Assembly: GCA_947462875.1 (NCBI GenBank)
Contig: CANHQJ010000009.1
Location: 1-64,000, forward strand
DNA from: Verrucomicrobiia bacterium
GTDB taxonomy: Bacteria; Verrucomicrobiota; Verrucomicrobiia; Verrucomicrobiales; Akkermansiaceae
Direction of reading: 5' to 3'
DNA length: 64,000 nt
A program made the translations under genes and the position numbers. Position 1 is the stretch's first letter, and each line of letters starts with the position of its first letter. This document shows, in pieces, positions 1 through 64,000 of the stretch. Under the pieces are notes generated by a model. That model searched no databases. It saw only the letters and a list, made by a program, of their open reading frames with translations, and was not told where the DNA came from.

Positions 1-103
1 CGAAGTGGAACCACCCGGTCCCATTCCGAACCCGGAAGTGAAACGCTTCAGCGCCAATGGTAGTGAGACGATAGGTCTTGTGAGAGTAGGTCGTCGCCAG
101 GTA
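1..103 (+). rRNA. rrf: 5S ribosomal RNA, 3' portion (cut by window start)
   Basis: The first hundred bases carry the conserved 5S core: CCCATTCCGAACCCGGAAG at about 21-39, GCGCCAATGGTAGT in the middle and a GAGAGTAGG arm near 82-90, ending around the GTCGCCAGG closing strand. The 5' strand of the closing helix lies outside the window. 5S RNA is part of the large ribosomal subunit. The position directly before a strong terminator fits the end of an rRNA operon. The exact 3' end is estimated. Confidence 0.93.
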
Positions 104-107
104 TATG

Positions 108-142
108 CCCCGCATTCAGCAATGAATGCGGGGCTCTTTTTT
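108..142 (+). terminator. Rho-independent terminator of the rRNA operon
   Basis: An 11-bp perfect stem (CCCCGCATTCA with TGAATGCGGGG) closes a GCAA tetraloop and is followed by CTCTTTTTT. It lies about 5 bases after the 5S end, as expected for the end of an rRNA transcription unit. Confidence 0.93.
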
Positions 143-181
143 GTACGTGTGTTTTGTGGACCACGCTGCTACTAATCCCGC

Positions 182-520
182 GTGGACGATACGAAAGAAG
201 AACGAGATCACGGATTACAGCCCTTGGACCAGTTGATGACAGAGTGGGGCATGGGCAATCACGACCTGGTGGAAGCATCTCCGGAGCAACTCAATCACAA
301 GCAAGTGCAGAAGGCGCGCAAGGGGCGGCAATTGACACTGCATACCATGCAGAAAGTCACACGCGCTCTCAATATCGCGATTTGGAACTGTCTCAATAAG
401 GAGCAGAAAGAAGCGTATTTCGAGTACCTGCATCACTGGCTTTTCAATTACGCAAAAGGCTATGTGGCCGGGCGTGTGGATCCCAATGATGCCTTGAAGG
501 CAATCGTGAAAAACCGATGA
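182..520 (+). CDS. small conserved helical protein of unknown function
   Basis: A 112-residue protein starting at GTG. It is hydrophilic and helical. The segment around residues 14-60 (LDQLMTEWGMGNHDLVEAS followed by a KARKGRQLT stretch) could be a degenerate helix-turn-helix, but no family is recognised. A TACTAA hexamer at 170-175 ends 6 bases before the GTG, a spacing seen at other first genes here, which supports this start, although no good -35 is visible. The stop codon overlaps the next start (ATGA at 517), so the gene is probably the first member of a four-gene operon ending with ribD. A link to translation or tRNA modification is guilt by association only. Confidence 0.75.
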   Translation: MDDTKEERDHGLQPLDQLMTEWGMGNHDLVEASPEQLNHKQVQKARKGRQLTLHTMQKVTRALNIAIWNCLNKEQKEAYFEYLHHWLFNYAKGYVAGRVDPNDALKAIVKNR

Positions 521-1515
521 AGCCGGTGGTCATTGTCGGCCTTGGCCTGGCTGGTGCCTGCACTGCGTGGCATTTGTGGCATAGGGGCGTTGCGTTTCGC
601 ATCATCGATTCGGGGAAACGGGGCAGTTCGCATGTGGCGGCGGGATTGGTGCATCCGGTGACGGGAAAAAACTGCACGGTGGCCGAGGGATATGCGCTCC
701 ACAGGCGGGAGGCGGAAGCGTTCTATCAGCACTGTGAGACGCTGCTGCAACAGCAGGTGTGGCATCCGTTGGAAGTGGTGCGTCTGTTAGGCAACACCGA
801 ACGGAAAAAGTTGTTGCCGAAGTTCGAGACCGGACCGGCGGCGGAGTGGGTGATCGACATGGATTTGCATGAATCGGAGCAAGGCGATATCGCGATCACA
901 TTGCGCGGTGGCGCGCGCTTGGATGTGGCGGAGTTCTTGCGCCGCAGTCGTGCGTTTTTTGGCAAGCATGGTTTGGTAGAGGAACGTGAGTTTTCAGGCG
1001 TTTCAGGGGATGCGACAACCATCTTGTGCGAGGGGGCGCAGGGGTTGATGCGAGGGCATCCGGTTGCGTGGCAGCATCGCTGTGCCAAGGGCGAAATACT
1101 TACGGTTCACGCGCCATCGTGGCGTCAGAGCCGCATGATCACCGGGCGCGGATGGTTGGTGCCGGTGGGAAACGATTGTTATAAGGTTGGTGCGACGTAT
1201 GAATGGAACCAACTGGATGAAATACCTAGCGAAAAAGGACTGCGTCACATTGAGAGCATTGCGAGGCATCTCGGTGGCGCGCATTATACGATACTGTCGC
1301 ACGATGCGGGCATACGACCGATTTTGCGGAAAAGCCAACCGGTCGCGGGAATGATATCGCCGGATGTTTACGTTTTGAACGGATTGGGTTCCAAAGGCTC
1401 GCTCCATGCGCCGTGGGCGACGCGTGCGTTGGTTGAGCATTTGTTAGATGGCGCTGCCCTGCAATCGCACTTGAGCCTCGACCATTATTTTGCCAGCCTG
1501 CGCCATTCGTCATGA
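517..1515 (+). CDS. FAD-dependent oxidoreductase of the DAO family, MnmC-oxidase/glycine-oxidase-like
   Basis: A 332-residue flavoprotein. The N-terminal Rossmann motif VGLGLAGACTAWHL (residues about 7-20) binds the ADP part of FAD, followed by the IIDSG acidic strand end and SSHVAAGLVHPVTGK, a typical second FAD contact of the D-amino-acid-oxidase superfamily. Near the C terminus, VLNGLGSKGSLHAPWATRAL matches the final FAD-binding segment. The family oxidises secondary or primary amines, and the C-terminal half of MnmC uses this fold to convert cmnm5U to nm5U in tRNA. The gene overlaps the preceding one and the following MnmM/YtqB-like methyltransferase gene by 4 bases each. That context favours a tRNA wobble-uridine oxidase, but substrate cannot be read from sequence and a glycine-oxidase-like role remains possible. 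Confidence 0.82.
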   Translation: MKPVVIVGLGLAGACTAWHLWHRGVAFRIIDSGKRGSSHVAAGLVHPVTGKNCTVAEGYALHRREAEAFYQHCETLLQQQVWHPLEVVRLLGNTERKKLLPKFETGPAAEWVIDMDLHESEQGDIAITLRGGARLDVAEFLRRSRAFFGKHGLVEEREFSGVSGDATTILCEGAQGLMRGHPVAWQHRCAKGEILTVHAPSWRQSRMITGRGWLVPVGNDCYKVGATYEWNQLDEIPSEKGLRHIESIARHLGGAHYTILSHDAGIRPILRKSQPVAGMISPDVYVLNGLGSKGSLHAPWATRALVEHLLDGAALQSHLSLDHYFASLRHSS

Positions 1516-2093
1516 GTCCGTTTGCATTTCCACGACCCACCGCGCTGGCGCACACATGGCTGACGGCTCTGCTCCGTCCGGGCGATCACGCGGTGGATGC
1601 CACCCTGGGCAACGGTCATGACGCGTTGTTTTTGGCGCAGTGTGTGGGTGTCGAGGGAAAGGTCATCGGCTTTGACATCCAGGCCGAAGCACTGGGCGCA
1701 TCGTCCCGGTTGTTGGAAAGTCATGGCATTCCGCCGCATTGTTATGAATGGCACCAGCGTTCCCATGCGTTCATGGGGGAATGCGTGAAGCAGCCTGTGA
1801 AAGCCGTGATGTTCAATCTCGGCTATTTACCCGGAGCGGATCATGGGGTGATTACCGAGGCGGATGAAACGCTGGCCGCATTGCATGCTGCGGCGCGGAT
1901 CGTGCAGGAAGGCGGGATGATCACCATCGTCTGTTACCCCGGCCACCCCGGTGGCGATAGAGAAAAAAATGCGGTGTGCGAGTGGGCCGGTCGGCAAGGA
2001 GACGGGTGGCATGTGGTGCACTATGAGAAGCATGTCACCTTGCGCCCGGCACCGATGTTGGTGGCGTTGCAGAGAAAGGAGAAAGGGCGATGA
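1512..2093 (+). CDS. class I SAM-dependent methyltransferase, YtqB/MnmM-like (rRNA_methylase family)
   Basis: A 193-residue protein with the SAM-binding motif DATLGNGHDALFLA (about residues 29-42), the acidic end of strand 2 (VIGFDIQ) and the family signature MFNLGYLPGADHGVITE (about 104-120). The last is typical of the YtqB group, formerly called rRNA methylase. YtqB of Bacillus subtilis has been reported to methylate nm5s2U to mnm5s2U at the tRNA wobble position (MnmM). The start overlaps the DAO-type oxidoreductase stop by ATGA, and the stop overlaps ribD. Together with the upstream gene it could supply, as two proteins, the two activities of the fused enterobacterial MnmC. The family call is firm and the exact substrate is inferred. 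Confidence 0.86.
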   Translation: MSPFAFPRPTALAHTWLTALLRPGDHAVDATLGNGHDALFLAQCVGVEGKVIGFDIQAEALGASSRLLESHGIPPHCYEWHQRSHAFMGECVKQPVKAVMFNLGYLPGADHGVITEADETLAALHAAARIVQEGGMITIVCYPGHPGGDREKNAVCEWAGRQGDGWHVVHYEKHVTLRPAPMLVALQRKEKGR

Positions 2094-3127
2094 ATCACGA
2101 CGAATCATGGATGGCGCTGGCCTTGCAGGAGGCTCGCAAGGGGATTGGCAGAACCGCGCCCAACCCTCCGGTGGGGGCCGTGCTCGTAAAGGATGATGTT
2201 TTGTTAGGCTGTGGCTGGCATCAAAAGGCGGGCATGCCGCATGCGGAGCGTGAGGCGATGGCCGACTGTGTGGCCCGTCATGGAGCGGACGCGTTGCGCG
2301 GCGCTACGGCCTATGTTTCGTTAGAGCCGTGCTCAACCCATGGGCGCACACCGCCCTGCGTGCAAGGATTGATTGACGCGGGGATCAAGCGTGTCGTCTA
2401 TGCGTGCGAAGACCCGAATCCGCATCACGCGGGGAGGGCCGATGTGTTGTTGGAAGCGGCAGGGATCACGGTAGGCAAAGGTGTGATGCGGGATGAGGCG
2501 CAGAAAATCCTTCGTCCTTTTGCTAAAGTGCAGCGCACCGGTCTGCCATGGGTGGTGGCAAAAATCGCGATGAGCCTGGACGGTCGCATCACTCGTCCCG
2601 AAGGGGAGGGGCAATGGCTGACGGGTGAAGCCGCCAGAAAGGATGTGCAGTTGTTACGCGGTGAGGCGGACCTCATCATGACCAGTGGCGAGACCGTGCG
2701 CAGGGACTTGCCATCCTTGACGATTCGCGAACCGGATTTGCTGCAAGGGAGGGAGCAACCATGGCGTTTGGTGCTGACGAATCAGCCGGAATCCTTGCCG
2801 CCCGGGGCCCCGTTGTTTCTGGATGAAAACCGGCATCGGACTCTTGTGCGAGGAGGTGATCTGCAAATCATTCTGCGCGAGATGGTGGCGGATCATGGTG
2901 TTCTGTCGGTCATGGTGGAGGCGGGTGGCAGGCTCGTCGCGGAACTTGCGAAACAAAATTTGTTAGATGAATGTGTCATCTATCTCGCGCCGATGATCAC
3001 CGGCGGGCTGCCGGCGATGGCGGGCATAAGCGTGCTGGATTTGGCTATGGCCGAGGCAGAGTGGGCGCGCATCGGCGATGATGTTCGCGTGCGGGCCCGC
3101 GTGCTGACGGATCAGTCCGGCAGATGA
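2090..3127 (+). CDS. ribD: bifunctional riboflavin biosynthesis protein RibD (deaminase/reductase)
   Basis: A 345-residue enzyme for the second and third steps of riboflavin synthesis: deamination of 2,5-diamino-6-ribosylamino-4(3H)-pyrimidinone 5'-phosphate, then NADPH-dependent reduction of the ribosyl side chain. The N-terminal deaminase domain has zinc ligands H51 and E53 (HAERE), C81 and C90 (EPCSTHGRTPPC). The C-terminal reductase domain, from about residue 145, begins VAKIAMSLDGRI and contains the LRGEADLIMTSGETVRRD segment. Length is close to the usual 350-380. The start is fixed by a 4-base overlap with the upstream methyltransferase gene. No FMN riboswitch is visible. Its last 16 bases overlap the 3' end of the convergent pseudokinase gene. 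The FAD product of the pathway would serve the flavoprotein encoded upstream. Confidence 0.96.
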   Translation: MNHDESWMALALQEARKGIGRTAPNPPVGAVLVKDDVLLGCGWHQKAGMPHAEREAMADCVARHGADALRGATAYVSLEPCSTHGRTPPCVQGLIDAGIKRVVYACEDPNPHHAGRADVLLEAAGITVGKGVMRDEAQKILRPFAKVQRTGLPWVVAKIAMSLDGRITRPEGEGQWLTGEAARKDVQLLRGEADLIMTSGETVRRDLPSLTIREPDLLQGREQPWRLVLTNQPESLPPGAPLFLDENRHRTLVRGGDLQIILREMVADHGVLSVMVEAGGRLVAELAKQNLLDECVIYLAPMITGGLPAMAGISVLDLAMAEAEWARIGDDVRVRARVLTDQSGR

Positions 3128-4593
3128 TCGTAGGCGATACGGAAACCGAGGTCGTCACGACGGAGGTTGCGATCGTTTGTCCACTCGCGTGCTTGCGAAC
3201 CGTTGGCAGTTTTGGCGAACGATGCGCCGATGATCACCCATTGACGGGCACCGAGAGGATTGGATGGATCGCTCGCAGGTTTGCGCGTCCACTCGCTGAC
3301 TCCGCCCGCCATGCCGAAAATTCCCGCTCCATTTTTATCGAGTGACTTGACGTCCGCCCAGCCGCCCGGTTTCAAGGCGAGCGGGTCCTGCGTTTGCAGG
3401 CGCATTGCGGCGAACCACTCTTCCTGGCTGGGGAGGCGGGCGCGTTTCCATTCACAGTAGGCATGGGCATCCCACCAATCGACTCCAAAAACCGGGCAGT
3501 TCAGCGATAGCGGCCGGTTTTTCCAGGTTTGACCTTTTTCCGCTGCGGCGAGGATGGCGCTCCAATTCTCGGTTTCATGCGAGACTTTGGTGGGTGGTTG
3601 AGATTCGTGGTCGTAAATTTTCCGCTGTTCATCATCGAGTACTTTCAGCGAATCGAGAAATTCGCGGTATTCACCAATCGTCACCTCATGGGCAGACATC
3701 CAGAATTTTCTGATTTTGTTCGAGTTACCATCGGGATCAGGGTACTGGCCTTCGGGAATGAGGATGGGCTCATCCAGTGTGAGGTGTGGTTGGGGCTTGG
3801 TGCGTTTGCCCTGCGAGAGAATCAAGACCAAAAGAACGACCACGGCGGCAGCGGCGATGCCTATGATCCAAGGCAAAGGATTGCTTTTTTTCACAACCGT
3901 TAGTTTGGGATGGGTTGTGGACTGCATCGGCACCACGGGAGTGGCCAGTTGCTGCTCGATCTGATCGGCATAATGCCGGATTTCCTTCCACGGCAACACA
4001 TGCTCCGGATCCTTGCCGGTCATCCAATGGAGCAAGGTTTGCAATCGAGTGTAGCCGGGGGCTCCGGGTTCTAACAAAGGAAGCAAAGTGGACCCCAGTT
4101 CCGCCATGTCGATCGCGGATGAGTTTTCACTGCGCGTTCCTGATTTTGCCAGATTCGAGAGGCGCAGCACATTCTGTTCGTTGAGATAAATGTGGGAGGG
4201 CCTGAGCACATCGGTGGCCGTGCCGCGTTCTTCCAGGTGCATGCTGGCTTCCGCCACGCGTTTGATGATATGGGCCAACTGTGCGGGCTTGAGTGTGATT
4301 CCGTTTGCCATCATGGCGGAGAGGCTTTCGCCCGGCAACCATTCGCGGGTAAAAAGGCAGTGATCACCGTCATTGATGGCCTCATAGACAGAAGCGATGA
4401 GGGGATGATCGACGCTGGCTTTGGCGCGCACGGAGGCGATGAATTCATCACGATGATCCGAGTTCAGATCGCGCAGTTGTTCCAGCACGACGTTGCGCCG
4501 AACCGACACCTGTTCGGCGAGCCAGATGCTCGTGTGTTCGTTCTCGCCGAGAAGTTTGCTGAGCTTGTAGTCGTTAGGTGGGAAAAAGGGCAT
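3112..4593 (-). CDS. pseudokinase - transmembrane - formylglycine-generating-enzyme-like (SUMF1) protein
   Basis: A 493-residue protein with three parts. Residues about 9-215 follow the Ser/Thr kinase fold but the catalytic residues are missing: the HRDLKPSN loop reads TDVLRPSH (127-134), the DFG region reads LSNLAK (145-150) and the VAIK lysine region reads VVLEQL. It should therefore bind or sense rather than phosphorylate. A single membrane helix (about 240-260, IIGIAAAAVVVLLVLIL) follows. Residues about 278-490 are a SUMF1/FGE domain with EVTIGEYREFLDSL, GVDWWDAHAYCEWKRARLPS, GMAGGVSEW and LGFRIAYD. The DUF323/FGE fold is often non-catalytic in PVC bacteria. The 3' end overlaps ribD tail to tail. 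The upstream neighbour is 74 bases away on the same strand. Confidence 0.85.
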   Translation of the reverse strand: MPFFPPNDYKLSKLLGENEHTSIWLAEQVSVRRNVVLEQLRDLNSDHRDEFIASVRAKASVDHPLIASVYEAINDGDHCLFTREWLPGESLSAMMANGITLKPAQLAHIIKRVAEASMHLEERGTATDVLRPSHIYLNEQNVLRLSNLAKSGTRSENSSAIDMAELGSTLLPLLEPGAPGYTRLQTLLHWMTGKDPEHVLPWKEIRHYADQIEQQLATPVVPMQSTTHPKLTVVKKSNPLPWIIGIAAAAVVVLLVLILSQGKRTKPQPHLTLDEPILIPEGQYPDPDGNSNKIRKFWMSAHEVTIGEYREFLDSLKVLDDEQRKIYDHESQPPTKVSHETENWSAILAAAEKGQTWKNRPLSLNCPVFGVDWWDAHAYCEWKRARLPSQEEWFAAMRLQTQDPLALKPGGWADVKSLDKNGAGIFGMAGGVSEWTRKPASDPSNPLGARQWVIIGASFAKTANGSQAREWTNDRNLRRDDLGFRIAYDHLPD

Positions 4594-4667
4594 GTGTTCT
4601 TGCCGCCAATGCTGCAGGAAAAGTCACGGCACGGGAAGAGCAAAATGCGTACAATCGAATCTTCGCA

Positions 4668-6299
4668 TCAGAGTTGGTGATGAGCTCCGCCCAGGATGCT
4701 GTGGGCCATAAAACCATGATTGGCCAGAATGCGCGCGGCGAAATAACTGGTTTTGCCCATTTGGCAAATCGTATACACGGGTTGGCTGCGATCGAGTTCA
4801 TCGAGGCGGTTTCGCAGTTGCATGAGCGGGATGTTGATCGCTCCGGGCACGGGTTGACTCGCCGCGGTCGCGGCCGGGCGCACATCGACGATTTGGGCGC
4901 CTGCCTCGGCGATGCCGGGGATGGGAAGCAGGAATCCATCGCGGATATTGCAGGCCGCGAATCCGGCGATATTGATCACATCCTTCGCGCTGCCGAAGGG
5001 CGGTGCGTAGGCCAGTTCCAGATGCGCCAGATCGCTGATGGTGAGATTTCCGCGTATGGCCGTGGCGATGACGTCGAGCCGTTTATCGACTCCGTCCTTG
5101 CCCACTGCCTGCGCTCCCAGGATGCGACCGTCCTCGGGATTCCACAGCAACTTGAGAGTGACCGTTTCCGCACCCGGGTAATAGCTGGCGTGGGACGCGG
5201 CGTTGACCGTAACGGTTTGATAGGGACGCCCGGCTTGCTGGAGGCGTTTTTCACTCCATCCGGTAATGCCCGCACTGGTGTCAAACACGCGCACGATCGC
5301 CGTGCCGATGCTGCCGGGATAGGGCAAAGCGCGTTCCCCCATGAAAATATGATCGGCGGCAGTTCTGCCTTGCCGATTGGCGGGACCGGCGAGGGCGATC
5401 GCGACCGGCACGTCAAAAATCGGATCGAAAGTCTCGCAGGCATCGCCCACTGCGTAAATAGCCGGATCGCTGGTTTGTTGCCAGGCATTCGTGACGATGT
5501 GACCACGAGTTCCGAGTGCGAGACCGGCGTTTTTCGCCAAGGCGTTTTCCGGGGTGACGCCGATGGAGAGAATCACGAGATCGGCGGCGAGTTTTTGTCC
5601 GGATTGCAGGACGGCGTTCAGCGATGCGTTTTCTGTTTCGAAGCCGGCAATGCCATCATTGATAATGAGACGGACGCCGTGCTTTTCAAGTGCTTTCTCC
5701 AGCGGGCGCACCATCGGTTGATCCAGCAAAGGGAGCACTTGCGGATTGCGCTCGATCAGAGTGACGGACTTGCCCAAGTGAATCAGTTGCTCGGCCATTT
5801 CCAGACCGATGAAGCCGGCGCCGATCACGAGAACCTGATGGGCTTGTTCCGCAGCGGCTTTGATGCGATCCGTATCCTGCAAATTCCGCAAGGTCATGAT
5901 GCGTTCATCGTCAATGCCGGGCATGGCAGGCACGAGAGGCCTTGCGCCGGGTGAGAGAATCAATTGATCGTAGGCGAGAGTATCGTCCGTGCCGCTGGTC
6001 ACATCTCGCACCTGGATGGTCTTGTTGACGCGGTCGATGGCAATGGCCTCGGTGAGGGTGCGGACATCGAGATTGAGCAAATCGCGCAGACTTTGGGGCG
6101 TCTGCACGTTCAGCTCGGCGCGATCGCTGATCTCGCCGCCGATGTGATAAGGGAGACCGCAATTCGCAAACGAAACATCCGGTCCGCGTTCCAGCAGAAT
6201 GATGTGGGCGTTTTCGCTGTGGCGACGGGCGCGGGCGGCGGCGGAGGCACCACCAGCGACGCCGCCGACGATGATGATGGTGTGTGTGGACTGATTCAT
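4668..6299 (-). CDS. CoA-disulfide reductase with C-terminal rhodanese domain (CoADR-RHD)
   Basis: A 543-residue flavin disulfide reductase. It has the N-terminal FAD motif VGGVAGGASAAARARR (11-26), the single redox cysteine C47 in SFANCGLPYHIGG, the NAD(P)-binding motif VIGAGFIGLEMAE (about 158-170), the second FAD motif IYAVGDACE (about 291-299) and the dimerisation domain. After about residue 455 a rhodanese domain follows, with active cysteine C512 in CQMGKTSY. Such fusions reduce CoA disulfide, CoA persulfide or polysulfide, with the rhodanese delivering sulfane sulfur. The gene starts 3 bases after the ArsR-family gene, so both form one operon read from the promoter at 6630-6651. Protection against thiol, persulfide or metalloid stress is the likely role. 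Confidence 0.92.
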   Translation of the reverse strand: MNQSTHTIIIVGGVAGGASAAARARRHSENAHIILLERGPDVSFANCGLPYHIGGEISDRAELNVQTPQSLRDLLNLDVRTLTEAIAIDRVNKTIQVRDVTSGTDDTLAYDQLILSPGARPLVPAMPGIDDERIMTLRNLQDTDRIKAAAEQAHQVLVIGAGFIGLEMAEQLIHLGKSVTLIERNPQVLPLLDQPMVRPLEKALEKHGVRLIINDGIAGFETENASLNAVLQSGQKLAADLVILSIGVTPENALAKNAGLALGTRGHIVTNAWQQTSDPAIYAVGDACETFDPIFDVPVAIALAGPANRQGRTAADHIFMGERALPYPGSIGTAIVRVFDTSAGITGWSEKRLQQAGRPYQTVTVNAASHASYYPGAETVTLKLLWNPEDGRILGAQAVGKDGVDKRLDVIATAIRGNLTISDLAHLELAYAPPFGSAKDVINIAGFAACNIRDGFLLPIPGIAEAGAQIVDVRPAATAASQPVPGAINIPLMQLRNRLDELDRSQPVYTICQMGKTSYFAARILANHGFMAHSILGGAHHQL

Positions 6300-6302
6300 G
6301 AC

Positions 6303-6617
6303 TTAGAGGGAATTCGGTTTGAGGGTTTGGGAAAAGGCTTCACAAAAACGCTGGATTTGTGCGGTTTCGAGCGAATAGAGATTTTCACTGCCGCGTTGCT
6401 GTTCCGAGAGTAAGCCCGCCTCCTTCAGCGTCGCCAGATGGCGGGATACGGATGGCTGGGAGAGAGGAATATGAGCGACGATGTCTCCGCAAGCACAGGG
6501 ACCGCGGCCGTGAAGAAATGTCAAAATTTCGATTCGCGCCGGATGCGATAAGGCCTTCGCGAACTCCGACAGCGTCACGGTCTTTTCGCTGAACAAATTG
6601 ATTTTCGCGTAAGGCAT
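6303..6617 (-). CDS. ArsR-family winged-helix repressor with a Cys-x-Cys sensor motif
   Basis: A 104-residue winged-helix regulator. LSHPARIEILTFL (about 23-35) opens the DNA-binding domain and LSQPSVSRHLATLKEAGLL (about 54-72) is the recognition helix. C41 and C43 (GPCACGDIV) align with the CVC of the alpha-3 sensor site in ArsR (ELCVCDL), so the protein should sense arsenite, antimonite or another thiol-reactive signal and release DNA. It is the first gene of an operon with CoADR-RHD. A 6+6-bp inverted repeat lies between its -35 element and the ATG (6630-6644), consistent with autorepression. The sensor assignment comes from motif alignment. Persulfide sensing is also possible given the partner enzyme. 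Confidence 0.9.
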   Translation of the reverse strand: MPYAKINLFSEKTVTLSEFAKALSHPARIEILTFLHGRGPCACGDIVAHIPLSQPSVSRHLATLKEAGLLSEQQRGSENLYSLETAQIQRFCEAFSQTLKPNSL

Positions 6618-6629
6618 ATTTGTAATTTG

Positions 6630-6651
6630 AAATATAGAATATTTAAGTCAA
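6630..6651 (-). promoter_or_regulatory. arsR-cdr promoter with inverted-repeat operator
   Basis: On the minus strand a -35-like TTGACT (6651-6646) is followed by the inverted repeat AAATAT-TCT-ATATTT (6644-6630), the only strongly AT-rich stretch nearby. The repeat lies inside the expected -35/-10 spacer and is a good ArsR operator candidate. The -10 is weak (CAAATT or AAATTA), 5-6 bases before the ATG. Confidence 0.55.
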
Positions 6652-6826
6652 GAAAAAAAGGGAAGAAAATGATACCAGGCGGTCAGCGCAAAAGAGAACG
6701 GGTAGAAGCTAAGATTTGCTCTGTGAGTCAAGGGTTCTGACCAACTCTGGCATTGCCAGCAGGGAATGACTGCGGTAGCGTGATGGGGTCCTGCGGGTCC
6801 CACAGCGGATTTTTTTTTCAGATTGC

Positions 6827-7492
6827 ATGAATAAATTGTACCACATCTCGTCATACTTCATGCAGGGACCTATGCACGTGGAGCCGCCGTTTGGCGGGGA
6901 CGGTGCGGAGGAGACTGCCGATGCCGTTCTCGTCAGCCGATCCCAATCGGGCGACATGAAGGCGTATGACCAACTGGTGCTTCGCCACCGCAACCGCATT
7001 TTTGCCATGATCCGCAATATGACACACCATGAGGCCGACGCTTGGGATTTGACCCAGGACGTCTTCATCAAGGCGTGGAACGCACTCGGTAACTTCGAGG
7101 CCAAGGCGAAGTTCACCACGTGGCTCTATCGCATCGCCCACAATGTGGTCTATGACTGGAATCGCCGGAAAAAGCACGACGTGGTGGGAGAGCTGCACGA
7201 TGAGACACTGGAAAACGAACGCATCGATCCCGCGGCAATTGCCATTCCCCACGTGGGCGACAGTCCCGATCAGAAAATGGCCATGGGGGAGCTGAAGAAA
7301 AAAATCGAAGCCGCGCTGGCAAAAATTTCGCCTGAACATCGGGAGATCGTGATCCTCAAGGATGTGCAGGGTTTAGCTTACAAGGAAATCGCCGACGTAA
7401 TGGGGTGCACGATCGGCACGGTGATGAGCCGGTTGTTTTACGCCCGCCAGAAACTACAAACACTTCTGAGAGATGAATATGAATCCCGATAA
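6827..7492 (+). CDS. ECF RNA polymerase sigma factor (RpoE-like)
   Basis: A sigma-70 family factor of up to 221 residues. Region 2 (about 38-105) has DQLVLRHRNRIFAMIRNMT, DLTQDVFIKAWNALGNFE and FTTWLYRIAHNVVYDWNRRK. Region 4 (about 150-215) has SPEHREIVILKDVQGLAYKE and MGCTIGTVMSRLFYARQKL. Three ATG codons (6827, 6860, 6872) could start it, and conserved sequence begins only after residue 30. The next gene, a likely anti-sigma factor, overlaps its 3' end by 20 bases, the usual arrangement for an ECF/anti-sigma pair. It probably controls this operon and other envelope genes, but no target promoter consensus can be deduced from one locus. Confidence 0.93.
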   Translation: MNKLYHISSYFMQGPMHVEPPFGGDGAEETADAVLVSRSQSGDMKAYDQLVLRHRNRIFAMIRNMTHHEADAWDLTQDVFIKAWNALGNFEAKAKFTTWLYRIAHNVVYDWNRRKKHDVVGELHDETLENERIDPAAIAIPHVGDSPDQKMAMGELKKKIEAALAKISPEHREIVILKDVQGLAYKEIADVMGCTIGTVMSRLFYARQKLQTLLRDEYESR

Positions 7493-8048
7493 TCAAACCT
7501 TGATGCTGTGGCTGGAAGATGAGCTGCCGGAAGATCTGAAACAGCAAATCGATGCCTGGGCCTCTGATCAGCCGCTGTGGCTGGAGAAACGTGAATCCGC
7601 ACGCCTATGGCGCGGTCAGCTCAGCCAGGCGATGGCAGAGCAGGAACTTCCCTACGGCGATTTTTTCCAATCGCAACTCATGCGCACGATCGAGCAAGGT
7701 CGTGCGGCGTCTCAGCGTGATGTGCCAGCCGCCGTTCGCGTTTCACCTTGGCGAAAATTCTGGCTTCCCGCGAGTGTCGCCGCTGCGATGGTTCTTGGTT
7801 TTATCGGGGGAACACAGTGGCAAGAGAAACCTCATCGCGCGAAAACGTTGGTGACTTACACGCCTGAAGAAGGAGTTAAAGCCGAATTTTTCGAGACCAG
7901 TCCGGCCGAGGGCACTGTCATTGTGCTCAATGGCATGGCTGCACTGCCCGACTCTTTCGTCAGCACGGAAACCACGTCGCATGAGCCACAGCATCTGAAC
8001 GAGCCGATCGAGCAGAAAAAAGAAACCGCGACCCTTGTGGCTCCCTAA
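7473..8048 (+). CDS. putative anti-sigma factor, single-pass membrane protein
   Basis: A 191-residue protein: an acidic cytoplasmic N-terminal part (LMLWLEDELPEDLKQQIDAW, residues about 10-29) resembling an anti-sigma zinc-finger-like domain but without the His-Cys-Cys motif, one membrane helix at about 93-110 (FWLPASVAAAMVLGFIGG), and a periplasmic tail that looks low in structure. It overlaps the sigma gene by 20 bases. Two in-frame ATG codons (7473, 7479) follow a GAGAG sequence at 7468-7472, which is better spaced for the second. The anti-sigma role is inferred from topology and neighbourhood. The last segment is rich in Thr, Glu and Pro. Confidence 0.72.
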   Translation: MNMNPDNQTLMLWLEDELPEDLKQQIDAWASDQPLWLEKRESARLWRGQLSQAMAEQELPYGDFFQSQLMRTIEQGRAASQRDVPAAVRVSPWRKFWLPASVAAAMVLGFIGGTQWQEKPHRAKTLVTYTPEEGVKAEFFETSPAEGTVIVLNGMAALPDSFVSTETTSHEPQHLNEPIEQKKETATLVAP

Positions 8049-8067
8049 TCGATTTACTTCGTTTGGA

Positions 8068-8577
8068 ATGAATGCGTTGATCAAAGTATGCTTGTTCGCC
8101 TTCACCTTCTTGTTGCCGGTGCGGGCGGAGCGTGGACGTGACATCATCGGCGAAGTGTCGGTGACCTTGATCCATGCCTGTGATCAGGATCAAGTCGAGG
8201 GTCTGTCAAAATTCAAGCTTCTGGATGACGTCACAAAACAACGTCTGATGAAGGATCCCCGGTTGAAATTCGCCCACTATCGCGTGCTGGGTGAGGATCG
8301 GAAACCTCTTTACCGCAGTTACGAAAACTGGGCGAAACCCATGGCGAACACCGATGACATCATGGTGCGCTTTGAGGCTCAGGCGCGGCCCTCGAAAGAA
8401 CTCACGCGACTCGATCTCGAGCTATGGGTGAGTCACAAAAAAATCCTGAAAACCGGAGCGGCCCTGACACAAGACTCTCCCATGTATGTGCTAGGCCCTG
8501 AGTGGCGTCAGGGGCGGATGATTCTCATCATCTCCTTGTCTCCCTATGAAAAACCTCTTCCCGATACATCTCCATGA
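8068..8577 (+). CDS. secreted protein of unknown function
   Basis: From the ATG at 8068 the 169-residue product has a clean signal peptide (MNALIKVCLFAFTFLLPVRA, cleavage near VRA-ER). An upstream TTG at 8035 would add eleven residues before the signal and is less likely. The mature part is mixed alpha/beta with no recognised motif, and ends PYEKPLPDTSP. The gene lies 19 bases after the anti-sigma stop and its TGA overlaps the ATG of the DUF1573 gene. A role in the periplasm alongside the sigma/anti-sigma pair is inferred from position only. Confidence 0.65.
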   Translation: MNALIKVCLFAFTFLLPVRAERGRDIIGEVSVTLIHACDQDQVEGLSKFKLLDDVTKQRLMKDPRLKFAHYRVLGEDRKPLYRSYENWAKPMANTDDIMVRFEAQARPSKELTRLDLELWVSHKKILKTGAALTQDSPMYVLGPEWRQGRMILIISLSPYEKPLPDTSP

Positions 8578-9317
8578 AAACCTTATTCGCTTGTCTGCTG
8601 AGTCTGACTCTTTCCGTGCACGCTCAACTGGTGTTCGACGCGCAGAAAAAAGAAATCAAAGCACCGCCGGAAGCGCGCAAGATCGTTTGTGACTTCTCCT
8701 TTGAAAACAAAGGCACGCAGACCGTTAAGATCGCGCGCTACGAATCCACCTGTTCCTGCATGTCCGTGCAGATCAATCAGGGCGGGAAACTGGAATACGC
8801 CCCGGGCGAAAAGGGCATCCTGCGCGCCCATTTCGACATGGAAAATTTCACCGGCGAGGTGGACAAGAACGTCATTCTGTGGCTCGAAGGGGATCCGGAG
8901 TCCAAGCCGTCGTTTGTTCTGGTCGTTCACGTGATCATTCCGGTGCTGGTGGACATGCAGCCCCGCACTCTGGAGTGGAACGGGCCGGGACCTTGGGAAG
9001 CGAAAACACTGAAAATCCGCATGAATCACAGCGAACCGATCCAGATCATCAGCGCCAAGTTGAACAATCCCTGCTATGAGTCCGAGCTCAAAGTGATCGA
9101 AGCTGGCAAGGAGTATGATTTCATCGTCAAGCCCGTGGTGAAACCGGACATGGTTCCAGGGGTGGGCGTGATTCACATCGAGACCGATTGCACGATCGAC
9201 AAACAAAAAAAACAAATGGCGTTTGTCGTCGTGCGGTCTGAAGCTGCAAAGGTGCCGGCTCCCGCACAGTTAGGTCCGGCGCCGCGTGGTGAGGCAGAAG
9301 CGAGCAATCCTCCGTAA
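8574..9317 (+). CDS. DUF1573 domain secreted protein
   Basis: A 247-residue exported protein with signal peptide MKTLFACLLSLTLSVHAQ. Residues about 20-120 form a DUF1573 Ig-like domain: the ENKGTQTVKIARYESTCSC segment with the conserved cysteine cluster and the YAPGEKGILRAHFD turn are typical. A second, weaker Ig-like module follows to about residue 225, with a Pro/Ala-rich end. DUF1573 proteins are common periplasmic or surface proteins in Planctomycetes, Verrucomicrobia and Bacteroidetes, with no defined biochemical role. The start overlaps the preceding stop (ATGA). The next gene encodes a membrane-anchored rhodanese, as also seen near DUF1573 genes elsewhere. Confidence 0.85.
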   Translation: MKTLFACLLSLTLSVHAQLVFDAQKKEIKAPPEARKIVCDFSFENKGTQTVKIARYESTCSCMSVQINQGGKLEYAPGEKGILRAHFDMENFTGEVDKNVILWLEGDPESKPSFVLVVHVIIPVLVDMQPRTLEWNGPGPWEAKTLKIRMNHSEPIQIISAKLNNPCYESELKVIEAGKEYDFIVKPVVKPDMVPGVGVIHIETDCTIDKQKKQMAFVVVRSEAAKVPAPAQLGPAPRGEAEASNPP

Positions 9318-9339
9318 ACCAGCGATTGTGAAAGAGCTA

Positions 9340-9798
9340 ATGAAGCAATTTGCAATCATCGTCGGGCTGTCAGCGACTGCGGCCGTGGCGACGTATCTGA
9401 TCAAACCACCACCTGCCGCTGTCGTGCGAATCGTCTGTGATCCGGCGATTCTGGCCAGTGATGAAATCTGCCTTCAGACTGTCATCGATGACTGGCACAA
9501 TGACTGTCTCTGGGTGGATGCGAGGCGAAGATCCGATTGGGAAAAAGATGGCCTTCCCGGATCCATCCTGCTCACCACCGCCGACGGGGAAAGTTTCGAG
9601 CGTCTATTGGAGCAAGCGTTTCCGGTACTGGCGGAAAAACAAAAGCGGGTGGTCGTGTACTGCAACGACGTGGGCTGCGGCACCAGTCGCGAAATTGCCA
9701 AGCGCCTGCGCGACTATCAATTGGTGCCGGAGGTGCGCGCCCTGCATGGCGGCTGGAAAGCGCTATCGCAGGCGGGCATGATTCCGCAGTCAAAATAA
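9340..9798 (+). CDS. membrane-anchored rhodanese-like protein
   Basis: A 152-residue protein from the ATG at 9340 (a GTG at 9328 is an alternative). The N-terminal hydrophobic helix FAIIVGLSATAAVATYLI anchors a single rhodanese domain, probably periplasmic. The domain shows LWVDARRRSDWEKDGLPGSI (about 50-69), the cysteine-containing active loop VVYCNDVGCGTSREIAKRL and the final ALHGGWKALSQAGM. The Cys in YCND corresponds to the sulfur-accepting residue, and a second Cys five residues later is unusual. It is the last gene of the sigma-factor operon, followed after 2 bases by a strong hairpin. It may handle sulfane sulfur or have a structural role. Confidence 0.85.
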   Translation: MKQFAIIVGLSATAAVATYLIKPPPAAVVRIVCDPAILASDEICLQTVIDDWHNDCLWVDARRRSDWEKDGLPGSILLTTADGESFERLLEQAFPVLAEKQKRVVVYCNDVGCGTSREIAKRLRDYQLVPEVRALHGGWKALSQAGMIPQSK

Positions 9799-9800
9799 AA

Positions 9801-9830
9801 AAACCTGCCGCCCGGGAGAGCGGCAGGTTT
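9801..9830 (-). terminator. Rho-independent terminator between convergent genes
   Basis: An 11-bp perfect stem (AAACCTGCCGC with GCGGCAGGTTT, 8-base loop). On the minus strand it runs into a seven-T tract, so it ends the 9848-10228 transcript well. For the plus-strand sigma operon the tail is only TTTG, but the hairpin may also act there. Confidence 0.88.
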
Positions 9831-9847
9831 GTCAGAAAACCGGTGAA

Positions 9848-10228
9848 TTATTGCTCAGGAGCGGCTTCTTCCGCAGGCTCTTCCGGGGCGACTTCCGCAG
9901 GAGCGGGGGTCAATTCCATAGGCTGGCCCAGGTTCGGATTCGTAATATCAATGCCTTGCTCTTTCATGACGTCCATTCCGGCTTTGAAAACGAGACCGTA
10001 ACCGACCAAGGACAGGACGAATGATGCCGTCCATATCAGCATGACTTTGCTGAGGCCATACTTACTTGCGTTCATCCAGCCCCAGATGAAGGCCCACAGG
10101 CCGCAAAAGATGCCGATGATACCCATAAGAGGGCTTTCTTGTGTTTTGAACATTTTGACGAGAACCATGATCCAGCACGCCATCGATGCCAGACCTGCCA
10201 CGCTCATGAGGATGAATCCGATTGTCAT
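9848..10228 (-). CDS. small membrane protein, three predicted membrane helices, acidic tail
   Basis: A 126-residue protein. Hydrophobic helices lie at about 3-25, 35-52 and 63-84, separated by short loops (KMFKTQES, NASKYGLSKV). The tail from about residue 90 is polar and ends in a Pro/Glu/Ala-rich run (APAEVAPEEPAEEAAPEQ). It resembles small DUF4190-type or superinfection-immunity-like membrane proteins, which have no known activity. It lies 60 bases downstream of the DUF2752 gene on the same strand and ends at a strong terminator. Confidence 0.75.
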   Translation of the reverse strand: MTIGFILMSVAGLASMACWIMVLVKMFKTQESPLMGIIGIFCGLWAFIWGWMNASKYGLSKVMLIWTASFVLSLVGYGLVFKAGMDVMKEQGIDITNPNLGQPMELTPAPAEVAPEEPAEEAAPEQ

Positions 10229-10288
10229 AATAGGTAGTTGTTGTTGTTTGTTGTGATCCGGCGTTGTTGAACCGGAGAAGTGTTAGCT

Positions 10289-10741
10289 TTACATCATAAG
10301 AATCCAACGCGTCAAGGTATAAATCATCAAGATAATGACGAACCAAAGTCCCCAGCGGCTGCGGTGTTCCCAGCGGCCGATCGATTGGATCCACGCCGTG
10401 CGGTAGCGCGCGGGAATGGATACTCCCACGGCTACGATCATCCAAAGCAACAAGACGGCCACTGTGAGCGCATTCGCATTCAGAGATTCCCGATAGCGAC
10501 CCTGAAGCAACGCGAAGGTGCTGCGCGTCATGCCGCATCCGGGACAGGGCAGCCCCGTCAGGTTTTTCCACGGGCAAACCATCAGCGGCAGGCCCCACCA
10601 TGAGATCAGCCCATAGACGGCGGTGCCAAGGAGCATCACGCGCGCAAGCAGCGGCTGTGCGAGCAGTGCCGCAATCAAGTGCCAGCGTTTGGAATCCGGA
10701 GTGGCGTTTTCAGACACGGTGACAGTCTGAAAGGGAGGCAT
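10289..10741 (-). CDS. DUF2752 membrane protein
   Basis: A 150-residue protein starting at the ATG at 10741 (a TTG at 10756 would add five residues). The DUF2752 signature PCPGCGMTRS sits at about 65-74 between membrane helices: VMLLGTAVYGLISWWGL before it, and LTVAVLLLWMIVAVGVSI and LWFVIILMIYTLTRWIL after it. The family is widespread in Bacteroidetes, Verrucomicrobia and Actinobacteria and its function is unknown. The Cys pair suggests metal binding or redox chemistry at the membrane face. It is probably co-transcribed with the small membrane protein gene downstream. Confidence 0.88.
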   Translation of the reverse strand: MPPFQTVTVSENATPDSKRWHLIAALLAQPLLARVMLLGTAVYGLISWWGLPLMVCPWKNLTGLPCPGCGMTRSTFALLQGRYRESLNANALTVAVLLLWMIVAVGVSIPARYRTAWIQSIGRWEHRSRWGLWFVIILMIYTLTRWILMM

Positions 10742-10902
10742 CCGCAGTGCAATCAAATTCCCATTCCTGTCGGATCGATGAGGAACCCTTTCATACGAGG
10801 AAAAAATAATGTTTTTTACAGAAATTCACAAATTACTTGAATCTTGGCGCTAACATAGCAGGTTGGTGTATGCAGCTTGCTGCAGCAAACCTCCAAAAAT
10901 AA

Positions 10903-10916
10903 TACTGCATGCAGTA
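10903..10916. repeat. 14-bp perfect palindrome in intergenic region
   Basis: TACTGCATGCAGTA is its own reverse complement, and it lies 20 bases after a second small palindrome (GCTGCAGC). The 230-base gap between the DUF2752 start and the 10988-12796 gene holds nothing else except the terminator at 10942. It may be a protein-binding site or the 5' control region of the leftward DUF2752 gene. Confidence 0.4.
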
Positions 10917-10941
10917 CTGTTTTTGGTTTCATGGGAAAACA

Positions 10942-10971
10942 GTCGCCGAGTGCCGGGGGGCGCTCGGCGAC
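10942..10971 (-). terminator. Rho-independent terminator of the sigma-FecR-secreted protein operon
   Basis: A 9-bp GC-rich stem (GTCGCCGAG with CTCGGCGAC) around a G-rich loop, 16 bases after the stop of the minus-strand gene. On the minus strand it is followed by TGTTTTCCC. The opposite side carries AAAGTTTTT. Confidence 0.7.
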
Positions 10972-10987
10972 AAAGTTTTTCAGGGGG

Positions 10988-12796
10988 TCACTTCGCGACT
11001 GTGCTGATTTTCCCGTTTTTGAAATCATACACCACGGTGCCCGAGCCGGGGATCTGGAGTGTCAATGCGCCGCCGTTCGGCTGATTCGCATGGGTGCATT
11101 TTAGAAGGGAAAATTCGCTGATTTTCAGTGATTTGCCATTCACCCGGCACTCGTCTTTGAGCGGATCGGGCAGGTTTTTCCAGGTGATTTCCATCCGATC
11201 GCCCTTGAGTGTTTGATAGCTCAGTTGAGGCGGTGACTGTTTGGTTTGGTCGTGAATTTTGCAGCGGAGCAGGGCATCGCCAAAGCGTTGCAATTCCGCC
11301 TGCACGCCACCACCGGCGAAGGGTTGAAGGGGAGAGGTTTCCAGAATCCAGCCGCCGCGCTTGTCATCGCATCGCCAGAGTTCCAGTTGCTCGCGGGTGT
11401 CGGGCTTGTCCCATTTCGCTGGACCCGTGAAACGGAAGGCGAAGAGCATGGATCCGCCGTGGCAGATGATCCATCCGTTGCGCTCGGTTTTCGCCACAAT
11501 CGCGCCGGTGGTGGTGAACGGCGCGCGGGTGAGCCAGAAGCCGTAGTCCTCCGGCACGTCATACACGCCCAGCAAGGTGCCTTTGTGCTGCAAGGTCTGG
11601 CAGTAGGGATTTTCTCCGTAGGCAAAGGCGTTGCCGATTTTTTCCTGGGGACGGCGCCGGTTCTGCTGAATCACGGTAAAACTGCTGCCCGGTTTGTCGC
11701 TGTGCCATTTCAGCATGGTGCGGCGGCATTCTTTGAAGAGATAACTGCGGAAGGTGGTGCCATCCTCTCGCTGGCTGGCCAGCCCGTAGCCTTTAGTGAA
11801 CCACGCGTATTTGTGAACGATGGCATCATGGCTGGGCCAGATGTGGGTCGCGAGCACGGTGCGGGTCTCCGGCAGCGATGCCTGCCACGCCGACAGGCGC
11901 TCGGGTGATAGTGTTTTGCCGGGATGCGCGAGCCAGTAGGCCTGCGGGGCGGAGGAGATCTTGAAGGGACGGTAGGAGCCGTAAAACAAGTAGGCCATGC
12001 CATTGGTCGGGGCCGCGGCATCAGGGCCCAGGTTCAGCGAGCCCCAGTATTTCCCGCGCCCGGCACTGCTGATGTGGTAGCCCTGGTGCCAGTGGGCACC
12101 GGTGTGGATGAGCATGAAGTCGAGCGTCATTTTCGCCGCCATGCTCATGCGCGGATCGGTGCTGAATTCGGCAATCATGCGGGCGGGCGCGAAGTCCGTG
12201 CCATAATAAATCGGTGCATCGTATTCGCTGGCATTGCGGTCGGTGGTCTCACGCCAGATGCGCCACAGCCAGCCCTCGCAATTTTTTTTGATCTTCGCGG
12301 CATCGTTCCCGGCGGCGTCCACCAGGTCCGGCCATTCCTGGGCGGCGAGGTAGCCCGCGCCATCGCGCATGAGCTCGTAATTCAGGCTGACGCCGATGGG
12401 CTTGGAATATGTCCAACTGGCGGCGAGCCGTTTGATTTTCGCGCGAATCTCCGGCGTGAGTTTTTCCTTGTGGAGAAAATAGGCGTGCATGCAGGCATGC
12501 AGATGAAAGGGATCGGGGCGCGATTTCAGTGTGACATCGAGCATCTGATCGATGGTCTTGAGGGTGCCCGGCAGATCGCGACCGAGCTGCAGCCGCGCGG
12601 CGTGATACGGCATGGCATCCTTCGGGAAATTCGGGTTCTTCGGGCTGGCATCGGCAAAGTAGCGGACCAATTGCTCGCTGCGTTCCTGGTAGTTTTTGCC
12701 CGTGAGTCGGCTCGGGTCCTGGGCGGAGAGTGGCGACAATGTGGCGAAGCAGATCGAGACCGCTGTGGCTCGCGTAATGGATGATCGGAAAAGCAT
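10988..12796 (-). CDS. large secreted protein of unknown function, possible polysaccharide lyase-like fold
   Basis: A 602-residue exported protein. The ATG at 12796 is chosen because it gives a signal peptide (MLFRSSITRATAVSICFATL, cleavage near LSA-QD). The frame stays open upstream, but only as a shadow of the FecR gene. The N-terminal half is helical, with a Tyr/Trp/His-rich stretch around GAHWHQGYHISSAGRGKYWG. The C-terminal half looks beta-rich. This layout, helical toroid then beta-sandwich, recalls heparinase/alginate-lyase type enzymes, but no catalytic motif can be named. It follows the FecR/LamG gene by 8 bases and is the third gene of a sigma factor operon. A carbohydrate-active role is a guess. 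Confidence 0.7.
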   Translation of the reverse strand: MLFRSSITRATAVSICFATLSPLSAQDPSRLTGKNYQERSEQLVRYFADASPKNPNFPKDAMPYHAARLQLGRDLPGTLKTIDQMLDVTLKSRPDPFHLHACMHAYFLHKEKLTPEIRAKIKRLAASWTYSKPIGVSLNYELMRDGAGYLAAQEWPDLVDAAGNDAAKIKKNCEGWLWRIWRETTDRNASEYDAPIYYGTDFAPARMIAEFSTDPRMSMAAKMTLDFMLIHTGAHWHQGYHISSAGRGKYWGSLNLGPDAAAPTNGMAYLFYGSYRPFKISSAPQAYWLAHPGKTLSPERLSAWQASLPETRTVLATHIWPSHDAIVHKYAWFTKGYGLASQREDGTTFRSYLFKECRRTMLKWHSDKPGSSFTVIQQNRRRPQEKIGNAFAYGENPYCQTLQHKGTLLGVYDVPEDYGFWLTRAPFTTTGAIVAKTERNGWIICHGGSMLFAFRFTGPAKWDKPDTREQLELWRCDDKRGGWILETSPLQPFAGGGVQAELQRFGDALLRCKIHDQTKQSPPQLSYQTLKGDRMEITWKNLPDPLKDECRVNGKSLKISEFSLLKCTHANQPNGGALTLQIPGSGTVVYDFKNGKISTVAK

Positions 12797-12804
12797 GGGT
12801 AGAA

Positions 12805-14430
12805 TCAGGGGCTGCCGCTGCGATACATTTCCGCGATTTCCTTTGGCGTCAGGATGCGGGAGAGAATCACAAGGTGATCGAGGCGTCCGACAAAATTCCG
12901 CACGCGTTGGCTGGGGATTTGGCTGAGAATCCATGCGTTGTCCTGGCTTTTGCCATCCGCGCCCCAGTTGCCGAATTCCATTTCGCCCATGACGATGGGG
13001 AGGGGATTGGCAAAGCGGCCATTGCCGACCATTTCGCCATCGCGGTAGTGGATGATTTCTCCCGAGCGCGCATTGCAGGTGGTGACGATCTGCATCCAGC
13101 GCCCGAAGTCCAGGCCATTGAATCCCTTGCCGCTGACGGGACCATTCCATTGGGATGGGTCGGTCGGGTTGGTTGGATTGGCAAACTGCGTCAGCCGCAT
13201 TTCGCCACCGCGTTCGATGTTCCAGTGAAGATGGCCGACCTGATAATGCGATGGCATCAGGAGCGAATTGTAGTCGTTCGGCAGGCTGTCCACGCGGATC
13301 CAAGCGCTCATGCTGAGAAGGTCAAAGGTGCCCGGCACCGAAAAACGCAAACGATCGCCTCGGGTGCGGAATTCCAGACCGTTCTTGCCTTTCCAGCGCC
13401 CTCCCGTCCATCCGGCACCCACCAGCGTGGCGTCTGATTTCATCGCTGCGGCGCTTGCGTGATTTTTCACCGCGCGACTCCATTCGTTTTCCTCATCGAA
13501 GGTGTAAAGAACCACGGTCTGGGGATCTGCGGCCAGTTTCCGATTGACCGCTGTCCATTCTTCCATCCGCTGCTCGGTATCGATTTTGGCGCGGTGCGAC
13601 AATTCCTCGCCATTGGGGAAGTCCTTAGGGCGGACGGGAACCTCTAACAAATTTTCACCCTGGAGTTGCAGCGCCTTTTGTCCCGATAGCAGCAGCGGTT
13701 CTTTTTGATCCGCTGCCGTAAAGAGCTCCACCGCACCATCAAAACAATGGACTTCCGGCGCCTTGCCCGCGGAGATTTCCAAGCCGAAAGAGGTGCCTAG
13801 GTCCTTGATTTGGAGATTGGGCGAATGGAGCACAAATCCCTGGGCGGGTTCCGGCACATAGGCGCTCGCCTTGCCGGATTCCAGAAAGGCGGAATTTTCG
13901 GTATCGAGCCGCAGTGCCGCCGGGCCATTGACGAGGAGGCGCGCGCCACTGAGAAATTCGATCTGCAGCGTGCCCTCGGCGATGCGCAGCCATCCGGAAG
14001 TGAGTGGTGAGCCCGTGGGGCGTCCGTCCGCGGCATCCTGCCATCGTACGTTCGTGGCACTTTTCAAAACGGCGACAGGTTCGCCGGTCTCCATCGGGAT
14101 GGAGACGGGGCCATCGATCGAGGCGATGTCGCGCTGTGGACTCACGCCGCGCGGGAAAAGGTACCAGATCAGCCCCGCACATATCACCAGCGCTGCCGCC
14201 ATCGCCAGCATGCCCAGCCCGCGGGCATCGTAGCCGCGGGGGGCAGGAGATGTTTTGTTGGATTGGCTCAGTGCCATTTCCCGCAGTTGCGTCTCGATGC
14301 ACGACTGCGTCCGCAGAAAAGCGCGGGCCTCCGGCTCATCGCGCAACAAGGCGTTCAGGCGATCGATGTTTTCCTCGGCGAGCTTGCCATCGAGGTAATC
14401 GAGAATGAGCTGGCTGTGTTCCGGTTTCAT
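12805..14430 (-). CDS. FecR domain and LamG-like domain membrane protein
   Basis: A 541-residue protein from the ATG at 14430, fixed by a 4-base ATGA overlap with the upstream sigma gene. Order of parts: cytoplasmic helical segment LILDYLDGKLAEENIDRLN, membrane helix GMLAMAAALVICAGLIWYLF (about 72-91), FecR-type periplasmic region (GWLRIAEGTLQIEFLSGARL and LQIKDLGTSFGLEI), then a concanavalin-like LamG domain (about 310-540) starting VVLYTFDEENEW with MSAWIRVDSLPNDYNS. In the PVC group such FecR-LamG proteins occur next to dedicated sigma factors and probably act as anti-sigma or signal-sensing proteins. Ligand binding by the LamG domain is plausible but unproven. Confidence 0.88.
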   Translation of the reverse strand: MKPEHSQLILDYLDGKLAEENIDRLNALLRDEPEARAFLRTQSCIETQLREMALSQSNKTSPAPRGYDARGLGMLAMAAALVICAGLIWYLFPRGVSPQRDIASIDGPVSIPMETGEPVAVLKSATNVRWQDAADGRPTGSPLTSGWLRIAEGTLQIEFLSGARLLVNGPAALRLDTENSAFLESGKASAYVPEPAQGFVLHSPNLQIKDLGTSFGLEISAGKAPEVHCFDGAVELFTAADQKEPLLLSGQKALQLQGENLLEVPVRPKDFPNGEELSHRAKIDTEQRMEEWTAVNRKLAADPQTVVLYTFDEENEWSRAVKNHASAAAMKSDATLVGAGWTGGRWKGKNGLEFRTRGDRLRFSVPGTFDLLSMSAWIRVDSLPNDYNSLLMPSHYQVGHLHWNIERGGEMRLTQFANPTNPTDPSQWNGPVSGKGFNGLDFGRWMQIVTTCNARSGEIIHYRDGEMVGNGRFANPLPIVMGEMEFGNWGADGKSQDNAWILSQIPSQRVRNFVGRLDHLVILSRILTPKEIAEMYRSGSP

Positions 14431-14960
14431 GGGCTGAATTCTTGGGTGATTTTGCGTTCGATGCAATGCTGCAATTCGATGCGGATGCGCCGCAGTAGCT
14501 GATACAAACTGTTCTCGCTGCGGGCGATCTCCGTGGCGATATCGCGCATGGATTTCTGCGGCGAGTAGCAGGCCAGGATCAGCTCGCGGCGTTCCTCGGG
14601 CAGTTCCTTGAGGCAGTGTTCCAGAGCGTTCATTTGCAGGGATCGCAGGGAAATTTCCTCCTCCGCTTCATCCGCGAGCTTGGCGACGATGTCGGGATCG
14701 AGCACGATGCGGTCACGCGCTTTGTTGCGCCGATAGGTCATCACTTCGTAGCGGGCGATCACGCAGGCCCAGCGCGGAAAGGCATCGAGGTCCTCGAGTT
14801 GGGAAAATTTCCGCCACGCGATCAAGGCTACTTCCGGCATCACCTGATCCACATCCTCATACGATGGCAAAAGGTTGCGCAGGTAGGAGCGGATGACTGG
14901 CTCATACTGCGAGAGCAGCCGCACAAAGCATTCATCGCGGTTGGGTGGCGTGGCATCCAT
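14427..14960 (-). CDS. RNA polymerase sigma factor, Rhodopirellula/Verrucomicrobium-type
   Basis: A 177-residue sigma-70-like factor. Region 2 is seen as FVRLLSQYEPVIRSYLRNLL, DVDQVMPEVALIAWRKFSQL and FPRWACVIARYEVMTYRRNK. Region 4 is CLKELPEERRELILACYSPQ, then MRDIATEIARSENSLYQLLRRIR. The extra Arg-rich recognition helix and the short linker fit the sigma family described from Rhodopirellula and Verrucomicrobium. Its stop overlaps the FecR/LamG start, so both are coupled. The FecR protein probably controls it, and the secreted 602-residue protein may be a target or cargo. Confidence 0.92.
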   Translation of the reverse strand: MDATPPNRDECFVRLLSQYEPVIRSYLRNLLPSYEDVDQVMPEVALIAWRKFSQLEDLDAFPRWACVIARYEVMTYRRNKARDRIVLDPDIVAKLADEAEEEISLRSLQMNALEHCLKELPEERRELILACYSPQKSMRDIATEIARSENSLYQLLRRIRIELQHCIERKITQEFSP

Positions 14961-15012
14961 CTTACCCGATTACGTCCGCCCGATGCCAAACTTGACGATC
15001 TTTCTGCGCAGT

Positions 15013-15813
15013 TCACGCCGAGGCGGGCAACTTCGGGATCGAGTTGAGAAGACGCTTGGTGTATTCGTGCTGCGGGTGATGGAAGAGCTGCTCGGCTTCC
15101 CCGTATTCGACGATTTTCCCCTGATACATCACCGCGATGTTGTCGGCGATGTAGCGCACCACGCCGAGGTCGTGCGAGATGAAAATCATGGTCAGTTGGA
15201 AATCATCGCGCAATTTTCTCAGCAGGTTGAGGATTTGCGATTGGATGGAAACATCGAGCGCCGAGACGGGTTCATCGGCGATGATGAGTTTCGGTTCCGG
15301 GGCGAGCGCGCGGGCGATGGCGATGCGCTGGCGTTGGCCGCCGGAAAACTCGTGCGGGTATTTTTTCATCACCGCCGGATCGAGGCCCACGGTCTCCATG
15401 AGGGCGATGATTTTATCGTAGAGCTCCGCCTTGGCAAGGTTCGGATGGCGTTGTTTCATCGCTTCCTCCAGCGTGGAAAAAATCGTCATGCGCGGGTTCA
15501 GCGAGGCGTAGGGGTCCTGGAAAATCATTTGAAAATCCAGCCGACGCATGCGCACCTCATGATGGCTGAGCCGGGTCAGTGATTCGCCCGCGAGCACGAC
15601 CTCGCCGGAAGTGGCGGGGATGAGCTGCATGATGGTGCGAGAGAGTGTGGACTTGCCGCAGCCGGACTCGCCCACGAGGCCGAGGATTTCACCTTTTTCG
15701 ATCGAGAGTGTCACATCATCCACGGCTCGGATGACTTCCGTGCGGGGAGAAAACACCGTGCCCGCATGTTTGGTGAAATGCGTGTGAAGATGGCGGATTT
15801 CCAGGTAGGACAT
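15013..15813 (-). CDS. ABC transporter ATP-binding protein, OppF/DppF-like
   Basis: A 266-residue ATPase with Walker A GLVGESGCGKSTLS (about 45-58), Q-loop IFQDPYASLNPRM (about 97-109), signature SGGQRQRIAIARAL (about 146-159), Walker B LIIADEPVSALD and H-loop FISHDLGVV. The C-terminal extension after the H-loop (YGEAEQLFHHPQHEYTKRLL) is the oligo/dipeptide-importer type, oligopeptide_HPY. It follows the Gln-rich secreted protein gene by 2 bases, so it appears to be the last gene of the DUF4175 operon. No permease or binding protein is encoded nearby. Its partners must lie elsewhere, or it serves another process. Confidence 0.92.
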   Translation of the reverse strand: MSYLEIRHLHTHFTKHAGTVFSPRTEVIRAVDDVTLSIEKGEILGLVGESGCGKSTLSRTIMQLIPATSGEVVLAGESLTRLSHHEVRMRRLDFQMIFQDPYASLNPRMTIFSTLEEAMKQRHPNLAKAELYDKIIALMETVGLDPAVMKKYPHEFSGGQRQRIAIARALAPEPKLIIADEPVSALDVSIQSQILNLLRKLRDDFQLTMIFISHDLGVVRYIADNIAVMYQGKIVEYGEAEQLFHHPQHEYTKRLLNSIPKLPASA

Positions 15814-15815
15814 GA

Positions 15816-16436
15816 TTATTTCGAGAGCGCGCGGTTGTAGGCATCGAGAGCTTTGCGGAATTCCTCGGGAAATTCCTGTCCGGCCACACCCGAGGCCTTA
15901 GGGATGCGGCGTTCCTCCGCTTTCTCGCCATTGCCGCTGCCGTTGTTAGCGGTGTTTCCCGTATCGGACTCGCCCTTCATGCCTTCGCCGGGTTTGTTTC
16001 CGGGTTTGTTGCCCGGTTTTTTTTCATCGCCTTCCGAGCCCTCGCCCATCATGCGCTTCATCATTTCCATCATGCCCTGCGCGCCCTGACCCTGGCCCTG
16101 TTGTTGCTGTTGTTTCTTTTTGGCGGCCTCGAAAATCTTTTCGATCACTTCCGTCTGCGCGGCGATGGTGTCACCGCCCGTATTGGCATCGAGCAAGTTT
16201 TCGCTCGCTTCGTCCATGATGGTTTCCACTTCATCGAGCAGTTTGATGACTTCCGGGTTCGTTTGTTCGATGCGGAGTTGCTGCACATCTGCGGCGAGTT
16301 CGTCCTGCTTGACGGAAGTTTTGGTCGAACCTTGCTGATGCTCCGAGAGAATGGCGGCGGTGTCTTTTTTCGCCGGTTCCTCTGCCGCGATGAGACCAAT
16401 GCCCAGAAGGGAAAGGAGAGTGAGTGGTGCTTTCAT
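15816..16436 (-). CDS. secreted Gln- and Gly/Lys-rich protein, operon partner of the DUF4175-like protein
   Basis: A 206-residue protein with signal peptide MKAPLTLLSLLGIGLIAA, a helical region with coiled-coil character (about 45-110), a run of six Gln, a Met-rich stretch (GMMEMMKRMMGEG) and a repeated KPGNKPGNKPGE element at about 140-152. It ends with a conserved-looking segment, EFPEEFRKALDAYNRALS. Such small secreted partners sit beside DUF4175-like genes in Planctomycetes and Verrucomicrobia. The gap to the upstream DUF4175 gene is 20 bases. No enzymatic motif is visible. A structural or adaptor role is inferred. Confidence 0.7.
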   Translation of the reverse strand: MKAPLTLLSLLGIGLIAAEEPAKKDTAAILSEHQQGSTKTSVKQDELAADVQQLRIEQTNPEVIKLLDEVETIMDEASENLLDANTGGDTIAAQTEVIEKIFEAAKKKQQQQQGQGQGAQGMMEMMKRMMGEGSEGDEKKPGNKPGNKPGEGMKGESDTGNTANNGSGNGEKAEERRIPKASGVAGQEFPEEFRKALDAYNRALSK

Positions 16437-16456
16437 AAGGGAAAAATGGTGAGGTA

Positions 16457-19093
16457 TCAGGGTTGCAGTTGGGCGGAGCGTTTCAGTTCTTCCAGCGCGC
16501 GTGTGGTCGCACGGAGATCTTGTTCCTGCTGGATCAGTTTCATCACACGCAACATGAATTCAAAGTCCTCGTCCTCCGGGTTGCCACCGCCACCGCCGCC
16601 ACCGCCGCCTTGTTCGTCCTTTTCGCCTTCCAGCTTCTTCGCCCACTCTTTGAGTTTTCCTGCCCAGTAGGTGGCGCTGCTCGTGGCGCGTGATGTCTTG
16701 TTGTTTTTCAGCAGTTCGCGAAGCTCTTCCAGCGAGGTATCGATGCTCGCACCAGCGCTGGTATCGCGCATGGCGTCGAGTACTTCCTTATACACCTCCT
16801 TGTTGGTGCGGGTGAAGAAATGGCCGAGGTCTTCCTGAATCCAGCGGATGTCCGCGGCATTGTTCGCCTGTTTGCGATCCATTTCCGCCAGCATGGTGAG
16901 AACCTTGGGATCCACCGAGGTGCTCGATACGCCCAGGCTTTTCTGCCAATGCTCGACCATGGTGCCGGCGATGGCATCCTCTTCCGAAGCGGCTTTTTTC
17001 AGGCGATTGACAAAGGTGGAGGCTTCCATGTCCTTGTTCGCATCGCGGGCTTTTTCGAGAGTCTTCTGCATTTTTTCGAGGACTTTTTTCTGTTCCTCCA
17101 CGGCCTTGGCCACGTCCTTCTGCGCCTGTTCGGGCGTGCTGTTTTGCTGCTGGGAATCGCCGAGCTTGCTTTCCACTTTGGGCATGTCTTGCTGCGCCAG
17201 TTCGCCGAGTGATTTCATGGTCTCCGCCATTTTTTTCATGGTCTCCTTATCGATGTCGCCATTGCGGGTGGAGTCCTTGAGGAGTTTTTCCATGCGTTTT
17301 TCGAGGTCCGCCATGCGCTGCATGTTTTCTTGCTCGGCTTTTTGCTGGGCTTCGAGGCGCTTGCGGTTTTCTTCTTTCTGCAAATCCTCCGGCTTCATGC
17401 GCTCGAGGCGTTGGTTTTCCTCGTTGGAATTCTGCTCGCGGCGGGTCGCGTCCTCGAGTTCGCCGACGACGCGGTCGAACTGATTCTTCAGCATCTGCGC
17501 GTGTTCATCGCGGGTCAGGATGAAGAGCGTGATCGGCTCCGAATAGACCTTCTGGCGGTCTGGCATGAAGTCCTGCGTGTAGGCGCGGAGAATGAGCTTT
17601 TGCGGTCCGATTTTCAGCGCGGCGGGGCTGAACGAGGTGTTTTTCGCCAAGCGTTTCGAGGAGGGCGAGCCGGGCAGGAGTTTGAGAGAACCCTGTGCCA
17701 GCGAGGAGGCGACGGCGGACTGGCCAGCCTCGCCATTCCATTCGAGTCCCAGCTCAGTGAGTCCGAAGTCGTCCTCGGCGAGCGCATCGAAGTCGATCGT
17801 TTCCTCGGGCAGCATCACGTGCTGGCGTTCGATGCCCTGGATGTAGGCGGAGGGAGCATTGTCCTGGATCGCCTCGACACGCAGGCGGAAGCTGTTATCG
17901 CCCTCCAGTTGGAAGGTATCCGTCCAAGCGAAAGGCACATCGAAAGAATCACCAGCCACGGGGATGAGGGCGGAAGTCGCTTGATTGCCAGACACGTTGA
18001 GCTCGGCGCGGAATCCCGGTGCGGGGATGGTGGGCGCGGGTTTTTCCGGATTGGGAATGTGAGTGACGGGACCGAGCGAGGCTTTTTCGAGGGCGCGTGT
18101 GGCATTGAGCCGGAACTGCAATTGCGAGCCGGAAACGGCGGTGGCGACACCTGTTTTCAGGTCTATCGTCTCATCGGGCAACTGCAGGTAGGCGGGATAC
18201 TTCAGCACGGCTTCGGCGAGATCGATGGCGGGGCGCATGGTCGGCTCGATACGGATCGAGTGCCGGGCATCGCCAATGGTCAGTGCTAGCGTGGTGGGTG
18301 TGTGCTGTGCGGGGAGATTGAAAGCATACTGGCGATCCGAGAGATTCACGACCACGCCGGGATTCGCACCGATGCGCACCTCGCCCGTGGCGGGTGTCCA
18401 CTCCGAATCGGCGGTAAGGCGAACGGTAAAGGAAAACGCTTCGCCGTGAGGCACCACCAGAGTGCCCGGCACTTTTTCCAACTTGGTAAAGGTGTAGCGC
18501 TCGGTTTCCTGCAAAGGCATGGCCCAGCGTTTCAGCGCATTGATGCCGGCCTTGGGCGCATAGAAGAAAGCGACGACGGTAATGGCGATGAGAACCACGC
18601 TGGCGAGCAGGGCTTTTCTCAACCACGTCGATGGCAGGGCTGATTGCAGGCCTTGTTTCTCCGCATCTGCCGCCACGGTCTCCATGGCCGCCACACGCAG
18701 GCGCGGGGAGAGCGAGTCCTTGGTCTCGTTTTGCTCCTGCAGTTCGATGATGCCGAGCAAGCGGTCGCCGAGGTTCGGGTGCTTGCGCGCGATGAGCCGG
18801 GCCAGTTCATTTTCGCGGCGATGCCCCCACACCCAACGGCGCATCCACAGCGGCGCGAACACCGCGAAAAGCGAGGTGCCTGCCAGCAAAATGAACAAAC
18901 GCAAAAAGGCGGGCGTTTGCACGAAACGATCCAGCGCGAAAACCAAGAGAAACGAGACCACCAGGCCGATGATGCCGGCCAAAATGGCCTCACCGATCTT
19001 GTTGCGCCACAGCTTGCGACGATACTCCGCCAGCAGTTTTTTCAGGCTTTCCGGAATGGCTTGCTCGTGCGGAGGAAGGGTGGGATCAGGCAT
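16457..19093 (-). CDS. DUF4175-like large membrane protein with coiled coil
   Basis: An 878-residue protein. Two membrane helices sit near the N terminus (about 35-55 and 60-80), followed by RRENELARLIARKHPNLGDR, a hallmark of the family, and a third helix near 165-185. A long periplasmic stretch of Ig-like beta modules runs to about residue 540 (AEDDFGLTELGLEWNG is characteristic). Then comes a long, highly charged coiled coil (about 545-720, rich in Glu, Lys, Gln and Met), a helical domain, a Gly-rich run (about 835-845), and a helical end. DUF4175 proteins are typically near MoxR/DUF58/VWA modules, but none is visible here. The first gene of a three-gene unit ending in an OppF-like ATPase. 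Confidence 0.82.
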   Translation of the reverse strand: MPDPTLPPHEQAIPESLKKLLAEYRRKLWRNKIGEAILAGIIGLVVSFLLVFALDRFVQTPAFLRLFILLAGTSLFAVFAPLWMRRWVWGHRRENELARLIARKHPNLGDRLLGIIELQEQNETKDSLSPRLRVAAMETVAADAEKQGLQSALPSTWLRKALLASVVLIAITVVAFFYAPKAGINALKRWAMPLQETERYTFTKLEKVPGTLVVPHGEAFSFTVRLTADSEWTPATGEVRIGANPGVVVNLSDRQYAFNLPAQHTPTTLALTIGDARHSIRIEPTMRPAIDLAEAVLKYPAYLQLPDETIDLKTGVATAVSGSQLQFRLNATRALEKASLGPVTHIPNPEKPAPTIPAPGFRAELNVSGNQATSALIPVAGDSFDVPFAWTDTFQLEGDNSFRLRVEAIQDNAPSAYIQGIERQHVMLPEETIDFDALAEDDFGLTELGLEWNGEAGQSAVASSLAQGSLKLLPGSPSSKRLAKNTSFSPAALKIGPQKLILRAYTQDFMPDRQKVYSEPITLFILTRDEHAQMLKNQFDRVVGELEDATRREQNSNEENQRLERMKPEDLQKEENRKRLEAQQKAEQENMQRMADLEKRMEKLLKDSTRNGDIDKETMKKMAETMKSLGELAQQDMPKVESKLGDSQQQNSTPEQAQKDVAKAVEEQKKVLEKMQKTLEKARDANKDMEASTFVNRLKKAASEEDAIAGTMVEHWQKSLGVSSTSVDPKVLTMLAEMDRKQANNAADIRWIQEDLGHFFTRTNKEVYKEVLDAMRDTSAGASIDTSLEELRELLKNNKTSRATSSATYWAGKLKEWAKKLEGEKDEQGGGGGGGGGNPEDEDFEFMLRVMKLIQQEQDLRATTRALEELKRSAQLQP

Positions 19094-19284
19094 ACGATGA
19101 GTGCGACGTTGAAACTGTAGTCAAGCTGCGCCAATAAGCCAGCGGATAATTCACAAAGTAGGAGCGCCGTGCCGTGCGGAAATTGTCTTTGGATATGGGA
19201 GAATCAGCCAATTTCCCTGTTACGGACGACGGCTCAAAATGCAGGCTTGTCAGGCGGCGGAAAATTCCCCACAACTGGTCTACC

Positions 19285-20250
19285 ATGACTGATGCCAGAG
19301 AGCTACCGGATCGCCTGCACCCCATGACGGTGAAGGAGCTGCAGCAGGGCATGCGCCGTGCGAGCTTTGTTTACCCGTTTTTGGGCATTCATGTGCTGGC
19401 GATCGCGGCGATGGCGATGGAGTTCTCCATGGGCTCGGTGATGCGCAATGAATATCCGGGCATTCTCAATTTGTGGATGCTGGTGGAGTCCGGGCCATTC
19501 TGGAATGTGGTGGCTCTGGTCTGCGGCGTGCTGATGCCGCTGGGTGGGTTGATTTTGATGGGGCAGGAATTGGAGGAAGGAAATCACGAGTTGCTGTTGC
19601 TCACGCGGCTCGATCGATGGGCGGTGGTGAAAGGGAAATTTCTCATCCTGTGGTCGGTCTGCGCGCTGAGCCTGATCTCCCTGCTCCCCTACGTGGTGGT
19701 GCGCTATTTCATCGGCGGCGTGGAGTTTCTGCAAGAGCTGATGTGTGGACTTTCCGTGCTTGGCTGCGCGGCGGTGTGTTGCGCGGGCATGATCGGAGCT
19801 TCATCGTTCCGGCACATCGGGGCGCGCATCGGCGTGGTGGTGCTGTTCCTCGGATCGTTCCTGTTTTCGGCATCCGTTTCCTTGGTTTTTTGCGCGATGG
19901 TGACGCACAAAATGCATGCCTCCTTGTTTCAGATTTTCTTCAACCTGAACGGCCTGGCGGCGACGTTTTGCTATGTGGTCCTGGGGCTTACGGTGGCGCG
20001 TTCACGGCTGCGCCTGGTGATTCACGCGTATGAGGTGAAGCCGAGTTGGCTGGTGATCGGCTTGCTGTTTTTCACGCCCTTTGTGGTCAGTATGTGCACG
20101 GCGATCACGGTGGGCTTCGCCGGGTTTGTCGGTCTGATTGGCATGGCCTTGGTGGGCATTTATGCCGATGTTACGCCGAAGGCGCGCAAGGTGCTGCCCA
20201 AGCCGATGAACCTGACGCCACCACCGCCGACAACGATGGTCGTGCCGTGA
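19285..20250 (+). CDS. ABC-2-type permease-like integral membrane protein
   Basis: A 321-residue protein with about seven hydrophobic helices, beginning YPFLGIHVLAIAAMAMEF and including FWNVVALVCGVLMPLGGLIL, GKFLILWSVCALSLISLLPY and a final GLIGMALVGIYADV. The segment RLDRWAVVKGKF between helices resembles the coupling helix of ABC-2 permeases. The ATG at 19285 is preferred over an upstream GTG at 19174 because the extension is hydrophilic and low in pattern. The N-terminal cytoplasmic motif TVKELQQGMRRASFVYP is typical of this verrucomicrobial group. No cognate ATPase gene is adjacent on this strand, although an OppF-like ATPase is encoded divergently. The transport substrate is unknown. Confidence 0.75.
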   Translation: MTDARELPDRLHPMTVKELQQGMRRASFVYPFLGIHVLAIAAMAMEFSMGSVMRNEYPGILNLWMLVESGPFWNVVALVCGVLMPLGGLILMGQELEEGNHELLLLTRLDRWAVVKGKFLILWSVCALSLISLLPYVVVRYFIGGVEFLQELMCGLSVLGCAAVCCAGMIGASSFRHIGARIGVVVLFLGSFLFSASVSLVFCAMVTHKMHASLFQIFFNLNGLAATFCYVVLGLTVARSRLRLVIHAYEVKPSWLVIGLLFFTPFVVSMCTAITVGFAGFVGLIGMALVGIYADVTPKARKVLPKPMNLTPPPPTTMVVP

Positions 20251-20310
20251 CGGGGCCTGTCGCTTTTTTCCTTTTCATCCGATGCCTTTCCACTAGCTTG
20301 GGGGCGACGG

Positions 20311-20805
20311 ATGGAGGAATCAATACTGGAGCGCTTCAATGCATTTGTGAAACGACGTTCGCTGCGGCGGACCTCGCAGCGCGACTCGATCGTGCGCTCG
20401 ATTTTTGCCAAGGACGAACATTTCACGGCAGAGGAGTTGTTTGATCGCATCCACCGCACCGATTCCCGCGCCTCAAGGGCGACGGTCTATCGCACCATCA
20501 GCTTGCTGGTGGAAGCGGGGCTGCTGCGCGAGATTGATCTGGGCTCTGAGGAAAAAACCTACGACCCGAATTTCCTCGATAAACCATCGCACAACCACCT
20601 GGTCTGTGTCGATTGCGGCAAGGTCGTCGAATTCGAGGACGCGCACATTGATTTGCTCAATGATTGCATTACGCGCCGTCTCGGCTATCGTCCCATCCGC
20701 CAATCGATCCACATCGAGGCAGGTTGCGAGCAGTTGCGCTTGAAAGGCATGTGCCCGAACCTGCTGGCCACCCGGCTCTCCGGCAAACGCATCAAAAAAC
20801 GTTAG
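20311..20805 (+). CDS. Fur-family transcriptional regulator
   Basis: A 164-residue Fur/PerR/Zur-type regulator. The winged helix covers TSQRDSIVRSIFAKDEHFTA, SRATVYRTISLLVEAGLLRE (recognition helix about 48-60). The regulatory domain has HNHLVCVDCGKVVEF, with a His-x-His and the CxxC structural zinc pair, though the second CxxC of many Fur proteins is replaced by CEQLRLKGMC. It binds metal (Fe, Zn or Mn) and represses transport or stress genes. Spacing after the permease gene is 60 bases, and trpA follows 8 bases after its stop. Which metal it senses cannot be decided from sequence. Confidence 0.93.
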   Translation: MEESILERFNAFVKRRSLRRTSQRDSIVRSIFAKDEHFTAEELFDRIHRTDSRASRATVYRTISLLVEAGLLREIDLGSEEKTYDPNFLDKPSHNHLVCVDCGKVVEFEDAHIDLLNDCITRRLGYRPIRQSIHIEAGCEQLRLKGMCPNLLATRLSGKRIKKR

Positions 20806-20813
20806 ATGATTTC

Positions 20814-21614
20814 ATGAACCGCATCACACGCACATTCGCAGAACTGAAACAACAAGGGAAAAAAGCATTTGTCGCCTATGTGGCGGCAGGCGATCCGGAT
20901 TATGATCGGTCTCTCGCCATCCTCAGGGGATTGGCAGATGCGGGAGCGGATGTGTTGGAGCTTGGCTTGCCGTTTTCCGATCCTCTTGCCGATGGCATCG
21001 TCAACCAAATGGCGGCCGAGCGCGCGCTGAAAGCGGGCATGACCACGCGGCGCGTGATCGAGCTGATCCGCGATTTCCGCAAAACACATGAAACGCCTCT
21101 GGTGCTTTTCACCTATCTGAATCCGATTTTCGCCTATGGCTTTGAGACATTTCAAGCCGATGCCGTGGCGGCGGGAGCGGATGGCATTCTGTTGCTGGAC
21201 TTGCCTCCGGATGAAGCCGGACAGAGCCATGATTTCGATGGCAATACCGATTTGTTGCGCATTCGCCTGATCGCGCCAAACACGCCCGAGCCGCGTGCCC
21301 GTATGCTGGCGGCGCAGGCGGAAGGTTTCATCTATGCTTTGTCGCGCACTGGCGTGACCGGGGCTCACGGCGCGCCCTCAGCTCACATCGGGGCCTTGGT
21401 GACTTCGCTGAAGCAGCACGCTACCGTGCCCGTTTGCGTGGGATTCGGCATCTCTACCGCCGAGCAGGCGCGCGAGGTGGCGGAACATGCCGATGGCGTC
21501 ATCGTCGGCTCGGCCTTGGTAAAGCAGGTGGAATTGCATGCCAAGGAATCCGATCCCGTGGAGGCCGTGGTCCGCTTTGCCAAGGACCTGATCGATGCCG
21601 TGCACTCGGTGTGA
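20814..21614 (+). CDS. trpA: tryptophan synthase alpha subunit
   Basis: A 266-residue TIM-barrel enzyme that cleaves indole-3-glycerol phosphate to indole and glyceraldehyde 3-phosphate, working with TrpB. Catalytic E49 (LELGLPFSDP) and D60 (PLADG) are at the canonical positions. LFTYLNPIFAYG, RTGVTGAHGAPSA and VGFGISTAEQA (phosphate-binding loop), and GVIVGSALVK are all present. The ATG at 20814 follows the Fur stop by 8 bases, and an upstream open stretch in this frame is a shadow of fur. trpB and the rest of the pathway are not in the window. The gene ends 3 bases before the convergent 21618 stop. Confidence 0.96.
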   Translation: MNRITRTFAELKQQGKKAFVAYVAAGDPDYDRSLAILRGLADAGADVLELGLPFSDPLADGIVNQMAAERALKAGMTTRRVIELIRDFRKTHETPLVLFTYLNPIFAYGFETFQADAVAAGADGILLLDLPPDEAGQSHDFDGNTDLLRIRLIAPNTPEPRARMLAAQAEGFIYALSRTGVTGAHGAPSAHIGALVTSLKQHATVPVCVGFGISTAEQAREVAEHADGVIVGSALVKQVELHAKESDPVEAVVRFAKDLIDAVHSV

Positions 21615-21617
21615 GTG

Positions 21618-22910
21618 CTACGATTGCTTGCGACGGTAGTAAATCACTTCGGGCGGTTTTTCCTGGGTGTAAACATCGAGGAGGTGTTCCATCCGCATCA
21701 AAATCCACGGTTGCGCGTAATTGATACCGTTCTTGGTGAACACGATATCGGCGGCGATGTGCACGGCCGAGTGAACGATGGCTCTTGAGGAATCGCGCAG
21801 GAATATCAGATCACCACACTGCGTGGCGGCGCCGATTTGATAGAAGTTTTCATTCACGTAGGCACTGGCATAGGCGGTGTCCTGGTAACGGTCGTCGGTC
21901 GTGGCATTGAAAAAATTCAACGCCGTCCAGTGGCAGTCCATTCTTGTGTCGCCGGGTTTGCTGGGAAAGGGGTAAGTGAACAAACGCTCGCGAGCGAAAG
22001 GCGGGAGAAAATACAAGAGGCTGAGATTGAACCCCTGTGGCGTTTTCTGGATCGATTCAAGCAGCGGGCGCAGATCCTTCGATCTCACTTCCGGCACCGC
22101 TCCCCAATAACCGAGCAGCTGATTGATGTCCGTTTGATCGTTGATGTGCACTTGCACGAGCGTGGCTTGTTGATACGTCAGCGCCTGCAACAGGCTGATT
22201 TTTTCCTCGGGAGAGGAGAGTCGGTTGAGAACCAGATTGACATCGCTGAAGCAGGTAATGCCACCGCGCTGAAAGGTGAGGCTGCGGATCAGATCGATGG
22301 TTTCGGGCTTGATGCTCTTGCTGGCGAAAATCGCTTCGATCGGTTCCGTCGTGAGATGGTAGGGCGCGACACACAAAGTGTTTTCCGGCCAACGGGCGAG
22401 TTCCCGATAGAGCTTCGCGCGAACTTCTGCTTTGAGGCCGAGTATCATCGATTCCGTGGGGGCGATGGTGGTTCCCGCCGCGTCTGTGGTCGTGCGATCT
22501 TTGTGCAGAATGGCAGCGATCTCCGCATCGGAAAGCCCGGCGGCGCTCAGAATATTGGTGGTCTGGCTCGCATTGCACGAACCGAAAAACCATAACGTTT
22601 TCCGTTCTCCGGTGGACTCGAAGGAAACATATTCCGTGGGCTGCTCGATGGTGATATCCTGGACTAACAATTGGCCCCAGGGTTGCTCTTGTTCGGCTGC
22701 GGCGAGAGTTTTCTCAGGGGGATTGCTTGCGATCGGAGCTGAGTGAAGGTGTGAGAAAAAGTGAAACGCCGCCCCGGTGGCGACGATCAATACGAGACAA
22801 AGCGTCAATAATCCGATGAGCGAAAATCGGATCGTGGGAGTCTGTGTGTTATGGGCGGGGGAGGAAGAAGCGGGCGTGGCGGAGGAAGGCTCCGTGTGTG
22901 GATCGGGCAT
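21618..22910 (-). CDS. membrane-anchored protein with possible Cys-His peptidase-like domain
   Basis: A 430-residue protein: short Ser/Thr/Pro-rich cytoplasmic tail, one membrane helix (about 29-49, FSLIGLLTLCLVLIVATGAAF), then an external part. The middle region is helical, with TLWFFGSCNASQTTNIL. The C-terminal region has DCHWTALNFFNA, GDLIFLRDSSRAIVHSAVHIAADIVFTKNGI and a final LLDVYTQEKPPEVIYYRRK. Cys in DCHW, His in SAVHIAAD and a following polar residue match the order of a papain-like NlpC/P60-type site (Cys-His-polar), and the GDLIFL turn is typical of that fold. The assignment is tentative. The gene lies alone between trpA and nuoA. Confidence 0.7.
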   Translation of the reverse strand: MPDPHTEPSSATPASSSPAHNTQTPTIRFSLIGLLTLCLVLIVATGAAFHFFSHLHSAPIASNPPEKTLAAAEQEQPWGQLLVQDITIEQPTEYVSFESTGERKTLWFFGSCNASQTTNILSAAGLSDAEIAAILHKDRTTTDAAGTTIAPTESMILGLKAEVRAKLYRELARWPENTLCVAPYHLTTEPIEAIFASKSIKPETIDLIRSLTFQRGGITCFSDVNLVLNRLSSPEEKISLLQALTYQQATLVQVHINDQTDINQLLGYWGAVPEVRSKDLRPLLESIQKTPQGFNLSLLYFLPPFARERLFTYPFPSKPGDTRMDCHWTALNFFNATTDDRYQDTAYASAYVNENFYQIGAATQCGDLIFLRDSSRAIVHSAVHIAADIVFTKNGINYAQPWILMRMEHLLDVYTQEKPPEVIYYRRKQS

Positions 22911-23080
22911 GAGGTGTGTTGGATGTGTCTGATGACGCGGAAGGCGGTGAAAGCGAAAAGGAGCGTTATGTCAGGCCTTGTGTTATGAACAAGTAACGCC
23001 GGAGACTGTGTGATTTGTGCCTAATAAACTCAGGAGTGCAGGAATCGACGACTGCTGCGTCGCGCACCCGGGAAGGCAGT

Positions 23081-23452
23081 TCAGGATTTCCAGTTGAGAG
23101 CGCCTTTTTTCAGGGCGTAAACGTAGGCCAGAGCGAGGATGCCGGCGAAACCAGCGATGCTCAGAAGAGGTACGGTGGAGACCTGTATCATGTCGCGGAA
23201 CTGCACGGCCCACGGATACATGAAAACGACCTCAATATCGAAAATCACGAACAACATCGCGACGAGGTAGAATTTTACCGAAAACCTGGGAGCGCCATCG
23301 CCGATGGGAAGCATGCCGCACTCGTAGGCGCTGTCTTTGGTCTCATTGGTGCGCGCGGATTTTCCGAATACGACACTGAGAGAAAGAACCACCACCGCAA
23401 AGCCGATGGCGATGAGCATCTGGAAAAATACAGGCAGGTAGTCGGAAAGCAT
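23081..23452 (-). CDS. nuoA: NADH-quinone oxidoreductase subunit A
   Basis: A 123-residue membrane subunit of complex I with three helices. The family signature is present: KDSAYECGMLPIGDGAPRFS (about 39-58), FYLVAMLFVIFDIEVVFMYPWA and a last helix. The Cys and Glu in YECG and the FDIE acid residues are conserved in the quinone-site loop and membrane arm. Length is usual. No other nuo gene is in the window, so this subunit is separated from the rest of its operon. A good promoter sits directly upstream (23462-23490). Confidence 0.95.
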   Translation of the reverse strand: MLSDYLPVFFQMLIAIGFAVVVLSLSVVFGKSARTNETKDSAYECGMLPIGDGAPRFSVKFYLVAMLFVIFDIEVVFMYPWAVQFRDMIQVSTVPLLSIAGFAGILALAYVYALKKGALNWKS

Positions 23453-23461
23453 GACGCGCGG

Positions 23462-23490
23462 AACATGCCCGCATCGGGCCGTCCAGTCAA
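23462..23490 (-). promoter_or_regulatory. sigma-70-like promoter of nuoA
   Basis: On the minus strand TTGACT (23490-23485), a 17-base spacer and CATGTT (23467-23462). The -10 ends 9 bases before the nuoA ATG, so the leader would be only a few bases long. Confidence 0.5.
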
Positions 23491-23542
23491 GCGAAGAGCG
23501 AAAAATTCATGGCTTTTTGCCCCTCAGGCCACGCATGCCGCA

Positions 23543-24631
23543 TCAGTTCTGGTCCAGCTCTGCAAAGACCATGAGGCCGTTGCTGGTTTGCAGCGTGCTG
23601 ATGACGTGAACGGTCTGGGAGCTGCCGATGAGTTCGGCGGCCTGATTGACCACGATCATGGTGCCATCGCTGAGGTAGCCAACGGCTTGGTGATCCTCCT
23701 TGCCGGGGCGCACCAGGGCCAAACGCATTTTCTCCCCGACCACGATGGAGGGCTTGAGCGCGTCGGTGAGCTCGTGCAGGTTGAGAACCATCACGCCTTG
23801 CAGTCGCGCGATTTTCGCCAGTGTCTCGTCATTGGTGAGCAAACGGCCATCGAGCAGCCGTGCGATGTCAATCATGCGTGTGTGATACGGGGTGTCCTCG
23901 GACATTTTTCCCGCCTCGTGGATCGCCATCTGCGTGCTGGCATCACTGCGCATCTTCTCCATCACGTCCACGCCGCGCTGCCCGCGCGTGCGCTGGGCGA
24001 GATTGCTGGAGGAGGCGAGGCTTTGCAGCTCCTGGAATACGAAGCTCGGCACAATCAGGCGCCCGCCGAGAAAACCGGCCTTGGCGATGTTGATGACGCG
24101 GCTGTCCATGACGGCATCGGCATCCAGCACGACAGGTCGCCCCTGCGAACCTTCCTGACGGAAACGGACGAAAGGGATGATGAAGGCGAAATCATCGCGA
24201 TTGCTGCGCAGGGCGATGGCGGCACCGAGAAAGCCGAGGCTGGCGTAGAGGGAGACATTGATCGCGAGCCGCACGGCCTCCGCCCGCTCATTCATGATCA
24301 AACGGCGTTCGATGCTTTCGTCGTCCGTGGGCTGCGGCGCGTTTTCCCGCACCATGTTTGCCACCAGCTCCGCGATGTCCACGCGGGTGATCAGCCAGGC
24401 GCAAAACAAGCCGACGCCCAAGCCGAACGTGGCCGTGGAAAAACCGCGCAACGTGAAGCCCTTCAGCGTGCTCTCGATCAGGATGAAAAATCCCGCGATC
24501 GTCAGGCCGCCGACCAGTGCGAGCCAGAGCGGAAGAGCATCCGAGAACGTCAGCGAGACCGCTACCGCCAGCAACTCACAGATGAGAATGTAGGTGAGAC
24601 GGGCAACGGTGACGGAGGCAGGTGTGTTCAT
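23543..24631 (-). CDS. PIN/TRAM domain membrane protein, YacL-like
   Basis: A 362-residue protein with four N-terminal membrane helices (about 10-30, 34-55, 63-82 and 124-142), a PIN domain (about 165-285: VVLDADAVMDSRVINIAK, IVPSFVFQELQSLA, RGQRGVDVMEKMRSD, TRMIDIARLLDGRLLTNDETLAKIA) and a C-terminal TRAM domain (about 295-355: VGEKMRLALVRPGKEDHQAVGYL). Acidic residues D168, E201 and D257/D271-like positions fit a nuclease site. YacL proteins are membrane-bound putative RNases of unknown target. The gene follows the PUR-like gene by 39 bases, so the two are probably co-transcribed. Confidence 0.92.
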   Translation of the reverse strand: MNTPASVTVARLTYILICELLAVAVSLTFSDALPLWLALVGGLTIAGFFILIESTLKGFTLRGFSTATFGLGVGLFCAWLITRVDIAELVANMVRENAPQPTDDESIERRLIMNERAEAVRLAINVSLYASLGFLGAAIALRSNRDDFAFIIPFVRFRQEGSQGRPVVLDADAVMDSRVINIAKAGFLGGRLIVPSFVFQELQSLASSSNLAQRTRGQRGVDVMEKMRSDASTQMAIHEAGKMSEDTPYHTRMIDIARLLDGRLLTNDETLAKIARLQGVMVLNLHELTDALKPSIVVGEKMRLALVRPGKEDHQAVGYLSDGTMIVVNQAAELIGSSQTVHVISTLQTSNGLMVFAELDQN

Positions 24632-24670
24632 GAAGTGATGTGAGGATCCTTGGGCTCAAGACAGGCGGGC

Positions 24671-24883
24671 TCAGTCGGAATGCTGGTCCGCCGTGTTTTT
24701 CACCTCTTGCAAGGCCTGGATGAAATCGCCGAGAATTTCGGCGGGGACCATGATGGTGTCGCGATTGCCGCCCACATCCTCCGTGATCTTGACCACCATC
24801 CCTCGCGAGTTCTCCTTGAGATCGATGTAAAACGTTTTCCGGTCCGCTAAAATTTTTTCTGTGTGCAATAATCCGTTGTCCAC
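24671..24883 (-). CDS. PUR-alpha-like nucleic-acid-binding small protein (DUF3276-like)
   Basis: A 70-residue protein starting at GTG. LHTEKILADRKTFYIDLKEN, RGMVVKITEDVG and TIMVPAEILGDFIQALQEV follow the beta-beta-beta-beta-alpha pattern of a PUR repeat, as in spirochaete and Bacteroidetes PUR-domain proteins, which bind single-stranded DNA and RNA. The start is decided by a near-perfect Shine-Dalgarno sequence, AAGGAGG, five bases before the GTG. This is the clearest ribosome-binding site in the window. The gene lies upstream of a YacL-like PIN nuclease and may provide RNA binding for it, which is inferred from position only. Confidence 0.88.
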   Translation of the reverse strand: MDNGLLHTEKILADRKTFYIDLKENSRGMVVKITEDVGGNRDTIMVPAEILGDFIQALQEVKNTADQHSD

Positions 24884-24968
24884 GTAACCTCCTTGTGTGT
24901 TAGGAGATCACCCTAGCAAAGAGCTGTGTTGCGTCAATCAAAAAGCGCCTTCTGAGCGGACTTTGGTT

Positions 24969-25745
24969 TCATCCTGTCTTGCGCCGCAGCAGGCGCTGGC
25001 TGATGGCGACGAGGAAAAAGGTGGCGAGCAAGAGCAGGGTCGAGAGCGCGTTGATGACGGGCAGCTCCTTGCTGTGCCGGATCATGCTGTTGATTTTCAG
25101 CGGCAGGGTATCCGCACCCGCTCCACTGACAAAAAAGGTGACCACGAAGTCATCGATCGATAGCGTGAATGCCAGCAACCCTCCCGCCACGATGCCCGGA
25201 GCGAGCAGCGGCAGCATCACGTGGAGGTTTGCCTGAAAGCGTGTGGCTCCCAGATCGCGAGCGGCATCGATCACGGAAAAATCGAAGTCTTGCAAGCGCG
25301 CCTGCACCACCAACGCGACGTAGCCGAGGCAGAAGGTGATGTGGGCGATGGTGACCGTCACCATGCTCAGTGGGACTCTCAGGGCGACGAAAAATGACAG
25401 CAACGACATGCCGATCAGCACCTCTGGCAGCACCAGGGGGAGCGCAAGCAGCAGGCGGTGGGCGCTTTGCCAGCGACTGCGGTACCGATGCAGAGCGAAT
25501 GCCGCGCAGGTGCCCAGAATCATCGCGATCAGGCTGGCGAGCAGGGCGATGCCCAACGAATGCTGCAGCGCACGCCACAGATCGGCGCGCTGGAAGAGCG
25601 TCTCATACCACTTCCACGTGAAGCCCTGCCAGGTCGTGCCGTAGCGCGATTCATTGAAGGAATGCAGCACCAGCAGCGCGATCGGAACGTAGAAAAACAG
25701 CAGCACCGCTGCGGTGATCAGCAAGGGCATGCGGCTGGGCTTCAT
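24969..25745 (-). CDS. potC: spermidine/putrescine-type ABC transporter permease
   Basis: A 258-residue permease with six membrane helices. The BPD_transp_1 coupling motif is seen as VIDAARDLGATRFQANLHVMLPLL (about 155-178). PotC-type features are YGTTWQGFTWKWYETLF near the N terminus and FTLSIDDFVVTFFVSGAGADTLP in the last third. The enzyme partners PotA (ATPase), PotB (permease) and PotD (binding protein) are not nearby. The gene starts 9 bases after the rsmB stop, so it is transcribed with rsmB and without its transporter partners. There is no good Shine-Dalgarno sequence. Confidence 0.92.
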   Translation of the reverse strand: MKPSRMPLLITAAVLLFFYVPIALLVLHSFNESRYGTTWQGFTWKWYETLFQRADLWRALQHSLGIALLASLIAMILGTCAAFALHRYRSRWQSAHRLLLALPLVLPEVLIGMSLLSFFVALRVPLSMVTVTIAHITFCLGYVALVVQARLQDFDFSVIDAARDLGATRFQANLHVMLPLLAPGIVAGGLLAFTLSIDDFVVTFFVSGAGADTLPLKINSMIRHSKELPVINALSTLLLLATFFLVAISQRLLRRKTG

Positions 25746-25754
25746 GAGAAATCG

Positions 25755-26984
25755 TTAGGCGAGATGCAGCAGCGCGCAGTAGGCGCCATCGGTGTGATCG
25801 ACGCAGGGCAGCACTTGTTTTTCTTTGACCAGCGATAGTTCCGGATGCTCCTTGAGCAAATCGGAGATGAGTTTGGTATTTTCCTCGGGCTCGATCGAAC
25901 AGGTGGAATAAACCAAACGACCGCCTTTTTTCAAGCAGGGCAGGGCGTTTTCCAGGATGCGTTTTTGGATGACCGGCAAATCCGATAGATCCTTCGGCAG
26001 CAAGCGCCAACGGGCATCCACGCGACGGCGCAGCACGCCGGTGTTCGAGCAGGGAACATCCAGCAAAATAGCGTCGAAGGTGTTGTGCCATTCGGTCGGT
26101 GCCGGTTCGAGCCAGTCGTGCCGGGAAACTTTCGCGCAGGTCACGTGCAGGCGTTGCAAGTTTTCTTCCAGACGCGGCAGGCGTTTTTCATTGGAATCGG
26201 TGGCGATGAGCGTGCCGCGATTTTCCATGGCGGCGGCGATGAGTGCCGCTTTGCCACCGGGGGCGGCGCAGGCATCCAGAATGGTTTCGCCGGGTTGCGG
26301 GGCCAGCATTTCCACGCTGTGGCGCGTGGCGGGATCCTGCATGTAGATGACGCCATCGCGGATCAGTTTCATCGGCACGGCTCCTTCGACGCGGAAAAAT
26401 CCGGGCACGTCAGGCAGGGGATCTTCCAGCGGGCAGGGTTGTTTGCTGAGCGGATTGTAGTGCGCGTAATTTTCCGCTGGCTCCTGATTCCACTCCATCA
26501 GCGCGATGGCTTGGTCCGTGCCGTAGTGCTTGCGCCAGCGCTTGAAGAGCCAATCGGGATGCGAGTGCAGTTCGGCCGGTGGCAGGTCGTTGAGCGACTC
26601 TAACAACTTCGCCTTTTGTCCGACCGCGCGACGCAGCACGGCATTGAGCAAACCGCGGATATTCGCTTTGCCGGCTTCCACGGTTTCATTGACGGCGGCG
26701 TGGTCGGCGATGTTGAGGATCAGCACCTGAAACAGGCCGATGCGCAGGAGATCGCGCGCATCCATGTCCAGCTTGCCGCGGCGCATTTCACTGATGAAAT
26801 GATCGAGCACCCGTCGATGCCGCAGCACACCGAAAAGAATGGCATTGAGCAATCCGCGATCGGACGCGGAGAGTTGATAGCGCTGGGCGTGGCGTTCGAC
26901 GAGAGTTTCCGCGTAATCATGCCCCTTGCCCCAGGCGTGAAGGGCGGCATGAGCGGCGCGGCGGATGTTGTGTTGTGCTGGCAC
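25755..26984 (-). CDS. rsmB: 16S rRNA (cytosine-967-C5)-methyltransferase
   Basis: A 409-residue enzyme from the GTG at 26984 (TTG at 27002 is an alternative). The N-terminal NusB-like domain (about 5-135) has the RRVLDHFISEMRRGKLD helix. The C-terminal Rossmann domain has SAM motif ILDACAAPGGKAALIA, LIATDSNEKRLPRLEENL, the catalytic-cysteine motif DVPCSNTGVLRRR and the second cysteine in LVYSTCSIEPEEN. It methylates C967 in helix 31 of 16S rRNA. The GTG start is preferred because a TTGACA box and a TATTGT hexamer lie 8 bases upstream of it. Domain content and length fit RsmB rather than RsmF. Confidence 0.93.
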   Translation of the reverse strand: MPAQHNIRRAAHAALHAWGKGHDYAETLVERHAQRYQLSASDRGLLNAILFGVLRHRRVLDHFISEMRRGKLDMDARDLLRIGLFQVLILNIADHAAVNETVEAGKANIRGLLNAVLRRAVGQKAKLLESLNDLPPAELHSHPDWLFKRWRKHYGTDQAIALMEWNQEPAENYAHYNPLSKQPCPLEDPLPDVPGFFRVEGAVPMKLIRDGVIYMQDPATRHSVEMLAPQPGETILDACAAPGGKAALIAAAMENRGTLIATDSNEKRLPRLEENLQRLHVTCAKVSRHDWLEPAPTEWHNTFDAILLDVPCSNTGVLRRRVDARWRLLPKDLSDLPVIQKRILENALPCLKKGGRLVYSTCSIEPEENTKLISDLLKEHPELSLVKEKQVLPCVDHTDGAYCALLHLA

Positions 26985-26992
26985 AGGGGCAG

Positions 26993-27019
26993 ACAATAGC
27001 AATCACACGCATGTGTCAA
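26993..27019 (-). promoter_or_regulatory. sigma-70-like promoter of rsmB-potC
   Basis: On the minus strand a consensus TTGACA (27019-27014), a 15-base spacer and TATTGT (26998-26993). The -10 ends 8 bases before the GTG at 26984, giving an almost leaderless transcript. If correct, the TTG at 27002 cannot be the start. Confidence 0.5.
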
Positions 27020-27084
27020 TCAGGAGTGAACAGGGAAGGTGCTGCGCCGGCGAGATGATGACGACAACCCATGCTCTAACAAAA

Positions 27085-28017
27085 CTACTTCGGATCGAGA
27101 TTTTCGAGCATTTGGTCATCGCTCGGGGCCGGGGACGCGACGCCCTGTTCGGGCACGGCAAGGCCGGAGATCCAGGCGATTGCGTTGAGCACGATGCGGC
27201 GCTGTTGATCGTTTTGCCAGTTTTTGTGGAAATGCCCGCCAGTGAAGCCGAAGCCGCGACCACTGCCCGCTGCCGCAGGACGCTCGAAGGCCCACATGAC
27301 ATGTTGTTTTTCCTTGCGCTCCAGCACGGCGGCGCGGACGTGAGGATTGCCGGAGTGGGGGCCGTCCGGGCGGCTCAGTGTCTCCGCAGGTGGCAGTGTG
27401 GAAAGGATGGGTGTCACGCCTTCCATGTCTTTGCGAAAACGCATGTGGTAGTACCATTCATCGCGCATTTCATAGTCCTTGATTCCGCGAGAAATCTCAT
27501 GTGCGGGCATGACAAAGGAAGCATCCCAGTGGGGATTGACAGACCAATTCGTTTCGAAATACCCGCCTATCGTGTCGAGAAACGCATCGCCCGGTTCCCC
27601 CTTCGGCACCTCGACGGCATAATGGATGCAGCCGATGCCCACGCCTTTTTTCGCCATCGCTCGCAATGTGGCGAGTTGGCGAATGCCAGGGTGACCGCCA
27701 CCGCCGTCCGAGTAGATCACCACGGCGGAAGCGCCATCGAACACCGCGTTGTCGGCAGGCCAGCCGTTATCGACGACAACGGCTTCGACGGGCAAACCGC
27801 TTTTGTTCAAATGCCCGGCCAGGAGCATACAGCCGGCGCGGTGTTCGTGCTGACCTTTGCCGTGGCTTGGTTTGCCAGCGACGAAGACGATCTTTTTTCT
27901 GACCGGCGCTTCCTCCGCTTGGCTGGTGGCGGGTGTATCGGTCATGAAACAAAGGGCCGCCCCTGCACCAAGGAGCGCGGGCACCATCAGGCTGCGTGAA
28001 ATCCAGGCATTCATCAT
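27085..28017 (-). CDS. ThuA domain secreted protein
   Basis: A 310-residue protein with an N-terminal hydrophobic signal (MVPALLGAGAALCFM) and a ThuA fold (trehalose utilisation family, glutamine-amidotransferase-like). Visible motifs are KIVFVAGKPSHGKGQHEHRAG, VIYSDGGGGHPG, GVGIGCIHYAVEVPKG, MPAHEISRGIKDYEMRDEWY and GFGFTGGHFHKNW. In PVC genomes ThuA proteins occur beside PVC-type heme-binding fusions and DUF1080 proteins, as here, and probably act on carbohydrate derivatives in the periplasm. It is the last gene of the Dabb/PVC-fusion unit, 52 bases after the fusion gene. The catalytic role of ThuA is not settled. Confidence 0.9.
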   Translation of the reverse strand: MMNAWISRSLMVPALLGAGAALCFMTDTPATSQAEEAPVRKKIVFVAGKPSHGKGQHEHRAGCMLLAGHLNKSGLPVEAVVVDNGWPADNAVFDGASAVVIYSDGGGGHPGIRQLATLRAMAKKGVGIGCIHYAVEVPKGEPGDAFLDTIGGYFETNWSVNPHWDASFVMPAHEISRGIKDYEMRDEWYYHMRFRKDMEGVTPILSTLPPAETLSRPDGPHSGNPHVRAAVLERKEKQHVMWAFERPAAAGSGRGFGFTGGHFHKNWQNDQQRRIVLNAIAWISGLAVPEQGVASPAPSDDQMLENLDPK

Positions 28018-28069
28018 GACATCATACGCGATGGGTGGCGGGGCTCTTGCAGGTGCTGCACACTTCTCC

Positions 28070-31000
28070 TTACTTCAGCGACATCAGGTAGGCAAAAAGG
28101 TCCTTGCGTTGTTGATCGGTGAAAGAAGCCAATAGCCCCTCGGGCATGAGGCTTTGGCGCAGGAACTGGGTGGACACGATGTTCTTGCGTTCGATGCGTT
28201 TGTCACCCGCTCCCATTTGTCTGACGACGATGGCATCCTTGTCCTCGCTGACAAAAAAGGCATCGAGCAGCGAACCGTCCTTCAGAGTCACGCGGAAAAT
28301 CCGATAGCCTGGTTCGATCGCGGCATTGGGCGTGAGGATGTTGCGCACGATGGCTTCGGGACCCATGGAGCCCACGCTGCTGAGGTTGGGGCCGATGTTG
28401 CCGCCGGTATTGCCAAACTGGTGACAGGAACTGCACAGGGCGGCGAGGGCCTTGCCCGACTCTACGTTGCCACCGGCCTTCATCAGGCTCAGGTAGTGTT
28501 CGTAGGTTTTGTCGAATTCGGTCGCCTGGCTCAGGCTCATCACCGGCGGCAGGTCCAGCGTGCGGGTCAACATCGCGGCTTTGTTCGTCGCGCCCCATCC
28601 TTTGTCGTTGCTGCCGTTGTAAAGAAGTCCGGCATCGCCCGCGGGAAGACTGCGGTCGAAAAAATTGCGGATCTCGGCTGCGCTGCGTTCGCGATTCCAG
28701 ATGCGGTATTCGGCGAACTGTCCATCGGTTCCGCCCTGGGGCGTGCTCCAGCCGATGAGGATTTTTTCTATCGGATGATTGGCGGACTTGGCACTGGTGC
28801 TGTCGAGCTCGCCATTGAGGTAGATCTTGAAACGACCTGCGGCATCGCGGGTGGCGGCGACGTGGGTCCACAGACCGGCGATGATTTTTTTCTTCGCAAT
28901 GAGAACATCGCCGCCGTGGGAGCCGCAGTAGACGCGGAACAGTTCGCCGGCGAAGTTGAGATCGAGTTGGTCGTTCGCGCCGCCGATGCTGTCGCGGTTG
29001 TCGATGCCCGGGCGGAGTTTCACCCAGGTCTCGATGGTGAAAGGTCCGGGCAGGGAAATGGCGGTCGGAACTTGCGCTTGGTTGTTGCCGTTGAGTTGAA
29101 GCACGGAGCGGAACTTGTCGCCGAGTTGCGTGAGGAGTTTTTGCCATTCCGGATCATTGCCGAGCACGGTTTGCAAGCGATCGAGGGTGATGCTGCTAAG
29201 GTCTTCGGCCTTGAGAGGTTGTTGTGCGAGGCAGGCGGCGACGACGGCGGAAGCACCGATTTTGTGGGAAACCAGGATCTCGATGATGGGCGCTCGCATG
29301 GTTGGGGGCACTTGCGCGAGACCTGCCATGGTGGCTGCACCGGCATCCGCTTGGCGTGAGGATGCGAGAGCCTTGAGCGTGCTTACGCGCACGCTTTGAT
29401 CGGCATGATTGAGCAAGGATGTGAGAGGAATGGGATTGGCATTTTGTTGTGCGGCGAGTGCATCGAGTGCGGCGATACGGGTGGCGGTATCGGCAGAATC
29501 GAGGGCGATTTTTTGCAGGCGATCGCCAGTATTTTTCAACGCGAATGCGGCACTTAGTTCGATGGCGCGCGTGACGTCTTCCGCCTTTCCTGCAAACAAG
29601 CGATCGACGGTGCCGCCGATGAGCGCTTGGATTTGCTCGGGTGATATGCGGCTCTTGTTTTTCAGCAAGGCATCGATGATGGCCTGGCTGGTGGCGGGGT
29701 TTTCGATGGCGGCGCTCAGCGATTGTTGGATCGCGGGATTTTGGATCGCTTGCACCAGACGCAGGACTTCCTCGTCATTGAGGCTGCGCTTCAGTTCGCT
29801 GACACGCCTGGCGATGATGGGCGCACCATCGGCGGCGGGCAGGGCGAGTGCGGCGAGTAGAAAACTCTCGACGGGGAGTTTCGCGGCGGCATCGGTGGCG
29901 AGGAAGGAAGAGAGCGCGGCGGCGTGACGTTCGAGCAGCAAGCGCACGACATAGCGCTCGAATTCACGATCGTAGGCCTCGCGAACCGGCATGGGTTTGC
30001 CACCGTGGGTGCTTGGAGCGACCGGTTGGGGCAAGGCGGCGAGTTCGAAGTCGAGCAAGGCCTGGAACAAGGGGTTTTTGTCGTCCGCTTTTCCAAGCCA
30101 GTAGCCGATGCTGGTCAGAGCCTCGCGTCGCACATTTTTATCGGAGTCTTTGCGGAGTTTCAGCAAAGCGGGGGAAACGGTGGCCGTTTCTGCGAGTGCG
30201 CGTGCGGTTTCGCGGCGGACGTGGATGCTGGGTGAAGAGGCCGATTTTTCGAGCTGCTCAAGGGTCGGCGTGTGCGCCATGAGTGCGGGCACTTCCGTGA
30301 GATCGCTCGGCGTCACCTTGCGGTCGGCGAGGGCTTGTGCGGCGATTTGAGTTTGCGTCAGTGAGGGGGATTTCAGGAGCTTTTGCAAAGCGGCATTGTC
30401 GAGCTTGGTGAAGTCGGGCACCTCGAATTTCTTTTGTCCGCTGTGTTTGATGCGCCAGATGCGACCGCGCAATTTATCGCGATCCGGATGAGCGCGCGGC
30501 ACTTCGTTGTGACTGATGATTTTGTTGTACCAATCGACGATGTAAACGCATCCATCGGGACCGAGTGTCATGGCAACCGGACGGAACCAGGGATCATCGC
30601 AGGTGACGAAATCCCCGATTCGATTGAACTGCCAGTCGGTGAGATAATGGTCGGGCGATGGTTGATCGCGCTGCATCACCACCGTGTTGATGCGGGAGGT
30701 GATGGGGTTCGCCACGAGCATGAGATTGCCATACGGAGCGGGAAAAGCACCTGCGGCATCGGTGAGGCACAGACCGCTGAGTCCCGTGCCGCCGAAGCGC
30801 TGTTTCACAAAGGTGCCAGGAAATTCCGGCGCGTAGCTTTTCCACTGGCCGTTCGAGCAACCGGGGTAGTTGGCGTATTCGTGAAAGGGCATGACGCCAT
30901 AGCCGAAGTCGTTGGCCTCCTGGATGAATGACTCGCCATTGCGATCCATGACGAAGCCCCAGATGTTGCAGGGACCATTGGAGGTGATTTCAAACTCACT

Positions 31001-32293
31001 GCCATCAGGACGGAAGCGCGCCATGCGGGTTTGGTCGAACTTGATGGCTTTTTCCTTCGGGTCCTGCGGGCGTTTGACGTTGCTGTAGTTGAAGGCGCCC
31101 TGTGCGAACCAGATCCAACCACCGGGGGCGCGGGTGAATTGGTGGGGAAACAGGTGCGAGTCCTGCACGCCGAAGCCTTCGAGGATGACCTCGCTTTTGT
31201 CGGAAACACTGTCGTTGTTGGTATCGGTGAGCAAAACGATGTTGCGGCCGTGTTGCGCGTAGCATTTCGAGCCATCGCCCCAGGGCAGAATGCCTAACGG
31301 AATCGCGAGGCCATCGGCGAACACGTGGTCGGGTTTCAGGCCATCGGCGGGAAGGGGTTTGCCAAAGACGGACTCGCGATTGTAGATGAGGATTTTGTCC
31401 TTCGCCTTGCTGGCGTAAAGGGCATCGGCAATGGCGGCGTTTTCATTCGCATCGACGGGATACTCCAGCGCGGTCTGCGTCCACATGCGGCCGCGTTGGT
31501 CGAAATAAACGGAAATGAATTTTCCGGCGGGGATGGTAGGGTCTTCCGCGGCGACGAGTTCGATCTCGAATCCCGGAGGCAGATGAAAAGCGGCTTGTTG
31601 TTCTTGTGGAGTGCGAGGCTTGGCTTGGGCGATGGGCAGGGGCTTCGGTTCTTTGGCTCCTTGGAATTCAACGGTGGCGGGCAGTTCGGTGAGCGTGATG
31701 TTTTTGAATTGCACCAGAAATTTTCCGCCTCCGTGCGCTTGGAGGCCGATCAATCCCGAGAGGGGAATGGCGGGATCCGTCTCGGTGTAGTCGAGCGCGG
31801 GCACGCCGTTGATCCAACTGCGGATGCGCTTGCCCTCGCAGACGATGCGGTAGTCGTTCCAGTCCCAGTCTTTCGCCGCGGCCTTGATGGCGGCGGCATC
31901 GACGGGCTCGCCGATGACTTTGTTGCGGCGGGATTCATCGTAGAGCTTGCCCCACCAGCCGATCCCGGCATCGACCTGATACCCGCACATCTCCGAGTTG
32001 TTAGGCACGCGGGTGCTGCGCAGTTGCAGGCCGGAGTTGATGAAGCCATCGCCCTTGGTGAGTTTGATTTGAAAACGCAGGTCAAAGTTCTGGTAGCTTT
32101 TTTTCGTGGAGAGAAAGGTATTGTGAGGAACCTTTTCCGTGAGCGATCCGCCGGTGATCATGCCATCCTGCACGCGCCACCATTTTTCCTCCCCCGCGCG
32201 AATCTCCCAACCATCGAGTGATGTTCCGTTGAAGAGTGGAGTTTGCGCCTTGGCGAGAGAAAGGAGTAAAAGAATGCAGAAAAGCGTTTTCAT
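28070..32293 (-). CDS. DUF1080 / PVC-type beta-propeller / HEAT / LamG / cytochrome c fusion protein
   Basis: A 1407-residue exported protein with signal peptide MKTLFCILLLLSLAKAQT. Domains in order: DUF1080 (3-keto-disaccharide hydrolase type, about 18-205, PLFNGTSLDGWEI and GFINSGLQLRS), PVC-type sorbosone-dehydrogenase-like beta-propeller (about 235-640, GPDGCVYIVDWYNKIISH), HEAT-like helical repeats (about 650-1060), a LamG domain (about 1095-1235) and a cytochrome c domain with heme motif CSSCH (C1287, C1290, H1291) and a likely axial Met in SLMPEGL. Such proteins are confined mainly to PVC bacteria and are predicted sugar oxidoreductases or hydrolases. It sits between Dabb and ThuA genes. 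The fusion of hydrolase and cytochrome suggests 3-keto-glycoside metabolism. Confidence 0.93.
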   Translation of the reverse strand: MKTLFCILLLLSLAKAQTPLFNGTSLDGWEIRAGEEKWWRVQDGMITGGSLTEKVPHNTFLSTKKSYQNFDLRFQIKLTKGDGFINSGLQLRSTRVPNNSEMCGYQVDAGIGWWGKLYDESRRNKVIGEPVDAAAIKAAAKDWDWNDYRIVCEGKRIRSWINGVPALDYTETDPAIPLSGLIGLQAHGGGKFLVQFKNITLTELPATVEFQGAKEPKPLPIAQAKPRTPQEQQAAFHLPPGFEIELVAAEDPTIPAGKFISVYFDQRGRMWTQTALEYPVDANENAAIADALYASKAKDKILIYNRESVFGKPLPADGLKPDHVFADGLAIPLGILPWGDGSKCYAQHGRNIVLLTDTNNDSVSDKSEVILEGFGVQDSHLFPHQFTRAPGGWIWFAQGAFNYSNVKRPQDPKEKAIKFDQTRMARFRPDGSEFEITSNGPCNIWGFVMDRNGESFIQEANDFGYGVMPFHEYANYPGCSNGQWKSYAPEFPGTFVKQRFGGTGLSGLCLTDAAGAFPAPYGNLMLVANPITSRINTVVMQRDQPSPDHYLTDWQFNRIGDFVTCDDPWFRPVAMTLGPDGCVYIVDWYNKIISHNEVPRAHPDRDKLRGRIWRIKHSGQKKFEVPDFTKLDNAALQKLLKSPSLTQTQIAAQALADRKVTPSDLTEVPALMAHTPTLEQLEKSASSPSIHVRRETARALAETATVSPALLKLRKDSDKNVRREALTSIGYWLGKADDKNPLFQALLDFELAALPQPVAPSTHGGKPMPVREAYDREFERYVVRLLLERHAAALSSFLATDAAAKLPVESFLLAALALPAADGAPIIARRVSELKRSLNDEEVLRLVQAIQNPAIQQSLSAAIENPATSQAIIDALLKNKSRISPEQIQALIGGTVDRLFAGKAEDVTRAIELSAAFALKNTGDRLQKIALDSADTATRIAALDALAAQQNANPIPLTSLLNHADQSVRVSTLKALASSRQADAGAATMAGLAQVPPTMRAPIIEILVSHKIGASAVVAACLAQQPLKAEDLSSITLDRLQTVLGNDPEWQKLLTQLGDKFRSVLQLNGNNQAQVPTAISLPGPFTIETWVKLRPGIDNRDSIGGANDQLDLNFAGELFRVYCGSHGGDVLIAKKKIIAGLWTHVAATRDAAGRFKIYLNGELDSTSAKSANHPIEKILIGWSTPQGGTDGQFAEYRIWNRERSAAEIRNFFDRSLPAGDAGLLYNGSNDKGWGATNKAAMLTRTLDLPPVMSLSQATEFDKTYEHYLSLMKAGGNVESGKALAALCSSCHQFGNTGGNIGPNLSSVGSMGPEAIVRNILTPNAAIEPGYRIFRVTLKDGSLLDAFFVSEDKDAIVVRQMGAGDKRIERKNIVSTQFLRQSLMPEGLLASFTDQQRKDLFAYLMSLK

Positions 32294-32311
32294 AAAAAAG
32301 AGAAGTGGGAA

Positions 32312-32608
32312 TTACCAAGCGAAATCAAATACCACGAGGCGATCGAGGCGTGGTGCCACGATTTGGCGCACGCGTTCGTGCTCCGGGTGAGGAAGATATT
32401 CATCGCGGCTTTGGGCGGTATCGAAGGTCATCAGGAAACCGTGGGTGTAGCCATCGTTGAGACCTTCCGAGCTTTGGTAGGGGCCGTGCTCCATCGAGAG
32501 CAAGCCGGGGATCTGGCCCACCATGCCCATCATCTCGCGAAAGCATTCGTCGATTTGTTCCGGGGTGATTTCTGGTTTGAATTGGAATACGCCGTAGTGT
32601 CGGATCAT
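32312..32608 (-). CDS. Dabb family (stress-responsive A/B barrel) protein
   Basis: A 98-residue protein from the ATG at 32608, since the longer open frame upstream is not conserved-looking. IRHYGVFQFKPEITPEQIDE (about 2-21) starts the ferredoxin-like A/B barrel, and GFLMTFDTAQSRDEYLPHPEH with the following helix completes it. The family forms dimers and has varied or unknown roles. In PVC genomes Dabb genes recur next to DUF1080 genes. It is 18 bases upstream of the large fusion gene and is likely the first gene of that unit. Confidence 0.9.
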   Translation of the reverse strand: MIRHYGVFQFKPEITPEQIDECFREMMGMVGQIPGLLSMEHGPYQSSEGLNDGYTHGFLMTFDTAQSRDEYLPHPEHERVRQIVAPRLDRLVVFDFAW

Positions 32609-32648
32609 TTTTTTAAGTGGTGAATGTGAAGAGTGAAGTGTGAAGTGA

Positions 32649-32674
32649 TCCGCCGTCGCTAAAGCTATGGCGGA
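32649..32674. repeat. REP-like intergenic palindrome
   Basis: TCCGCC and GGCGGA flank an inner GCTAAAGC hairpin, giving an interrupted stem-loop (TCCGCCGTCGCTAAAGC then TATGGCGGA). It resembles widespread REP-type hairpins with an AGCTTTAGC core in other genomes, from memory. It lies in the 172-base gap upstream of the Dabb gene, where nothing else coding is seen. Only one copy is recognised in this window. Confidence 0.45.
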
Positions 32675-32780
32675 CAAGGCAGTGATCAGTGGAAGGAGAG
32701 GTGGAGAATGGTTGTGACAGAAATTCAGAATGGGGTGTGGTGGTGTTTTGATTTTTTACAATTCACTGATAACCAATAAC

Positions 32781-33992
32781 CTATAACTTACCTGCCAACT
32801 CGATGTTGCGTAGCAGCTGTTTGGCGGCGGCTTTGGCGAAGATGGGGCTGTTGATGGTTTCGGTTAGGGTGATGATGGGGGCGGTGCAGTGTTGGTGGAT
32901 GGCATCGAACAGGGCTTTGTCGGCATCGGGATCGTGGAAGGCCTGGCCTTCGGCGCTGATGATGCTGATCGCTTTTGCGGGGATCATCACGGTCACGGGT
33001 GCCGTGTAGGTTTTGGCTTTTTCCGCCAGGATTTTCCCGAGTTGCGCGCATTCCTCGGCATTGGTGCGCATGAGGGTGACTTGGGGGTTGTGGATGTAAA
33101 ACTGGCGGTCATTGAATTTCGCGGGAACGGTTTCGCGGGCGCCGAAGTTCACCATATCGAGACAGCCGGGGGCGATGACGGCGGGGATGCCCGCTTTGGC
33201 GGCGGCGTCGAGTCGTGTCGGTCCGGCGCTGAGGGTGCCGCCCACGAGTTCATCGGCCCACTCGGTGGTGGTGACATCGAGCACGCCACTGACCATACCG
33301 CTGGCGATGAGGTCTTCCATGGCTTTGCCGCCGGTGCCGGTGGCGTGAAAAACGAGGACTTCATACCCCGCTTCTTCCAGCACTTGTTTAGCGTGATCGA
33401 TGCATTCGGTGGTGTTGCCAAACATGCTGGCGGCGATGATGGGCTTGCTCTCACCGGTTTCCAGTGGCGCTTCAACCATTGCGCAAATCGCAGCGGCGGC
33501 GCGGGTGAAGACCATGCGCGAGACGCGGTTGAGACCGGCGACATCGACGATGGCAGGCATCATGGCAATGTCCTTGGTGCCGAGGTAGTGCGCGGTGTTG
33601 CCGCTGGCGAGTGTGGAAACCATCAGCTTGGGGAAACCGAGCGGCAGGGCGCGCATCGCGGCGGTGGCGAGTGCGGTGCCACCACCTCCGCCGAGAGAAA
33701 TGACGCCGTGGATTTTTGCCACGCGCGCGAGTTTTTCCAACAAGACGGGCGCGGCTTGCGACATGGCGACCACGCATTCGCCGCGGTCGTGGCGATCGAG
33801 CAAGGGCTGCAAGTCCAGTCCGGCGGCAGCGGCGACTTCGTAACGCGTGATGTCAGGAGTGACCACAGGATCACCCCCCGTGCCGAGATCGATGAGCAAC
33901 ACCTCGTGGCCGCGCTTGCGGATTTCCGCGGCGACAAATGCGTGCTCCAGGCCCTTGGAATCGAGCGTTCCGATGACTGCGATGGTTGACAT
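32781..33992 (-). CDS. Tm-1-like ATP-binding protein (UPF0261)
   Basis: A 403-residue protein of the UPF0261/Tm-1-like family. The N-terminal ATP-binding part has IAVIGTLDSKGLEHAFVAAE, IDLGTGGDP and the glycine-rich loop VISLGGGGGTALATAAM. Later come MFGNTTECIDHAKQVLEEAG and FHATGTGGKAMEDLIASG, typical of the C-terminal half. The plant Tm-1 N-terminal domain inhibits tobamovirus replication. The bacterial and fungal relatives have no established reaction. The gene follows the PEP-hydrolase-like gene by 1 base, a pairing that recurs in many bacteria and in fused eukaryotic proteins. A degradative pathway is inferred. Confidence 0.92.
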   Translation of the reverse strand: MSTIAVIGTLDSKGLEHAFVAAEIRKRGHEVLLIDLGTGGDPVVTPDITRYEVAAAAGLDLQPLLDRHDRGECVVAMSQAAPVLLEKLARVAKIHGVISLGGGGGTALATAAMRALPLGFPKLMVSTLASGNTAHYLGTKDIAMMPAIVDVAGLNRVSRMVFTRAAAAICAMVEAPLETGESKPIIAASMFGNTTECIDHAKQVLEEAGYEVLVFHATGTGGKAMEDLIASGMVSGVLDVTTTEWADELVGGTLSAGPTRLDAAAKAGIPAVIAPGCLDMVNFGARETVPAKFNDRQFYIHNPQVTLMRTNAEECAQLGKILAEKAKTYTAPVTVMIPAKAISIISAEGQAFHDPDADKALFDAIHQHCTAPIITLTETINSPIFAKAAAKQLLRNIELAGKL

Positions 33993-33993
33993 G

Positions 33994-34863
33994 TTAGAAT
34001 TTGCGTTTTACGGGGATGGCTTTGAATTGTTTGGTCAGATCGACGAGGGAATTTTCCACTGCCATGCGCTCCAGGCTGGAGGCTCCCACGAAGCCCACGG
34101 CATCGGTGTGCTCGTTGATGTAGGCGGCATCCTCCGGCGTATTGATGGGACCGCCGTGGCTGAGGAAAATGATGTCCTTGCGCACGGTGGACGCGGCATC
34201 GATGATGGTTTGCGTGCGTTTGGCGGCTTCGGGAAGGGACATGGTGGCATCGACCACACCGATCGATCCGCCGACCGTGGTGCCGACGTGGGCGATGATG
34301 ACATCGGCACCCGCTTCGGCCATGGCGATGGCTTCCTCGGGAGCATCGACATACACGATGCTGAAAAGGTCCATGCGGCGGGCGAGGGCGACCATCTCGA
34401 ATTCCTTCTTCACGCTCATGCCCGTCTCTTCGAGAATCTGGCGGAACTTGCCATCGACGATGCAGTGGGTGGGAAAATTGTTCACGCCACTGAAACCCAT
34501 GTCCTTGACCTTGCCGAGCCAATGCCACATGCGGCGGCGCGGATCGGTGGCATGGACGCCACAGATGACGGGCACTTCCTGCACCACGGGCAGCACTTCG
34601 AATTCGCCGATCTCCATCGCGATGGCATTGGCATCGCCGTAGGACATCAGTCCCGCTGTCGAGCCGTGGCCCGACATGCGGTAGCGGCCGGAATTGTAAA
34701 TGATGATCAAATCCGCGCCGCCTTTTTCAATGAACTTCGCGCTGATGCCCGTCCCGGCTCCGGCGGCGATGATGGATTCGCCTTTGCGAAGGGTGTCGTG
34801 CAGTCGATCCAGCACTTCGGTGCGGGTGTAGGGATTTCCGATTCCGGTCCAAGGGTTGGGCAT
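33994..34863 (-). CDS. phosphoenolpyruvate-hydrolase-like TIM-barrel protein
   Basis: A 289-residue TIM-barrel protein. Motifs include IIAAGAGTGISAKFIEKGGADLI at the N-terminal end, IYNSGRYRMSGHGSTAGLM, VICGVHATDP, GVNNFPTHCIVDG, VIIAHVGTTVGGSIG and FLSHGGPINTPEDA. These match the family named PEP hydrolase or TIM-barrel signal transduction protein (PF09370). The same domain is fused C-terminally to the Tm-1 type domain in some proteins, so the two probably work in one pathway. The gene is first in a two-gene operon divergent from an AraC regulator. The substrate is unknown. Confidence 0.9.
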   Translation of the reverse strand: MPNPWTGIGNPYTRTEVLDRLHDTLRKGESIIAAGAGTGISAKFIEKGGADLIIIYNSGRYRMSGHGSTAGLMSYGDANAIAMEIGEFEVLPVVQEVPVICGVHATDPRRRMWHWLGKVKDMGFSGVNNFPTHCIVDGKFRQILEETGMSVKKEFEMVALARRMDLFSIVYVDAPEEAIAMAEAGADVIIAHVGTTVGGSIGVVDATMSLPEAAKRTQTIIDAASTVRKDIIFLSHGGPINTPEDAAYINEHTDAVGFVGASSLERMAVENSLVDLTKQFKAIPVKRKF

Positions 34864-34954
34864 AGTGGGTGTATGATATGCAGACTACGCGCGGAAACCA
34901 TAAGACATTTCCACAAGTGCATATCCAAAATCCACATCCGCGGTGGTTTTGGGC

Positions 34955-34982
34955 TTGTGAGTGAAAGACAGGCTGGTAGTCT
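34955..34982 (+). promoter_or_regulatory. promoter of the AraC-type regulator gene
   Basis: TTGTGA (34955-34960), a 16-base spacer and TAGTCT (34977-34982). The -10 ends 6 bases before the GTG start at 34989, so the mRNA would begin at or near the start codon. The region is shared with the divergent PEP-hydrolase/Tm-1 operon. Confidence 0.5.
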
Positions 34983-34988
34983 CGGTGC

Positions 34989-35870
34989 GTGGCTGTAAGG
35001 AAAGAGCGTCACGCGGAAACGCACTCAGATCAAGATGAGCAGAACTTTGGGAGTGCTTTGTATGAAGTCGTACGCTCCGATACAGCGGACCCGCGCGACT
35101 GGTTGCAAGAGGCGCCGGTGTGTCGGCTATTGAAAACGCACCATATCGCTCATGTCGGCGTGATGCAGGCCAGCCATCCGTTTCGCGTCAGTCGCATCAA
35201 TCCGAACGGCGCGTACATGATGGCCTGCATGGATGGCCGTGGTCAGGTGCTGGTGGATGGGCGCTGGGAATCGCTGGTGGCAGGGCAGGCGTGTTTGCTG
35301 CCGCCCTTTGTGATGAATCGCTTCCAATGCCTGCCGCGCCTGCCATGGAAATTCTGCTGGGTGCGCTACGCGGAGTCGCGCGAGACGCCGTCGTTCATTT
35401 CCTCCAGCACACCCGTGATGGGAACCTTCGCGCCCGAGCCTCTGCTGTATGCGATACAGGGCCTGCGCGCCGAGGCCGCGTATCGCAACCATCCGCAGGC
35501 ACAGGAAGCGTGGGTGAATTTGCTGCACCAGTATGTGATGGGTTTTGCACAACCGCAGCATCGCGATGAACGCATTGTGAAATTATGGCAACTGGTGGAA
35601 AAAAATCTCGCCCGGTCATGGAGCCTGGAGCAGATGGCGGACTTGGCGCATGTGAGTCATGAGCATTTGCGTCGTCTGTGCCGCCAGCATCTGGGGCGCA
35701 GTCCCTTGCAGCAACTGACTTTTCTGCGCATGCAGCGGGCGCAACGATTGTTGAGCACGACGACCGATAAGATCGAAACGATCGCCCATGCCGTCGGCTA
35801 TGAGAATGCGTTTACTTTTTCCAATCGCTTCAAACAATGGGTGGGCTGGAGACCTTCGGAGCATCGGTGA
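34989..35870 (+). CDS. AraC-family transcriptional regulator
   Basis: A 293-residue regulator. The N-terminal part (about 30-175) is an AraC-type sensing barrel: ICHMSD-like beta strands, a YMMACMDGRGQVLVDGRWE turn and CLLPPFVMNRF. The C-terminal double helix-turn-helix (about 195-290) has SWSLEQMADLAHVSHEHLRR, LGRSPLQQLTFLRMQRAQRL and IAHAVGYENAFTFSNRFKQW. No upstream ATG gives a better start, and the promoter at 34955 supports GTG. It is divergent from the Tm-1/PEP-hydrolase genes and probably controls them in response to a sugar or other small molecule. The ligand is unknown. Confidence 0.92.
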   Translation: MAVRKERHAETHSDQDEQNFGSALYEVVRSDTADPRDWLQEAPVCRLLKTHHIAHVGVMQASHPFRVSRINPNGAYMMACMDGRGQVLVDGRWESLVAGQACLLPPFVMNRFQCLPRLPWKFCWVRYAESRETPSFISSSTPVMGTFAPEPLLYAIQGLRAEAAYRNHPQAQEAWVNLLHQYVMGFAQPQHRDERIVKLWQLVEKNLARSWSLEQMADLAHVSHEHLRRLCRQHLGRSPLQQLTFLRMQRAQRLLSTTTDKIETIAHAVGYENAFTFSNRFKQWVGWRPSEHR

Positions 35871-35882
35871 AATTTTCCCGGC

Positions 35883-36608
35883 TTATTTCTGCCAAACGCC
35901 CGCCGCGATGAGTTGTTTTCGCGCCGTGCCCGCCCAGTCGCGATTCGCGGCGGGCGAGGCGGGGGAGGGGTGGAGGATTTTGCCAATGGTCCCCGTGAAG
36001 TCCGGCGCGGCCAGGCGCAGGCGCTGTTCGGCATAGGCACCCACGCCGATGAGGAATTGCGGGTTGAGAATGGCGATGACCTTGCGCAGATGGGCGAGGC
36101 AGGCATCCTCGACAGGGCGCATCTCGGCTACGGAAAGTTTGTCCGGCGTGACATTCGCACCGCTCGCGGTCATCCACACGAGTGGGCAGTAGTTGGCGAC
36201 GAAATGATGCTGAAAAAAGTCGGGGGCATGGGGGAATTCCTCGGCGAAGAGTCCCCAGAGCCGTCTGCCGCTGACTTCCGATTTGGGACAGGCAAAGCCG
36301 CTGATGGGGCGCTTCGGGTGCGGGTTGGCAGGCGAGTTGACAGGTCCGCTGATCTTCATCCAATCCCGCACGGCGGGGATTTCCCCGAAGGGCACTCCTG
36401 TCTGCGCCATACCGTAGGGACCGGGATTCATGCCGAGAAACAGCACGGTTTTTTCTCCGGAACCGCAGCGTTCCAGATACTGGCAGTGTGTTTCCCACGC
36501 GTAGTCGAGCGGTTGATAGGTGTGGGTGACAGGAGCGGAAAAATCAAGGCCGCGCAAGGCTTCGCGCAGTTCGTGAGCGGCGGTGATGAGGGGATGAATC
36601 ATTGCCAT
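35883..36608 (-). CDS. SMUG1-type (family 3) uracil-DNA glycosylase
   Basis: A 241-residue DNA repair enzyme. Motif 1 is GMNPGPYGMAQTGVPFGE (59-76) and motif 2 HPSPASPAANRDW (about 213-225), with catalytic-site residues Asn in GMNPGP and His in HPSP. These match SMUG1, which removes uracil, hydroxymethyluracil or xanthine from DNA. SMUG1 is rare in bacteria and known from some Verrucomicrobia (Opitutaceae) and Geobacter. Two starts fit: the ATG at 36608, or 36602, which overlaps the upstream stop as ATGA. The upstream gene encodes an anchored nuclease, so co-expression is likely. The 3' end faces the AraC gene with a 12-base gap. Confidence 0.93.
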   Translation of the reverse strand: MAMIHPLITAAHELREALRGLDFSAPVTHTYQPLDYAWETHCQYLERCGSGEKTVLFLGMNPGPYGMAQTGVPFGEIPAVRDWMKISGPVNSPANPHPKRPISGFACPKSEVSGRRLWGLFAEEFPHAPDFFQHHFVANYCPLVWMTASGANVTPDKLSVAEMRPVEDACLAHLRKVIAILNPQFLIGVGAYAEQRLRLAAPDFTGTIGKILHPSPASPAANRDWAGTARKQLIAAGVWQK

Positions 36609-37282
36609 GCGCCGATTTTCTGTTGTTTCGCCTTTGCCTCCAGCGCACGCAGGTGTTGTCGGTGTTTTTCCAACGAAGTGCCATCGGCGAGATCGGCACC
36701 TTGGGTGTGGATGCGCGCCAATCCACGCTGCACGAGCATTTCATCGAGCCGCTGGCGCTGGGCCTCGTAATGGAGTTCGATGTGCGCGTAGTGGCGTTCG
36801 CTATCGAACACGGCCTCGTGTTTGGTGATGATGTCAAAGGGGGTATCGCGCAGCAGCGAGAGCGTGAATTGTTTCGCCTTGCTGCCGATCGCCACGGCCT
36901 GATCGGAACTGATGTTGTTAAAATATCGGGCCTGTTCCGCGATGCGTTTCGCGTTGGTATTGCCATCGCGGTAGCGCTTGAACTGGCTCTCGGGCGTGTC
37001 GACAAAATACAGGCGGAACTCGCGCTCGCTGCCGTCGGGTAGCTTGGCGCGGAAGCTATCTCCATCATTGTGCGGATGGGTCACCAGGGTGCAAGCGCGG
37101 TGGATGGTCCAGCCCGACCGCACGGAGGTGGATGACTCGACTTCCTCCTGCGCGGGAGCGCGGGTAGGTCGTGCGTGCTCCCGGGATTGATTGAGGTAAT
37201 AGCGCGCGCCGAGTACGATCAGCAAAAGCAATAGGCTCCAACCGATCTTGCGCGGACTCTGAGTGCGTGCCATGATTGCCAT
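36599..37282 (-). CDS. membrane-anchored staphylococcal-nuclease-like protein
   Basis: A 227-residue protein with one N-terminal membrane helix (about 14-30, WSLLLLLIVLGARYYL) and a SNase domain. Catalytic landmarks are visible: DGDS (73-76), R90 and D95-T-P-E98 in RLYFVDTPES, and HIELHYEAQRQRLDEMLVQRGLARIH in the C-terminal half. Calcium-dependent cleavage of DNA or RNA in the periplasm is expected. The stop overlaps the SMUG1 start, so the two are translationally coupled. It starts 3 bases after the M23 peptidase gene. Its role beside DNA repair and wall genes is unclear. Confidence 0.9.
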   Translation of the reverse strand: MAIMARTQSPRKIGWSLLLLLIVLGARYYLNQSREHARPTRAPAQEEVESSTSVRSGWTIHRACTLVTHPHNDGDSFRAKLPDGSEREFRLYFVDTPESQFKRYRDGNTNAKRIAEQARYFNNISSDQAVAIGSKAKQFTLSLLRDTPFDIITKHEAVFDSERHYAHIELHYEAQRQRLDEMLVQRGLARIHTQGADLADGTSLEKHRQHLRALEAKAKQQKIGAWQ

Positions 37283-37285
37283 CGC

Positions 37286-37948
37286 TTACAGGCCCTTCAG
37301 GCCGTGGTAATCCGTGTAGGTGCCGATGGGCGTGGCCTGCTTGCGCCATTCACGATTGAGTTTGCGATACTTGTTGATGAACGTGCGCGGATCAGCCCAG
37401 TTGTCCATCGTTTTCGGCACGGATTCCCGTTGCATGCCGATGGCGAGGTTGTGGCGGATTTCAAAGTGCAGGTGGGCGGCATACATGCCTCGGTTCGAGC
37501 CCAGAGTGCCGATTTGTTGGCCGCGTTTCACCGTGTCGCCCACCTTGGCCATGCGTTGCAGCAAGTGCGCGTATTGCGAATCGCAGAAGCGCACCTGGCC
37601 GGTTTGCGGGTCGCGGTAGGCATGGCGGACGAGGATCACATTGCCCCAGCCCGCGGCGCAGTCGTAGGAAAACATCACCACGCCATCCGCGATCGCGTAG
37701 ATGGGATCACCCATATCGGTATCGCCGCCGCTCAGGCCATTCCAGTCCTCGCCGAAATGGATCGGCGAGCGCAGGCGCAGGCCGCGGGCCACATAGTAGC
37801 CCTTGCCATCGGGCTTGCCGACGGGGTAGTCGAAACCATCCGCCAAGGGCAGGGCTACCGTGCGTTGTTGCGCATGGCCAGCGTTCATGGTCAATGCCAA
37901 CGCTGCGAGACAAAGCATCCAGCGCCAGGGAGAGAGTAGGCGGGTCAT
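37286..37948 (-). CDS. M23-family (LytM-like) zinc metallopeptidase, exported
   Basis: A 220-residue protein from the ATG at 37948, which gives a clear signal peptide (MLCLAALALTMNAGHA). The catalytic motifs of M23 are H64-F-G-E-D68 and the later HLHFE (near 165-169), which bind zinc. Further family features are YAIADGVVMFSYDCAAGWGN, VILVRH and GTLGSNRGMYAA. It should cut peptidoglycan cross-links or act as a LytM-factor. It is three bases upstream of the nuclease gene and close to uppP, suggesting envelope-related transcription. An upstream ATG at 37999 would add a less likely leader. Confidence 0.93.
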   Translation of the reverse strand: MTRLLSPWRWMLCLAALALTMNAGHAQQRTVALPLADGFDYPVGKPDGKGYYVARGLRLRSPIHFGEDWNGLSGGDTDMGDPIYAIADGVVMFSYDCAAGWGNVILVRHAYRDPQTGQVRFCDSQYAHLLQRMAKVGDTVKRGQQIGTLGSNRGMYAAHLHFEIRHNLAIGMQRESVPKTMDNWADPRTFINKYRKLNREWRKQATPIGTYTDYHGLKGL

Positions 37949-38010
37949 CGGGGAAGAAGATTCCTTGTTTGGCCAGTCATGGCAAGCAAAATGAGCCACA
38001 AGAGAAGAGG

Positions 38011-38904
38011 TCAGTTCCTGCCTTCCGCCGAGCTGGATTCCTTCGATTCAGGGAGCGTTTCCGGGCGGTGCTCATGCAAGATGCCGAAACCGACCAAGCC
38101 TGCCGCGAGGATGGCGACGGCAATGCGGTACCAGCCGAAAATTTCCATGCCGTGTTTCTGCAAGTAGGTGACCAGCCACTTGACCGCCAGCGCGGCGGAT
38201 AGGGTGGAGGCGAGGAAACCGGCGATCAGGTTGCCGAGGCCGAAGGTCTGCAGCATCAGCGGGCCGTATTCCAGGGAATCCTTCGCGGTGGCGGCGCCGA
38301 GAGTCATCACACCGAGGAGGAAGGAAAATTCCACGGCTTCCTTCGGGCGTAGTCCGACGAGGATGCCGCCGACGATGGTCATGAGGCTGCGGCTGGTGCC
38401 CGGCCACATCGCCACGCATTGGAGCAGTCCGATCACCAAAGCCATGCGCCACGTCAGATCCGCGAGCGACTTGCTGTTTTCCGCGCGGGGGTTGTTGCGT
38501 TTCCACCGGCTGACCAGCAAGATGATCACGCCCCCCACAAACCAGGCGAAAATGATGGGATTGATACCGAAGAGGTGGCCTTTGATCCATTTTTCCAAAG
38601 TCAATGCTGTGACGGCGGCGGGGCAGAAGGCGACGATGAGCTTGAGCAGCAGTTGCAGGCCCTCGGGCGATTTGCCGAGGAGGCCGAGAAACATCTGCCA
38701 CACGTGCTTGTAGTAGAGTCCCATCACCGCGGCAATGGCACCGCCCTGGATGCTGATCGCAAAGGCATCCGCCGCGGTCTTGTCATCGGCCAGGCCAATG
38801 CCCATCAAGCGTTCGGTGATGAGCAAATGTCCCGTTGAGCTGACAGGAAGATATTCAGTGATTCCCTCGACCAAACCGAGGATGAGTGATTGCCAAAGCT
38901 CCAT
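38011..38904 (-). CDS. uppP: undecaprenyl-diphosphatase UppP/BacA
   Basis: A 297-residue integral membrane enzyme that recycles undecaprenyl diphosphate to the monophosphate lipid carrier for peptidoglycan synthesis. It has the N-terminal motif EGITEYLPVSSTGHL (13-27) with E17 and H26-type catalytic residues, and the second motif WPGTSRSLMT (near 167-176). About eight hydrophobic helices follow the usual pattern. The C-terminal tail is charged and Ser/Glu-rich. It is divergent from the DUF2062 gene and 62 bases upstream of the M23 gene, so it may be the first gene of a leftward envelope group. Confidence 0.95.
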   Translation of the reverse strand: MELWQSLILGLVEGITEYLPVSSTGHLLITERLMGIGLADDKTAADAFAISIQGGAIAAVMGLYYKHVWQMFLGLLGKSPEGLQLLLKLIVAFCPAAVTALTLEKWIKGHLFGINPIIFAWFVGGVIILLVSRWKRNNPRAENSKSLADLTWRMALVIGLLQCVAMWPGTSRSLMTIVGGILVGLRPKEAVEFSFLLGVMTLGAATAKDSLEYGPLMLQTFGLGNLIAGFLASTLSAALAVKWLVTYLQKHGMEIFGWYRIAVAILAAGLVGFGILHEHRPETLPESKESSSAEGRN

Positions 38905-38990
38905 GCGCGCGATGCTTTCCTATCGTCACAAAAACATCAAGGAAATCCACTTGCCTATTTTGCCACCCGCGTGCAAGTTGCCCCCGACCC

Positions 38991-39548
38991 ATGAAGCGAC
39001 ATTACCTGAAATTTGTGCGCCGCTTCTACCGGCAATTGCGGCATCCGCGGATGCGGAACAACCGGTTCTTTTCGAATCTGACCCATCGGCTGACCAATCG
39101 TCGGCTGTGGAAACCCTGTCGCGCCACCGTCTCGCACGGCCTGGCGATCGGGTTGTTTTTTTCGATGATGCTGCCGATGCCGTTCCAGAGTTTTGTCGCG
39201 GCGTTTTTCGCGATCCGCTCGCGGGTGAATGTGCCTTTTGCGATGCTGGCGGTGTGGATTTCCAATCCCCTGACCAATGTGCCGCTGGCGCTGATGCAGG
39301 AAAGTCTCGGCGGGTTCATGCGGAAGTCGATGAACGTGCCGATGCCGGTCTTTCTCGATTTCAGTGGCACCTTTCCCTACACGGACATCAGCTGCAATGC
39401 ATCGAACTTCGTGCTGGGCATGCTGACCTCCGGCGTGCTGGCATCGATGCTGGCCTATCCGCTGGTGCATGTGATTTCGCTGATCTTGCCAGACCACCTT
39501 CCGGTGACCCGTGAGGATGTGATCCGTGTCTTTAAAAAATCCGCATGA
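38991..39548 (+). CDS. DUF2062 membrane protein
   Basis: A 185-residue protein from the ATG at 38991. RATVSHGLAIGLFFSMMLPMPFQ and AAFFAIRSRVNVPFAM with AVWISNPLTNVPLALM form the DUF2062 core (about 45-105), and two membrane helices cross near 130-155 (NFVLGMLTSGVLASMLAYPL). The start is followed by a strongly basic segment (RHYLKFVRRFYRQLRHPRMR). An upstream frame extension overlapping the uppP start is rejected. The function of DUF2062 is unknown. It sits divergent to uppP, and a role in lipid-carrier or membrane processes is speculative. Confidence 0.9.
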   Translation: MKRHYLKFVRRFYRQLRHPRMRNNRFFSNLTHRLTNRRLWKPCRATVSHGLAIGLFFSMMLPMPFQSFVAAFFAIRSRVNVPFAMLAVWISNPLTNVPLALMQESLGGFMRKSMNVPMPVFLDFSGTFPYTDISCNASNFVLGMLTSGVLASMLAYPLVHVISLILPDHLPVTREDVIRVFKKSA

Positions 39549-39700
39549 GCGGCGGGGGGAGGGGGATTGCCGGTGCCGAGATTTTCCCGCGTGGCCGAAT
39601 CGCCTGCCACTCATTCATCACTCACTGGGAATGGCGACATGTAAACTCTTTTCAAATCGCTGAATCATGCTAGAAATCACTCCACAAGCCCCCTCACCCC

Positions 39701-42700
39701 ATGGAATCATTCGTCTTGCGTCATTTGACAAAGCTTTTCACCGCCTGGTGTTTGATTCACACGGCAGTGTTCGCGCAGTCCCCCTGGCGTAGCTCCCTCT
39801 ACCCGCCGAATTGGCAGCCCCCCGCCTCCACGGTATCCTTCGCCGCAGACAAACTGATCCAGGACTTTTCCTATGCCGGCTACCGCCGTGGTGAGGCATT
39901 CATCCCCACCATTAGCGGCCCGATCTTCGACGTCACCGACTACGGTGCCGTTCCCAACGGCAGCAATGACAACACCGTGGAGATCCAAACTGCCATCAAC
40001 GCCGCCGCGGCTGCGGGTGGTGGAGTCGTATTCTTACCCGCGGGAGTCTATCGCATTTCCCCCCAGGGAACGAACGGTCACTGTCTCCGCATCTCCACCA
40101 ATGAGATCGTGCTGCGCGGGGCCGGGACCTCACAAACCTTTCTGCTCAATACCTCCAAGACCATGAATGGCAAAAGCGTCATCCAGGTTTCACCCGCCTC
40201 CTCGCCCGCCACTGGCACCGCCCGCGCGATCACAAGCAACTTGTTAGGTCCCACGCGCCGCATTCCGGTCGAAAACGCCAGCTCCTTTGCCCCCGGAAAC
40301 ATGGTGCAGATCCGGTGGGAGTTCACCACCGATTGGGTCACCGAAAACAACCAGCAAACCTGGTGGGGCACCGCACAACCGGCAGATGCCACTTACCTCC
40401 GCGAAGTCACCGCCACGGATGCCACGGCTGGCTGGATCGAAGTGGATGTTCCCACCCGCTACTGGATGAAAACCCGCGACAATCCCACCGTACGGACCAT
40501 CAGCGGACTGCTGCGCAACGTCGCCATCGAATCGCTCTCGATCGGAAACGTCCAAATCACCGAAACAGGCTGGGGTGAGAATGATTACACGGATTCCACC
40601 AAGGCCGCCTACGATGCCCACGCCAGTTGGCTGATACGCATGCAAAACACCAGGGATAGCTGGATCAGCGGTGTGAATAGCTATCAGGTCAGCACCAACA
40701 CATCCACTTGCCACATGTTATCGAATGGCATCCTGCTCGGCAGCTGCTCGCGCATCACGGTGCGTGATTGCGAGATGCGACGCCCGCAATACGGCGGCGG
40801 TGGTGGCAATGGTTACATGTATCGACTCCAGAGCAGCAACGATTGTCTCGTTCGAGACTGCATCGCCGATTTCTCGCGCCATGGGTTTGTCATCTCCCAT
40901 GCGGGCACGTCCGGCAATGTCTTTCACAAGTGCGAGGACCGCAATACCGCGCGCGCCACCGGTTCCTCATCCTCCGGTTACACCACGGATGGATCCGGCA
41001 GCGATAATCACCAACACTTCAGCCACTCGAATCTCTGGGATCAGTGCCACGCGCACAACAGCTTCTACACCGCGCACCATCGCATCACCTACGGTAGCAC
41101 ACCCTCGCACGGCCTTACTTCCGCCCATGCCGTTTATTGGAATACCACCGGCAGCGGCACCCGCTTTGCGAGTTCCGCAAACCCCATCGTCCGCAGCGAA
41201 CAGTTCGAATACGGATACATCATCGGCACGCGTGCCACCGATACCAACGACGCCTACTTCACCTCGAATCCCACGGGCGGCAATACTTCTCCGGCAGACC
41301 ATCGCGAAGGCGTCGACAATACCGGCCACCTGCTCCAGCCGCAATCGTTGTTTCTCGATCAAGTGTCGCGCCGTCTTCGCCCTGTGATCACTTTCGCGGC
41401 AAATGGCGGCAGTGCGACCACTCCGGCAAGCGTCCAGCTGACCTTCGGAGATCCCTACGGCACACTGCCGAGTACCACCCGTACGGGCTTTGTCTTCGTG
41501 GGTTGGTTCACCGCCTCCTCGGGGGGCTCCCCGATCACCGCCTCCACGACGATCACCAACTCCGCGAATCACACACTTCACGCCCAATGGAACGCCATCC
41601 CCACGCTCAATGCCGGGCCCAATCAATCACTGGCGCTGAATCAACTGATTCTCTGGTCCCCCCTTTCCACCACCACTGCCGGCTGGTATGATGCCGCCGA
41701 TGCCACCACCATCACCGCCACGAACAATGCCGTTTCCCTCTGGCGAGACAAAAGCGGCAACCAGAACCACGCCGCCCAGTCCACCAGCTCCCAAAGACCC
41801 AGCACGGGCAGCCAACACATAGGCGGGCTGAATGCCATCGCCTTCAATCCCGCCAATAACCAACTACTCTCCGCCCCGCACTCCGCCTCGCTCCATCTCG
41901 ATGCCACGGGAGGTGCCAACTTGTTTGCCGTATTCCGCACCAATGGCTACATCAACCGGGGTTCCGGTCTGAACTCCATCGTCTCCAAAGGCTCCCTGCT
42001 CTCCGCAGGTGCCGCCTACGGGATACGCATCAATAATACCAGCCGCCTGCCCTTCAAAGCGAGCTCCGATCTGCTTTCCCTTCCACCCCAGAGCCTAACC
42101 TCGCAGAATCTCATCTACAGCGGCACGCGCGATGATGCCACCAAGACCGCTTTGACGTTTATCAACGGCCTACAATCTTCCAGCGCGACCCATACTTCCA
42201 TCACCAGTAACAACACCACCGCGCTCATCCTCGGCGGAGAAACCGACACCGCCCGCTGCGCCGATGTTTCGCTGGGCGAGTTCCTCATCGTTCCCGGCTC
42301 ACTGGCGGCGCCGCAGCGCCAAAAATTCGAGGGCTACCTCGCGCACAAATGGTCTCTCAGCACAAACCTCGCTGCCGATCACAGATACCGGACCTCGCCT
42401 CCGCTCATGCCCGCAGCCACCGTCACGCTCAATGGCGCGGCGAATGATACGGATCAGCCGCTGCTCACGGTGGGGTGGTCCCTGGTGTCAGGTCCCGCAG
42501 CCGTCACTTTTGGCAACGCCGCGTCGAGCACCACCAGCGCGACATTCGCCCGACCTGGTACTTATGTTCTTCGTCTTACCGCAAGTGATGGCGTGAGCAC
42601 ACGCACGGACGACCTCACGATCACGGTCGGTGATTTCCAGTCATCCAACCCCTTTGTTCCCTGGGCCCTCGAGCCGGCATCCAACTTCCTCATCGACTAC

Positions 42701-43060
42701 AACCGCGACAGCATCGCCGACGGCCTGGCGTGGCTGCTCGGAGCCGAGGCACCCACCACTGATGCCACCACTCTGCTGCCGCTGCCCAGCCGGGAAAACG
42801 ACGGGCTGGCCATGACCTTCCGCTACCTCAACGCGTCCGCGCGCGGATCCCACTCGCTGCGCTTGCAGCATAGCAGCACTCTTGCGGCGGACTCCTGGAC
42901 CAATGTCACCATTCCCGATGTCTCCAGCACCGTCGATGGCGTGGATTTCATCATTACCCCCTTGCCCGGCGGAAGCATCCATCAGATCAAAGCGACCATC
43001 CCTGCAGGATCCTCCGGAAAAGTCTTCCTGCGCCTCGCGACCACGATGCCCAGCCCCTGA
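39701..43060 (+). CDS. large secreted beta-helix protein with InlB, LamG-like and PKD-like domains
   Basis: A 1119-residue exported protein. After a signal peptide (about 1-25) comes a pectate-lyase-3/GH28-like right-handed beta-helix (about 75-500), starting FDVTDYGAVPNGSNDNTVEI with AGVYRISP and many short repeats. An InlB/Listeria-Bacteroides B-repeat follows (about 563-628, GTLPSTTRTGFVFVGWFTA, HTLHAQW). Next is a concanavalin-like region starting WYDAADATTITATNNAVS, a PKD-like module (PGTYVLRLTASDGVSTR), and a C-terminal region of unknown fold. Base composition is Cys-poor and Ser/Thr/Asn-rich. Polysaccharide binding or cleavage, possibly at the cell surface, is likely. No C-terminal sorting signal such as PEP-CTERM is seen. 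Confidence 0.88.
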   Translation: MESFVLRHLTKLFTAWCLIHTAVFAQSPWRSSLYPPNWQPPASTVSFAADKLIQDFSYAGYRRGEAFIPTISGPIFDVTDYGAVPNGSNDNTVEIQTAINAAAAAGGGVVFLPAGVYRISPQGTNGHCLRISTNEIVLRGAGTSQTFLLNTSKTMNGKSVIQVSPASSPATGTARAITSNLLGPTRRIPVENASSFAPGNMVQIRWEFTTDWVTENNQQTWWGTAQPADATYLREVTATDATAGWIEVDVPTRYWMKTRDNPTVRTISGLLRNVAIESLSIGNVQITETGWGENDYTDSTKAAYDAHASWLIRMQNTRDSWISGVNSYQVSTNTSTCHMLSNGILLGSCSRITVRDCEMRRPQYGGGGGNGYMYRLQSSNDCLVRDCIADFSRHGFVISHAGTSGNVFHKCEDRNTARATGSSSSGYTTDGSGSDNHQHFSHSNLWDQCHAHNSFYTAHHRITYGSTPSHGLTSAHAVYWNTTGSGTRFASSANPIVRSEQFEYGYIIGTRATDTNDAYFTSNPTGGNTSPADHREGVDNTGHLLQPQSLFLDQVSRRLRPVITFAANGGSATTPASVQLTFGDPYGTLPSTTRTGFVFVGWFTASSGGSPITASTTITNSANHTLHAQWNAIPTLNAGPNQSLALNQLILWSPLSTTTAGWYDAADATTITATNNAVSLWRDKSGNQNHAAQSTSSQRPSTGSQHIGGLNAIAFNPANNQLLSAPHSASLHLDATGGANLFAVFRTNGYINRGSGLNSIVSKGSLLSAGAAYGIRINNTSRLPFKASSDLLSLPPQSLTSQNLIYSGTRDDATKTALTFINGLQSSSATHTSITSNNTTALILGGETDTARCADVSLGEFLIVPGSLAAPQRQKFEGYLAHKWSLSTNLAADHRYRTSPPLMPAATVTLNGAANDTDQPLLTVGWSLVSGPAAVTFGNAASSTTSATFARPGTYVLRLTASDGVSTRTDDLTITVGDFQSSNPFVPWALEPASNFLIDYNRDSIADGLAWLLGAEAPTTDATTLLPLPSRENDGLAMTFRYLNASARGSHSLRLQHSSTLAADSWTNVTIPDVSSTVDGVDFIITPLPGGSIHQIKATIPAGSSGKVFLRLATTMPSP

Positions 43061-43142
43061 AAGAGGGCAAGCGAGGCAGAGGGGCGTCATCCGTGGCGTC
43101 GCTTCATGTCCCGCTAAGCGGGGTCCAAGCGACAGGCCAAAA

Positions 43143-43493
43143 TCACGCAAGTTTTTGTGCGTGGCGTCTCTTCATCCCCACGCCGATGGCGATGGAGAGG
43201 AAGGATTTGATCAATGGGGAGCAGCCTTTAAAACGCGTTTTCTTCATGAAATCTTCGCCATGATCTTCGACCATGTTGCCGAATGTCGCGTGAACAAAGG
43301 AATCGGTGATGTTGTGCACCCCGGTGAAATCAAAAACAATCGTCTCACATTTGTCCCACACGCGCTCGACGCGCAGAGACATGACACGATTGCCCACATG
43401 ACCATCCGCGAGGAAGTCCCCGAATTCTGCCAGCATGTTGATTTCTAGTTGCATAAGATTAAAATTGTCTTGCCGCTTGATTCCATAGCTCAT
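43143..43493 (-). CDS. STAS-like domain protein (DUF4325-like)
   Basis: A 116-residue protein from the ATG at 43493 (a TTG at 43505 is an alternative). FGDFLADGHVGNRVM, CETIVFDFTGVHNITDSFVH and KTRFKGCSPLIKSFLSIAIG match the STAS-like DUF4325 pattern. The family usually accompanies an ATPase of histidine-kinase type, but none is encoded beside it here. It borders the AT-richer accessory region with the toxin-antitoxin and restriction genes and has its own weak terminator. Its partner, if any, must be elsewhere. Confidence 0.72.
   Translation of the reverse strand: MSYGIKRQDNFNLMQLEINMLAEFGDFLADGHVGNRVMSLRVERVWDKCETIVFDFTGVHNITDSFVHATFGNMVEDHGEDFMKKTRFKGCSPLIKSFLSIAIGVGMKRRHAQKLA
43144..43163 (-). 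terminator. weak hairpin at the end of the STAS-like gene
   Basis: CACGCA and TGCGTG pair around an 8-base loop at the stop codon. On the minus strand it is followed by ATTTTGG. With a 6-bp stem and a short T-run it is only a candidate terminator. Confidence 0.4.
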
Positions 43494-43562
43494 GCGAACA
43501 GTCAAGGTTTCTGACGCTTGCGGCTGCTTATGTTTGAATTGCGGGAAAGATCAAAAAACTCC

Positions 43563-43590
43563 TTGACAATATTCCGAAATGGAATATGCT
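43563..43590 (+). promoter_or_regulatory. toxin-antitoxin promoter with palindromic operator in the spacer
   Basis: A perfect -35 TTGACA (43563-43568), a 16-base spacer and -10 TATGCT (43585-43590). The spacer carries the perfect inverted repeat ATATTCC-GAAAT-GGAATAT (43569-43587). A repressor binding there would block RNA polymerase, as expected for autoregulation by the HTH antitoxin. The -10 ends 7 bases before the toxin ATG. Confidence 0.8.
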
Positions 43591-43597
43591 GTCATCC

Positions 43598-43972
43598 ATG
43601 AGTTGGGAGATCGAACTAAACGAACAATGCGGGCGGGATATCAGAAAATACGAAAAGAAGAATCCCGATGAGCTGGAGGCGGTCTTGCTCAACTTGGAAA
43701 AATACAAGGAAGCGCTCGATGCCGCTGTTCACCCCCGACTTGTGAGTTTTGGATTCATGCATTCGGAACCCAAGGGGATGATCGCCATCGACCAAACGGG
43801 CGGTGCCTTACCAAGCGGTAAAAAGCGGAAACGCCTTCAAGAAACGAGACTCTACACATATTCTGATTTGGAATCAAAAACCTTGCATTTGCTCTGTTTG
43901 GGTTCTAAGTCATCCCAGCCGAAGGACATCCGCTTCGCCGAGAGCGCGGTGGATGCCCTTAGACAGGGCTAA
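43598..43972 (+). CDS. RelE/HigB-like toxin of a type II toxin-antitoxin pair
   Basis: A 124-residue protein from the ATG at 43598. An earlier ATG at 43586 lies inside the -10 box and cannot be the start. It is Lys/Glu-rich, with helices IELNEQCGRDIRKYEKKN and LEAVLLNLEKYKEALD, then strands KRLQETRLYTYSDLESKTLH and LLCLGSKSSQPKDIRFAESAV, the order found in RelE/HigB toxins. The toxin gene comes before the antitoxin, as in HigBA. A likely activity is ribosome-dependent mRNA cleavage. The catalytic residues cannot be fixed from sequence alone. Neighbours are the antitoxin, a terminator and the HEPN/restriction genes. Confidence 0.82.
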   Translation: MSWEIELNEQCGRDIRKYEKKNPDELEAVLLNLEKYKEALDAAVHPRLVSFGFMHSEPKGMIAIDQTGGALPSGKKRKRLQETRLYTYSDLESKTLHLLCLGSKSSQPKDIRFAESAVDALRQG

Positions 43973-44011
43973 TCATTCTCCCGATACACCCAAGCAACCA
44001 AACTAGAAATT

Positions 44012-44602
44012 ATGAAAAAAACGAAAACTGCTAATCAGGGCACAAAGCGCTTCGCTTCCGTCTCCGCATTAGTGAAGGCAACTCTGGAAGACCAGAGCAA
44101 AGCCGAGGCGATTTGCCAAAAAATCACCGGTATGCAGATCGTCAACGCGATGATCCGCTCCCGGGCTGCAGCGGGCATGACCCAAGCCGACGTTGCTCAG
44201 AAAATGAACTGCACCCAAAGTGCTGTCTCAAAACTCGAACATTCCAGCGATGCGGAGCTTACTCTGCAAGACATTGCTAACTACCTCCGCGCCACCGGAG
44301 GGCGATTGAACATTGGGGTCGGCAAACAACCCAACCGCGTGGAGCGCATCAAAGAGTTGGCAACAGGGCTCAAACACGAATTGGAAGCTCTCGCCGATCT
44401 TTCCTCCGCCAGTGACGATGCTTCGATTCGCAAAAGCATCAACGGCTTTTTCGGCGAAGCATGGTTCAATCTGTTCTCGATCATGTGCACGGCGACTGCC
44501 AAACTGCCGAAGGAGAAAGAAGAGACTTCATTGCTCTCATTGATTGAGGGCGAATTCTTCGATCCGATTGCTAGCGAGAAATTAAAATTGGCAAAGTGCT
44601 GA
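44012..44602 (+). CDS. XRE-type HTH antitoxin
   Basis: A 196-residue protein. The N-terminal part is basic, a helix-turn-helix domain covers about 45-95 (MIRSRAAAGMTQADVAQKMNC, SAVSKLEHSSDAELTLQDIANYLRATGG), and a helical C-terminal region (about 100-196) is longer than in most HigA antitoxins. Starts 39 bases after the toxin stop with no strong ribosome-binding site. It should bind the palindromic operator at 43569-43587 and neutralise the toxin. The extra C-terminal domain contains NGFFGEAWFNLFSIMCTATA and no known motif. Confidence 0.85.
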   Translation: MKKTKTANQGTKRFASVSALVKATLEDQSKAEAICQKITGMQIVNAMIRSRAAAGMTQADVAQKMNCTQSAVSKLEHSSDAELTLQDIANYLRATGGRLNIGVGKQPNRVERIKELATGLKHELEALADLSSASDDASIRKSINGFFGEAWFNLFSIMCTATAKLPKEKEETSLLSLIEGEFFDPIASEKLKLAKC

Positions 44603-44622
44603 TTTAACGAAATCTAGATTTG

Positions 44623-44664
44623 TCAGCCCTGTGCCTTCGTCTTGGCATGGGGCTGATTTTTTTT
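44623..44664 (+). terminator. Rho-independent terminator of the toxin-antitoxin operon
   Basis: TCAGCCC-TGTGCC pairs with GGCATG-GGGCTGA around an 8-base loop, followed by eight T. It separates the toxin-antitoxin unit from the convergent HEPN gene, whose 3' end is 14 bases further on. Confidence 0.85.
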
Positions 44665-44677
44665 CAGGTGGAGCGAT

Positions 44678-45682
44678 TTATGTTGGATCTAACGCAAACT
44701 CGGGCGTGATATCTCGAATGATGTATTCAACTTTCGTCAAAAGTTGAATAGCTTCGGATTCATTCACTTGGTGTCCACCGTGAATCACTTTGTTGCGTAA
44801 ATCTAAAATAGTTATAATCTCATTAGGCTTGATAGGAATTACAACTCCCAATTTTTTCAGGAGTTCGATCCTATTTTTGAGCATTCTGTGACCGTCGAGC
44901 ATTAGCTTTATGTGCTTATCTGTTGCCTTAGATTTTTTCATCTCGGAACGAATTCGACGAGTCGCTGCCACCTCGAGAGCGGTGGCAGCTTCAATAACAA
45001 CGTTTCTCATGTCATTCTCTTGAAGTGCGTCAAATGCACGCAGAAGCAATTGGTAATGTAATGCTAGAACTTTGCCCTGTGAGCAATAATTGAGCGCTGA
45101 TTTCAAATCATTTTTGGTCGCATGCCGTTTGATTTTGCTGTCAGACCTATGCAACTGTATTTTTTGCATAGGTGGAGTTACCTGTTTTCTAGAATTTGCT
45201 TCATGTATTCGCAAATTCGTGTGGTAACTAGGAACCATGCGAAATGCGGCCCCCAATTTTTGATTCGAAACAACTCGTAAAAATGAATCAAAATGGAGAA
45301 GCCATGATTGGTTTGTTTCATGGACTTCTTTTGAAAAAACCCCAACATCATGCGAAATGGCCGTGAAAGTGGCAAATAAATGCTCTACTTTAGCGATCGT
45401 TTCACCGTTCGGATTCGATGACCAGACTGAACCCCAGTAAATGGCTGCCGTTTTGGACAAAAATGATTCAGACATTTTAGGCATCTCCAAATTCCTTTTA
45501 TAATTTGCCATTTTGTTCGAATCATCAGTGACTTCATCTACGGGTACAAGAACAGGAGTATGAAATTGCACCTTGTGACCTGCAATGGACGCTGAAAATT
45601 TTTGACCAAGTGCGCAATTAGCCAGCATAATTGGCTTTGGCAAAGTCACTATTGCAAAGTATTGCGGCTTCATATGATACAT
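44678..45682 (-). CDS. protein with C-terminal HEPN-like domain (R-x4-H), coupled to the MmeI-type restriction gene
   Basis: A 334-residue protein, clearly more AT-rich than its surroundings. The N-terminal 200 residues are unrecognised. The C-terminal part is helical and ends in DLRNKVIHGGHQVNESEA, which carries the R296-x4-H301 motif of HEPN RNases, with LRAFDALQENDMRNVVIEAA as a preceding helix. The pattern recalls Apea-like HEPN domains of abortive-infection systems. The ATG at 45682 directly follows the TAG of the restriction-methyltransferase gene with no gap (TAGATG), so translation is coupled. A second ATG is at 45673. It may be a toxin or effector kept in check or triggered by the modification enzyme. 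That role is inference. Confidence 0.72.
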   Translation of the reverse strand: MYHMKPQYFAIVTLPKPIMLANCALGQKFSASIAGHKVQFHTPVLVPVDEVTDDSNKMANYKRNLEMPKMSESFLSKTAAIYWGSVWSSNPNGETIAKVEHLFATFTAISHDVGVFSKEVHETNQSWLLHFDSFLRVVSNQKLGAAFRMVPSYHTNLRIHEANSRKQVTPPMQKIQLHRSDSKIKRHATKNDLKSALNYCSQGKVLALHYQLLLRAFDALQENDMRNVVIEAATALEVAATRRIRSEMKKSKATDKHIKLMLDGHRMLKNRIELLKKLGVVIPIKPNEIITILDLRNKVIHGGHQVNESEAIQLLTKVEYIIRDITPEFALDPT

Positions 45683-48600
45683 CTACGCCTGTCCCAATCC
45701 TTTCAAGATCTCGATGATGCCTTCGATTTGGTCGGTGCGTTTTTGGTTTTTGCGGCCGAAGTGTTGGGAGAGTTGGTCGGGAGTGGCGGTGGGGGTTTGT
45801 TGGAGCAGGTGGCGGATGAGGTGGACTTGCTCGGGGAGCTTTTCTGGCCACTCAGAGGGCTGATTGACGTGTTGTTGACCCGACTTCGCCGAGGCTCCGA
45901 CGGGCGAGTTTTTGATTTTTGATGGGGATGGCTCTTCGGGGATGGCGAAGGTGCTTTGGGTGGCGGTGGGGGCGGATTGGGGGTTTTGGTAGTCGGGGCG
46001 GAGGTAGCGGATTTGGCCGCGCTTTTCTTCGGCGGCGCGTTCGTGGTTCAGGGCGACGAGACGAGTGAGCAGTTCTTGCTCAAACTCTTCTTTTCTTATG
46101 TCTGATGTCTGAGAGTCTTGTTTCTTGATCGCGAGATCAGCCCAGCCGTAGGCTTCGAGGACGGCGGCGTCTAGGTCGTCGTGGAGTTGTTGGAGGATGG
46201 TGACGAGGCCTTGGTCGTGGATGGTTTTTTCTTTGGCATTGAGCGGTTCTTCGCTGCGGAGTTTTTCCAAGACGTTGTACATGCCCGTGAGCGTGAGGCC
46301 GGGATGCAACTCCTGCTGGCGCTTGCGGTGCGCGTCCAAGCGCTCGCCGAGGTCGCGGATGCGTTGCTTCAACTCCCCTTCTTCGAGGGCGGGGAAGGGG
46401 AAGGTATCGAACACAATTGATGCATTGTAACGTGGAGTTGGTCCAAGAACCGCGCCTTGTGCAAGCGCCCAGTCGTTATGAATTTTGCTAGAAAGAATAC
46501 CCAAACAGTAACCATCATCGAAAGCAAGAGCTACGAGCCCTTGGTCGGGCAAAACGTCCATTGTGAAAAATGTGAAAAACCGATGCTTAGCAGTCATTGG
46601 TGTGACAATGTAGCGAGTTAAGGATTTTAAGGCAGGTCGAAATGACAATCTTGGTTCGCCAGGTATCCACCACGCTTCCCTGTAGCTCTTTCGGGGATTT
46701 TGATCACGCTCCGGTTTAGTGTTAATAAAAAGATGTTGGTATATCATCGGAAACTCTTCTCTCACTTGTTCCTCATTGTATCCAACTAGATCAATGAGAT
46801 ACACCCCTCGCGATCTAGAGGTGAGGTCTTTCCCATTCCAATACGGTCGTATCACTCCTTTCAAATGAGTGGATGCACCATAACCAAACTGTTGAGCCTG
46901 TTCTTGCGTAATGACCAAGCCAGATCCATGAACTGCAATACCAACACTGGCTAAGTTTAAGTTAGATTGAAGGATTTTTGTTGTAACAACATTAGCGCCA
47001 ATTGTTAAATCCGAATGAATACTTCCAATCGACGTGCGCAGAACCACCTGAACAGCATCTTCCCCTTCAACAGACCTTTCGGCTACAACGTGCTGTAGCA
47101 TACCATCGCCAGCGCTTGCTCCAACAGTTAGAGCTATCCGCACAGCCGCACCGTCGGTGCCATCCACCCATGGATGATCTGGTATGGCATATACCAGCGA
47201 GATGGGATCTTTTTGGTCCATGTGATGCTGGATTACCTTACGGTTGAATGTCTGCGTGATACTGTTTGTGGTGATGAGTCCGAAACGCTTGGCTTTGCCA
47301 GTTCGCACCAACTCAGCAGCTTTATCCCACCAATACATCACAAAATCCGCGCTATCGGGAATATTTGCATAGGTTTTCCTTAGTGCATCCACGTAACCTG
47401 CACCAAGAGCTTCTTTCATACGTTTATCTCCAATAAACGGTGGATTGCCGACGATGTAGTCGGCCTGGGGCCATTCTGCACTGCGGGGGTTGAGGTAATC
47501 GAAGAGCGCAGTGCGGGCGCTTTCATCGGGCACTTCTTTGCCGGTGAGGGGGTGGGGCTTGGTGGTGTGGCCGTCCCAGATGGTGAGGATTTTTCCGGTG
47601 GCGGGATCGGTGCGGGGGATGCGTTCATCGTAGGCGAGCACGGCGTCTTTCTGGCGGATGCTCTGGGTTTTCGGCAGGAGGGGGCGGTCGCCGGTATCGG
47701 CCTTGCCGGTGGTTTTGCGCTGCCACTGGAAGTAGCCGATCCAGAGGACGAGCTGGGCGATGGCGACGGCATTGGGCGAGAGTTCGAGGCCGAGGAATTG
47801 TTCGGGGCGGACTTTGTATTCGTTCATCTCGAAGGTGGCATCGCCGCCGAGGGCGGTGACGAGCTCGAGCACTTCGGCTTCGAGGCGTTTCATGTGTTCG
47901 AGGGTAACGTAGAGGAAGTTGGCGGTGCCGCAGGCGGGGTCGAGGATTTTGAGGGCGCAGAGGTGGCGGTGGAAGGCGGTGACGAGCTTGAGGGCCTCGG
48001 CGTCTTTCTTTTTCGCGTCGGCGAGGGTTTTGGTGCGGTCGGCACCGAGGGCCTGGGCTTCCTTGGTGGTGCCGAGGGCTTGCATTTTTTCGTGGAGGGA
48101 ATCGGCGCGGGCTTCGAGGGATTCGGCATCGGCATGGAGCTTGGCGGCGGCGATGCGGACGGCATCCCATTCGTCGCGGAGGGGCTCGATGATGGTGGGG
48201 CGGATGAGGCGCTCGACGTAGGAGCGGGGGGTGTATTCGGCACCGAGTTTGTGGCGTTCGCGGGAATCGAGCGCGCGGGTGAGGAGGGTGCCGAAGATGG
48301 AGGGCTCTACGCCGGACCAATCGGTGCCTGCGGCATCGATGAGCATGGCGAGCTGGGCGCTGGTGAGGGGGAGGGCGCTGGTGTTTTCGAAGAGGCCGCC
48401 ATTGAAGTGGGCGATTTCCTGGAAGAGGAGGGCGGAGTATTGGGTGCCGGTGGCCATTTCTTTCCACAGGGCGGTGATGAGGGTGACGAAGCCGTGGGGG
48501 GAGTTTTTGACTTTGTCGAGCAGGTCCTTGAAGCCGTTTTCGGGGAGCAGGCCGATGTCTTCGGCGAACATGGTGAAGAGGCAGCGCTGGAGGAATCCGG

Positions 48601-49297
48601 CGATGACGTGGGGATCGTGGCCGTCGTTTTCGAGGGAGCGGGAGAGCCGGGCGAGGCGGTCGGCGATGTCGCGGGTGACCTCGGCGGCGCGTTTGGAGGG
48701 ATCGAGCGCGTGGGGATCGGTGAAGACGAGGCGGAGGCGCTCGCGGATCTCGGGGCGGCGCAGATCGGTGAGGAGGATGCGGTGGTTTTTGGGATCGGGG
48801 AAGCGTTCGTAGCGTCCGCCGGTGCAGGTGAACTCGGAGTAGAGATCGATGGAGTAGCCGACATCGCAGATGAGGAGGAAGGGCGGGCGTCCGTGAGAGG
48901 CGGGGAGTGAGGTGATGTAGTCGCGGCCCTGGTTGTAGGCGCGTTCGAGGGCTTTATCGAAGGCGGCGCTGCCGCGTTTGCCGTGGCCGGTTTTGGTGGC
49001 GGTGGGGGCATCCTCGGAGGGGACTTCGGATGAGCCTTGTTTGGTCTCGCAGAGGAAGTGGGCGGCTTTGTAGAAATCGATGTAGTTGGTGACGGCGGAG
49101 CCATCGGGCGAAGTGCGGGTGATGGCGCGATCGAAGACGTAGCGGTTTTTTTCGGGATCGGCGGTGGTGGGATCCGGGCGAGGGACGCCGAGCAGGTCGC
49201 AGAGTTCGCTGAGGAACATCTGGTAGTTCGCGCGTTCTGCCGCGCCGGAGTTTTCCCAGCGGGAGATGAAGGTTTCGATGAGGTCGGGAGATGACAT
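45683..49297 (-). CDS. type IIG/IIL restriction-modification enzyme, MmeI-like
   Basis: A 1204-residue fused endonuclease and adenine methyltransferase. The N-terminal nuclease has D74-x9-E84-x-K86 (YIDFYKAAHFLCETKQ), the same spacing as in MmeI. A helical linker leads to SAM motif I DPACGTANF (453-461) and the catalytic motif IV NPPF (618-621). A long alpha-helical/target-recognition part follows, ending near 966. The C-terminal 240 residues include a charged region and a helical end with DQIEGIIEILKGLG. Such enzymes modify one strand and cut at a fixed distance from the site. No separate specificity protein is needed. Residues about 622-966 are AT-richer than the flanks, which suggests exchange of the recognition part. 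The HEPN gene abuts the stop codon. Confidence 0.92.
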   Translation of the reverse strand: MSSPDLIETFISRWENSGAAERANYQMFLSELCDLLGVPRPDPTTADPEKNRYVFDRAITRTSPDGSAVTNYIDFYKAAHFLCETKQGSSEVPSEDAPTATKTGHGKRGSAAFDKALERAYNQGRDYITSLPASHGRPPFLLICDVGYSIDLYSEFTCTGGRYERFPDPKNHRILLTDLRRPEIRERLRLVFTDPHALDPSKRAAEVTRDIADRLARLSRSLENDGHDPHVIAGFLQRCLFTMFAEDIGLLPENGFKDLLDKVKNSPHGFVTLITALWKEMATGTQYSALLFQEIAHFNGGLFENTSALPLTSAQLAMLIDAAGTDWSGVEPSIFGTLLTRALDSRERHKLGAEYTPRSYVERLIRPTIIEPLRDEWDAVRIAAAKLHADAESLEARADSLHEKMQALGTTKEAQALGADRTKTLADAKKKDAEALKLVTAFHRHLCALKILDPACGTANFLYVTLEHMKRLEAEVLELVTALGGDATFEMNEYKVRPEQFLGLELSPNAVAIAQLVLWIGYFQWQRKTTGKADTGDRPLLPKTQSIRQKDAVLAYDERIPRTDPATGKILTIWDGHTTKPHPLTGKEVPDESARTALFDYLNPRSAEWPQADYIVGNPPFIGDKRMKEALGAGYVDALRKTYANIPDSADFVMYWWDKAAELVRTGKAKRFGLITTNSITQTFNRKVIQHHMDQKDPISLVYAIPDHPWVDGTDGAAVRIALTVGASAGDGMLQHVVAERSVEGEDAVQVVLRTSIGSIHSDLTIGANVVTTKILQSNLNLASVGIAVHGSGLVITQEQAQQFGYGASTHLKGVIRPYWNGKDLTSRSRGVYLIDLVGYNEEQVREEFPMIYQHLFINTKPERDQNPRKSYREAWWIPGEPRLSFRPALKSLTRYIVTPMTAKHRFFTFFTMDVLPDQGLVALAFDDGYCLGILSSKIHNDWALAQGAVLGPTPRYNASIVFDTFPFPALEEGELKQRIRDLGERLDAHRKRQQELHPGLTLTGMYNVLEKLRSEEPLNAKEKTIHDQGLVTILQQLHDDLDAAVLEAYGWADLAIKKQDSQTSDIRKEEFEQELLTRLVALNHERAAEEKRGQIRYLRPDYQNPQSAPTATQSTFAIPEEPSPSKIKNSPVGASAKSGQQHVNQPSEWPEKLPEQVHLIRHLLQQTPTATPDQLSQHFGRKNQKRTDQIEGIIEILKGLGQA

Positions 49298-49315
49298 GCG
49301 TTCTTGTGTGGCAGC

Positions 49316-49344
49316 ATGGTGGCTTTTTCGCGTTAGGGGGTCAA
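49316..49344 (-). promoter_or_regulatory. candidate promoter of the restriction-HEPN operon
   Basis: On the minus strand TTGACC (49344-49339), a 17-base spacer and CACCAT (49321-49316), with the ATG at 49297. The -10 is weak, so confidence is low. The opposite side of this 180-base gap also carries the start region of the MFS gene. Confidence 0.35.
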
Positions 49345-49475
49345 GGGATTAGTGGGAAGGATGATGCGAATTTCACGAGGGATCGGGGGAGGTGCGTCCC
49401 CTTGCGACGACCACGCGGGAAAATCCCTGTGAATGCGATTGGCAAACGGCTTGAAATCAGTCACAAGCAGCGCGC

Positions 49476-50702
49476 GTGATTGAGGAACAGCGGAGCCAGG
49501 AAACAGCGTCACACAAGGCGGTGATGCTGCGGTTGTGCGCGATGTTCTTCATGCTGGGCATGGGTCCGGGGATGTGGTTGCCGGGCTTGACGAATGCGAT
49601 CCGCGCGACGGGGTGGGGCTCTGAGTGGGTGGCGTGGGCCTTTCTGATCATGCCGTTGGCTTCGCTGCTGTCGCCATTGTTCAGCGGCGCGCTGGCCGAT
49701 CAGAAAGTCGCGGCGCAGCAGCTCGCGGGGTGGATTTGCGTGGCGAGCACGCTGACGATGACGGTGGCCTTTTACGGACTGCGTGCGGAGGGATCGCCCT
49801 GGTTTTTTCTCGGCATGTTTTTTATCACCTCGGTCATCGCCGCGCCCTTGTGGAATCTGGTGATCACCGTGGCGATGACGCACCTGCCGCGCCCCGAGCA
49901 GCAATTTCCCCACGTGCGCTTGTGGTGCACGCTGGGCTGGATCCTCGGCGGCTGGTTTTCCAGTCTGGTGCTGCATGCGGATGCCTCGCCCGTAGCGGGC
50001 TATGCGGGAGCGGTGTGTCGTTTGATTCTAGCGGCGCTGGTGTTTCTCTGCCCGCACACGCCGCCGCGCGGGGAGGTGGGGAACTGGCGGAGTTTGTTAG
50101 GCTTCGATGCCTTTCGCCTCATGCGGGAAAAGGACCTGCGCGTGCTGTTGATCGGGTCCGCGGTGTTGTCCATGCCGATCGCTTCGTTTTACATGCACAC
50201 TCCCGAGCACTTGCGCGATCTTGGCGATGTGCGCTCGACGTTTACGATGAGTTTCGGCCAGTGGAGTGAGGTGGCGGCGATGGCGGTGACGGGCTGGCTG
50301 ATGCTGCGCTATCGCCTGAAGACTTTGTTGCTGGTTGGATTGGGCTGTTGTGTGGCGCGGTTTGTGATTTTCGCCTATGCGGGCTATCAGCACCAACTCC
50401 CCGGCATGTGGCCGGGCATCGCGATTCACGGGATTTGCTACACTTTGTTTTTCATCACCGGGCAGATTTTTCTGGATCAACGGGTGGAGCCCGGCATGCG
50501 CGGGCAGATGCAGGGCTTGTTAGGGCTGATGACCAATGGCGTGGGCACTCTGCTGGGCACGCTAGCCCTGAAATGGCTGCACGCCTGCACGGTGGAGCGC
50601 AACGGGGACTGGGGGCTGTATTGGTCGGTGCTGGCGGTGTTCACGATTCTCTGTCTGGTCTGGTTCGCCCGTGCCTTCCATGAAAAAACCCCATCTCCGT
50701 GA
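49476..50702 (+). CDS. MFS transporter, NupG-like nucleoside permease family
   Basis: A 408-residue protein with about twelve membrane helices. A likely GTG start at 49476 gives a short cytosolic N terminus, with ATG at 49524 as alternative. LRLCAMFFMLGMGPGMWLPG starts helix 1. The MFS-type loop MPLASLLSPLFSGALADQKV, with the cytosolic Asp, and LWCTLGWILGGWFSSLVLHA fit the nucleoside:H+ symporter or fucose-permease-like subfamily. No pathway genes are adjacent. The 3' end overlaps a terminator hairpin that serves the opposite strand. Confidence 0.85.
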   Translation: MIEEQRSQETASHKAVMLRLCAMFFMLGMGPGMWLPGLTNAIRATGWGSEWVAWAFLIMPLASLLSPLFSGALADQKVAAQQLAGWICVASTLTMTVAFYGLRAEGSPWFFLGMFFITSVIAAPLWNLVITVAMTHLPRPEQQFPHVRLWCTLGWILGGWFSSLVLHADASPVAGYAGAVCRLILAALVFLCPHTPPRGEVGNWRSLLGFDAFRLMREKDLRVLLIGSAVLSMPIASFYMHTPEHLRDLGDVRSTFTMSFGQWSEVAAMAVTGWLMLRYRLKTLLLVGLGCCVARFVIFAYAGYQHQLPGMWPGIAIHGICYTLFFITGQIFLDQRVEPGMRGQMQGLLGLMTNGVGTLLGTLALKWLHACTVERNGDWGLYWSVLAVFTILCLVWFARAFHEKTPSP

Positions 50703-50714
50703 GGAAATGGGGTT
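50683..50714 (-). terminator. Rho-independent terminator after rng
   Basis: AACCCCAT and ATGGGGTT form an 8-bp stem around a 12-base loop. On the minus strand it is followed by TTTT after the stem (six T in all), 21 bases after the rng stop. It overlaps the last codons of the MFS gene. Confidence 0.85.
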
Positions 50715-50734
50715 CTTGTCCGTGAGCGGGATGA

Positions 50735-52315
50735 TCAGGGGGTTTGGAAGATCGTTTTTTCGCTGGAGGCATCGATGATGGCAAAGCGTTCGCGATGCAT
50801 CGCCGGATCCGCGCGGAAGATGAGGCGTCCGTTGTGCGAGCGCTCCAGCTCCATGAGGATCTTCGAGTCCTCGGTGCGGAAGCGATTGAGCACATCCGTA
50901 TTCACCATCACGACGAGATCGCCCTGGTGGGCGTTTTTCTGAATGATGGTATTGAGCTGGCGCTGCACTTCCACCGACATGCTCATCGTCGTTTTGACGC
51001 GGCCACGGCCGGTGCAATACGGGCAGGGCTCATACATCGAATCGCGCAGGGATTCGTTGAGACGCTGGCGCGTCATTTCCATCAGGCCGATGGCGGAGAT
51101 TTGCAGCACCTGGGTCTTGGCTTTGTCTTTTTTGACACGCTCCTTCATCGCCTTATAGACCGTCATCTGGTCCTTGCGATGGCGCATATCGATGAAGTCC
51201 ACGACCACCAATCCGCCGATGTTGCGCAGGCGCAGCTGGCGCGCCACTGCCTGGGCGGCCTCGACGTTGGTTTCGAGAATCATTTTGTCCTGATCCTTGT
51301 TGCCGCGATTGCGGCCGGTGTTCACGTCGATGGCGATGAGAGCTTCCGTTTCATCGATGACGATGTAGCCACCGCAGGGGAGCCAGACCTGGCGGGAAAA
51401 GGCTTCGTCGATCTGCTTCTGGATGCCGATGCGTTCAAACAAGGGCACGGCTCCCGTGATGCAGTTGACGCGGCGCTTGGCGCGGCGGGACACTTTGCCG
51501 GCGACTTCGCGAATCGCCTCGGTGGTTTCCGGGCAATCGCAAATCACCTGATCGATGTCATCCGTGAGCAGGTCGCGGGCGGTGCGCTCGACGAGGCCTG
51601 GCTCTTGGAAAACGCAATACGGCGCGGCATGGGAATCGCGTTGGCGTTCGACCTCGCGCCACTGCTCCAGCAGCATGGCGAGGTCGCGGATGAGATGGCG
51701 CTTGCGGGTGCCGATGGCGGCGGTGCGCATGATGATGCCCATGCCTTCCGGCACGGCGAGTTTCTGGATGATGGTGCGCAGGCGCTGGCGTTCCTTGGGA
51801 TCCTCGATCTTGCGGGAAATGCCGAATTGCTCGGTGTAGGGCATGAGCACGAGGTAGCGGCCGGCGAGCGAGATATTCGTCGTGACGCGCGGACCTTTCG
51901 TACCGATGGGCCCCTTCGAGACCTGGATCATGATTTCCGATCCGATCGGATAGATGCTCGGAATGTCCTTCGAGGTGATTTTTTTCTGCTGTTTTTTCGG
52001 ACCGCGGTCGATCTCTTCCAAGCCAGCGTCGAGGGCGGCGGGCAGCGCGTCCCAGAAGTGGAGGAAGGCATTTTTATCGAGGCCGATATCGACAAACATG
52101 GCCTTGAGGCCCTGTTCGATGTTTTTGACGCGGCCTTTGAAAATCCCGCCGACGATGTTCTGATCGCCCTCGCGCTCCACGGAATACTCTTCGAGCAATC
52201 CGTTTTCGAGCAAGGCGACCCGTCGTTCGAGTTTTTCCACATTGATGAGGATGGTGTTACCTTCCATCGGATTGTTGGATCCGAATCCGAGGAAGCGTTT
52301 GATTTTATTGATCAT
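50735..52315 (-). CDS. rng: Rne/Rng-family ribonuclease (RNase G)
   Basis: A 526-residue endoribonuclease from the ATG at 52315 (a GTG at 52327 is an alternative). An S1 RNA-binding domain (about 55-150) has IFKGRVKNIEQGLKAMFVDIG. It holds a short basic insertion (PKKQQKKITSKD). The catalytic DNase-I-like domain has the metal-binding IAIDVNTGRNRG and VVVDFIDMRH, and the zinc-link cysteines are in CPYCTGRGRV. RNase G processes the 5' end of 16S rRNA and decays mRNA. No long C-terminal scaffold is present, so it is RNase G rather than E. It lies 38 bases after mrdA and is the last gene of the cell-shape operon. Confidence 0.95.
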   Translation of the reverse strand: MINKIKRFLGFGSNNPMEGNTILINVEKLERRVALLENGLLEEYSVEREGDQNIVGGIFKGRVKNIEQGLKAMFVDIGLDKNAFLHFWDALPAALDAGLEEIDRGPKKQQKKITSKDIPSIYPIGSEIMIQVSKGPIGTKGPRVTTNISLAGRYLVLMPYTEQFGISRKIEDPKERQRLRTIIQKLAVPEGMGIIMRTAAIGTRKRHLIRDLAMLLEQWREVERQRDSHAAPYCVFQEPGLVERTARDLLTDDIDQVICDCPETTEAIREVAGKVSRRAKRRVNCITGAVPLFERIGIQKQIDEAFSRQVWLPCGGYIVIDETEALIAIDVNTGRNRGNKDQDKMILETNVEAAQAVARQLRLRNIGGLVVVDFIDMRHRKDQMTVYKAMKERVKKDKAKTQVLQISAIGLMEMTRQRLNESLRDSMYEPCPYCTGRGRVKTTMSMSVEVQRQLNTIIQKNAHQGDLVVMVNTDVLNRFRTEDSKILMELERSHNGRLIFRADPAMHRERFAIIDASSEKTIFQTP

Positions 52316-52353
52316 GGCGATGGGCACAGTAGTGAGTTGGGTATAGGTTGTGA

Positions 52354-54507
52354 TTACTCCTCGACGGGTATGGCGCGGGGGATGGTGCCAGCTGAGTCGA
52401 TTTCGGGAGTGATGGTTGGGGTTGGTAGAATGTCGGTTGTCGTGGGTTCGTTGTCTTGGTTGGGTTGGGTCGTATCCAGATTCGTTTGCACGTTATCGGC
52501 CGTTTCCGTGATTTCTACTGCTTCGACAGCAGCGAGAGTGTCTTCGGGCAGCAGGATCTCCTCAATGGAGTCGGTGTTTCCCGCCACCTCGTCCTGCGGT
52601 TGCAGGGGAAGCTTGAGTCCGTCGTCGAGAGCGAACAGCCCCCGGTAAATCAAATGCACCAGCGGTCCGCAGACCTTGCCGCCGGATTTGCCGCCGACCA
52701 CAAGCACGCAGACGGCATACTTCGGGTTCTCGAACGGGGCGAACGAAACCGTCCATGAGTTGTTGGATTTTTTTCCACGATCCACGCTCTGCGCGGTGCC
52801 GGTTTTGGCGGCGACCTCGATGCCGGGCATCTTCACCCGGCCCGCCGTGCCGCCCGGTTGGTTCACCGCCATCCACATGCCCTTGCGGATGCGCTCCATG
52901 TCCTCCGCCTTGACGCCTTGTTGCAGCAAATCGACCAACAACTTCGGCTGATCGGGCACGAGCACTTCCTTGTCGCGAGTGACTTTTTTCACGACGCGTG
53001 GCTGGTAGTATTTTCCGCCGTTGGCGATGCAGCTGGTGACGGCGGCGAGCTGGAGAGGGGAGGCCGAGCTGACACCCTGGCCGATGGCGAGGAAGGCGGT
53101 ATCGACGGGAGTGACCGTGGTGGAGGGATAGCGCAGCTTCCACGAAGGAGAGCCGATCACCATGCCGGGTTTTTCCGAGGGGAGCTCAATGCCTGTGGTG
53201 CGGCCCAGGCTGAGCATGGTAAATGTTTCCGCCATGGCGCGCGGGCCTACCGCATTGGCCAGACGGAAAAAGTAGGGATTGCAGGACTGCTGGATGGCTT
53301 TGCTGACATTTTGCGCGCCGTGCATGCCCTTGCTTTGGTTCCAGATCCAGCATCCGGCCTTATGGGTGCCGTAGGCGACGTAACCATTGCAGCTATACAC
53401 GCGGTCGCCCATTCCGGCTCTGGCACCGGCGATGGCGGTGGGGAGCTTGAAGGTCGAGCCCGGATCGAAGGACTCGATGGCGCGGTTCATCAGCGGCAGG
53501 CAGATGTTTTTGGTTTTGTATTCCTCCCATTTTTTCTCGGAAATGGAGGGGATGAAGTTGTTCGGATCATAATTCGGCACCGAGGCCATGGCGATGATTT
53601 CGCCGGTCTGCACATTCATCACCACGGCGGCGGCCCGTCCCGCACGGCGCAGGATGTTTTCCACCAAGTACTGCACACGGCTATCAATCGTGAGCGTGAC
53701 ATCCGCTCCCATCTGCGGCTTGGTGTAGTCGATCATGCTGACGATGCGGCCCTTTTCGTCCTTGAGCACCGTTTTGACACCCTCCTTGCCGGTGAGGTAG
53801 GAATCCATTGTCATTTCGACGCCGGCAATGCCCTTTTCCTCACCGATGTAGTGGTTGAATTTCTTCTGCCCCTCCTCCGGAATATCGCCTTTTTCCCATT
53901 CCTTGGTGTAGCCGAGAATGTGGCAGGCGAGGGTTTTGTAGGGATACTGGCGCTGCGGACGCAGGTTGATGTAAACGCCGGGGAGTTCGAGATTCAGCTC
54001 CGCAAAGCGGGCGAACTGCTCGTAGGTGAGATCCGTGCGATAGGAAAACGGCACCAGACCGCCATGAGTCGAGTAATGCACCTCCAGGGCCTTCGCGCTG
54101 TAGTCCTTGGCCAGACCATAGTGAGTGAGGCGGGAAATGATCACCTCATTGACGATGGCCGCGATGTTTTTCTTTTTTCCCGCGCGGCTCATGCCGTTTT
54201 CCGAGCGCAGTGTCTCGACAAAAGGGGAGTCATCGTGCTGCAACTGGTAAGCGTTGATGATTTCCTCGATGTTGAACGAGACCTCGTAATTGCGGCTGTT
54301 GCGGGCGAGCAGGACGCCGTGGGCATCGCGGATTTCCCCACGCACGCCGGGTTCGCGCACGGAGACGTTTCGGGGCGAGGGCACGCGGTCGCGGTACTTC
54401 TGGGTGTCCTCGATCTGCACTTCGTGGAGCCGGTGCAACAGCGCGCCAAATCCCAGCAGCACCAGAGCGGTGAGCAGGTAAAGTCGCAGACGGTAGGCGG
54501 TTTCCAT
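52354..54507 (-). CDS. mrdA: penicillin-binding protein 2 (elongasome transpeptidase)
   Basis: A 717-residue class B PBP. One N-terminal membrane helix (about 8-27) is followed by the dimerisation/PBP-dimer domain (PGVRGEIRDAHGVLLARN) and the transpeptidase domain. Active-site motifs are S351-T-F-K354 in FDPGSTFKLP, S408-C-N410 and KTG in AAKTGTAQSVD. It cross-links peptidoglycan during lateral growth and works with MreBCD and RodA. A Thr/Pro/Glu-rich extension of about 80 residues follows the catalytic core. It is 15 bases after mreD and upstream of rng. rodA is not in the window. Confidence 0.95.
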   Translation of the reverse strand: METAYRLRLYLLTALVLLGFGALLHRLHEVQIEDTQKYRDRVPSPRNVSVREPGVRGEIRDAHGVLLARNSRNYEVSFNIEEIINAYQLQHDDSPFVETLRSENGMSRAGKKKNIAAIVNEVIISRLTHYGLAKDYSAKALEVHYSTHGGLVPFSYRTDLTYEQFARFAELNLELPGVYINLRPQRQYPYKTLACHILGYTKEWEKGDIPEEGQKKFNHYIGEEKGIAGVEMTMDSYLTGKEGVKTVLKDEKGRIVSMIDYTKPQMGADVTLTIDSRVQYLVENILRRAGRAAAVVMNVQTGEIIAMASVPNYDPNNFIPSISEKKWEEYKTKNICLPLMNRAIESFDPGSTFKLPTAIAGARAGMGDRVYSCNGYVAYGTHKAGCWIWNQSKGMHGAQNVSKAIQQSCNPYFFRLANAVGPRAMAETFTMLSLGRTTGIELPSEKPGMVIGSPSWKLRYPSTTVTPVDTAFLAIGQGVSSASPLQLAAVTSCIANGGKYYQPRVVKKVTRDKEVLVPDQPKLLVDLLQQGVKAEDMERIRKGMWMAVNQPGGTAGRVKMPGIEVAAKTGTAQSVDRGKKSNNSWTVSFAPFENPKYAVCVLVVGGKSGGKVCGPLVHLIYRGLFALDDGLKLPLQPQDEVAGNTDSIEEILLPEDTLAAVEAVEITETADNVQTNLDTTQPNQDNEPTTTDILPTPTITPEIDSAGTIPRAIPVEE

Positions 54508-54522
54508 GAAGGGTTCGGGTGG

Positions 54523-55104
54523 TCAGGTGAAGCGGCGTTTCGAGCGATTGGTCTCTACGATAGAGTGGTCAAAAAGTCGAGCAATATAGAACAAGGCCGC
54601 GAATGCCAAGGGCGAGACGATGATGCTGAAGAGCGAGGTGTAGCCGCATTGGGAGAGAACGCCGCGGTCTACCGTGAAGGATCCGCGCACGAAATCGATC
54701 AGCGCGTACTCGCTCATGCAGTAAAGGAAAGTGGCGATGCCCGTCAGCAAGGCGGACACATACCATTTCCCTTGGAGGAAAAGCGGACGGAAGCCATGCA
54801 TAAGAAGTCCGGCGAAACCGAACAGAAGAATCGAGGTGCCGAAGCGCAGGCTGGCGACGGGGTCGAGGTAGATGCTGGTGTCCACCGCAGGGGAGCCAAG
54901 CGTACACTGCGCGTCCCAGAGAAAGCCGCAGATCAGCGCAAACAGGAACATCACCGGCAGGGGCACCGTGACCGCGATGCAGAGGAAAACAATCAGCAAT
55001 AGAAACACACGCGCATTGTAGAGCGCTATGAACGTAGGCACAAACTGCTGCGCGATGACGGCGAGCAGGATGAGGATCAGGAGGCTGATGGAGTAACGAA
55101 ACAC
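54523..55104 (-). CDS. mreD: rod shape-determining protein MreD
   Basis: A 193-residue membrane protein, from the GTG at 55104 after the mreC stop (a TTG at 55152 would give 209 residues and overlap mreC). Five to six hydrophobic helices run in the usual MreD pattern: ISLLILILLAVIAQQFVPTF, ARVFLLLIVFLCIAV, PVMFLFALICGFLWDAQC with the conserved GxxxD-like turn, LRFGTSILLFGFAGLL and YVSALLTGIATFLYC. Poor sequence conservation is normal for MreD, and position between mreC and mrdA settles the call. It links MreC and the synthetic enzymes at the membrane. Confidence 0.85.
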   Translation of the reverse strand: MFRYSISLLILILLAVIAQQFVPTFIALYNARVFLLLIVFLCIAVTVPLPVMFLFALICGFLWDAQCTLGSPAVDTSIYLDPVASLRFGTSILLFGFAGLLMHGFRPLFLQGKWYVSALLTGIATFLYCMSEYALIDFVRGSFTVDRGVLSQCGYTSLFSIIVSPLAFAALFYIARLFDHSIVETNRSKRRFT

Positions 55105-55117
55105 AGATACCGTATGG

Positions 55118-55921
55118 TTAATTCGCAGAGGGAATGACGAATACGGTGACAAGATCGTTGAAGTTCACGGCGGGACGGACGAGAGCTTCGGAATCCTGAG
55201 CACCGGTTTCGACCGATTCGATGGTTCCAAGAAGGATATTGGCGGGGATGATGCCTCCCCGGCCATTGCTAAAGACCCTTTGGCCTTTTTTGAGATTGGC
55301 TTTTTTCGACAGGAAACGCAGGGCGAGCATGGGCGGATCCCCGTAGTCGGCGCGGCGGCCGCTGAGGATGCCGACCTCGGGCGAACCCTCGATTTTGGCG
55401 GAAACCTGGCATTTTTCATCCGTGAGCAGAATGACGGTGGCGAACTCCTTGCCCGAGAGATCGATTTTCCCCACCAGACCCTCCGCCGTCACGACCGGAT
55501 TTTGATTGCCGATGAACGACTCCTCGCCGCGGTTGATTTCGAGGGTTTTGTACCAATTGGTCGTTTGCCGCCGCGTAATGCGCGCCGCGATGAGTGTGAA
55601 CGGCGTGTTCTTTTTGAATTCCAGGGCATCGCGAAGTCGCATGTTCTCGGTCTCCAGATCGGTGAAACGCTGTTCGACCTGGCGCAGCTTGCTCAGTTCC
55701 GCGCGGGTGAGCTCGAGCTCGACCTCCAGGGCCTTGGAGTGCTCGACCTCGCGGGAAAAATTCCGTGCTTTTTCCTCCATCGCCGAGCCAGCCTTGAGGA
55801 ACGGCATCAGTGCCGAGTAGTAGTAATACTGAATCTCGCGCACACTGCGATCACTGCGCGTCAGTGCCCAAGTGGCGCCACCGAGGAAACAGAGAAGTGC
55901 GATGAGATTGAGCGGCTTCAT
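55118..55921 (-). CDS. mreC: rod shape-determining protein MreC
   Basis: A 267-residue periplasmic scaffold protein. A single membrane helix near the N terminus (LNLIALLCFLGGATWAL) leads to a coiled coil (about 47-100, KALEVELELTRAELSKLRQV) and the two-barrel domain with NWYKTLEINRGEESFIGNQN, VVTAEGLVGKIDLSGKEFA and TVILLTDEKCQVSAKI, which is the classical MreC core. The start of mreC lies 33 bases after mreB. It connects the cytoplasmic MreB filaments with PBP2 and MreD. Confidence 0.93.
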   Translation of the reverse strand: MKPLNLIALLCFLGGATWALTRSDRSVREIQYYYYSALMPFLKAGSAMEEKARNFSREVEHSKALEVELELTRAELSKLRQVEQRFTDLETENMRLRDALEFKKNTPFTLIAARITRRQTTNWYKTLEINRGEESFIGNQNPVVTAEGLVGKIDLSGKEFATVILLTDEKCQVSAKIEGSPEVGILSGRRADYGDPPMLALRFLSKKANLKKGQRVFSNGRGGIIPANILLGTIESVETGAQDSEALVRPAVNFNDLVTVFVIPSAN

Positions 55922-55954
55922 GGCCGGGGTGATCCGAGGGATGCAACGTGAAAA

Positions 55955-56986
<1,032 letters not shown>

Positions 56987-57440
56987 GGAAGTGGGGAAAA
57001 GTGGAAAGAGTGTGAGAGAAATTCCGAAGCGCCGTGGGAAAAAGCAAGGGCAGTTGAGGGAGACGCAGCGGTTGCTATCACCCGGAAAATTCTTGTCACA
57101 AGCCCATGGAAAAACGGAACCGCGAGACAATCAGGAATTTGAGAAAAGTCAACTAATATTTACTGTGTGGAACAAGATTTTGCTAAAATTTTCAAGGCTT
57201 GCACGGTGCTGAATCGCGCAAAACGAGTGTTTGGAGTGGTTGGGGTCTCGTATTTTCCGTTTTTTTCTCAAAAATACGGCGTTCGGTAAAAAAAAATCGA
57301 ACACACTCAAATCGTCATTTCATCTTTCGAACGAGCGTTTTGATGAGTCTCTGGGCAATCAGCCCCCTGGCGTTGCCGCACTCCTATCGGGAATTCGATT
57401 CTTGCTTGAATGGAGTGTGTCGGTTCACTACAATGGCGGC
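56987..57440. other. intergenic region between mreB and the PH-domain gene
   Basis: No convincing gene is seen in this 454-base stretch. It holds the leader of mreB and the promoter of the rightward gene (57406-57434). The part 57120-57330 is AT-rich with several A- and T-runs, a likely place for mreB promoters. A TTGACT on the minus strand near 57149 is a -35 candidate without a good -10. No tRNA or small-RNA structure is recognised. Confidence 0.6.
57406..57434 (+). promoter_or_regulatory. sigma-70-like promoter of the PH-domain gene
   Basis: TTGAAT (57406-57411), a 17-base spacer and TACAAT (57429-57434). The -10 ends 6 bases before the ATG at 57441, so transcription should begin at or next to the start codon. 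Confidence 0.75.
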
Positions 57441-57923
57441 ATGGAAGAGGTAACTTTGTGGCAAGGGGCTCGTTCGCAAATCACGAACTGGGGCGTTTAT
57501 GCGATCGCCCTGCTGCTGATCGCGGGGGCGATTGTCGGGGGATTTTTCTTTCCTCCCGCCTGGGCGCTGATCGCGGTGCCGGTGATTTGGATCGTCTGGG
57601 TGTGGCTGCGCACGCGTTCCGAAAGTTTCACTCTCACCACGGAGAGACTGCGTTTGAAAAAGGGAGTGCTCAACCAGGTGTTCGACGAAGTGGAGCTCTA
57701 CCGCGTGAAGGACGTGACTCTGACGAGATCCGCGATTCAGCGCATGTTCGGGCTCGGCACCGTGACCATGCAAACATCCGATCAGGGACAGGAAAACATT
57801 TGCATCGATTCCGTTCACAGCTCGGAAGAATTGCGCGAGCAGTTGCGCAAACAAGTGGAAATCATCCGTGACCGCAAACGCGTGCGCGAAGTCGATTTCC
57901 AGGAAGACAGTCACCAGGGGTGA
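57441..57923 (+). CDS. PH-like domain (bPH_2) membrane protein
   Basis: A 160-residue protein from the ATG at 57441. Two membrane helices near the N terminus (VYAIALLLIAGAIVGGFFF and ALIAVPVIWIVWVWLRT) are followed by a bacterial PH domain with ESFTLTTERLRLKKGVLNQV, VELYRVKDVTLTRSAIQRMF and LGTVTMQTSDQGQENICIDS. A charged helical end (LREQLRKQVEIIRDRKRV) completes it. The family (DUF304/YdbS-YdbT type) is widespread and has no known activity. The frame stays open further upstream but the promoter sits between, so the upstream part is not coding. Confidence 0.88.
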   Translation: MEEVTLWQGARSQITNWGVYAIALLLIAGAIVGGFFFPPAWALIAVPVIWIVWVWLRTRSESFTLTTERLRLKKGVLNQVFDEVELYRVKDVTLTRSAIQRMFGLGTVTMQTSDQGQENICIDSVHSSEELREQLRKQVEIIRDRKRVREVDFQEDSHQG

Positions 57924-57948
57924 TCGTCTGGTCGCCTGTGTCGCTTGA

Positions 57949-59490
57949 TCATTCGTAGCCGCTTTCACGCAAGAGAGGACGGAAATCCTCTAGATACGGT
58001 TGCAGCCATTTTTCATAATTTTTCCACCGCGCGATCGAGTTCCGATAGAGGTCTTTGCCGACGGCAACATGGGTGGGGGATTTCACCACTTTATCCGCCA
58101 CGTGGCGTTTGTGATCGGCTTGTTGCGCCTGCCATTCCAGCCCCAGGAATTCCGTGGCTTTTCGTCCGCAGGAAATGAGGTCATCGACCATGTCTTCGTA
58201 GCGCACGACTGTCCAGTCCTGTGCCAATAGCGGCTTTGCCTTCATCCAGATCTCATGTGTGAACGCGCATTGGTGAATGGTGTCCCGCAGGGTGAGCCAT
58301 CGGCTGCTCCATGGCGTGCGATCGCACCATAGGAAAAACGAACTGATGCAGACATCGCGAGGATCGCGTTGTGCATAAATGATGCGCGAGTGAGGCATGG
58401 TCCTGGCCATGCGGGGAACAGCGATGCTCAGTGCCGGATTTTTATCCAACCACAATCGAGTGTCGGTTTCCGGCAGGTGCTCACGGCGAAGCAGTTCGCA
58501 ATACTGTTGTCTAAGGCTGGCCAGGCGGCTTTCCGGATATGCGCCGACGTATGTGGAAAAGGATAGGCCGCAGTGACTTGCCGCATACTCTGCCATCAGT
58601 CTCGCATCGATGCAGGTGGAGTAGAGGTTGGTTTCCTCTACGCTTTGGAGATTCTGATGAGAATCGAGCACTTGCTCTAACAAAGTGGTGCCGCTGCGTG
58701 GGTGACCTAACAAAAAAGCGTGATCGTGGTAAGGTTCGGTTTCGTCCTGCCAGCGTTTCGCATCCTCGCGGCTGAAGGCGAGGGCATCCGCATGCCATGA
58801 TCGCCAAGTCGCTTGCTGTGACTGGAATGCCTTGATCTTGGGATCGTGCTGGAGCTCCTGTTCTTTCGCGCGAGACAACGAGGCGAAAGCCTCATCGTAG
58901 AGCCCGAGTTGATCCAACACATGGGCCAGATGATATCCGTGCGCTGCGGTAAAAGGAAAGGGGACGCCAGTGCGCGGCTGGGCCAGTTCTCTCAAAATCG
59001 GCAAGGCCTGCGGCGGATCATGGCGCATCCACCACATGGCACGGGCGGAGCGCACCTCGGGGTAACAAGCGCCGTGAAATTCCGCCCGATCCAACGCTTC
59101 CTGCGCCGCATCCAGAGACGATACGCGCAAGTGCAGAGCTGCTTCCCGCGCCGCCCCCACGGCTCGTTCCGCATCTGTGCGGCAATCACGCATCAGACGG
59201 AATGTTTCCAGCGCATGCTGGTAAAGCCCCATCTTTTGCAATTCCTCGCCGAGAAAATCCAGCCGTGCCCCTTGGCCGTCAGAAAGCAAACGCAGTTCTC
59301 CGACCATATCACGAACCCGCTCAGGCAATCGCAACTTATGACAACACAAAATCTGATCGAGCAGGAATGGCGGATGCTGCACTCCGCTGGTGCGAATTTG
59401 ATCGAGAATCTCCAACGCAGCTTGATACTGGCCGACTAGCATCAGCTGTCTGCTCTGGTGATAGAGGTTAGAGATTTGATTCTGATTCAT
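57949..59490 (-). CDS. TPR-sulfotransferase fusion protein
   Basis: A 513-residue protein. The N-terminal half (about 8-235) is helical with TPR-like repeats (LMLVGQYQAALEILDQIRT, KMGLYQHALETFRLMRD). The C-terminal half is a sulfotransferase with the PAPS 5'-phosphosulfate loop LLGHPRSGTTLLEQ (260-273) and the 3'-phosphate motif YAQRDPRDVCISSFF. It would transfer sulfate from PAPS to a protein or carbohydrate. Such TPR-sulfotransferases are frequent in marine and PVC bacteria. The start codon sits 3 bases beyond the T-run of a terminator (59494-59528), so it needs read-through or its own promoter. Substrate unknown. Confidence 0.9.
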   Translation of the reverse strand: MNQNQISNLYHQSRQLMLVGQYQAALEILDQIRTSGVQHPPFLLDQILCCHKLRLPERVRDMVGELRLLSDGQGARLDFLGEELQKMGLYQHALETFRLMRDCRTDAERAVGAAREAALHLRVSSLDAAQEALDRAEFHGACYPEVRSARAMWWMRHDPPQALPILRELAQPRTGVPFPFTAAHGYHLAHVLDQLGLYDEAFASLSRAKEQELQHDPKIKAFQSQQATWRSWHADALAFSREDAKRWQDETEPYHDHAFLLGHPRSGTTLLEQVLDSHQNLQSVEETNLYSTCIDARLMAEYAASHCGLSFSTYVGAYPESRLASLRQQYCELLRREHLPETDTRLWLDKNPALSIAVPRMARTMPHSRIIYAQRDPRDVCISSFFLWCDRTPWSSRWLTLRDTIHQCAFTHEIWMKAKPLLAQDWTVVRYEDMVDDLISCGRKATEFLGLEWQAQQADHKRHVADKVVKSPTHVAVGKDLYRNSIARWKNYEKWLQPYLEDFRPLLRESGYE

Positions 59491-59493
59491 CGG

Positions 59494-59528
59494 AAAAAAA
59501 TGGGCGGCAGTCAGAAACCGCCGCCCAT
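59494..59528 (-). terminator. Rho-independent terminator after the autotransporter-repeat gene
   Basis: ATGGGCGGC and GCCGCCCAT form a 9-bp stem around an 11-base loop, followed on the minus strand by seven T. The next ATG (59490) starts 3 bases after the T-run, so the hairpin also overlaps the 5' region of the sulfotransferase gene. Confidence 0.88.
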
Positions 59529-59558
59529 CTCTATGAGGCTAGGAGCAAAAAATCAAAC

Positions 59559-62500
59559 TCAAGGAGTGACTTCGTTGACGTTCAAGCGAATGAAGTTTTT
59601 CGGGTCGGTTGATGTGTTGCCACTTGCCCGGAAGGTGAACCACGACCACCCTGTATCAAGTGCAGGCAGTGCTGGCGTAATGGCAGCCTGCACTGCTGCG
59701 GCATCCGTCGCTCCCAGTAGGTCAACGTCGACCACGTTCCACGCCGTGAGGTTTTGGCTGGCCTCGATGGTGTATTTCATCAGATCGATGCTCGCTTCCT
59801 GTTTCACCGCATCCACCGCGCCGTTGGCAAAGGTGGCACCGGTGCGCGCCGCCACCGTCAGCGTGAGCACGTCTTGGCCACCCAGCGAATGGATTTTGGG
59901 ATAGACTCTCGCGCCTGATGAGCCGTTGGTGGGATTGGAGTTGGTGGCGAATTCCATCAGGTTGTTCACGCCATCTCCATCCGTGTCAGCTGCTTTGCCA
60001 CCTGTAGCGCCAGAGGTGCTGGCCCAGCCGACATAGGGATCGGGTGGGCCCGTCACTACCGTCACAACTCCCGTGCCAGTGAAGTAAGTGTCGTTGATGT
60101 GATCCGCCCCAGATCCCGTGGCTCCCCAGGTTCCGGCTACTTGTTGCTCGCTGCCGAAAAACAAGGTGTCCACCGTTTCGTTAGAGCCGGAAGGATCCAC
60201 TTTTCCTGCATTGATGATGAGTTTTTTGCTGTTGGCGAGCGAATTGCCGGAGACTTTGAGCAGTCCGTCATTGACTATCGTATCACCGTTGAATGTATTG
60301 GCACCCGTGAGCTTCAAGGTGCCCGGTCCGGACTTGGTGAGGTTGTTGTCATTGATGATCGCACCGGAAACAATCAAGTCATCATCGGCGGTGCCGTCCG
60401 CGACATTCAGCGTCGCACCGCCCACCATTTGCAGCGGTGCAGCGATCACCGAACTGTCAGCACTGGCGAGGAAGGTCATCGTGCCTCCCCAGGTGCGCAA
60501 GGCTCCCGGTCCATTGATCAAGCCGCCCGTCATCGTCAGGTTGGAAATGTAATTCTCCGCACCCAAATTCAGTGTTCCCTTCACATGAAAGGTATTTTGA
60601 TCCACCCCCAGACAATGGGCGGATGCGGTGGTCAGCACGCCGGTGTCTTCCACGGTCACGGCGTTCGTCGCTCCAAAGGGGTTCACATACCAACCGCCTG
60701 CGGAGACGAACATCGTTCCCGCCTCGATGGTGACGCCACCGGAGAAGTTTTTGTTGTTAGGGATGGTTAGTGTGCCGCTCCCCCGTTTGATCAAGCTACC
60801 ACTTCCATTGATCGGGTAGGTAACCGACTGATTGCTGGAAATGTCATAAATCAGAGTGGCGGAATTGGTAACCGAAGTGTTCGCCAGGGTTCCCTTCACG
60901 ATGAGCGATCCGCCTGTAATCTGGGTGACTCCCAGATAGCCCTGATTGGATTCGTAGGTGAGACTACCCGCGCCAGACTTGGTGACGCCCAAGGCTCCGG
61001 TGATCTGACCACTTCCCGAAAGCACGTAATTCAGAGTATTGTTAAAAAACAACACGGAGGCGGGTTGCACGTTAGCCGAGAGAACCACGTTTCCGGTGGT
61101 TGCGTTATCGTCAAATGTGATCACGTCATCGTTGTAATATTTCGTTGGCGATGAGTCGCTGTCCAAGGTCCAGTTCTGGGTGGAATTGATATCCCAGGCG
61201 GAAGAGACGTCTCCCTTCCACGTGATGCTGTCAGCAGCGGTCACGACCAGCTTGATCTGCTTGTTATCAATGTCATGAGTCAGACTGGCGGCGTAGTGTG
61301 GATTGGGAAGCGCAGCGGCGGAAAGGCCCGGGAAACCGAGGCCGCTGAGTGTGTCATACGTGATGACGGTGAAATCCGCATTGACAAACAAGGGGCCTGC
61401 TGGAGACAGGGAAACTTTTGATGCTGCTACGACATTCAAATCCAAAACGTCGAGAGCGTCACTGCTCGCGCCCCCCACTCGGAAGTTCATGGTAGTGTCA
61501 TTCGCATCCATGTTACCAAGGAGCGAGGTGCCGGGTGTGAATGCCGAGCCCGCGCCAATCACAGTTCCGGAATTTGCGATCAATTTGCTGGAAAGTTGAC
61601 TGCCCCCGTAAAAACTGCCAGCGTTGACTACAGTATCACCACTGTAGGTGCTGCCGCCGGCATTCGTGCCGAGGGACAAGGTCCCGGCACCATTTTTGAT
61701 GATGCCGCCTGCGCCGCTGGCTCCATTGGCGAGAATGATCGTGCGCGGTGTTGTGTTGTCCACCGAGTCCAGTGTGGTAAAAGTCACCGTGTCGGTGAGG
61801 TTGATCGCTTTCGTCGAGGTCCAGTTCGCACTGGCGCCGATGGTGGCGTTGCCTGCATTGATCGTTTTGTTGCTTTGGTTGTTGATGCCACCGATGCCAA
61901 GGTTCAGTCTGCCTCCAGTGAGATTGTAGGAGGCGGAATTGCCACGACCATTATCGATGTTGATCCCTCGTAAATTCGCCGTGCCGCCGGACTGGTTCAT
62001 TTGCACGTTGCCGCGGTCCCAGCCCAGGCTGAGCCGGGCATTCGGCGAGTTCAAGGTTCCTCCGGACAGGTTATAGATGGAGGACGGGCCATAGCCCCAA
62101 TGGCCCATGAGAAACGAGGCGCTGGTGCCATTGCTGTCATTGGTGCCGTTGACATTGAGTGTGCCGCCGGTGTGGCTGACCGTATCATTCACGTAATACA
62201 GATCCGCCATGACGAAACGATCGGTGGTAATGTCCGCGCCCGTCTGAATCGCCAGGGTTTGTGTGCCACCGGAATTGTTCCAATTGAAGCGAAGATTGGC
62301 TGAGACTGTCAATGGCCCCGCGATGGTGAGGGTGCCGGCATTGACGTTGAGATCACCCGTGACACTGGTGCTACCCGTAAGCGCAACGGTACCAGTTCCG
62401 CTTTTGTTGAGGCCCGCTCCGGAGACAGTGGCTGCTACAGTTCCGCTGCCGCCACCAGAGAGCTGGATGGGGCCAGTGCCAAAACTGAGGCTGCCGGTTC

Positions 62501-62858
62501 CGGCAATGGTGGGAGTGCCTTCCTGAAAAACCAGACCCGCCACGCTGATCACACCTGAGGTGCTGACTGTGAATGGATCGACCGCGTCCGTGCCTGCGGA
62601 AAAAATGGCGGTATCGCCATTGACCCAAGCGCCTGGAGCAGTGGTGTCACCGGCTTCTGTGGAATTCCAATAGGTGTCAACGCCCCAAGTGCCCGTGGGT
62701 GTTGTGCCCGCACCTGCCGTGTCGCCGTTGGCGTCCCAGTAGAGATTGGCGGCGCTTGCATGCGAGGCGAGGCATGCCGCTAAAGCCATGTGAAATTTGA
62801 TGGCAGAGTGGTTCTGGCGGAACCATGAAGTCATGAGGTGGACGTTTTTTTGTTTCAT
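59559..62858 (-). CDS. autotransporter-associated beta-strand repeat protein
   Basis: A 1099-residue exported protein with a long signal sequence (about 1-37, AIKFHMALAACLASHASA). The body consists of short Gly/Asn/Thr/Ser-rich repeats typical of autotransporter-associated beta-strand (PATR) repeats, e.g. LSKSGTGTVALTGSTSVTG-like turns, GTLTIAGPLTVSANL, NGSGSLIKRGSGTLTIPN and KSGPGTLKLTGANTFNGDT. This predicts a long right-handed beta-helix. The final 140 residues change in character (TDGDGVNNLMEFATNSNPTN). No autotransporter barrel or PEP-CTERM signal is seen. Such surface proteins are abundant in Verrucomicrobia. Start at ATG 62858 is preceded by the promoter at 62895-62922. Confidence 0.93.
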   Translation of the reverse strand: MKQKNVHLMTSWFRQNHSAIKFHMALAACLASHASAANLYWDANGDTAGAGTTPTGTWGVDTYWNSTEAGDTTAPGAWVNGDTAIFSAGTDAVDPFTVSTSGVISVAGLVFQEGTPTIAGTGSLSFGTGPIQLSGGGSGTVAATVSGAGLNKSGTGTVALTGSTSVTGDLNVNAGTLTIAGPLTVSANLRFNWNNSGGTQTLAIQTGADITTDRFVMADLYYVNDTVSHTGGTLNVNGTNDSNGTSASFLMGHWGYGPSSIYNLSGGTLNSPNARLSLGWDRGNVQMNQSGGTANLRGINIDNGRGNSASYNLTGGRLNLGIGGINNQSNKTINAGNATIGASANWTSTKAINLTDTVTFTTLDSVDNTTPRTIILANGASGAGGIIKNGAGTLSLGTNAGGSTYSGDTVVNAGSFYGGSQLSSKLIANSGTVIGAGSAFTPGTSLLGNMDANDTTMNFRVGGASSDALDVLDLNVVAASKVSLSPAGPLFVNADFTVITYDTLSGLGFPGLSAAALPNPHYAASLTHDIDNKQIKLVVTAADSITWKGDVSSAWDINSTQNWTLDSDSSPTKYYNDDVITFDDNATTGNVVLSANVQPASVLFFNNTLNYVLSGSGQITGALGVTKSGAGSLTYESNQGYLGVTQITGGSLIVKGTLANTSVTNSATLIYDISSNQSVTYPINGSGSLIKRGSGTLTIPNNKNFSGGVTIEAGTMFVSAGGWYVNPFGATNAVTVEDTGVLTTASAHCLGVDQNTFHVKGTLNLGAENYISNLTMTGGLINGPGALRTWGGTMTFLASADSSVIAAPLQMVGGATLNVADGTADDDLIVSGAIINDNNLTKSGPGTLKLTGANTFNGDTIVNDGLLKVSGNSLANSKKLIINAGKVDPSGSNETVDTLFFGSEQQVAGTWGATGSGADHINDTYFTGTGVVTVVTGPPDPYVGWASTSGATGGKAADTDGDGVNNLMEFATNSNPTNGSSGARVYPKIHSLGGQDVLTLTVAARTGATFANGAVDAVKQEASIDLMKYTIEASQNLTAWNVVDVDLLGATDAAAVQAAITPALPALDTGWSWFTFRASGNTSTDPKNFIRLNVNEVTP

Positions 62859-62894
62859 GTTACGTTTATGGGGTTCGGTTTTTTGTATTGATAT

Positions 62895-62922
62895 AAGATA
62901 CTGTTAGCAGATTACCTGCCAA
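62895..62922 (-). promoter_or_regulatory. sigma-70-like promoter of the autotransporter-repeat gene
   Basis: On the minus strand TTGGCA (62922-62917), a 16-base spacer and TATCTT (62900-62895), then an AT-rich leader of about 30 bases to the ATG at 62858. The rest of the 269-base gap shows nothing else apart from the divergent promoter. Confidence 0.5.
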
Positions 62923-63091
62923 CATGGGGGCGTCAATAAAACTTTTGTATAATCTGCAAAATGAGCGATTTGATCTTTCTCGAACCGTTGATAGGCAGAA
63001 GGGGGGTGCCATGGGTAGCAGCTTCGTGACTCTTGGCATTGGGAAAAATCGCACTTGCACACAGTTGCCGTGTTCGCTTAGGTGAGGGCGT

Positions 63092-63120
63092 TTGAATCCT
63101 GCCGCCATTGAAAATACTGT
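63092..63120 (+). promoter_or_regulatory. sigma-70-like promoter of the antiporter gene
   Basis: TTGAAT (63092-63097), a 17-base spacer and TACTGT (63115-63120). The -10 ends 7 bases before the GTG at 63128, which makes that codon a better start than the GTG at 63122. Confidence 0.65.
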
Positions 63121-63127
63121 TGTGAAC

Positions 63128-64000
63128 GTGCTCATCGCTTGGGTGGTGATCATTGGCTCGGCGTGGGCGGTGGGGCGATTGGGGAAAAAAGTGGGTCAGC
63201 CACTGGCGGTCGGGGAAATCGCTGCAGGTATTCTATTGGGCCCTTCCGTGCTGGGGCTTTGCGGGCCCTGGGGGGCGGAAGCTGTCGACTTTTTACGCAA
63301 TACGGAACTGCAGAAAATGCTGCAAGTATTGGGCAAGCTGGGGCTGATTTTTCTGCTGTTTCAGGTGGGCATGCAGTTTCATTTTTCAGACATCCGCGGC
63401 CGCTCACGCACGGTGTTGTCCGTGGCGGCACTGGGCATCATCGGCCCGATGTTGCTGGGAGTTCTGATCGGTCCTTGGCTTCACCAGCAATGCGCGCCGG
63501 AGGTGCCGCGGGCTGGCATGATGTTGTTCTGTGGCATCGCGATGTCCATTTCCGCTCTGCCCATCATGGGGCGGATTCTGATCGAGATGAATTTGCAAAC
63601 GCGACCGTTTGCCCTGATTGCCATCTCGGCAGCGGCGCTGGATGATGTCTTGGGCTGGATTCTGTTGGCCTCGGCAGGTGCACTGGCGACGTCTTGGGCG
63701 AAGAATCAAGCCTTTGCCGTGGATAGCCTGGCCATGCAGATCGCTGGCATTGCGCTCTATTATGGGGTGATGATGAAAGCCGTGGGGCCGCTGTTGCGGT
63801 CGCTCTATCGCCGGTTGGCCACACCCGCCGACAAGTTGCCTCACTCGTTTCTCGCGGTTCTGCTGGTGGTGCTGTTTTGTTCCTGTCTGATCACGCATCG
63901 CTTGGGGATTTTCACGATCTTCGGGGCCTTCATGCTGGGCGCGGCTCTGCATCAGGAGCGCGGATTGGCCGAGGCCTGGACAAGCCGCTACTCCGCTCTG
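63128..64000 (+). CDS. Kef-type monovalent cation:proton antiporter (CPA2), 5' part
   Basis: The frame beginning at GTG 63128 runs to the window end, so the C-terminal part is missing. At least 291 residues and about eight membrane helices are visible. WAVGRLGKKVGQPLAVGEIA with AGILLGPSVLGL is the usual start of a CPA2 antiporter. LGLIFLLFQVGMQFHFSDI and IAMSISALPIMGRILIEM follow, then SAAALDDVLGWILLA, where the Asp-Asp pair is the ion-binding site of the family. It should exchange K+ or Na+ for H+ across the cytoplasmic membrane. The start is supported by the promoter 7 bases upstream. A GTG at 63122 is the alternative. Confidence 0.92.
   Translation, partial: MLIAWVVIIGSAWAVGRLGKKVGQPLAVGEIAAGILLGPSVLGLCGPWGAEAVDFLRNTELQKMLQVLGKLGLIFLLFQVGMQFHFSDIRGRSRTVLSVAALGIIGPMLLGVLIGPWLHQQCAPEVPRAGMMLFCGIAMSISALPIMGRILIEMNLQTRPFALIAISAAALDDVLGWILLASAGALATSWAKNQAFAVDSLAMQIAGIALYYGVMMKAVGPLLRSLYRRLATPADKLPHSFLAVLLVVLFCSCLITHRLGIFTIFGAFMLGAALHQERGLAEAWTSRYSAL

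Follow-up and report, generated by a model that had tools for sequence, protein, structure and literature searches.

Among the closest described counterparts of the gene pair analysed here is MnmC of E. coli, a bifunctional enzyme (MnmC2-MnmC1) that carries out the same two reactions we propose for this pair, namely the conversion of cmnm5(s2)U34 to nm5(s2)U34 in tRNA and the methylation of the latter to mnm5(s2)U34. A two-protein route, the MnmL-MnmM pathway, has reportedly been described in Bacillus and Streptococcus by Jaroch et al. in 2024, with MnmL being the radical SAM protein YtqA; this radical-SAM answer for the first step in Bacilli is said to have followed after 2023. In that year, the oxidase feeding MnmM was stated to be unknown (PMC9976899), and Cho et al. 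(2023) predicted a missing MnmC(o)-like activity in MnmM-bearing and MnmC2-orphan organisms. The locus described here resembles the MnmL-MnmM pathway in using the same MnmM and a separate first-step enzyme; however, the first step is proposed to be performed by a FAD oxidase (a DAO flavoprotein) rather than by a radical SAM protein.

The pair lies in a group of genes on the forward strand of the window, by which we mean the whole 64-kb stretch of Verrucomicrobiota DNA that was analysed:

107..134, + strand: terminator-like hairpin 3' of the 5S rRNA gene, delimiting the gene group on its upstream side (weak alone)
182..520, + strand: predicted small lambda-repressor-like helix-turn-helix protein (112 aa, GTG start)
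517..1515, + strand: DAO-family FAD oxidase gene (332 aa, ATG start), candidate enzyme for cmnm5(s2)U34 to nm5(s2)U34, MnmC(o)-like, of an unnamed family
1512..1515, + strand: start/stop overlap of oxidase and MnmM, ATGA in the sequence
1512..2093, + strand: MnmM (YtqB), by family a SAM-dependent nm5(s2)U34 methyltransferase (193 aa, ATG start)
2090..3127, + strand: ribD, riboflavin biosynthesis (TIGR00326, 288.9 bits; cut-off 156.35)

The reading frames, together with matches to PF01266 and NF053511, confirm the preliminary description of a DAO flavoprotein gene overlapping a YtqB-like methyltransferase gene by ATGA. The oxidase start likewise overlaps the end of the 182-520 reading frame by ATGA (517-520), as does the end of MnmM the start of ribD. 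Upstream, a 5S rRNA match covers positions 1-102 of the window; the hairpin that follows is a weak boundary when taken alone, since 2 terminator-like sites were found in 1-3400 and 2.9 were expected from shuffled sequences. A tRNA scan of the 64-kb window found no tRNA genes, and the oxidase, used as query against plasmids, returned no match.

The gene at 182-520 is likely co-transcribed with the oxidase and had been considered as a possible third member of the system. Its product looks like a helix-turn-helix protein in the structure model (pLDDT 90.0), whose best structural matches are proteins of this type (Z 6.9 and 6.0); none of the Pfam families scored over its cut-off. Given this model and the patchy linkage, with a gene of this type next to the oxidase at 23 of the 80 related loci compared, we rejected a role as a third enzyme. 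ribD, as a functional partner supplying FAD, was dropped as well, because a ribD match (E 1e-10) was found in just four of the 80 loci (L049, L050, L051, and L053); it is a neighbour of MnmM and no conserved partner.

The oxidase matches the Pfam DAO family (PF01266) with 66.1 bits (cut-off 27.9) and stays below the NCBIfam cut-offs for both MnmC1 (TIGR03197; 54.1 versus 174.2 bits) and ThiO (TIGR02352; 67.4 versus 250.8 bits), the ThiO score being slightly the higher. Seven further members of the family also fall below these cut-offs, with best scores of 92.1 bits (TIGR03197) and 111.5 bits (TIGR02352). The closest folds to the structure model (pLDDT 96.4) are glycine oxidase, iminodiacetate oxidase, and MnmC: glycine oxidases lead the structural comparison (Z 33.6), E. 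coli MnmC follows a little behind (Z 31.4), and sarcosine oxidases reach Z 28-29. Glycine oxidases are also the best PDB matches by sequence. Iminodiacetate is an N-carboxymethyl secondary amine and as such a close chemical analogue of cmnm5U. With ThiO and the iminodiacetate oxidase IdaA (6pxs), the window's oxidase shares the fold and the arginine of the RP motif; unlike ThiO, it has no GHFRNG-type motif and belongs to a separate clade, IdaA lying outside the tree set. Two positions stand out in the family alignment: R267 is kept in 160 of 160 rows, and position 293 is K or R in 160 of 160. R267 aligns with the arginine of the LRP motif in glycine oxidase 1ryi, which presumably binds the substrate carboxylate, and its invariance thus fits a carboxylate-bearing substrate such as cmnm5U.

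Like MnmC, the window's oxidase combines the DAO fold and FAD with a G-L-G-S-K/R-G motif. This motif is present in 145 of 161 distinct proteins of the oxidase family and in all five MnmC(o) sequences, and it is missing from the ThiO group (0/4) and DadA (0/3). PDB 22zt carries it too, so the motif is no proof of a tRNA substrate. Phylogenetic placement of the oxidase, which had been proposed as a check, rests mainly on a second tree of 32 of the 71 family rows, from which a Paracoccaceae ThiO was omitted and to which two PDB glycine oxidases and 22zt were added; in both trees, some rows were flagged for an odd letter make-up. The 32 oxidase-family rows form a clade of their own (support 100/99), as do the five MnmC(o) rows (99/98), and both clades group together with 22zt (98/91), apart from the glycine oxidases 1ryi and 7cyx and from P. 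veronii ThiO. 22zt sits on a long branch of unsure place, and the tree program cautions that groupings of this kind can be spurious; in the first tree, the Paracoccaceae ThiO, on a very long branch, was placed close to the oxidase family. As judged from the second tree, the family forms a single lineage whose affinity is to MnmC(o) and not to the glycine oxidases, in a join that includes the long-branch 22zt. The window's oxidase itself falls outside the MnmC(o) clade, in a clade of its own beside it.

By sequence, the methyltransferase at 1512-2093 belongs to the MnmM family and not to MnmC2. Its product matches the MnmM profile NF053511 (NCBIfam) with 182.2 bits (cut-off 135) and Pfam rRNA_methylase with 129.9 bits (cut-off 22.7), and among its relatives in the PDB are 8h0s and 8h1a, both YtqB entries, as well as 4pon. 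In PMC9976899, B. subtilis MnmM is described as nearly inactive after mutation of K11, D34, N101, Y104, K110, Y141, or H144. The window's MnmM resembles this enzyme in profile, fold relatives, and five of these seven key residues (D37, N102, Y105, Y142, and H145). It differs in carrying His14 and His111 at the positions of K11 and K110, and in being paired with a flavin oxidase gene; the match of K11 to His14 is a gapless extension of the alignment and less sure. Histidine occupies the K11 and K110 positions in 66 and 31 of 95 MnmM rows, respectively, and the changes for which the same text reports little activity were from these lysines to glutamate (PMC9976899).

We compared 80 related oxidase loci from five phyla. 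In 33 of them MnmM immediately follows the oxidase, in another six the two are fused, and these 39 loci span four phyla; the adjacency is therefore beyond chance. Among the other 41 loci, seven have MnmM on the same strand at a distance of 0.6-3.2 kb downstream, no MnmM was present in 30 (within the stretch examined, at least 700 bases downstream of the oxidase), and four had too little downstream sequence to judge. The start/stop overlap of the window's pair (gap -1) recurs in other loci, for example in L049, L073, L075, L085, L091, L109, L197-L202, and L205. Ten distinct single-ORF fusions were found in three phyla, all with the oxidase preceding MnmM; L099 from Acidobacteria bacterium Mor1 is an example of a natural fusion. 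Starred branches of the first tree force at least four changes of the fusion label. Among relatives, the pair has been fused on several occasions, a feature that recalls MnmC, although the domain order of MnmC is the reverse (PMC3648344).

The two genes also co-occur where they are separate. Among 387 genomes of the phylum Verrucomicrobiota, all 62 that have MnmM also carry the oxidase, and in 41 of these 62 the two genes are non-adjacent as assembled. All 62 come from the window's own class, and the Fisher test of the association takes no account of relatedness. MnmM was counted here over the curated cut-off of NF053511 (62/387); a limit of E 0.001 gives 243/387, and the matches below the cut-off (42 bits or less) were taken for other methyltransferases. 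In a sample of 324 Planctomycetota genomes, MnmM accompanies the oxidase in 18 of 18 cases, and five genomes carry MnmM without the oxidase; a Pfam scan of some of the neighbour genes in these five (L213-L217) found nothing pathway-like. Within a single genus (g2), 13 genomes hold both genes (adjacent in 0/13), nine hold neither, and one holds the oxidase only. Cultured bacteria with both genes include Roseibacillus ishigakijimensis and Luteolibacter pohnpeiensis. The functional link between oxidase and MnmM is strong, and recurrent fusion together with co-occurrence suggests that both act in one pathway.

In the phylum sample, 21 of 83 oxidase genomes carry no MnmM, and 13 of these 21 have another candidate nm5U methyltransferase: a stand-alone MnmC2 in six of six such genomes of one family (f32), and an MnmC2-like domain in seven of 12 of another (f9). 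The PF05430 ORFs of 690-730 aa in f9 were considered as bifunctional MnmC and rejected, given that the oxidase profile matched none of eight loci; the two of these eight long ORFs that were scanned consist of Tgt and an MnmC2-like domain (Pfam). None of the three methyltransferase forms sought was found in eight of the 83 oxidase genomes, nor in four of 23 genomes reached via oxidase loci, mostly outside Verrucomicrobiota.

The preliminary description had taken an absence of mnmE and mnmG as speaking against the pathway; both are present in the window's genome. The same genome has no match to MnmC2 (PF05430) at E 1e-6 and no TIGR01212 radical-SAM protein over the cut-off (best 20.9 versus 180 bits). 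We take TIGR01212 to cover MnmL; it also matches in E. coli and is hence not specific to MnmL, and it exceeds its cut-off in just five of the 62 phylum-sample genomes that have MnmM. We put the probability at about 0.8 that the oxidase and MnmM, as two separate proteins, together carry out the final two steps of mnm5(s2)U34 synthesis. MnmE and MnmG would place cmnm5 on U34. Arg267 of the oxidase may then bind the glycine-like N-carboxymethyl tail of cmnm5(s2)U, FAD would oxidise the N-CH2 bond, and hydrolysis of the imine would yield nm5(s2)U and glyoxylate; this chemistry is inferred from the fold, the residues, and the known reactions of MnmC(o) and glycine oxidase. MnmM would methylate the amine of nm5(s2)U with SAM to give mnm5(s2)U, as suggested by family membership, conserved residues, and the known reaction of B. 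subtilis MnmM. The ATGA overlap may couple translation of the two proteins, and the fusions in relatives would be bifunctional enzymes like MnmC with a different methyltransferase and the opposite domain order. The earlier idea of a split MnmC is supported in part, with 62/62 co-occurrence, fusions, and mnmE/mnmG pointing to a functional pair. By descent it fails: the methyltransferase is MnmM and not MnmC2, and the oxidase, below the MnmC1 cut-off, forms a clade beside MnmC(o).

Other readings of the oxidase deserve consideration. It could be a glycine oxidase of the ThiO type, serving thiamine synthesis, that adjoins MnmM by an accident of operon structure, and TIGR02352 is indeed its best NCBIfam match, with glycine oxidases leading by structure and by PDB sequence. 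The score of 67 bits is however far from the cut-off of 250.8, the motif does not fit, no thi gene was among the three neighbours scanned, and neither the complete co-occurrence with MnmM nor the fusions would be expected; the tree, too, places the family with MnmC(o), despite the Paracoccaceae ThiO of the first tree. We rejected glycine oxidase as the main reading on these grounds and regard it as very unlikely.

Alternatively, MnmM could use nm5U made directly by MnmEG from ammonium, which E. coli MnmEG is able to do according to PMC3936742 and PMC3648344, leaving the oxidase to act on another small amine or in another pathway step. The shared pathway suggested by fusion and co-occurrence, as well as an invariant Arg267 suited to a carboxylate substrate such as cmnm5U, make this very improbable. 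That the oxidase is an eraser which demethylates mnm5(s2)U and so regenerates nm5(s2)U, much as sarcosine oxidases of the same superfamily (Z 28-29) demethylate N-methyl amines, would agree with its presence in every methylase genome of the phylum sample (62/62). We consider it highly improbable, because the invariant arginine, if carboxylate-binding, would be of no use on mnm5U, neither an MnmC2 nor a TIGR01212 protein was found for the cmnm5-removing step, and the family adjoins MnmC(o) in the tree.

Beyond the window's pair, we hold with rather more confidence than doubt that this unnamed, stand-alone FAD oxidase family serves mnm5U34 synthesis as a modular first-step enzyme across Verrucomicrobiota, Planctomycetota, Acidobacteriota, some Proteobacteria, and Bacteroidota, where it would partner with MnmM, stand-alone MnmC2, or a Tgt-fused MnmC2-like domain. 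Its repeated fusion to MnmM would represent a convergent MnmC in reverse order, and the family would account at least partly for the missing MnmC(o)-like activity predicted by Cho et al. (2023). It would then be a different answer, in several other phyla, to the question of which enzyme feeds MnmM, and suggests that the same two-step wobble chemistry has been assembled from different enzymes and fused more than once. Annotators would gain a name for a conserved family that escapes the curated models applied here, and, if the proposal is true, mnm5U34 would become predictable in genomes that seemingly have no MnmC.

Four consecutive ORFs on the forward strand (182-3127), with an ATGA overlap at each junction, follow the 5S rRNA gene in which the window begins. 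They include the overlapping oxidase and YtqB-like genes that the preliminary description had read as a possible split MnmC, and ORF calls together with Pfam and NCBIfam matches bear out this pair.

Features at the start of the window (scores in bits, cut-offs in brackets)
1-102: 5S rRNA gene; the window begins inside it
107-134: terminator-like hairpin after the 5S rRNA gene
182-520, + strand: upstream ORF, 112 aa, GTG start
517-1515, + strand: DAO-family flavoprotein ORF, 332 aa; PF01266 66.1 (27.9)
1512-2093, + strand: MnmM ORF, 193 aa; PF06962 129.9 (22.7), NCBIfam MnmM 182.2 (135)
2090-3127, + strand: RibD ORF, 345 aa; NCBIfam RibD 288.9 (156.35)

Further along, positions 6097-6265 match Rfam V_AS7, a Vibrio antisense RNA (91 vs a gathering score of 90), on the strand opposite the long ORF 4668-6299; the match is probably an echo of conserved coding sequence.

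The methyltransferase is a member of the MnmM family, and its PDB relatives include the YtqB/MnmM structures 4pon, 8h0s and 8h1a, plus entries labelled rRNA methylase. Residues K11, D34, N101, Y104, K110, Y141 and H144 matter in B. subtilis MnmM (Cho et al., 2023; PMC9976899). Their equivalents in the window are H14, D37, N102, Y105, H111, Y142 and H145, according to an alignment with 4pon that uses an offset of 6 derived from N101. Among 95 distinct rows, the window's included, N102 and Y142 are conserved in all, D37 and H145 in 94, and Y105 in 92. Position 111 carries K in 56 rows, H in 31 and R in 7; at position 14, H predominates (66 rows), followed by Q (20) and K (4). The window's MnmM is predicted to be active, with histidines at these two lysine positions.

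NCBIfam gives the oxidase no name; its scores stay below the cut-offs for ThiO (67.4 vs 250.8) and MnmC1 (54.1 vs 174.2), and none of seven further members of its family that were scanned passes any oxidase cut-off. An AlphaFold2 model (51 sequences, mean pLDDT 96.4) ranks in Foldseek closest to iminodiacetate oxidase IdaA, followed by glycine oxidases, with MnmC first appearing at rank 15; in VIA-align, glycine oxidase reaches Z 33.6, ahead of IdaA (31.8) and E. coli MnmC (31.4). The predicted fold alone does not decide between these identities. Arg267, present in 160 of 160 distinct oxidase-family rows, aligns with the LRP-motif arginine of B. subtilis glycine oxidase 1ryi (sequence-record position 315), which we take to be Arg302, the residue binding the substrate carboxylate. 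The C-terminal motif of the family is N-G-L-G-S-K-G; its counterpart reads A/G-L-G-S-R-G in MnmC of both E. coli and Y. pestis, and G-H-F-R-N-G in the glycine oxidase of B. subtilis. The motif pattern matches 145 of 161 distinct oxidase-family proteins and all five MnmC(o) sequences, but none of four from the ThiO group and none of three DadA proteins.

Phylogenetic placement, which had been proposed as a check, sets the oxidase family with MnmC(o) and apart from the glycine oxidases 1ryi and 7cyx. In a 46-row tree the family forms one clade (100/99) and joins MnmC(o) and PDB 22zt at 98/91, a group that includes 22zt as a long branch, and the tree tool warned that joins involving this branch may be false. 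Outside the group fall 1ryi, 7cyx, P. veronii ThiO, a Halomonas relative, a Listeria oxidoreductase and DadA. An 83-row tree concurs (98/97), with a Paracoccaceae ThiO sequence on a very long branch falling inside the group as well. PDB 22zt_A is labelled a predicted D-amino acid dehydrogenase, yet it carries the C-terminal motif, as GLGSKG, and its long branch lies with MnmC(o) and the oxidase family; its name may be wrong.

The genome from which the window derives (3.95 Mb, 39 contigs, 97.7 percent complete) encodes both mnmG (766 bits, cut-off 525) and mnmE (341 bits, cut-off 253), the absence of which would have spoken against the preliminary reading. Known alternatives for removing the cmnm5 group were not found in this genome: TIGR01212, presumably the family of YtqA/MnmL, although it also matches in E. 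coli, has no hit over cut-off (best 20.9 vs 180), and PF05430 (MnmC2) has no match at E 1e-6.

The window's oxidase, used as query, matched 51 of the 57 genomes in its order, and tblastn located MnmM in 13 of 29 order-level oxidase loci (30 fetched, the window's own excluded). Contigs were also scanned with an oxidase-family alignment; among the best 80 of at least 553 loci, MnmM is immediately downstream of the oxidase in 33, fused to it in a single ORF in 6, some 0.6-3.2 kb further on along the same strand in 7, and absent from 30, each with at least 700 downstream bases visible; in the remaining 4 the downstream sequence is too short. The 39 loci with an adjacent or fused MnmM belong to Verrucomicrobiota (28), Planctomycetota (7), Pseudomonadota (3) and Acidobacteriota (1), and the three Bacteroidota loci of the set have no adjacent MnmM. 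The 80-locus and 57-genome sets are not independent, because some genomes appear common to both. In ten distinct fusion ORFs (538-621 aa) the oxidase domain precedes MnmM, with linkers of 1-25 residues between them as judged from profile envelopes. On the 83-row tree the fusion label needs seven changes, at least four of them forced by starred branches, and fusion (or splitting) has therefore occurred repeatedly.

Loci with single-ORF fusions
Oxidase-MnmM, Planctomycetota: L096, L108, L124, L127, L196, L210 (the last two from the sample centred on genome G427)
Oxidase-MnmM, Acidobacteriota: L099, on a 5.99-Mb record
Oxidase-MnmM, Verrucomicrobiota: L111, L140, L148
Tgt with C-terminal MnmC2-like domain (family f9 and genome G146), scanned: L169:1-1959, L172:1-1953
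Tgt with MnmC2-like domain, by layout: L167, L168, L170, L171, L173, L174

Co-occurrence of the two genes extends beyond such loci. In a sample of 387 Verrucomicrobiota genomes, MnmM is over cut-off in 62, the oxidase is found in 83 and TIGR01212 in 94 (both at E 1e-25). All 62 MnmM genomes (30 genera) have the oxidase and none has MnmM without it (Fisher's p 5e-54, relatedness ignored); TIGR01212 occurs in just 5 of these genomes. The genes are neighbours in 21, four of these as one open frame of 551-559 aa, and a few further neighbours may be hidden by contig breaks; they are apart on the same contig and strand in 9 (2.7 kb once, at least 100 kb otherwise) and on different contigs or strands in 32. 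Since the genes are apart in most of the 62 genomes, linkage does not explain their co-occurrence. Genus g2, within the window's family and at a guess Akkermansia-like, has both genes in 13 genomes, never adjacent, neither in 9 and the oxidase alone in 1; this pattern may reflect one joint loss, because the nine genomes may be one lineage. With 9 of its 23 genomes lacking both genes and 13 having both, the genus lends itself to comparison by tRNA mass spectrometry.

A second sample comprised 324 genomes from the phylum of G427 (the genome of a Schlesneria locus, hence Planctomycetota), a centre chosen for carrying a fusion. Of these, 23 have MnmM over cut-off and 18 have the oxidase (limit E 1e-20, weakest 3.4e-67), and all 18 oxidase genomes have MnmM (adjacent 12, fused 3, apart 3). 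Five genomes (G463, G504, G517, G553, G705; loci L213-L217) have MnmM without the oxidase, and those MnmM neighbour genes that were scanned there yielded no candidate first-step enzyme. In a third set, 23 genomes reached via oxidase loci and mostly outside Verrucomicrobiota, MnmM is over cut-off in 16, including two Methylobacter and one Ghiorsea genome without a PF05430 match, and in pieces below cut-off in 1; MnmC2 occurs instead in 2 (G430 and G432, Bacteroidota), and neither in 4 (G424, G428, G438, G440).

Some oxidase genomes carry other methyltransferase domains. A PF05430 search of 80 chosen genomes was positive in 17: stand-alone MnmC2 (255-326 aa frames) is present in all six oxidase genomes of family f32, and 7 of the 12 oxidase-only genomes in family f9 have a long ORF that contains an MnmC2-like domain. 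Scans of two ORFs of this kind, one in G394 (f9) and one in G146 (f13), showed both to combine Tgt, the queuine tRNA-ribosyltransferase working at position 34, with an MnmC2-like domain (NCBIfam scores in G394: Tgt 452.5 bits, cut-off 306.75; MnmC2 61.4, cut-off 136); the other six were assigned by length and layout alone. PF05430 has no match in any of the four genomes with a long oxidase-MnmM frame (G261, G326, G347, G376), and 8 of the 83 oxidase genomes lack MnmM, stand-alone MnmC2 and the MnmC2-like domain (G136, G188, G211, G223, G233, G308, G341, G412).

The upstream gene 182-520, previously suggested as a third pathway member, gives no sign of encoding a pathway enzyme. Its GTG start, just 47 bases past the terminator-like hairpin that follows the 5S rRNA gene, is consistent with an alignment of 21 sequences. 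The protein matches no Pfam family over cut-off, and even at E 0.05 none is shared by more than 3 of the 21 aligned sequences. Its model (pLDDT 90.0) resembles lambda-repressor-like proteins with modest Z values (best 6.9 over 64 residues), most top rows being HTH proteins. A homologue adjoins the oxidase in 23 of the best 80 of at least 553 loci, and in L077 and L079 a relative is encoded on the opposite strand, some 3 kb away from the oxidase. This small, conserved, HTH-like protein may be a regulator co-transcribed with the operon.

Removal of the cmnm5 group in B. subtilis and S. mutans has reportedly been assigned by Jaroch and colleagues to a radical-SAM protein, and their abstract is said to mention fusion proteins and alternate arrangements, so that part of the present findings may already be described there. 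A review lists MnmL alongside MnmC, citing Jaroch et al., 2024 (PMC12548931). In the MnmM study no oxidase-methyltransferase fusion or operon was found among the species compared, and the MnmC(o)-like enzyme that partners MnmM is called unknown (Cho et al., 2023; PMC9976899). A search covering part of the literature found no mention of an FAD oxidase partner for MnmM. Gene content, MnmM family membership, fold class, invariant residues, phylogenetic placement, co-occurrence and fusions are computational results. The inferred substrate of the oxidase is cmnm5(s2)U34 in tRNA, the product of MnmE and MnmG; its oxidation would release glyoxylate and leave nm5(s2)U34, which MnmM would then methylate to mnm5(s2)U34.
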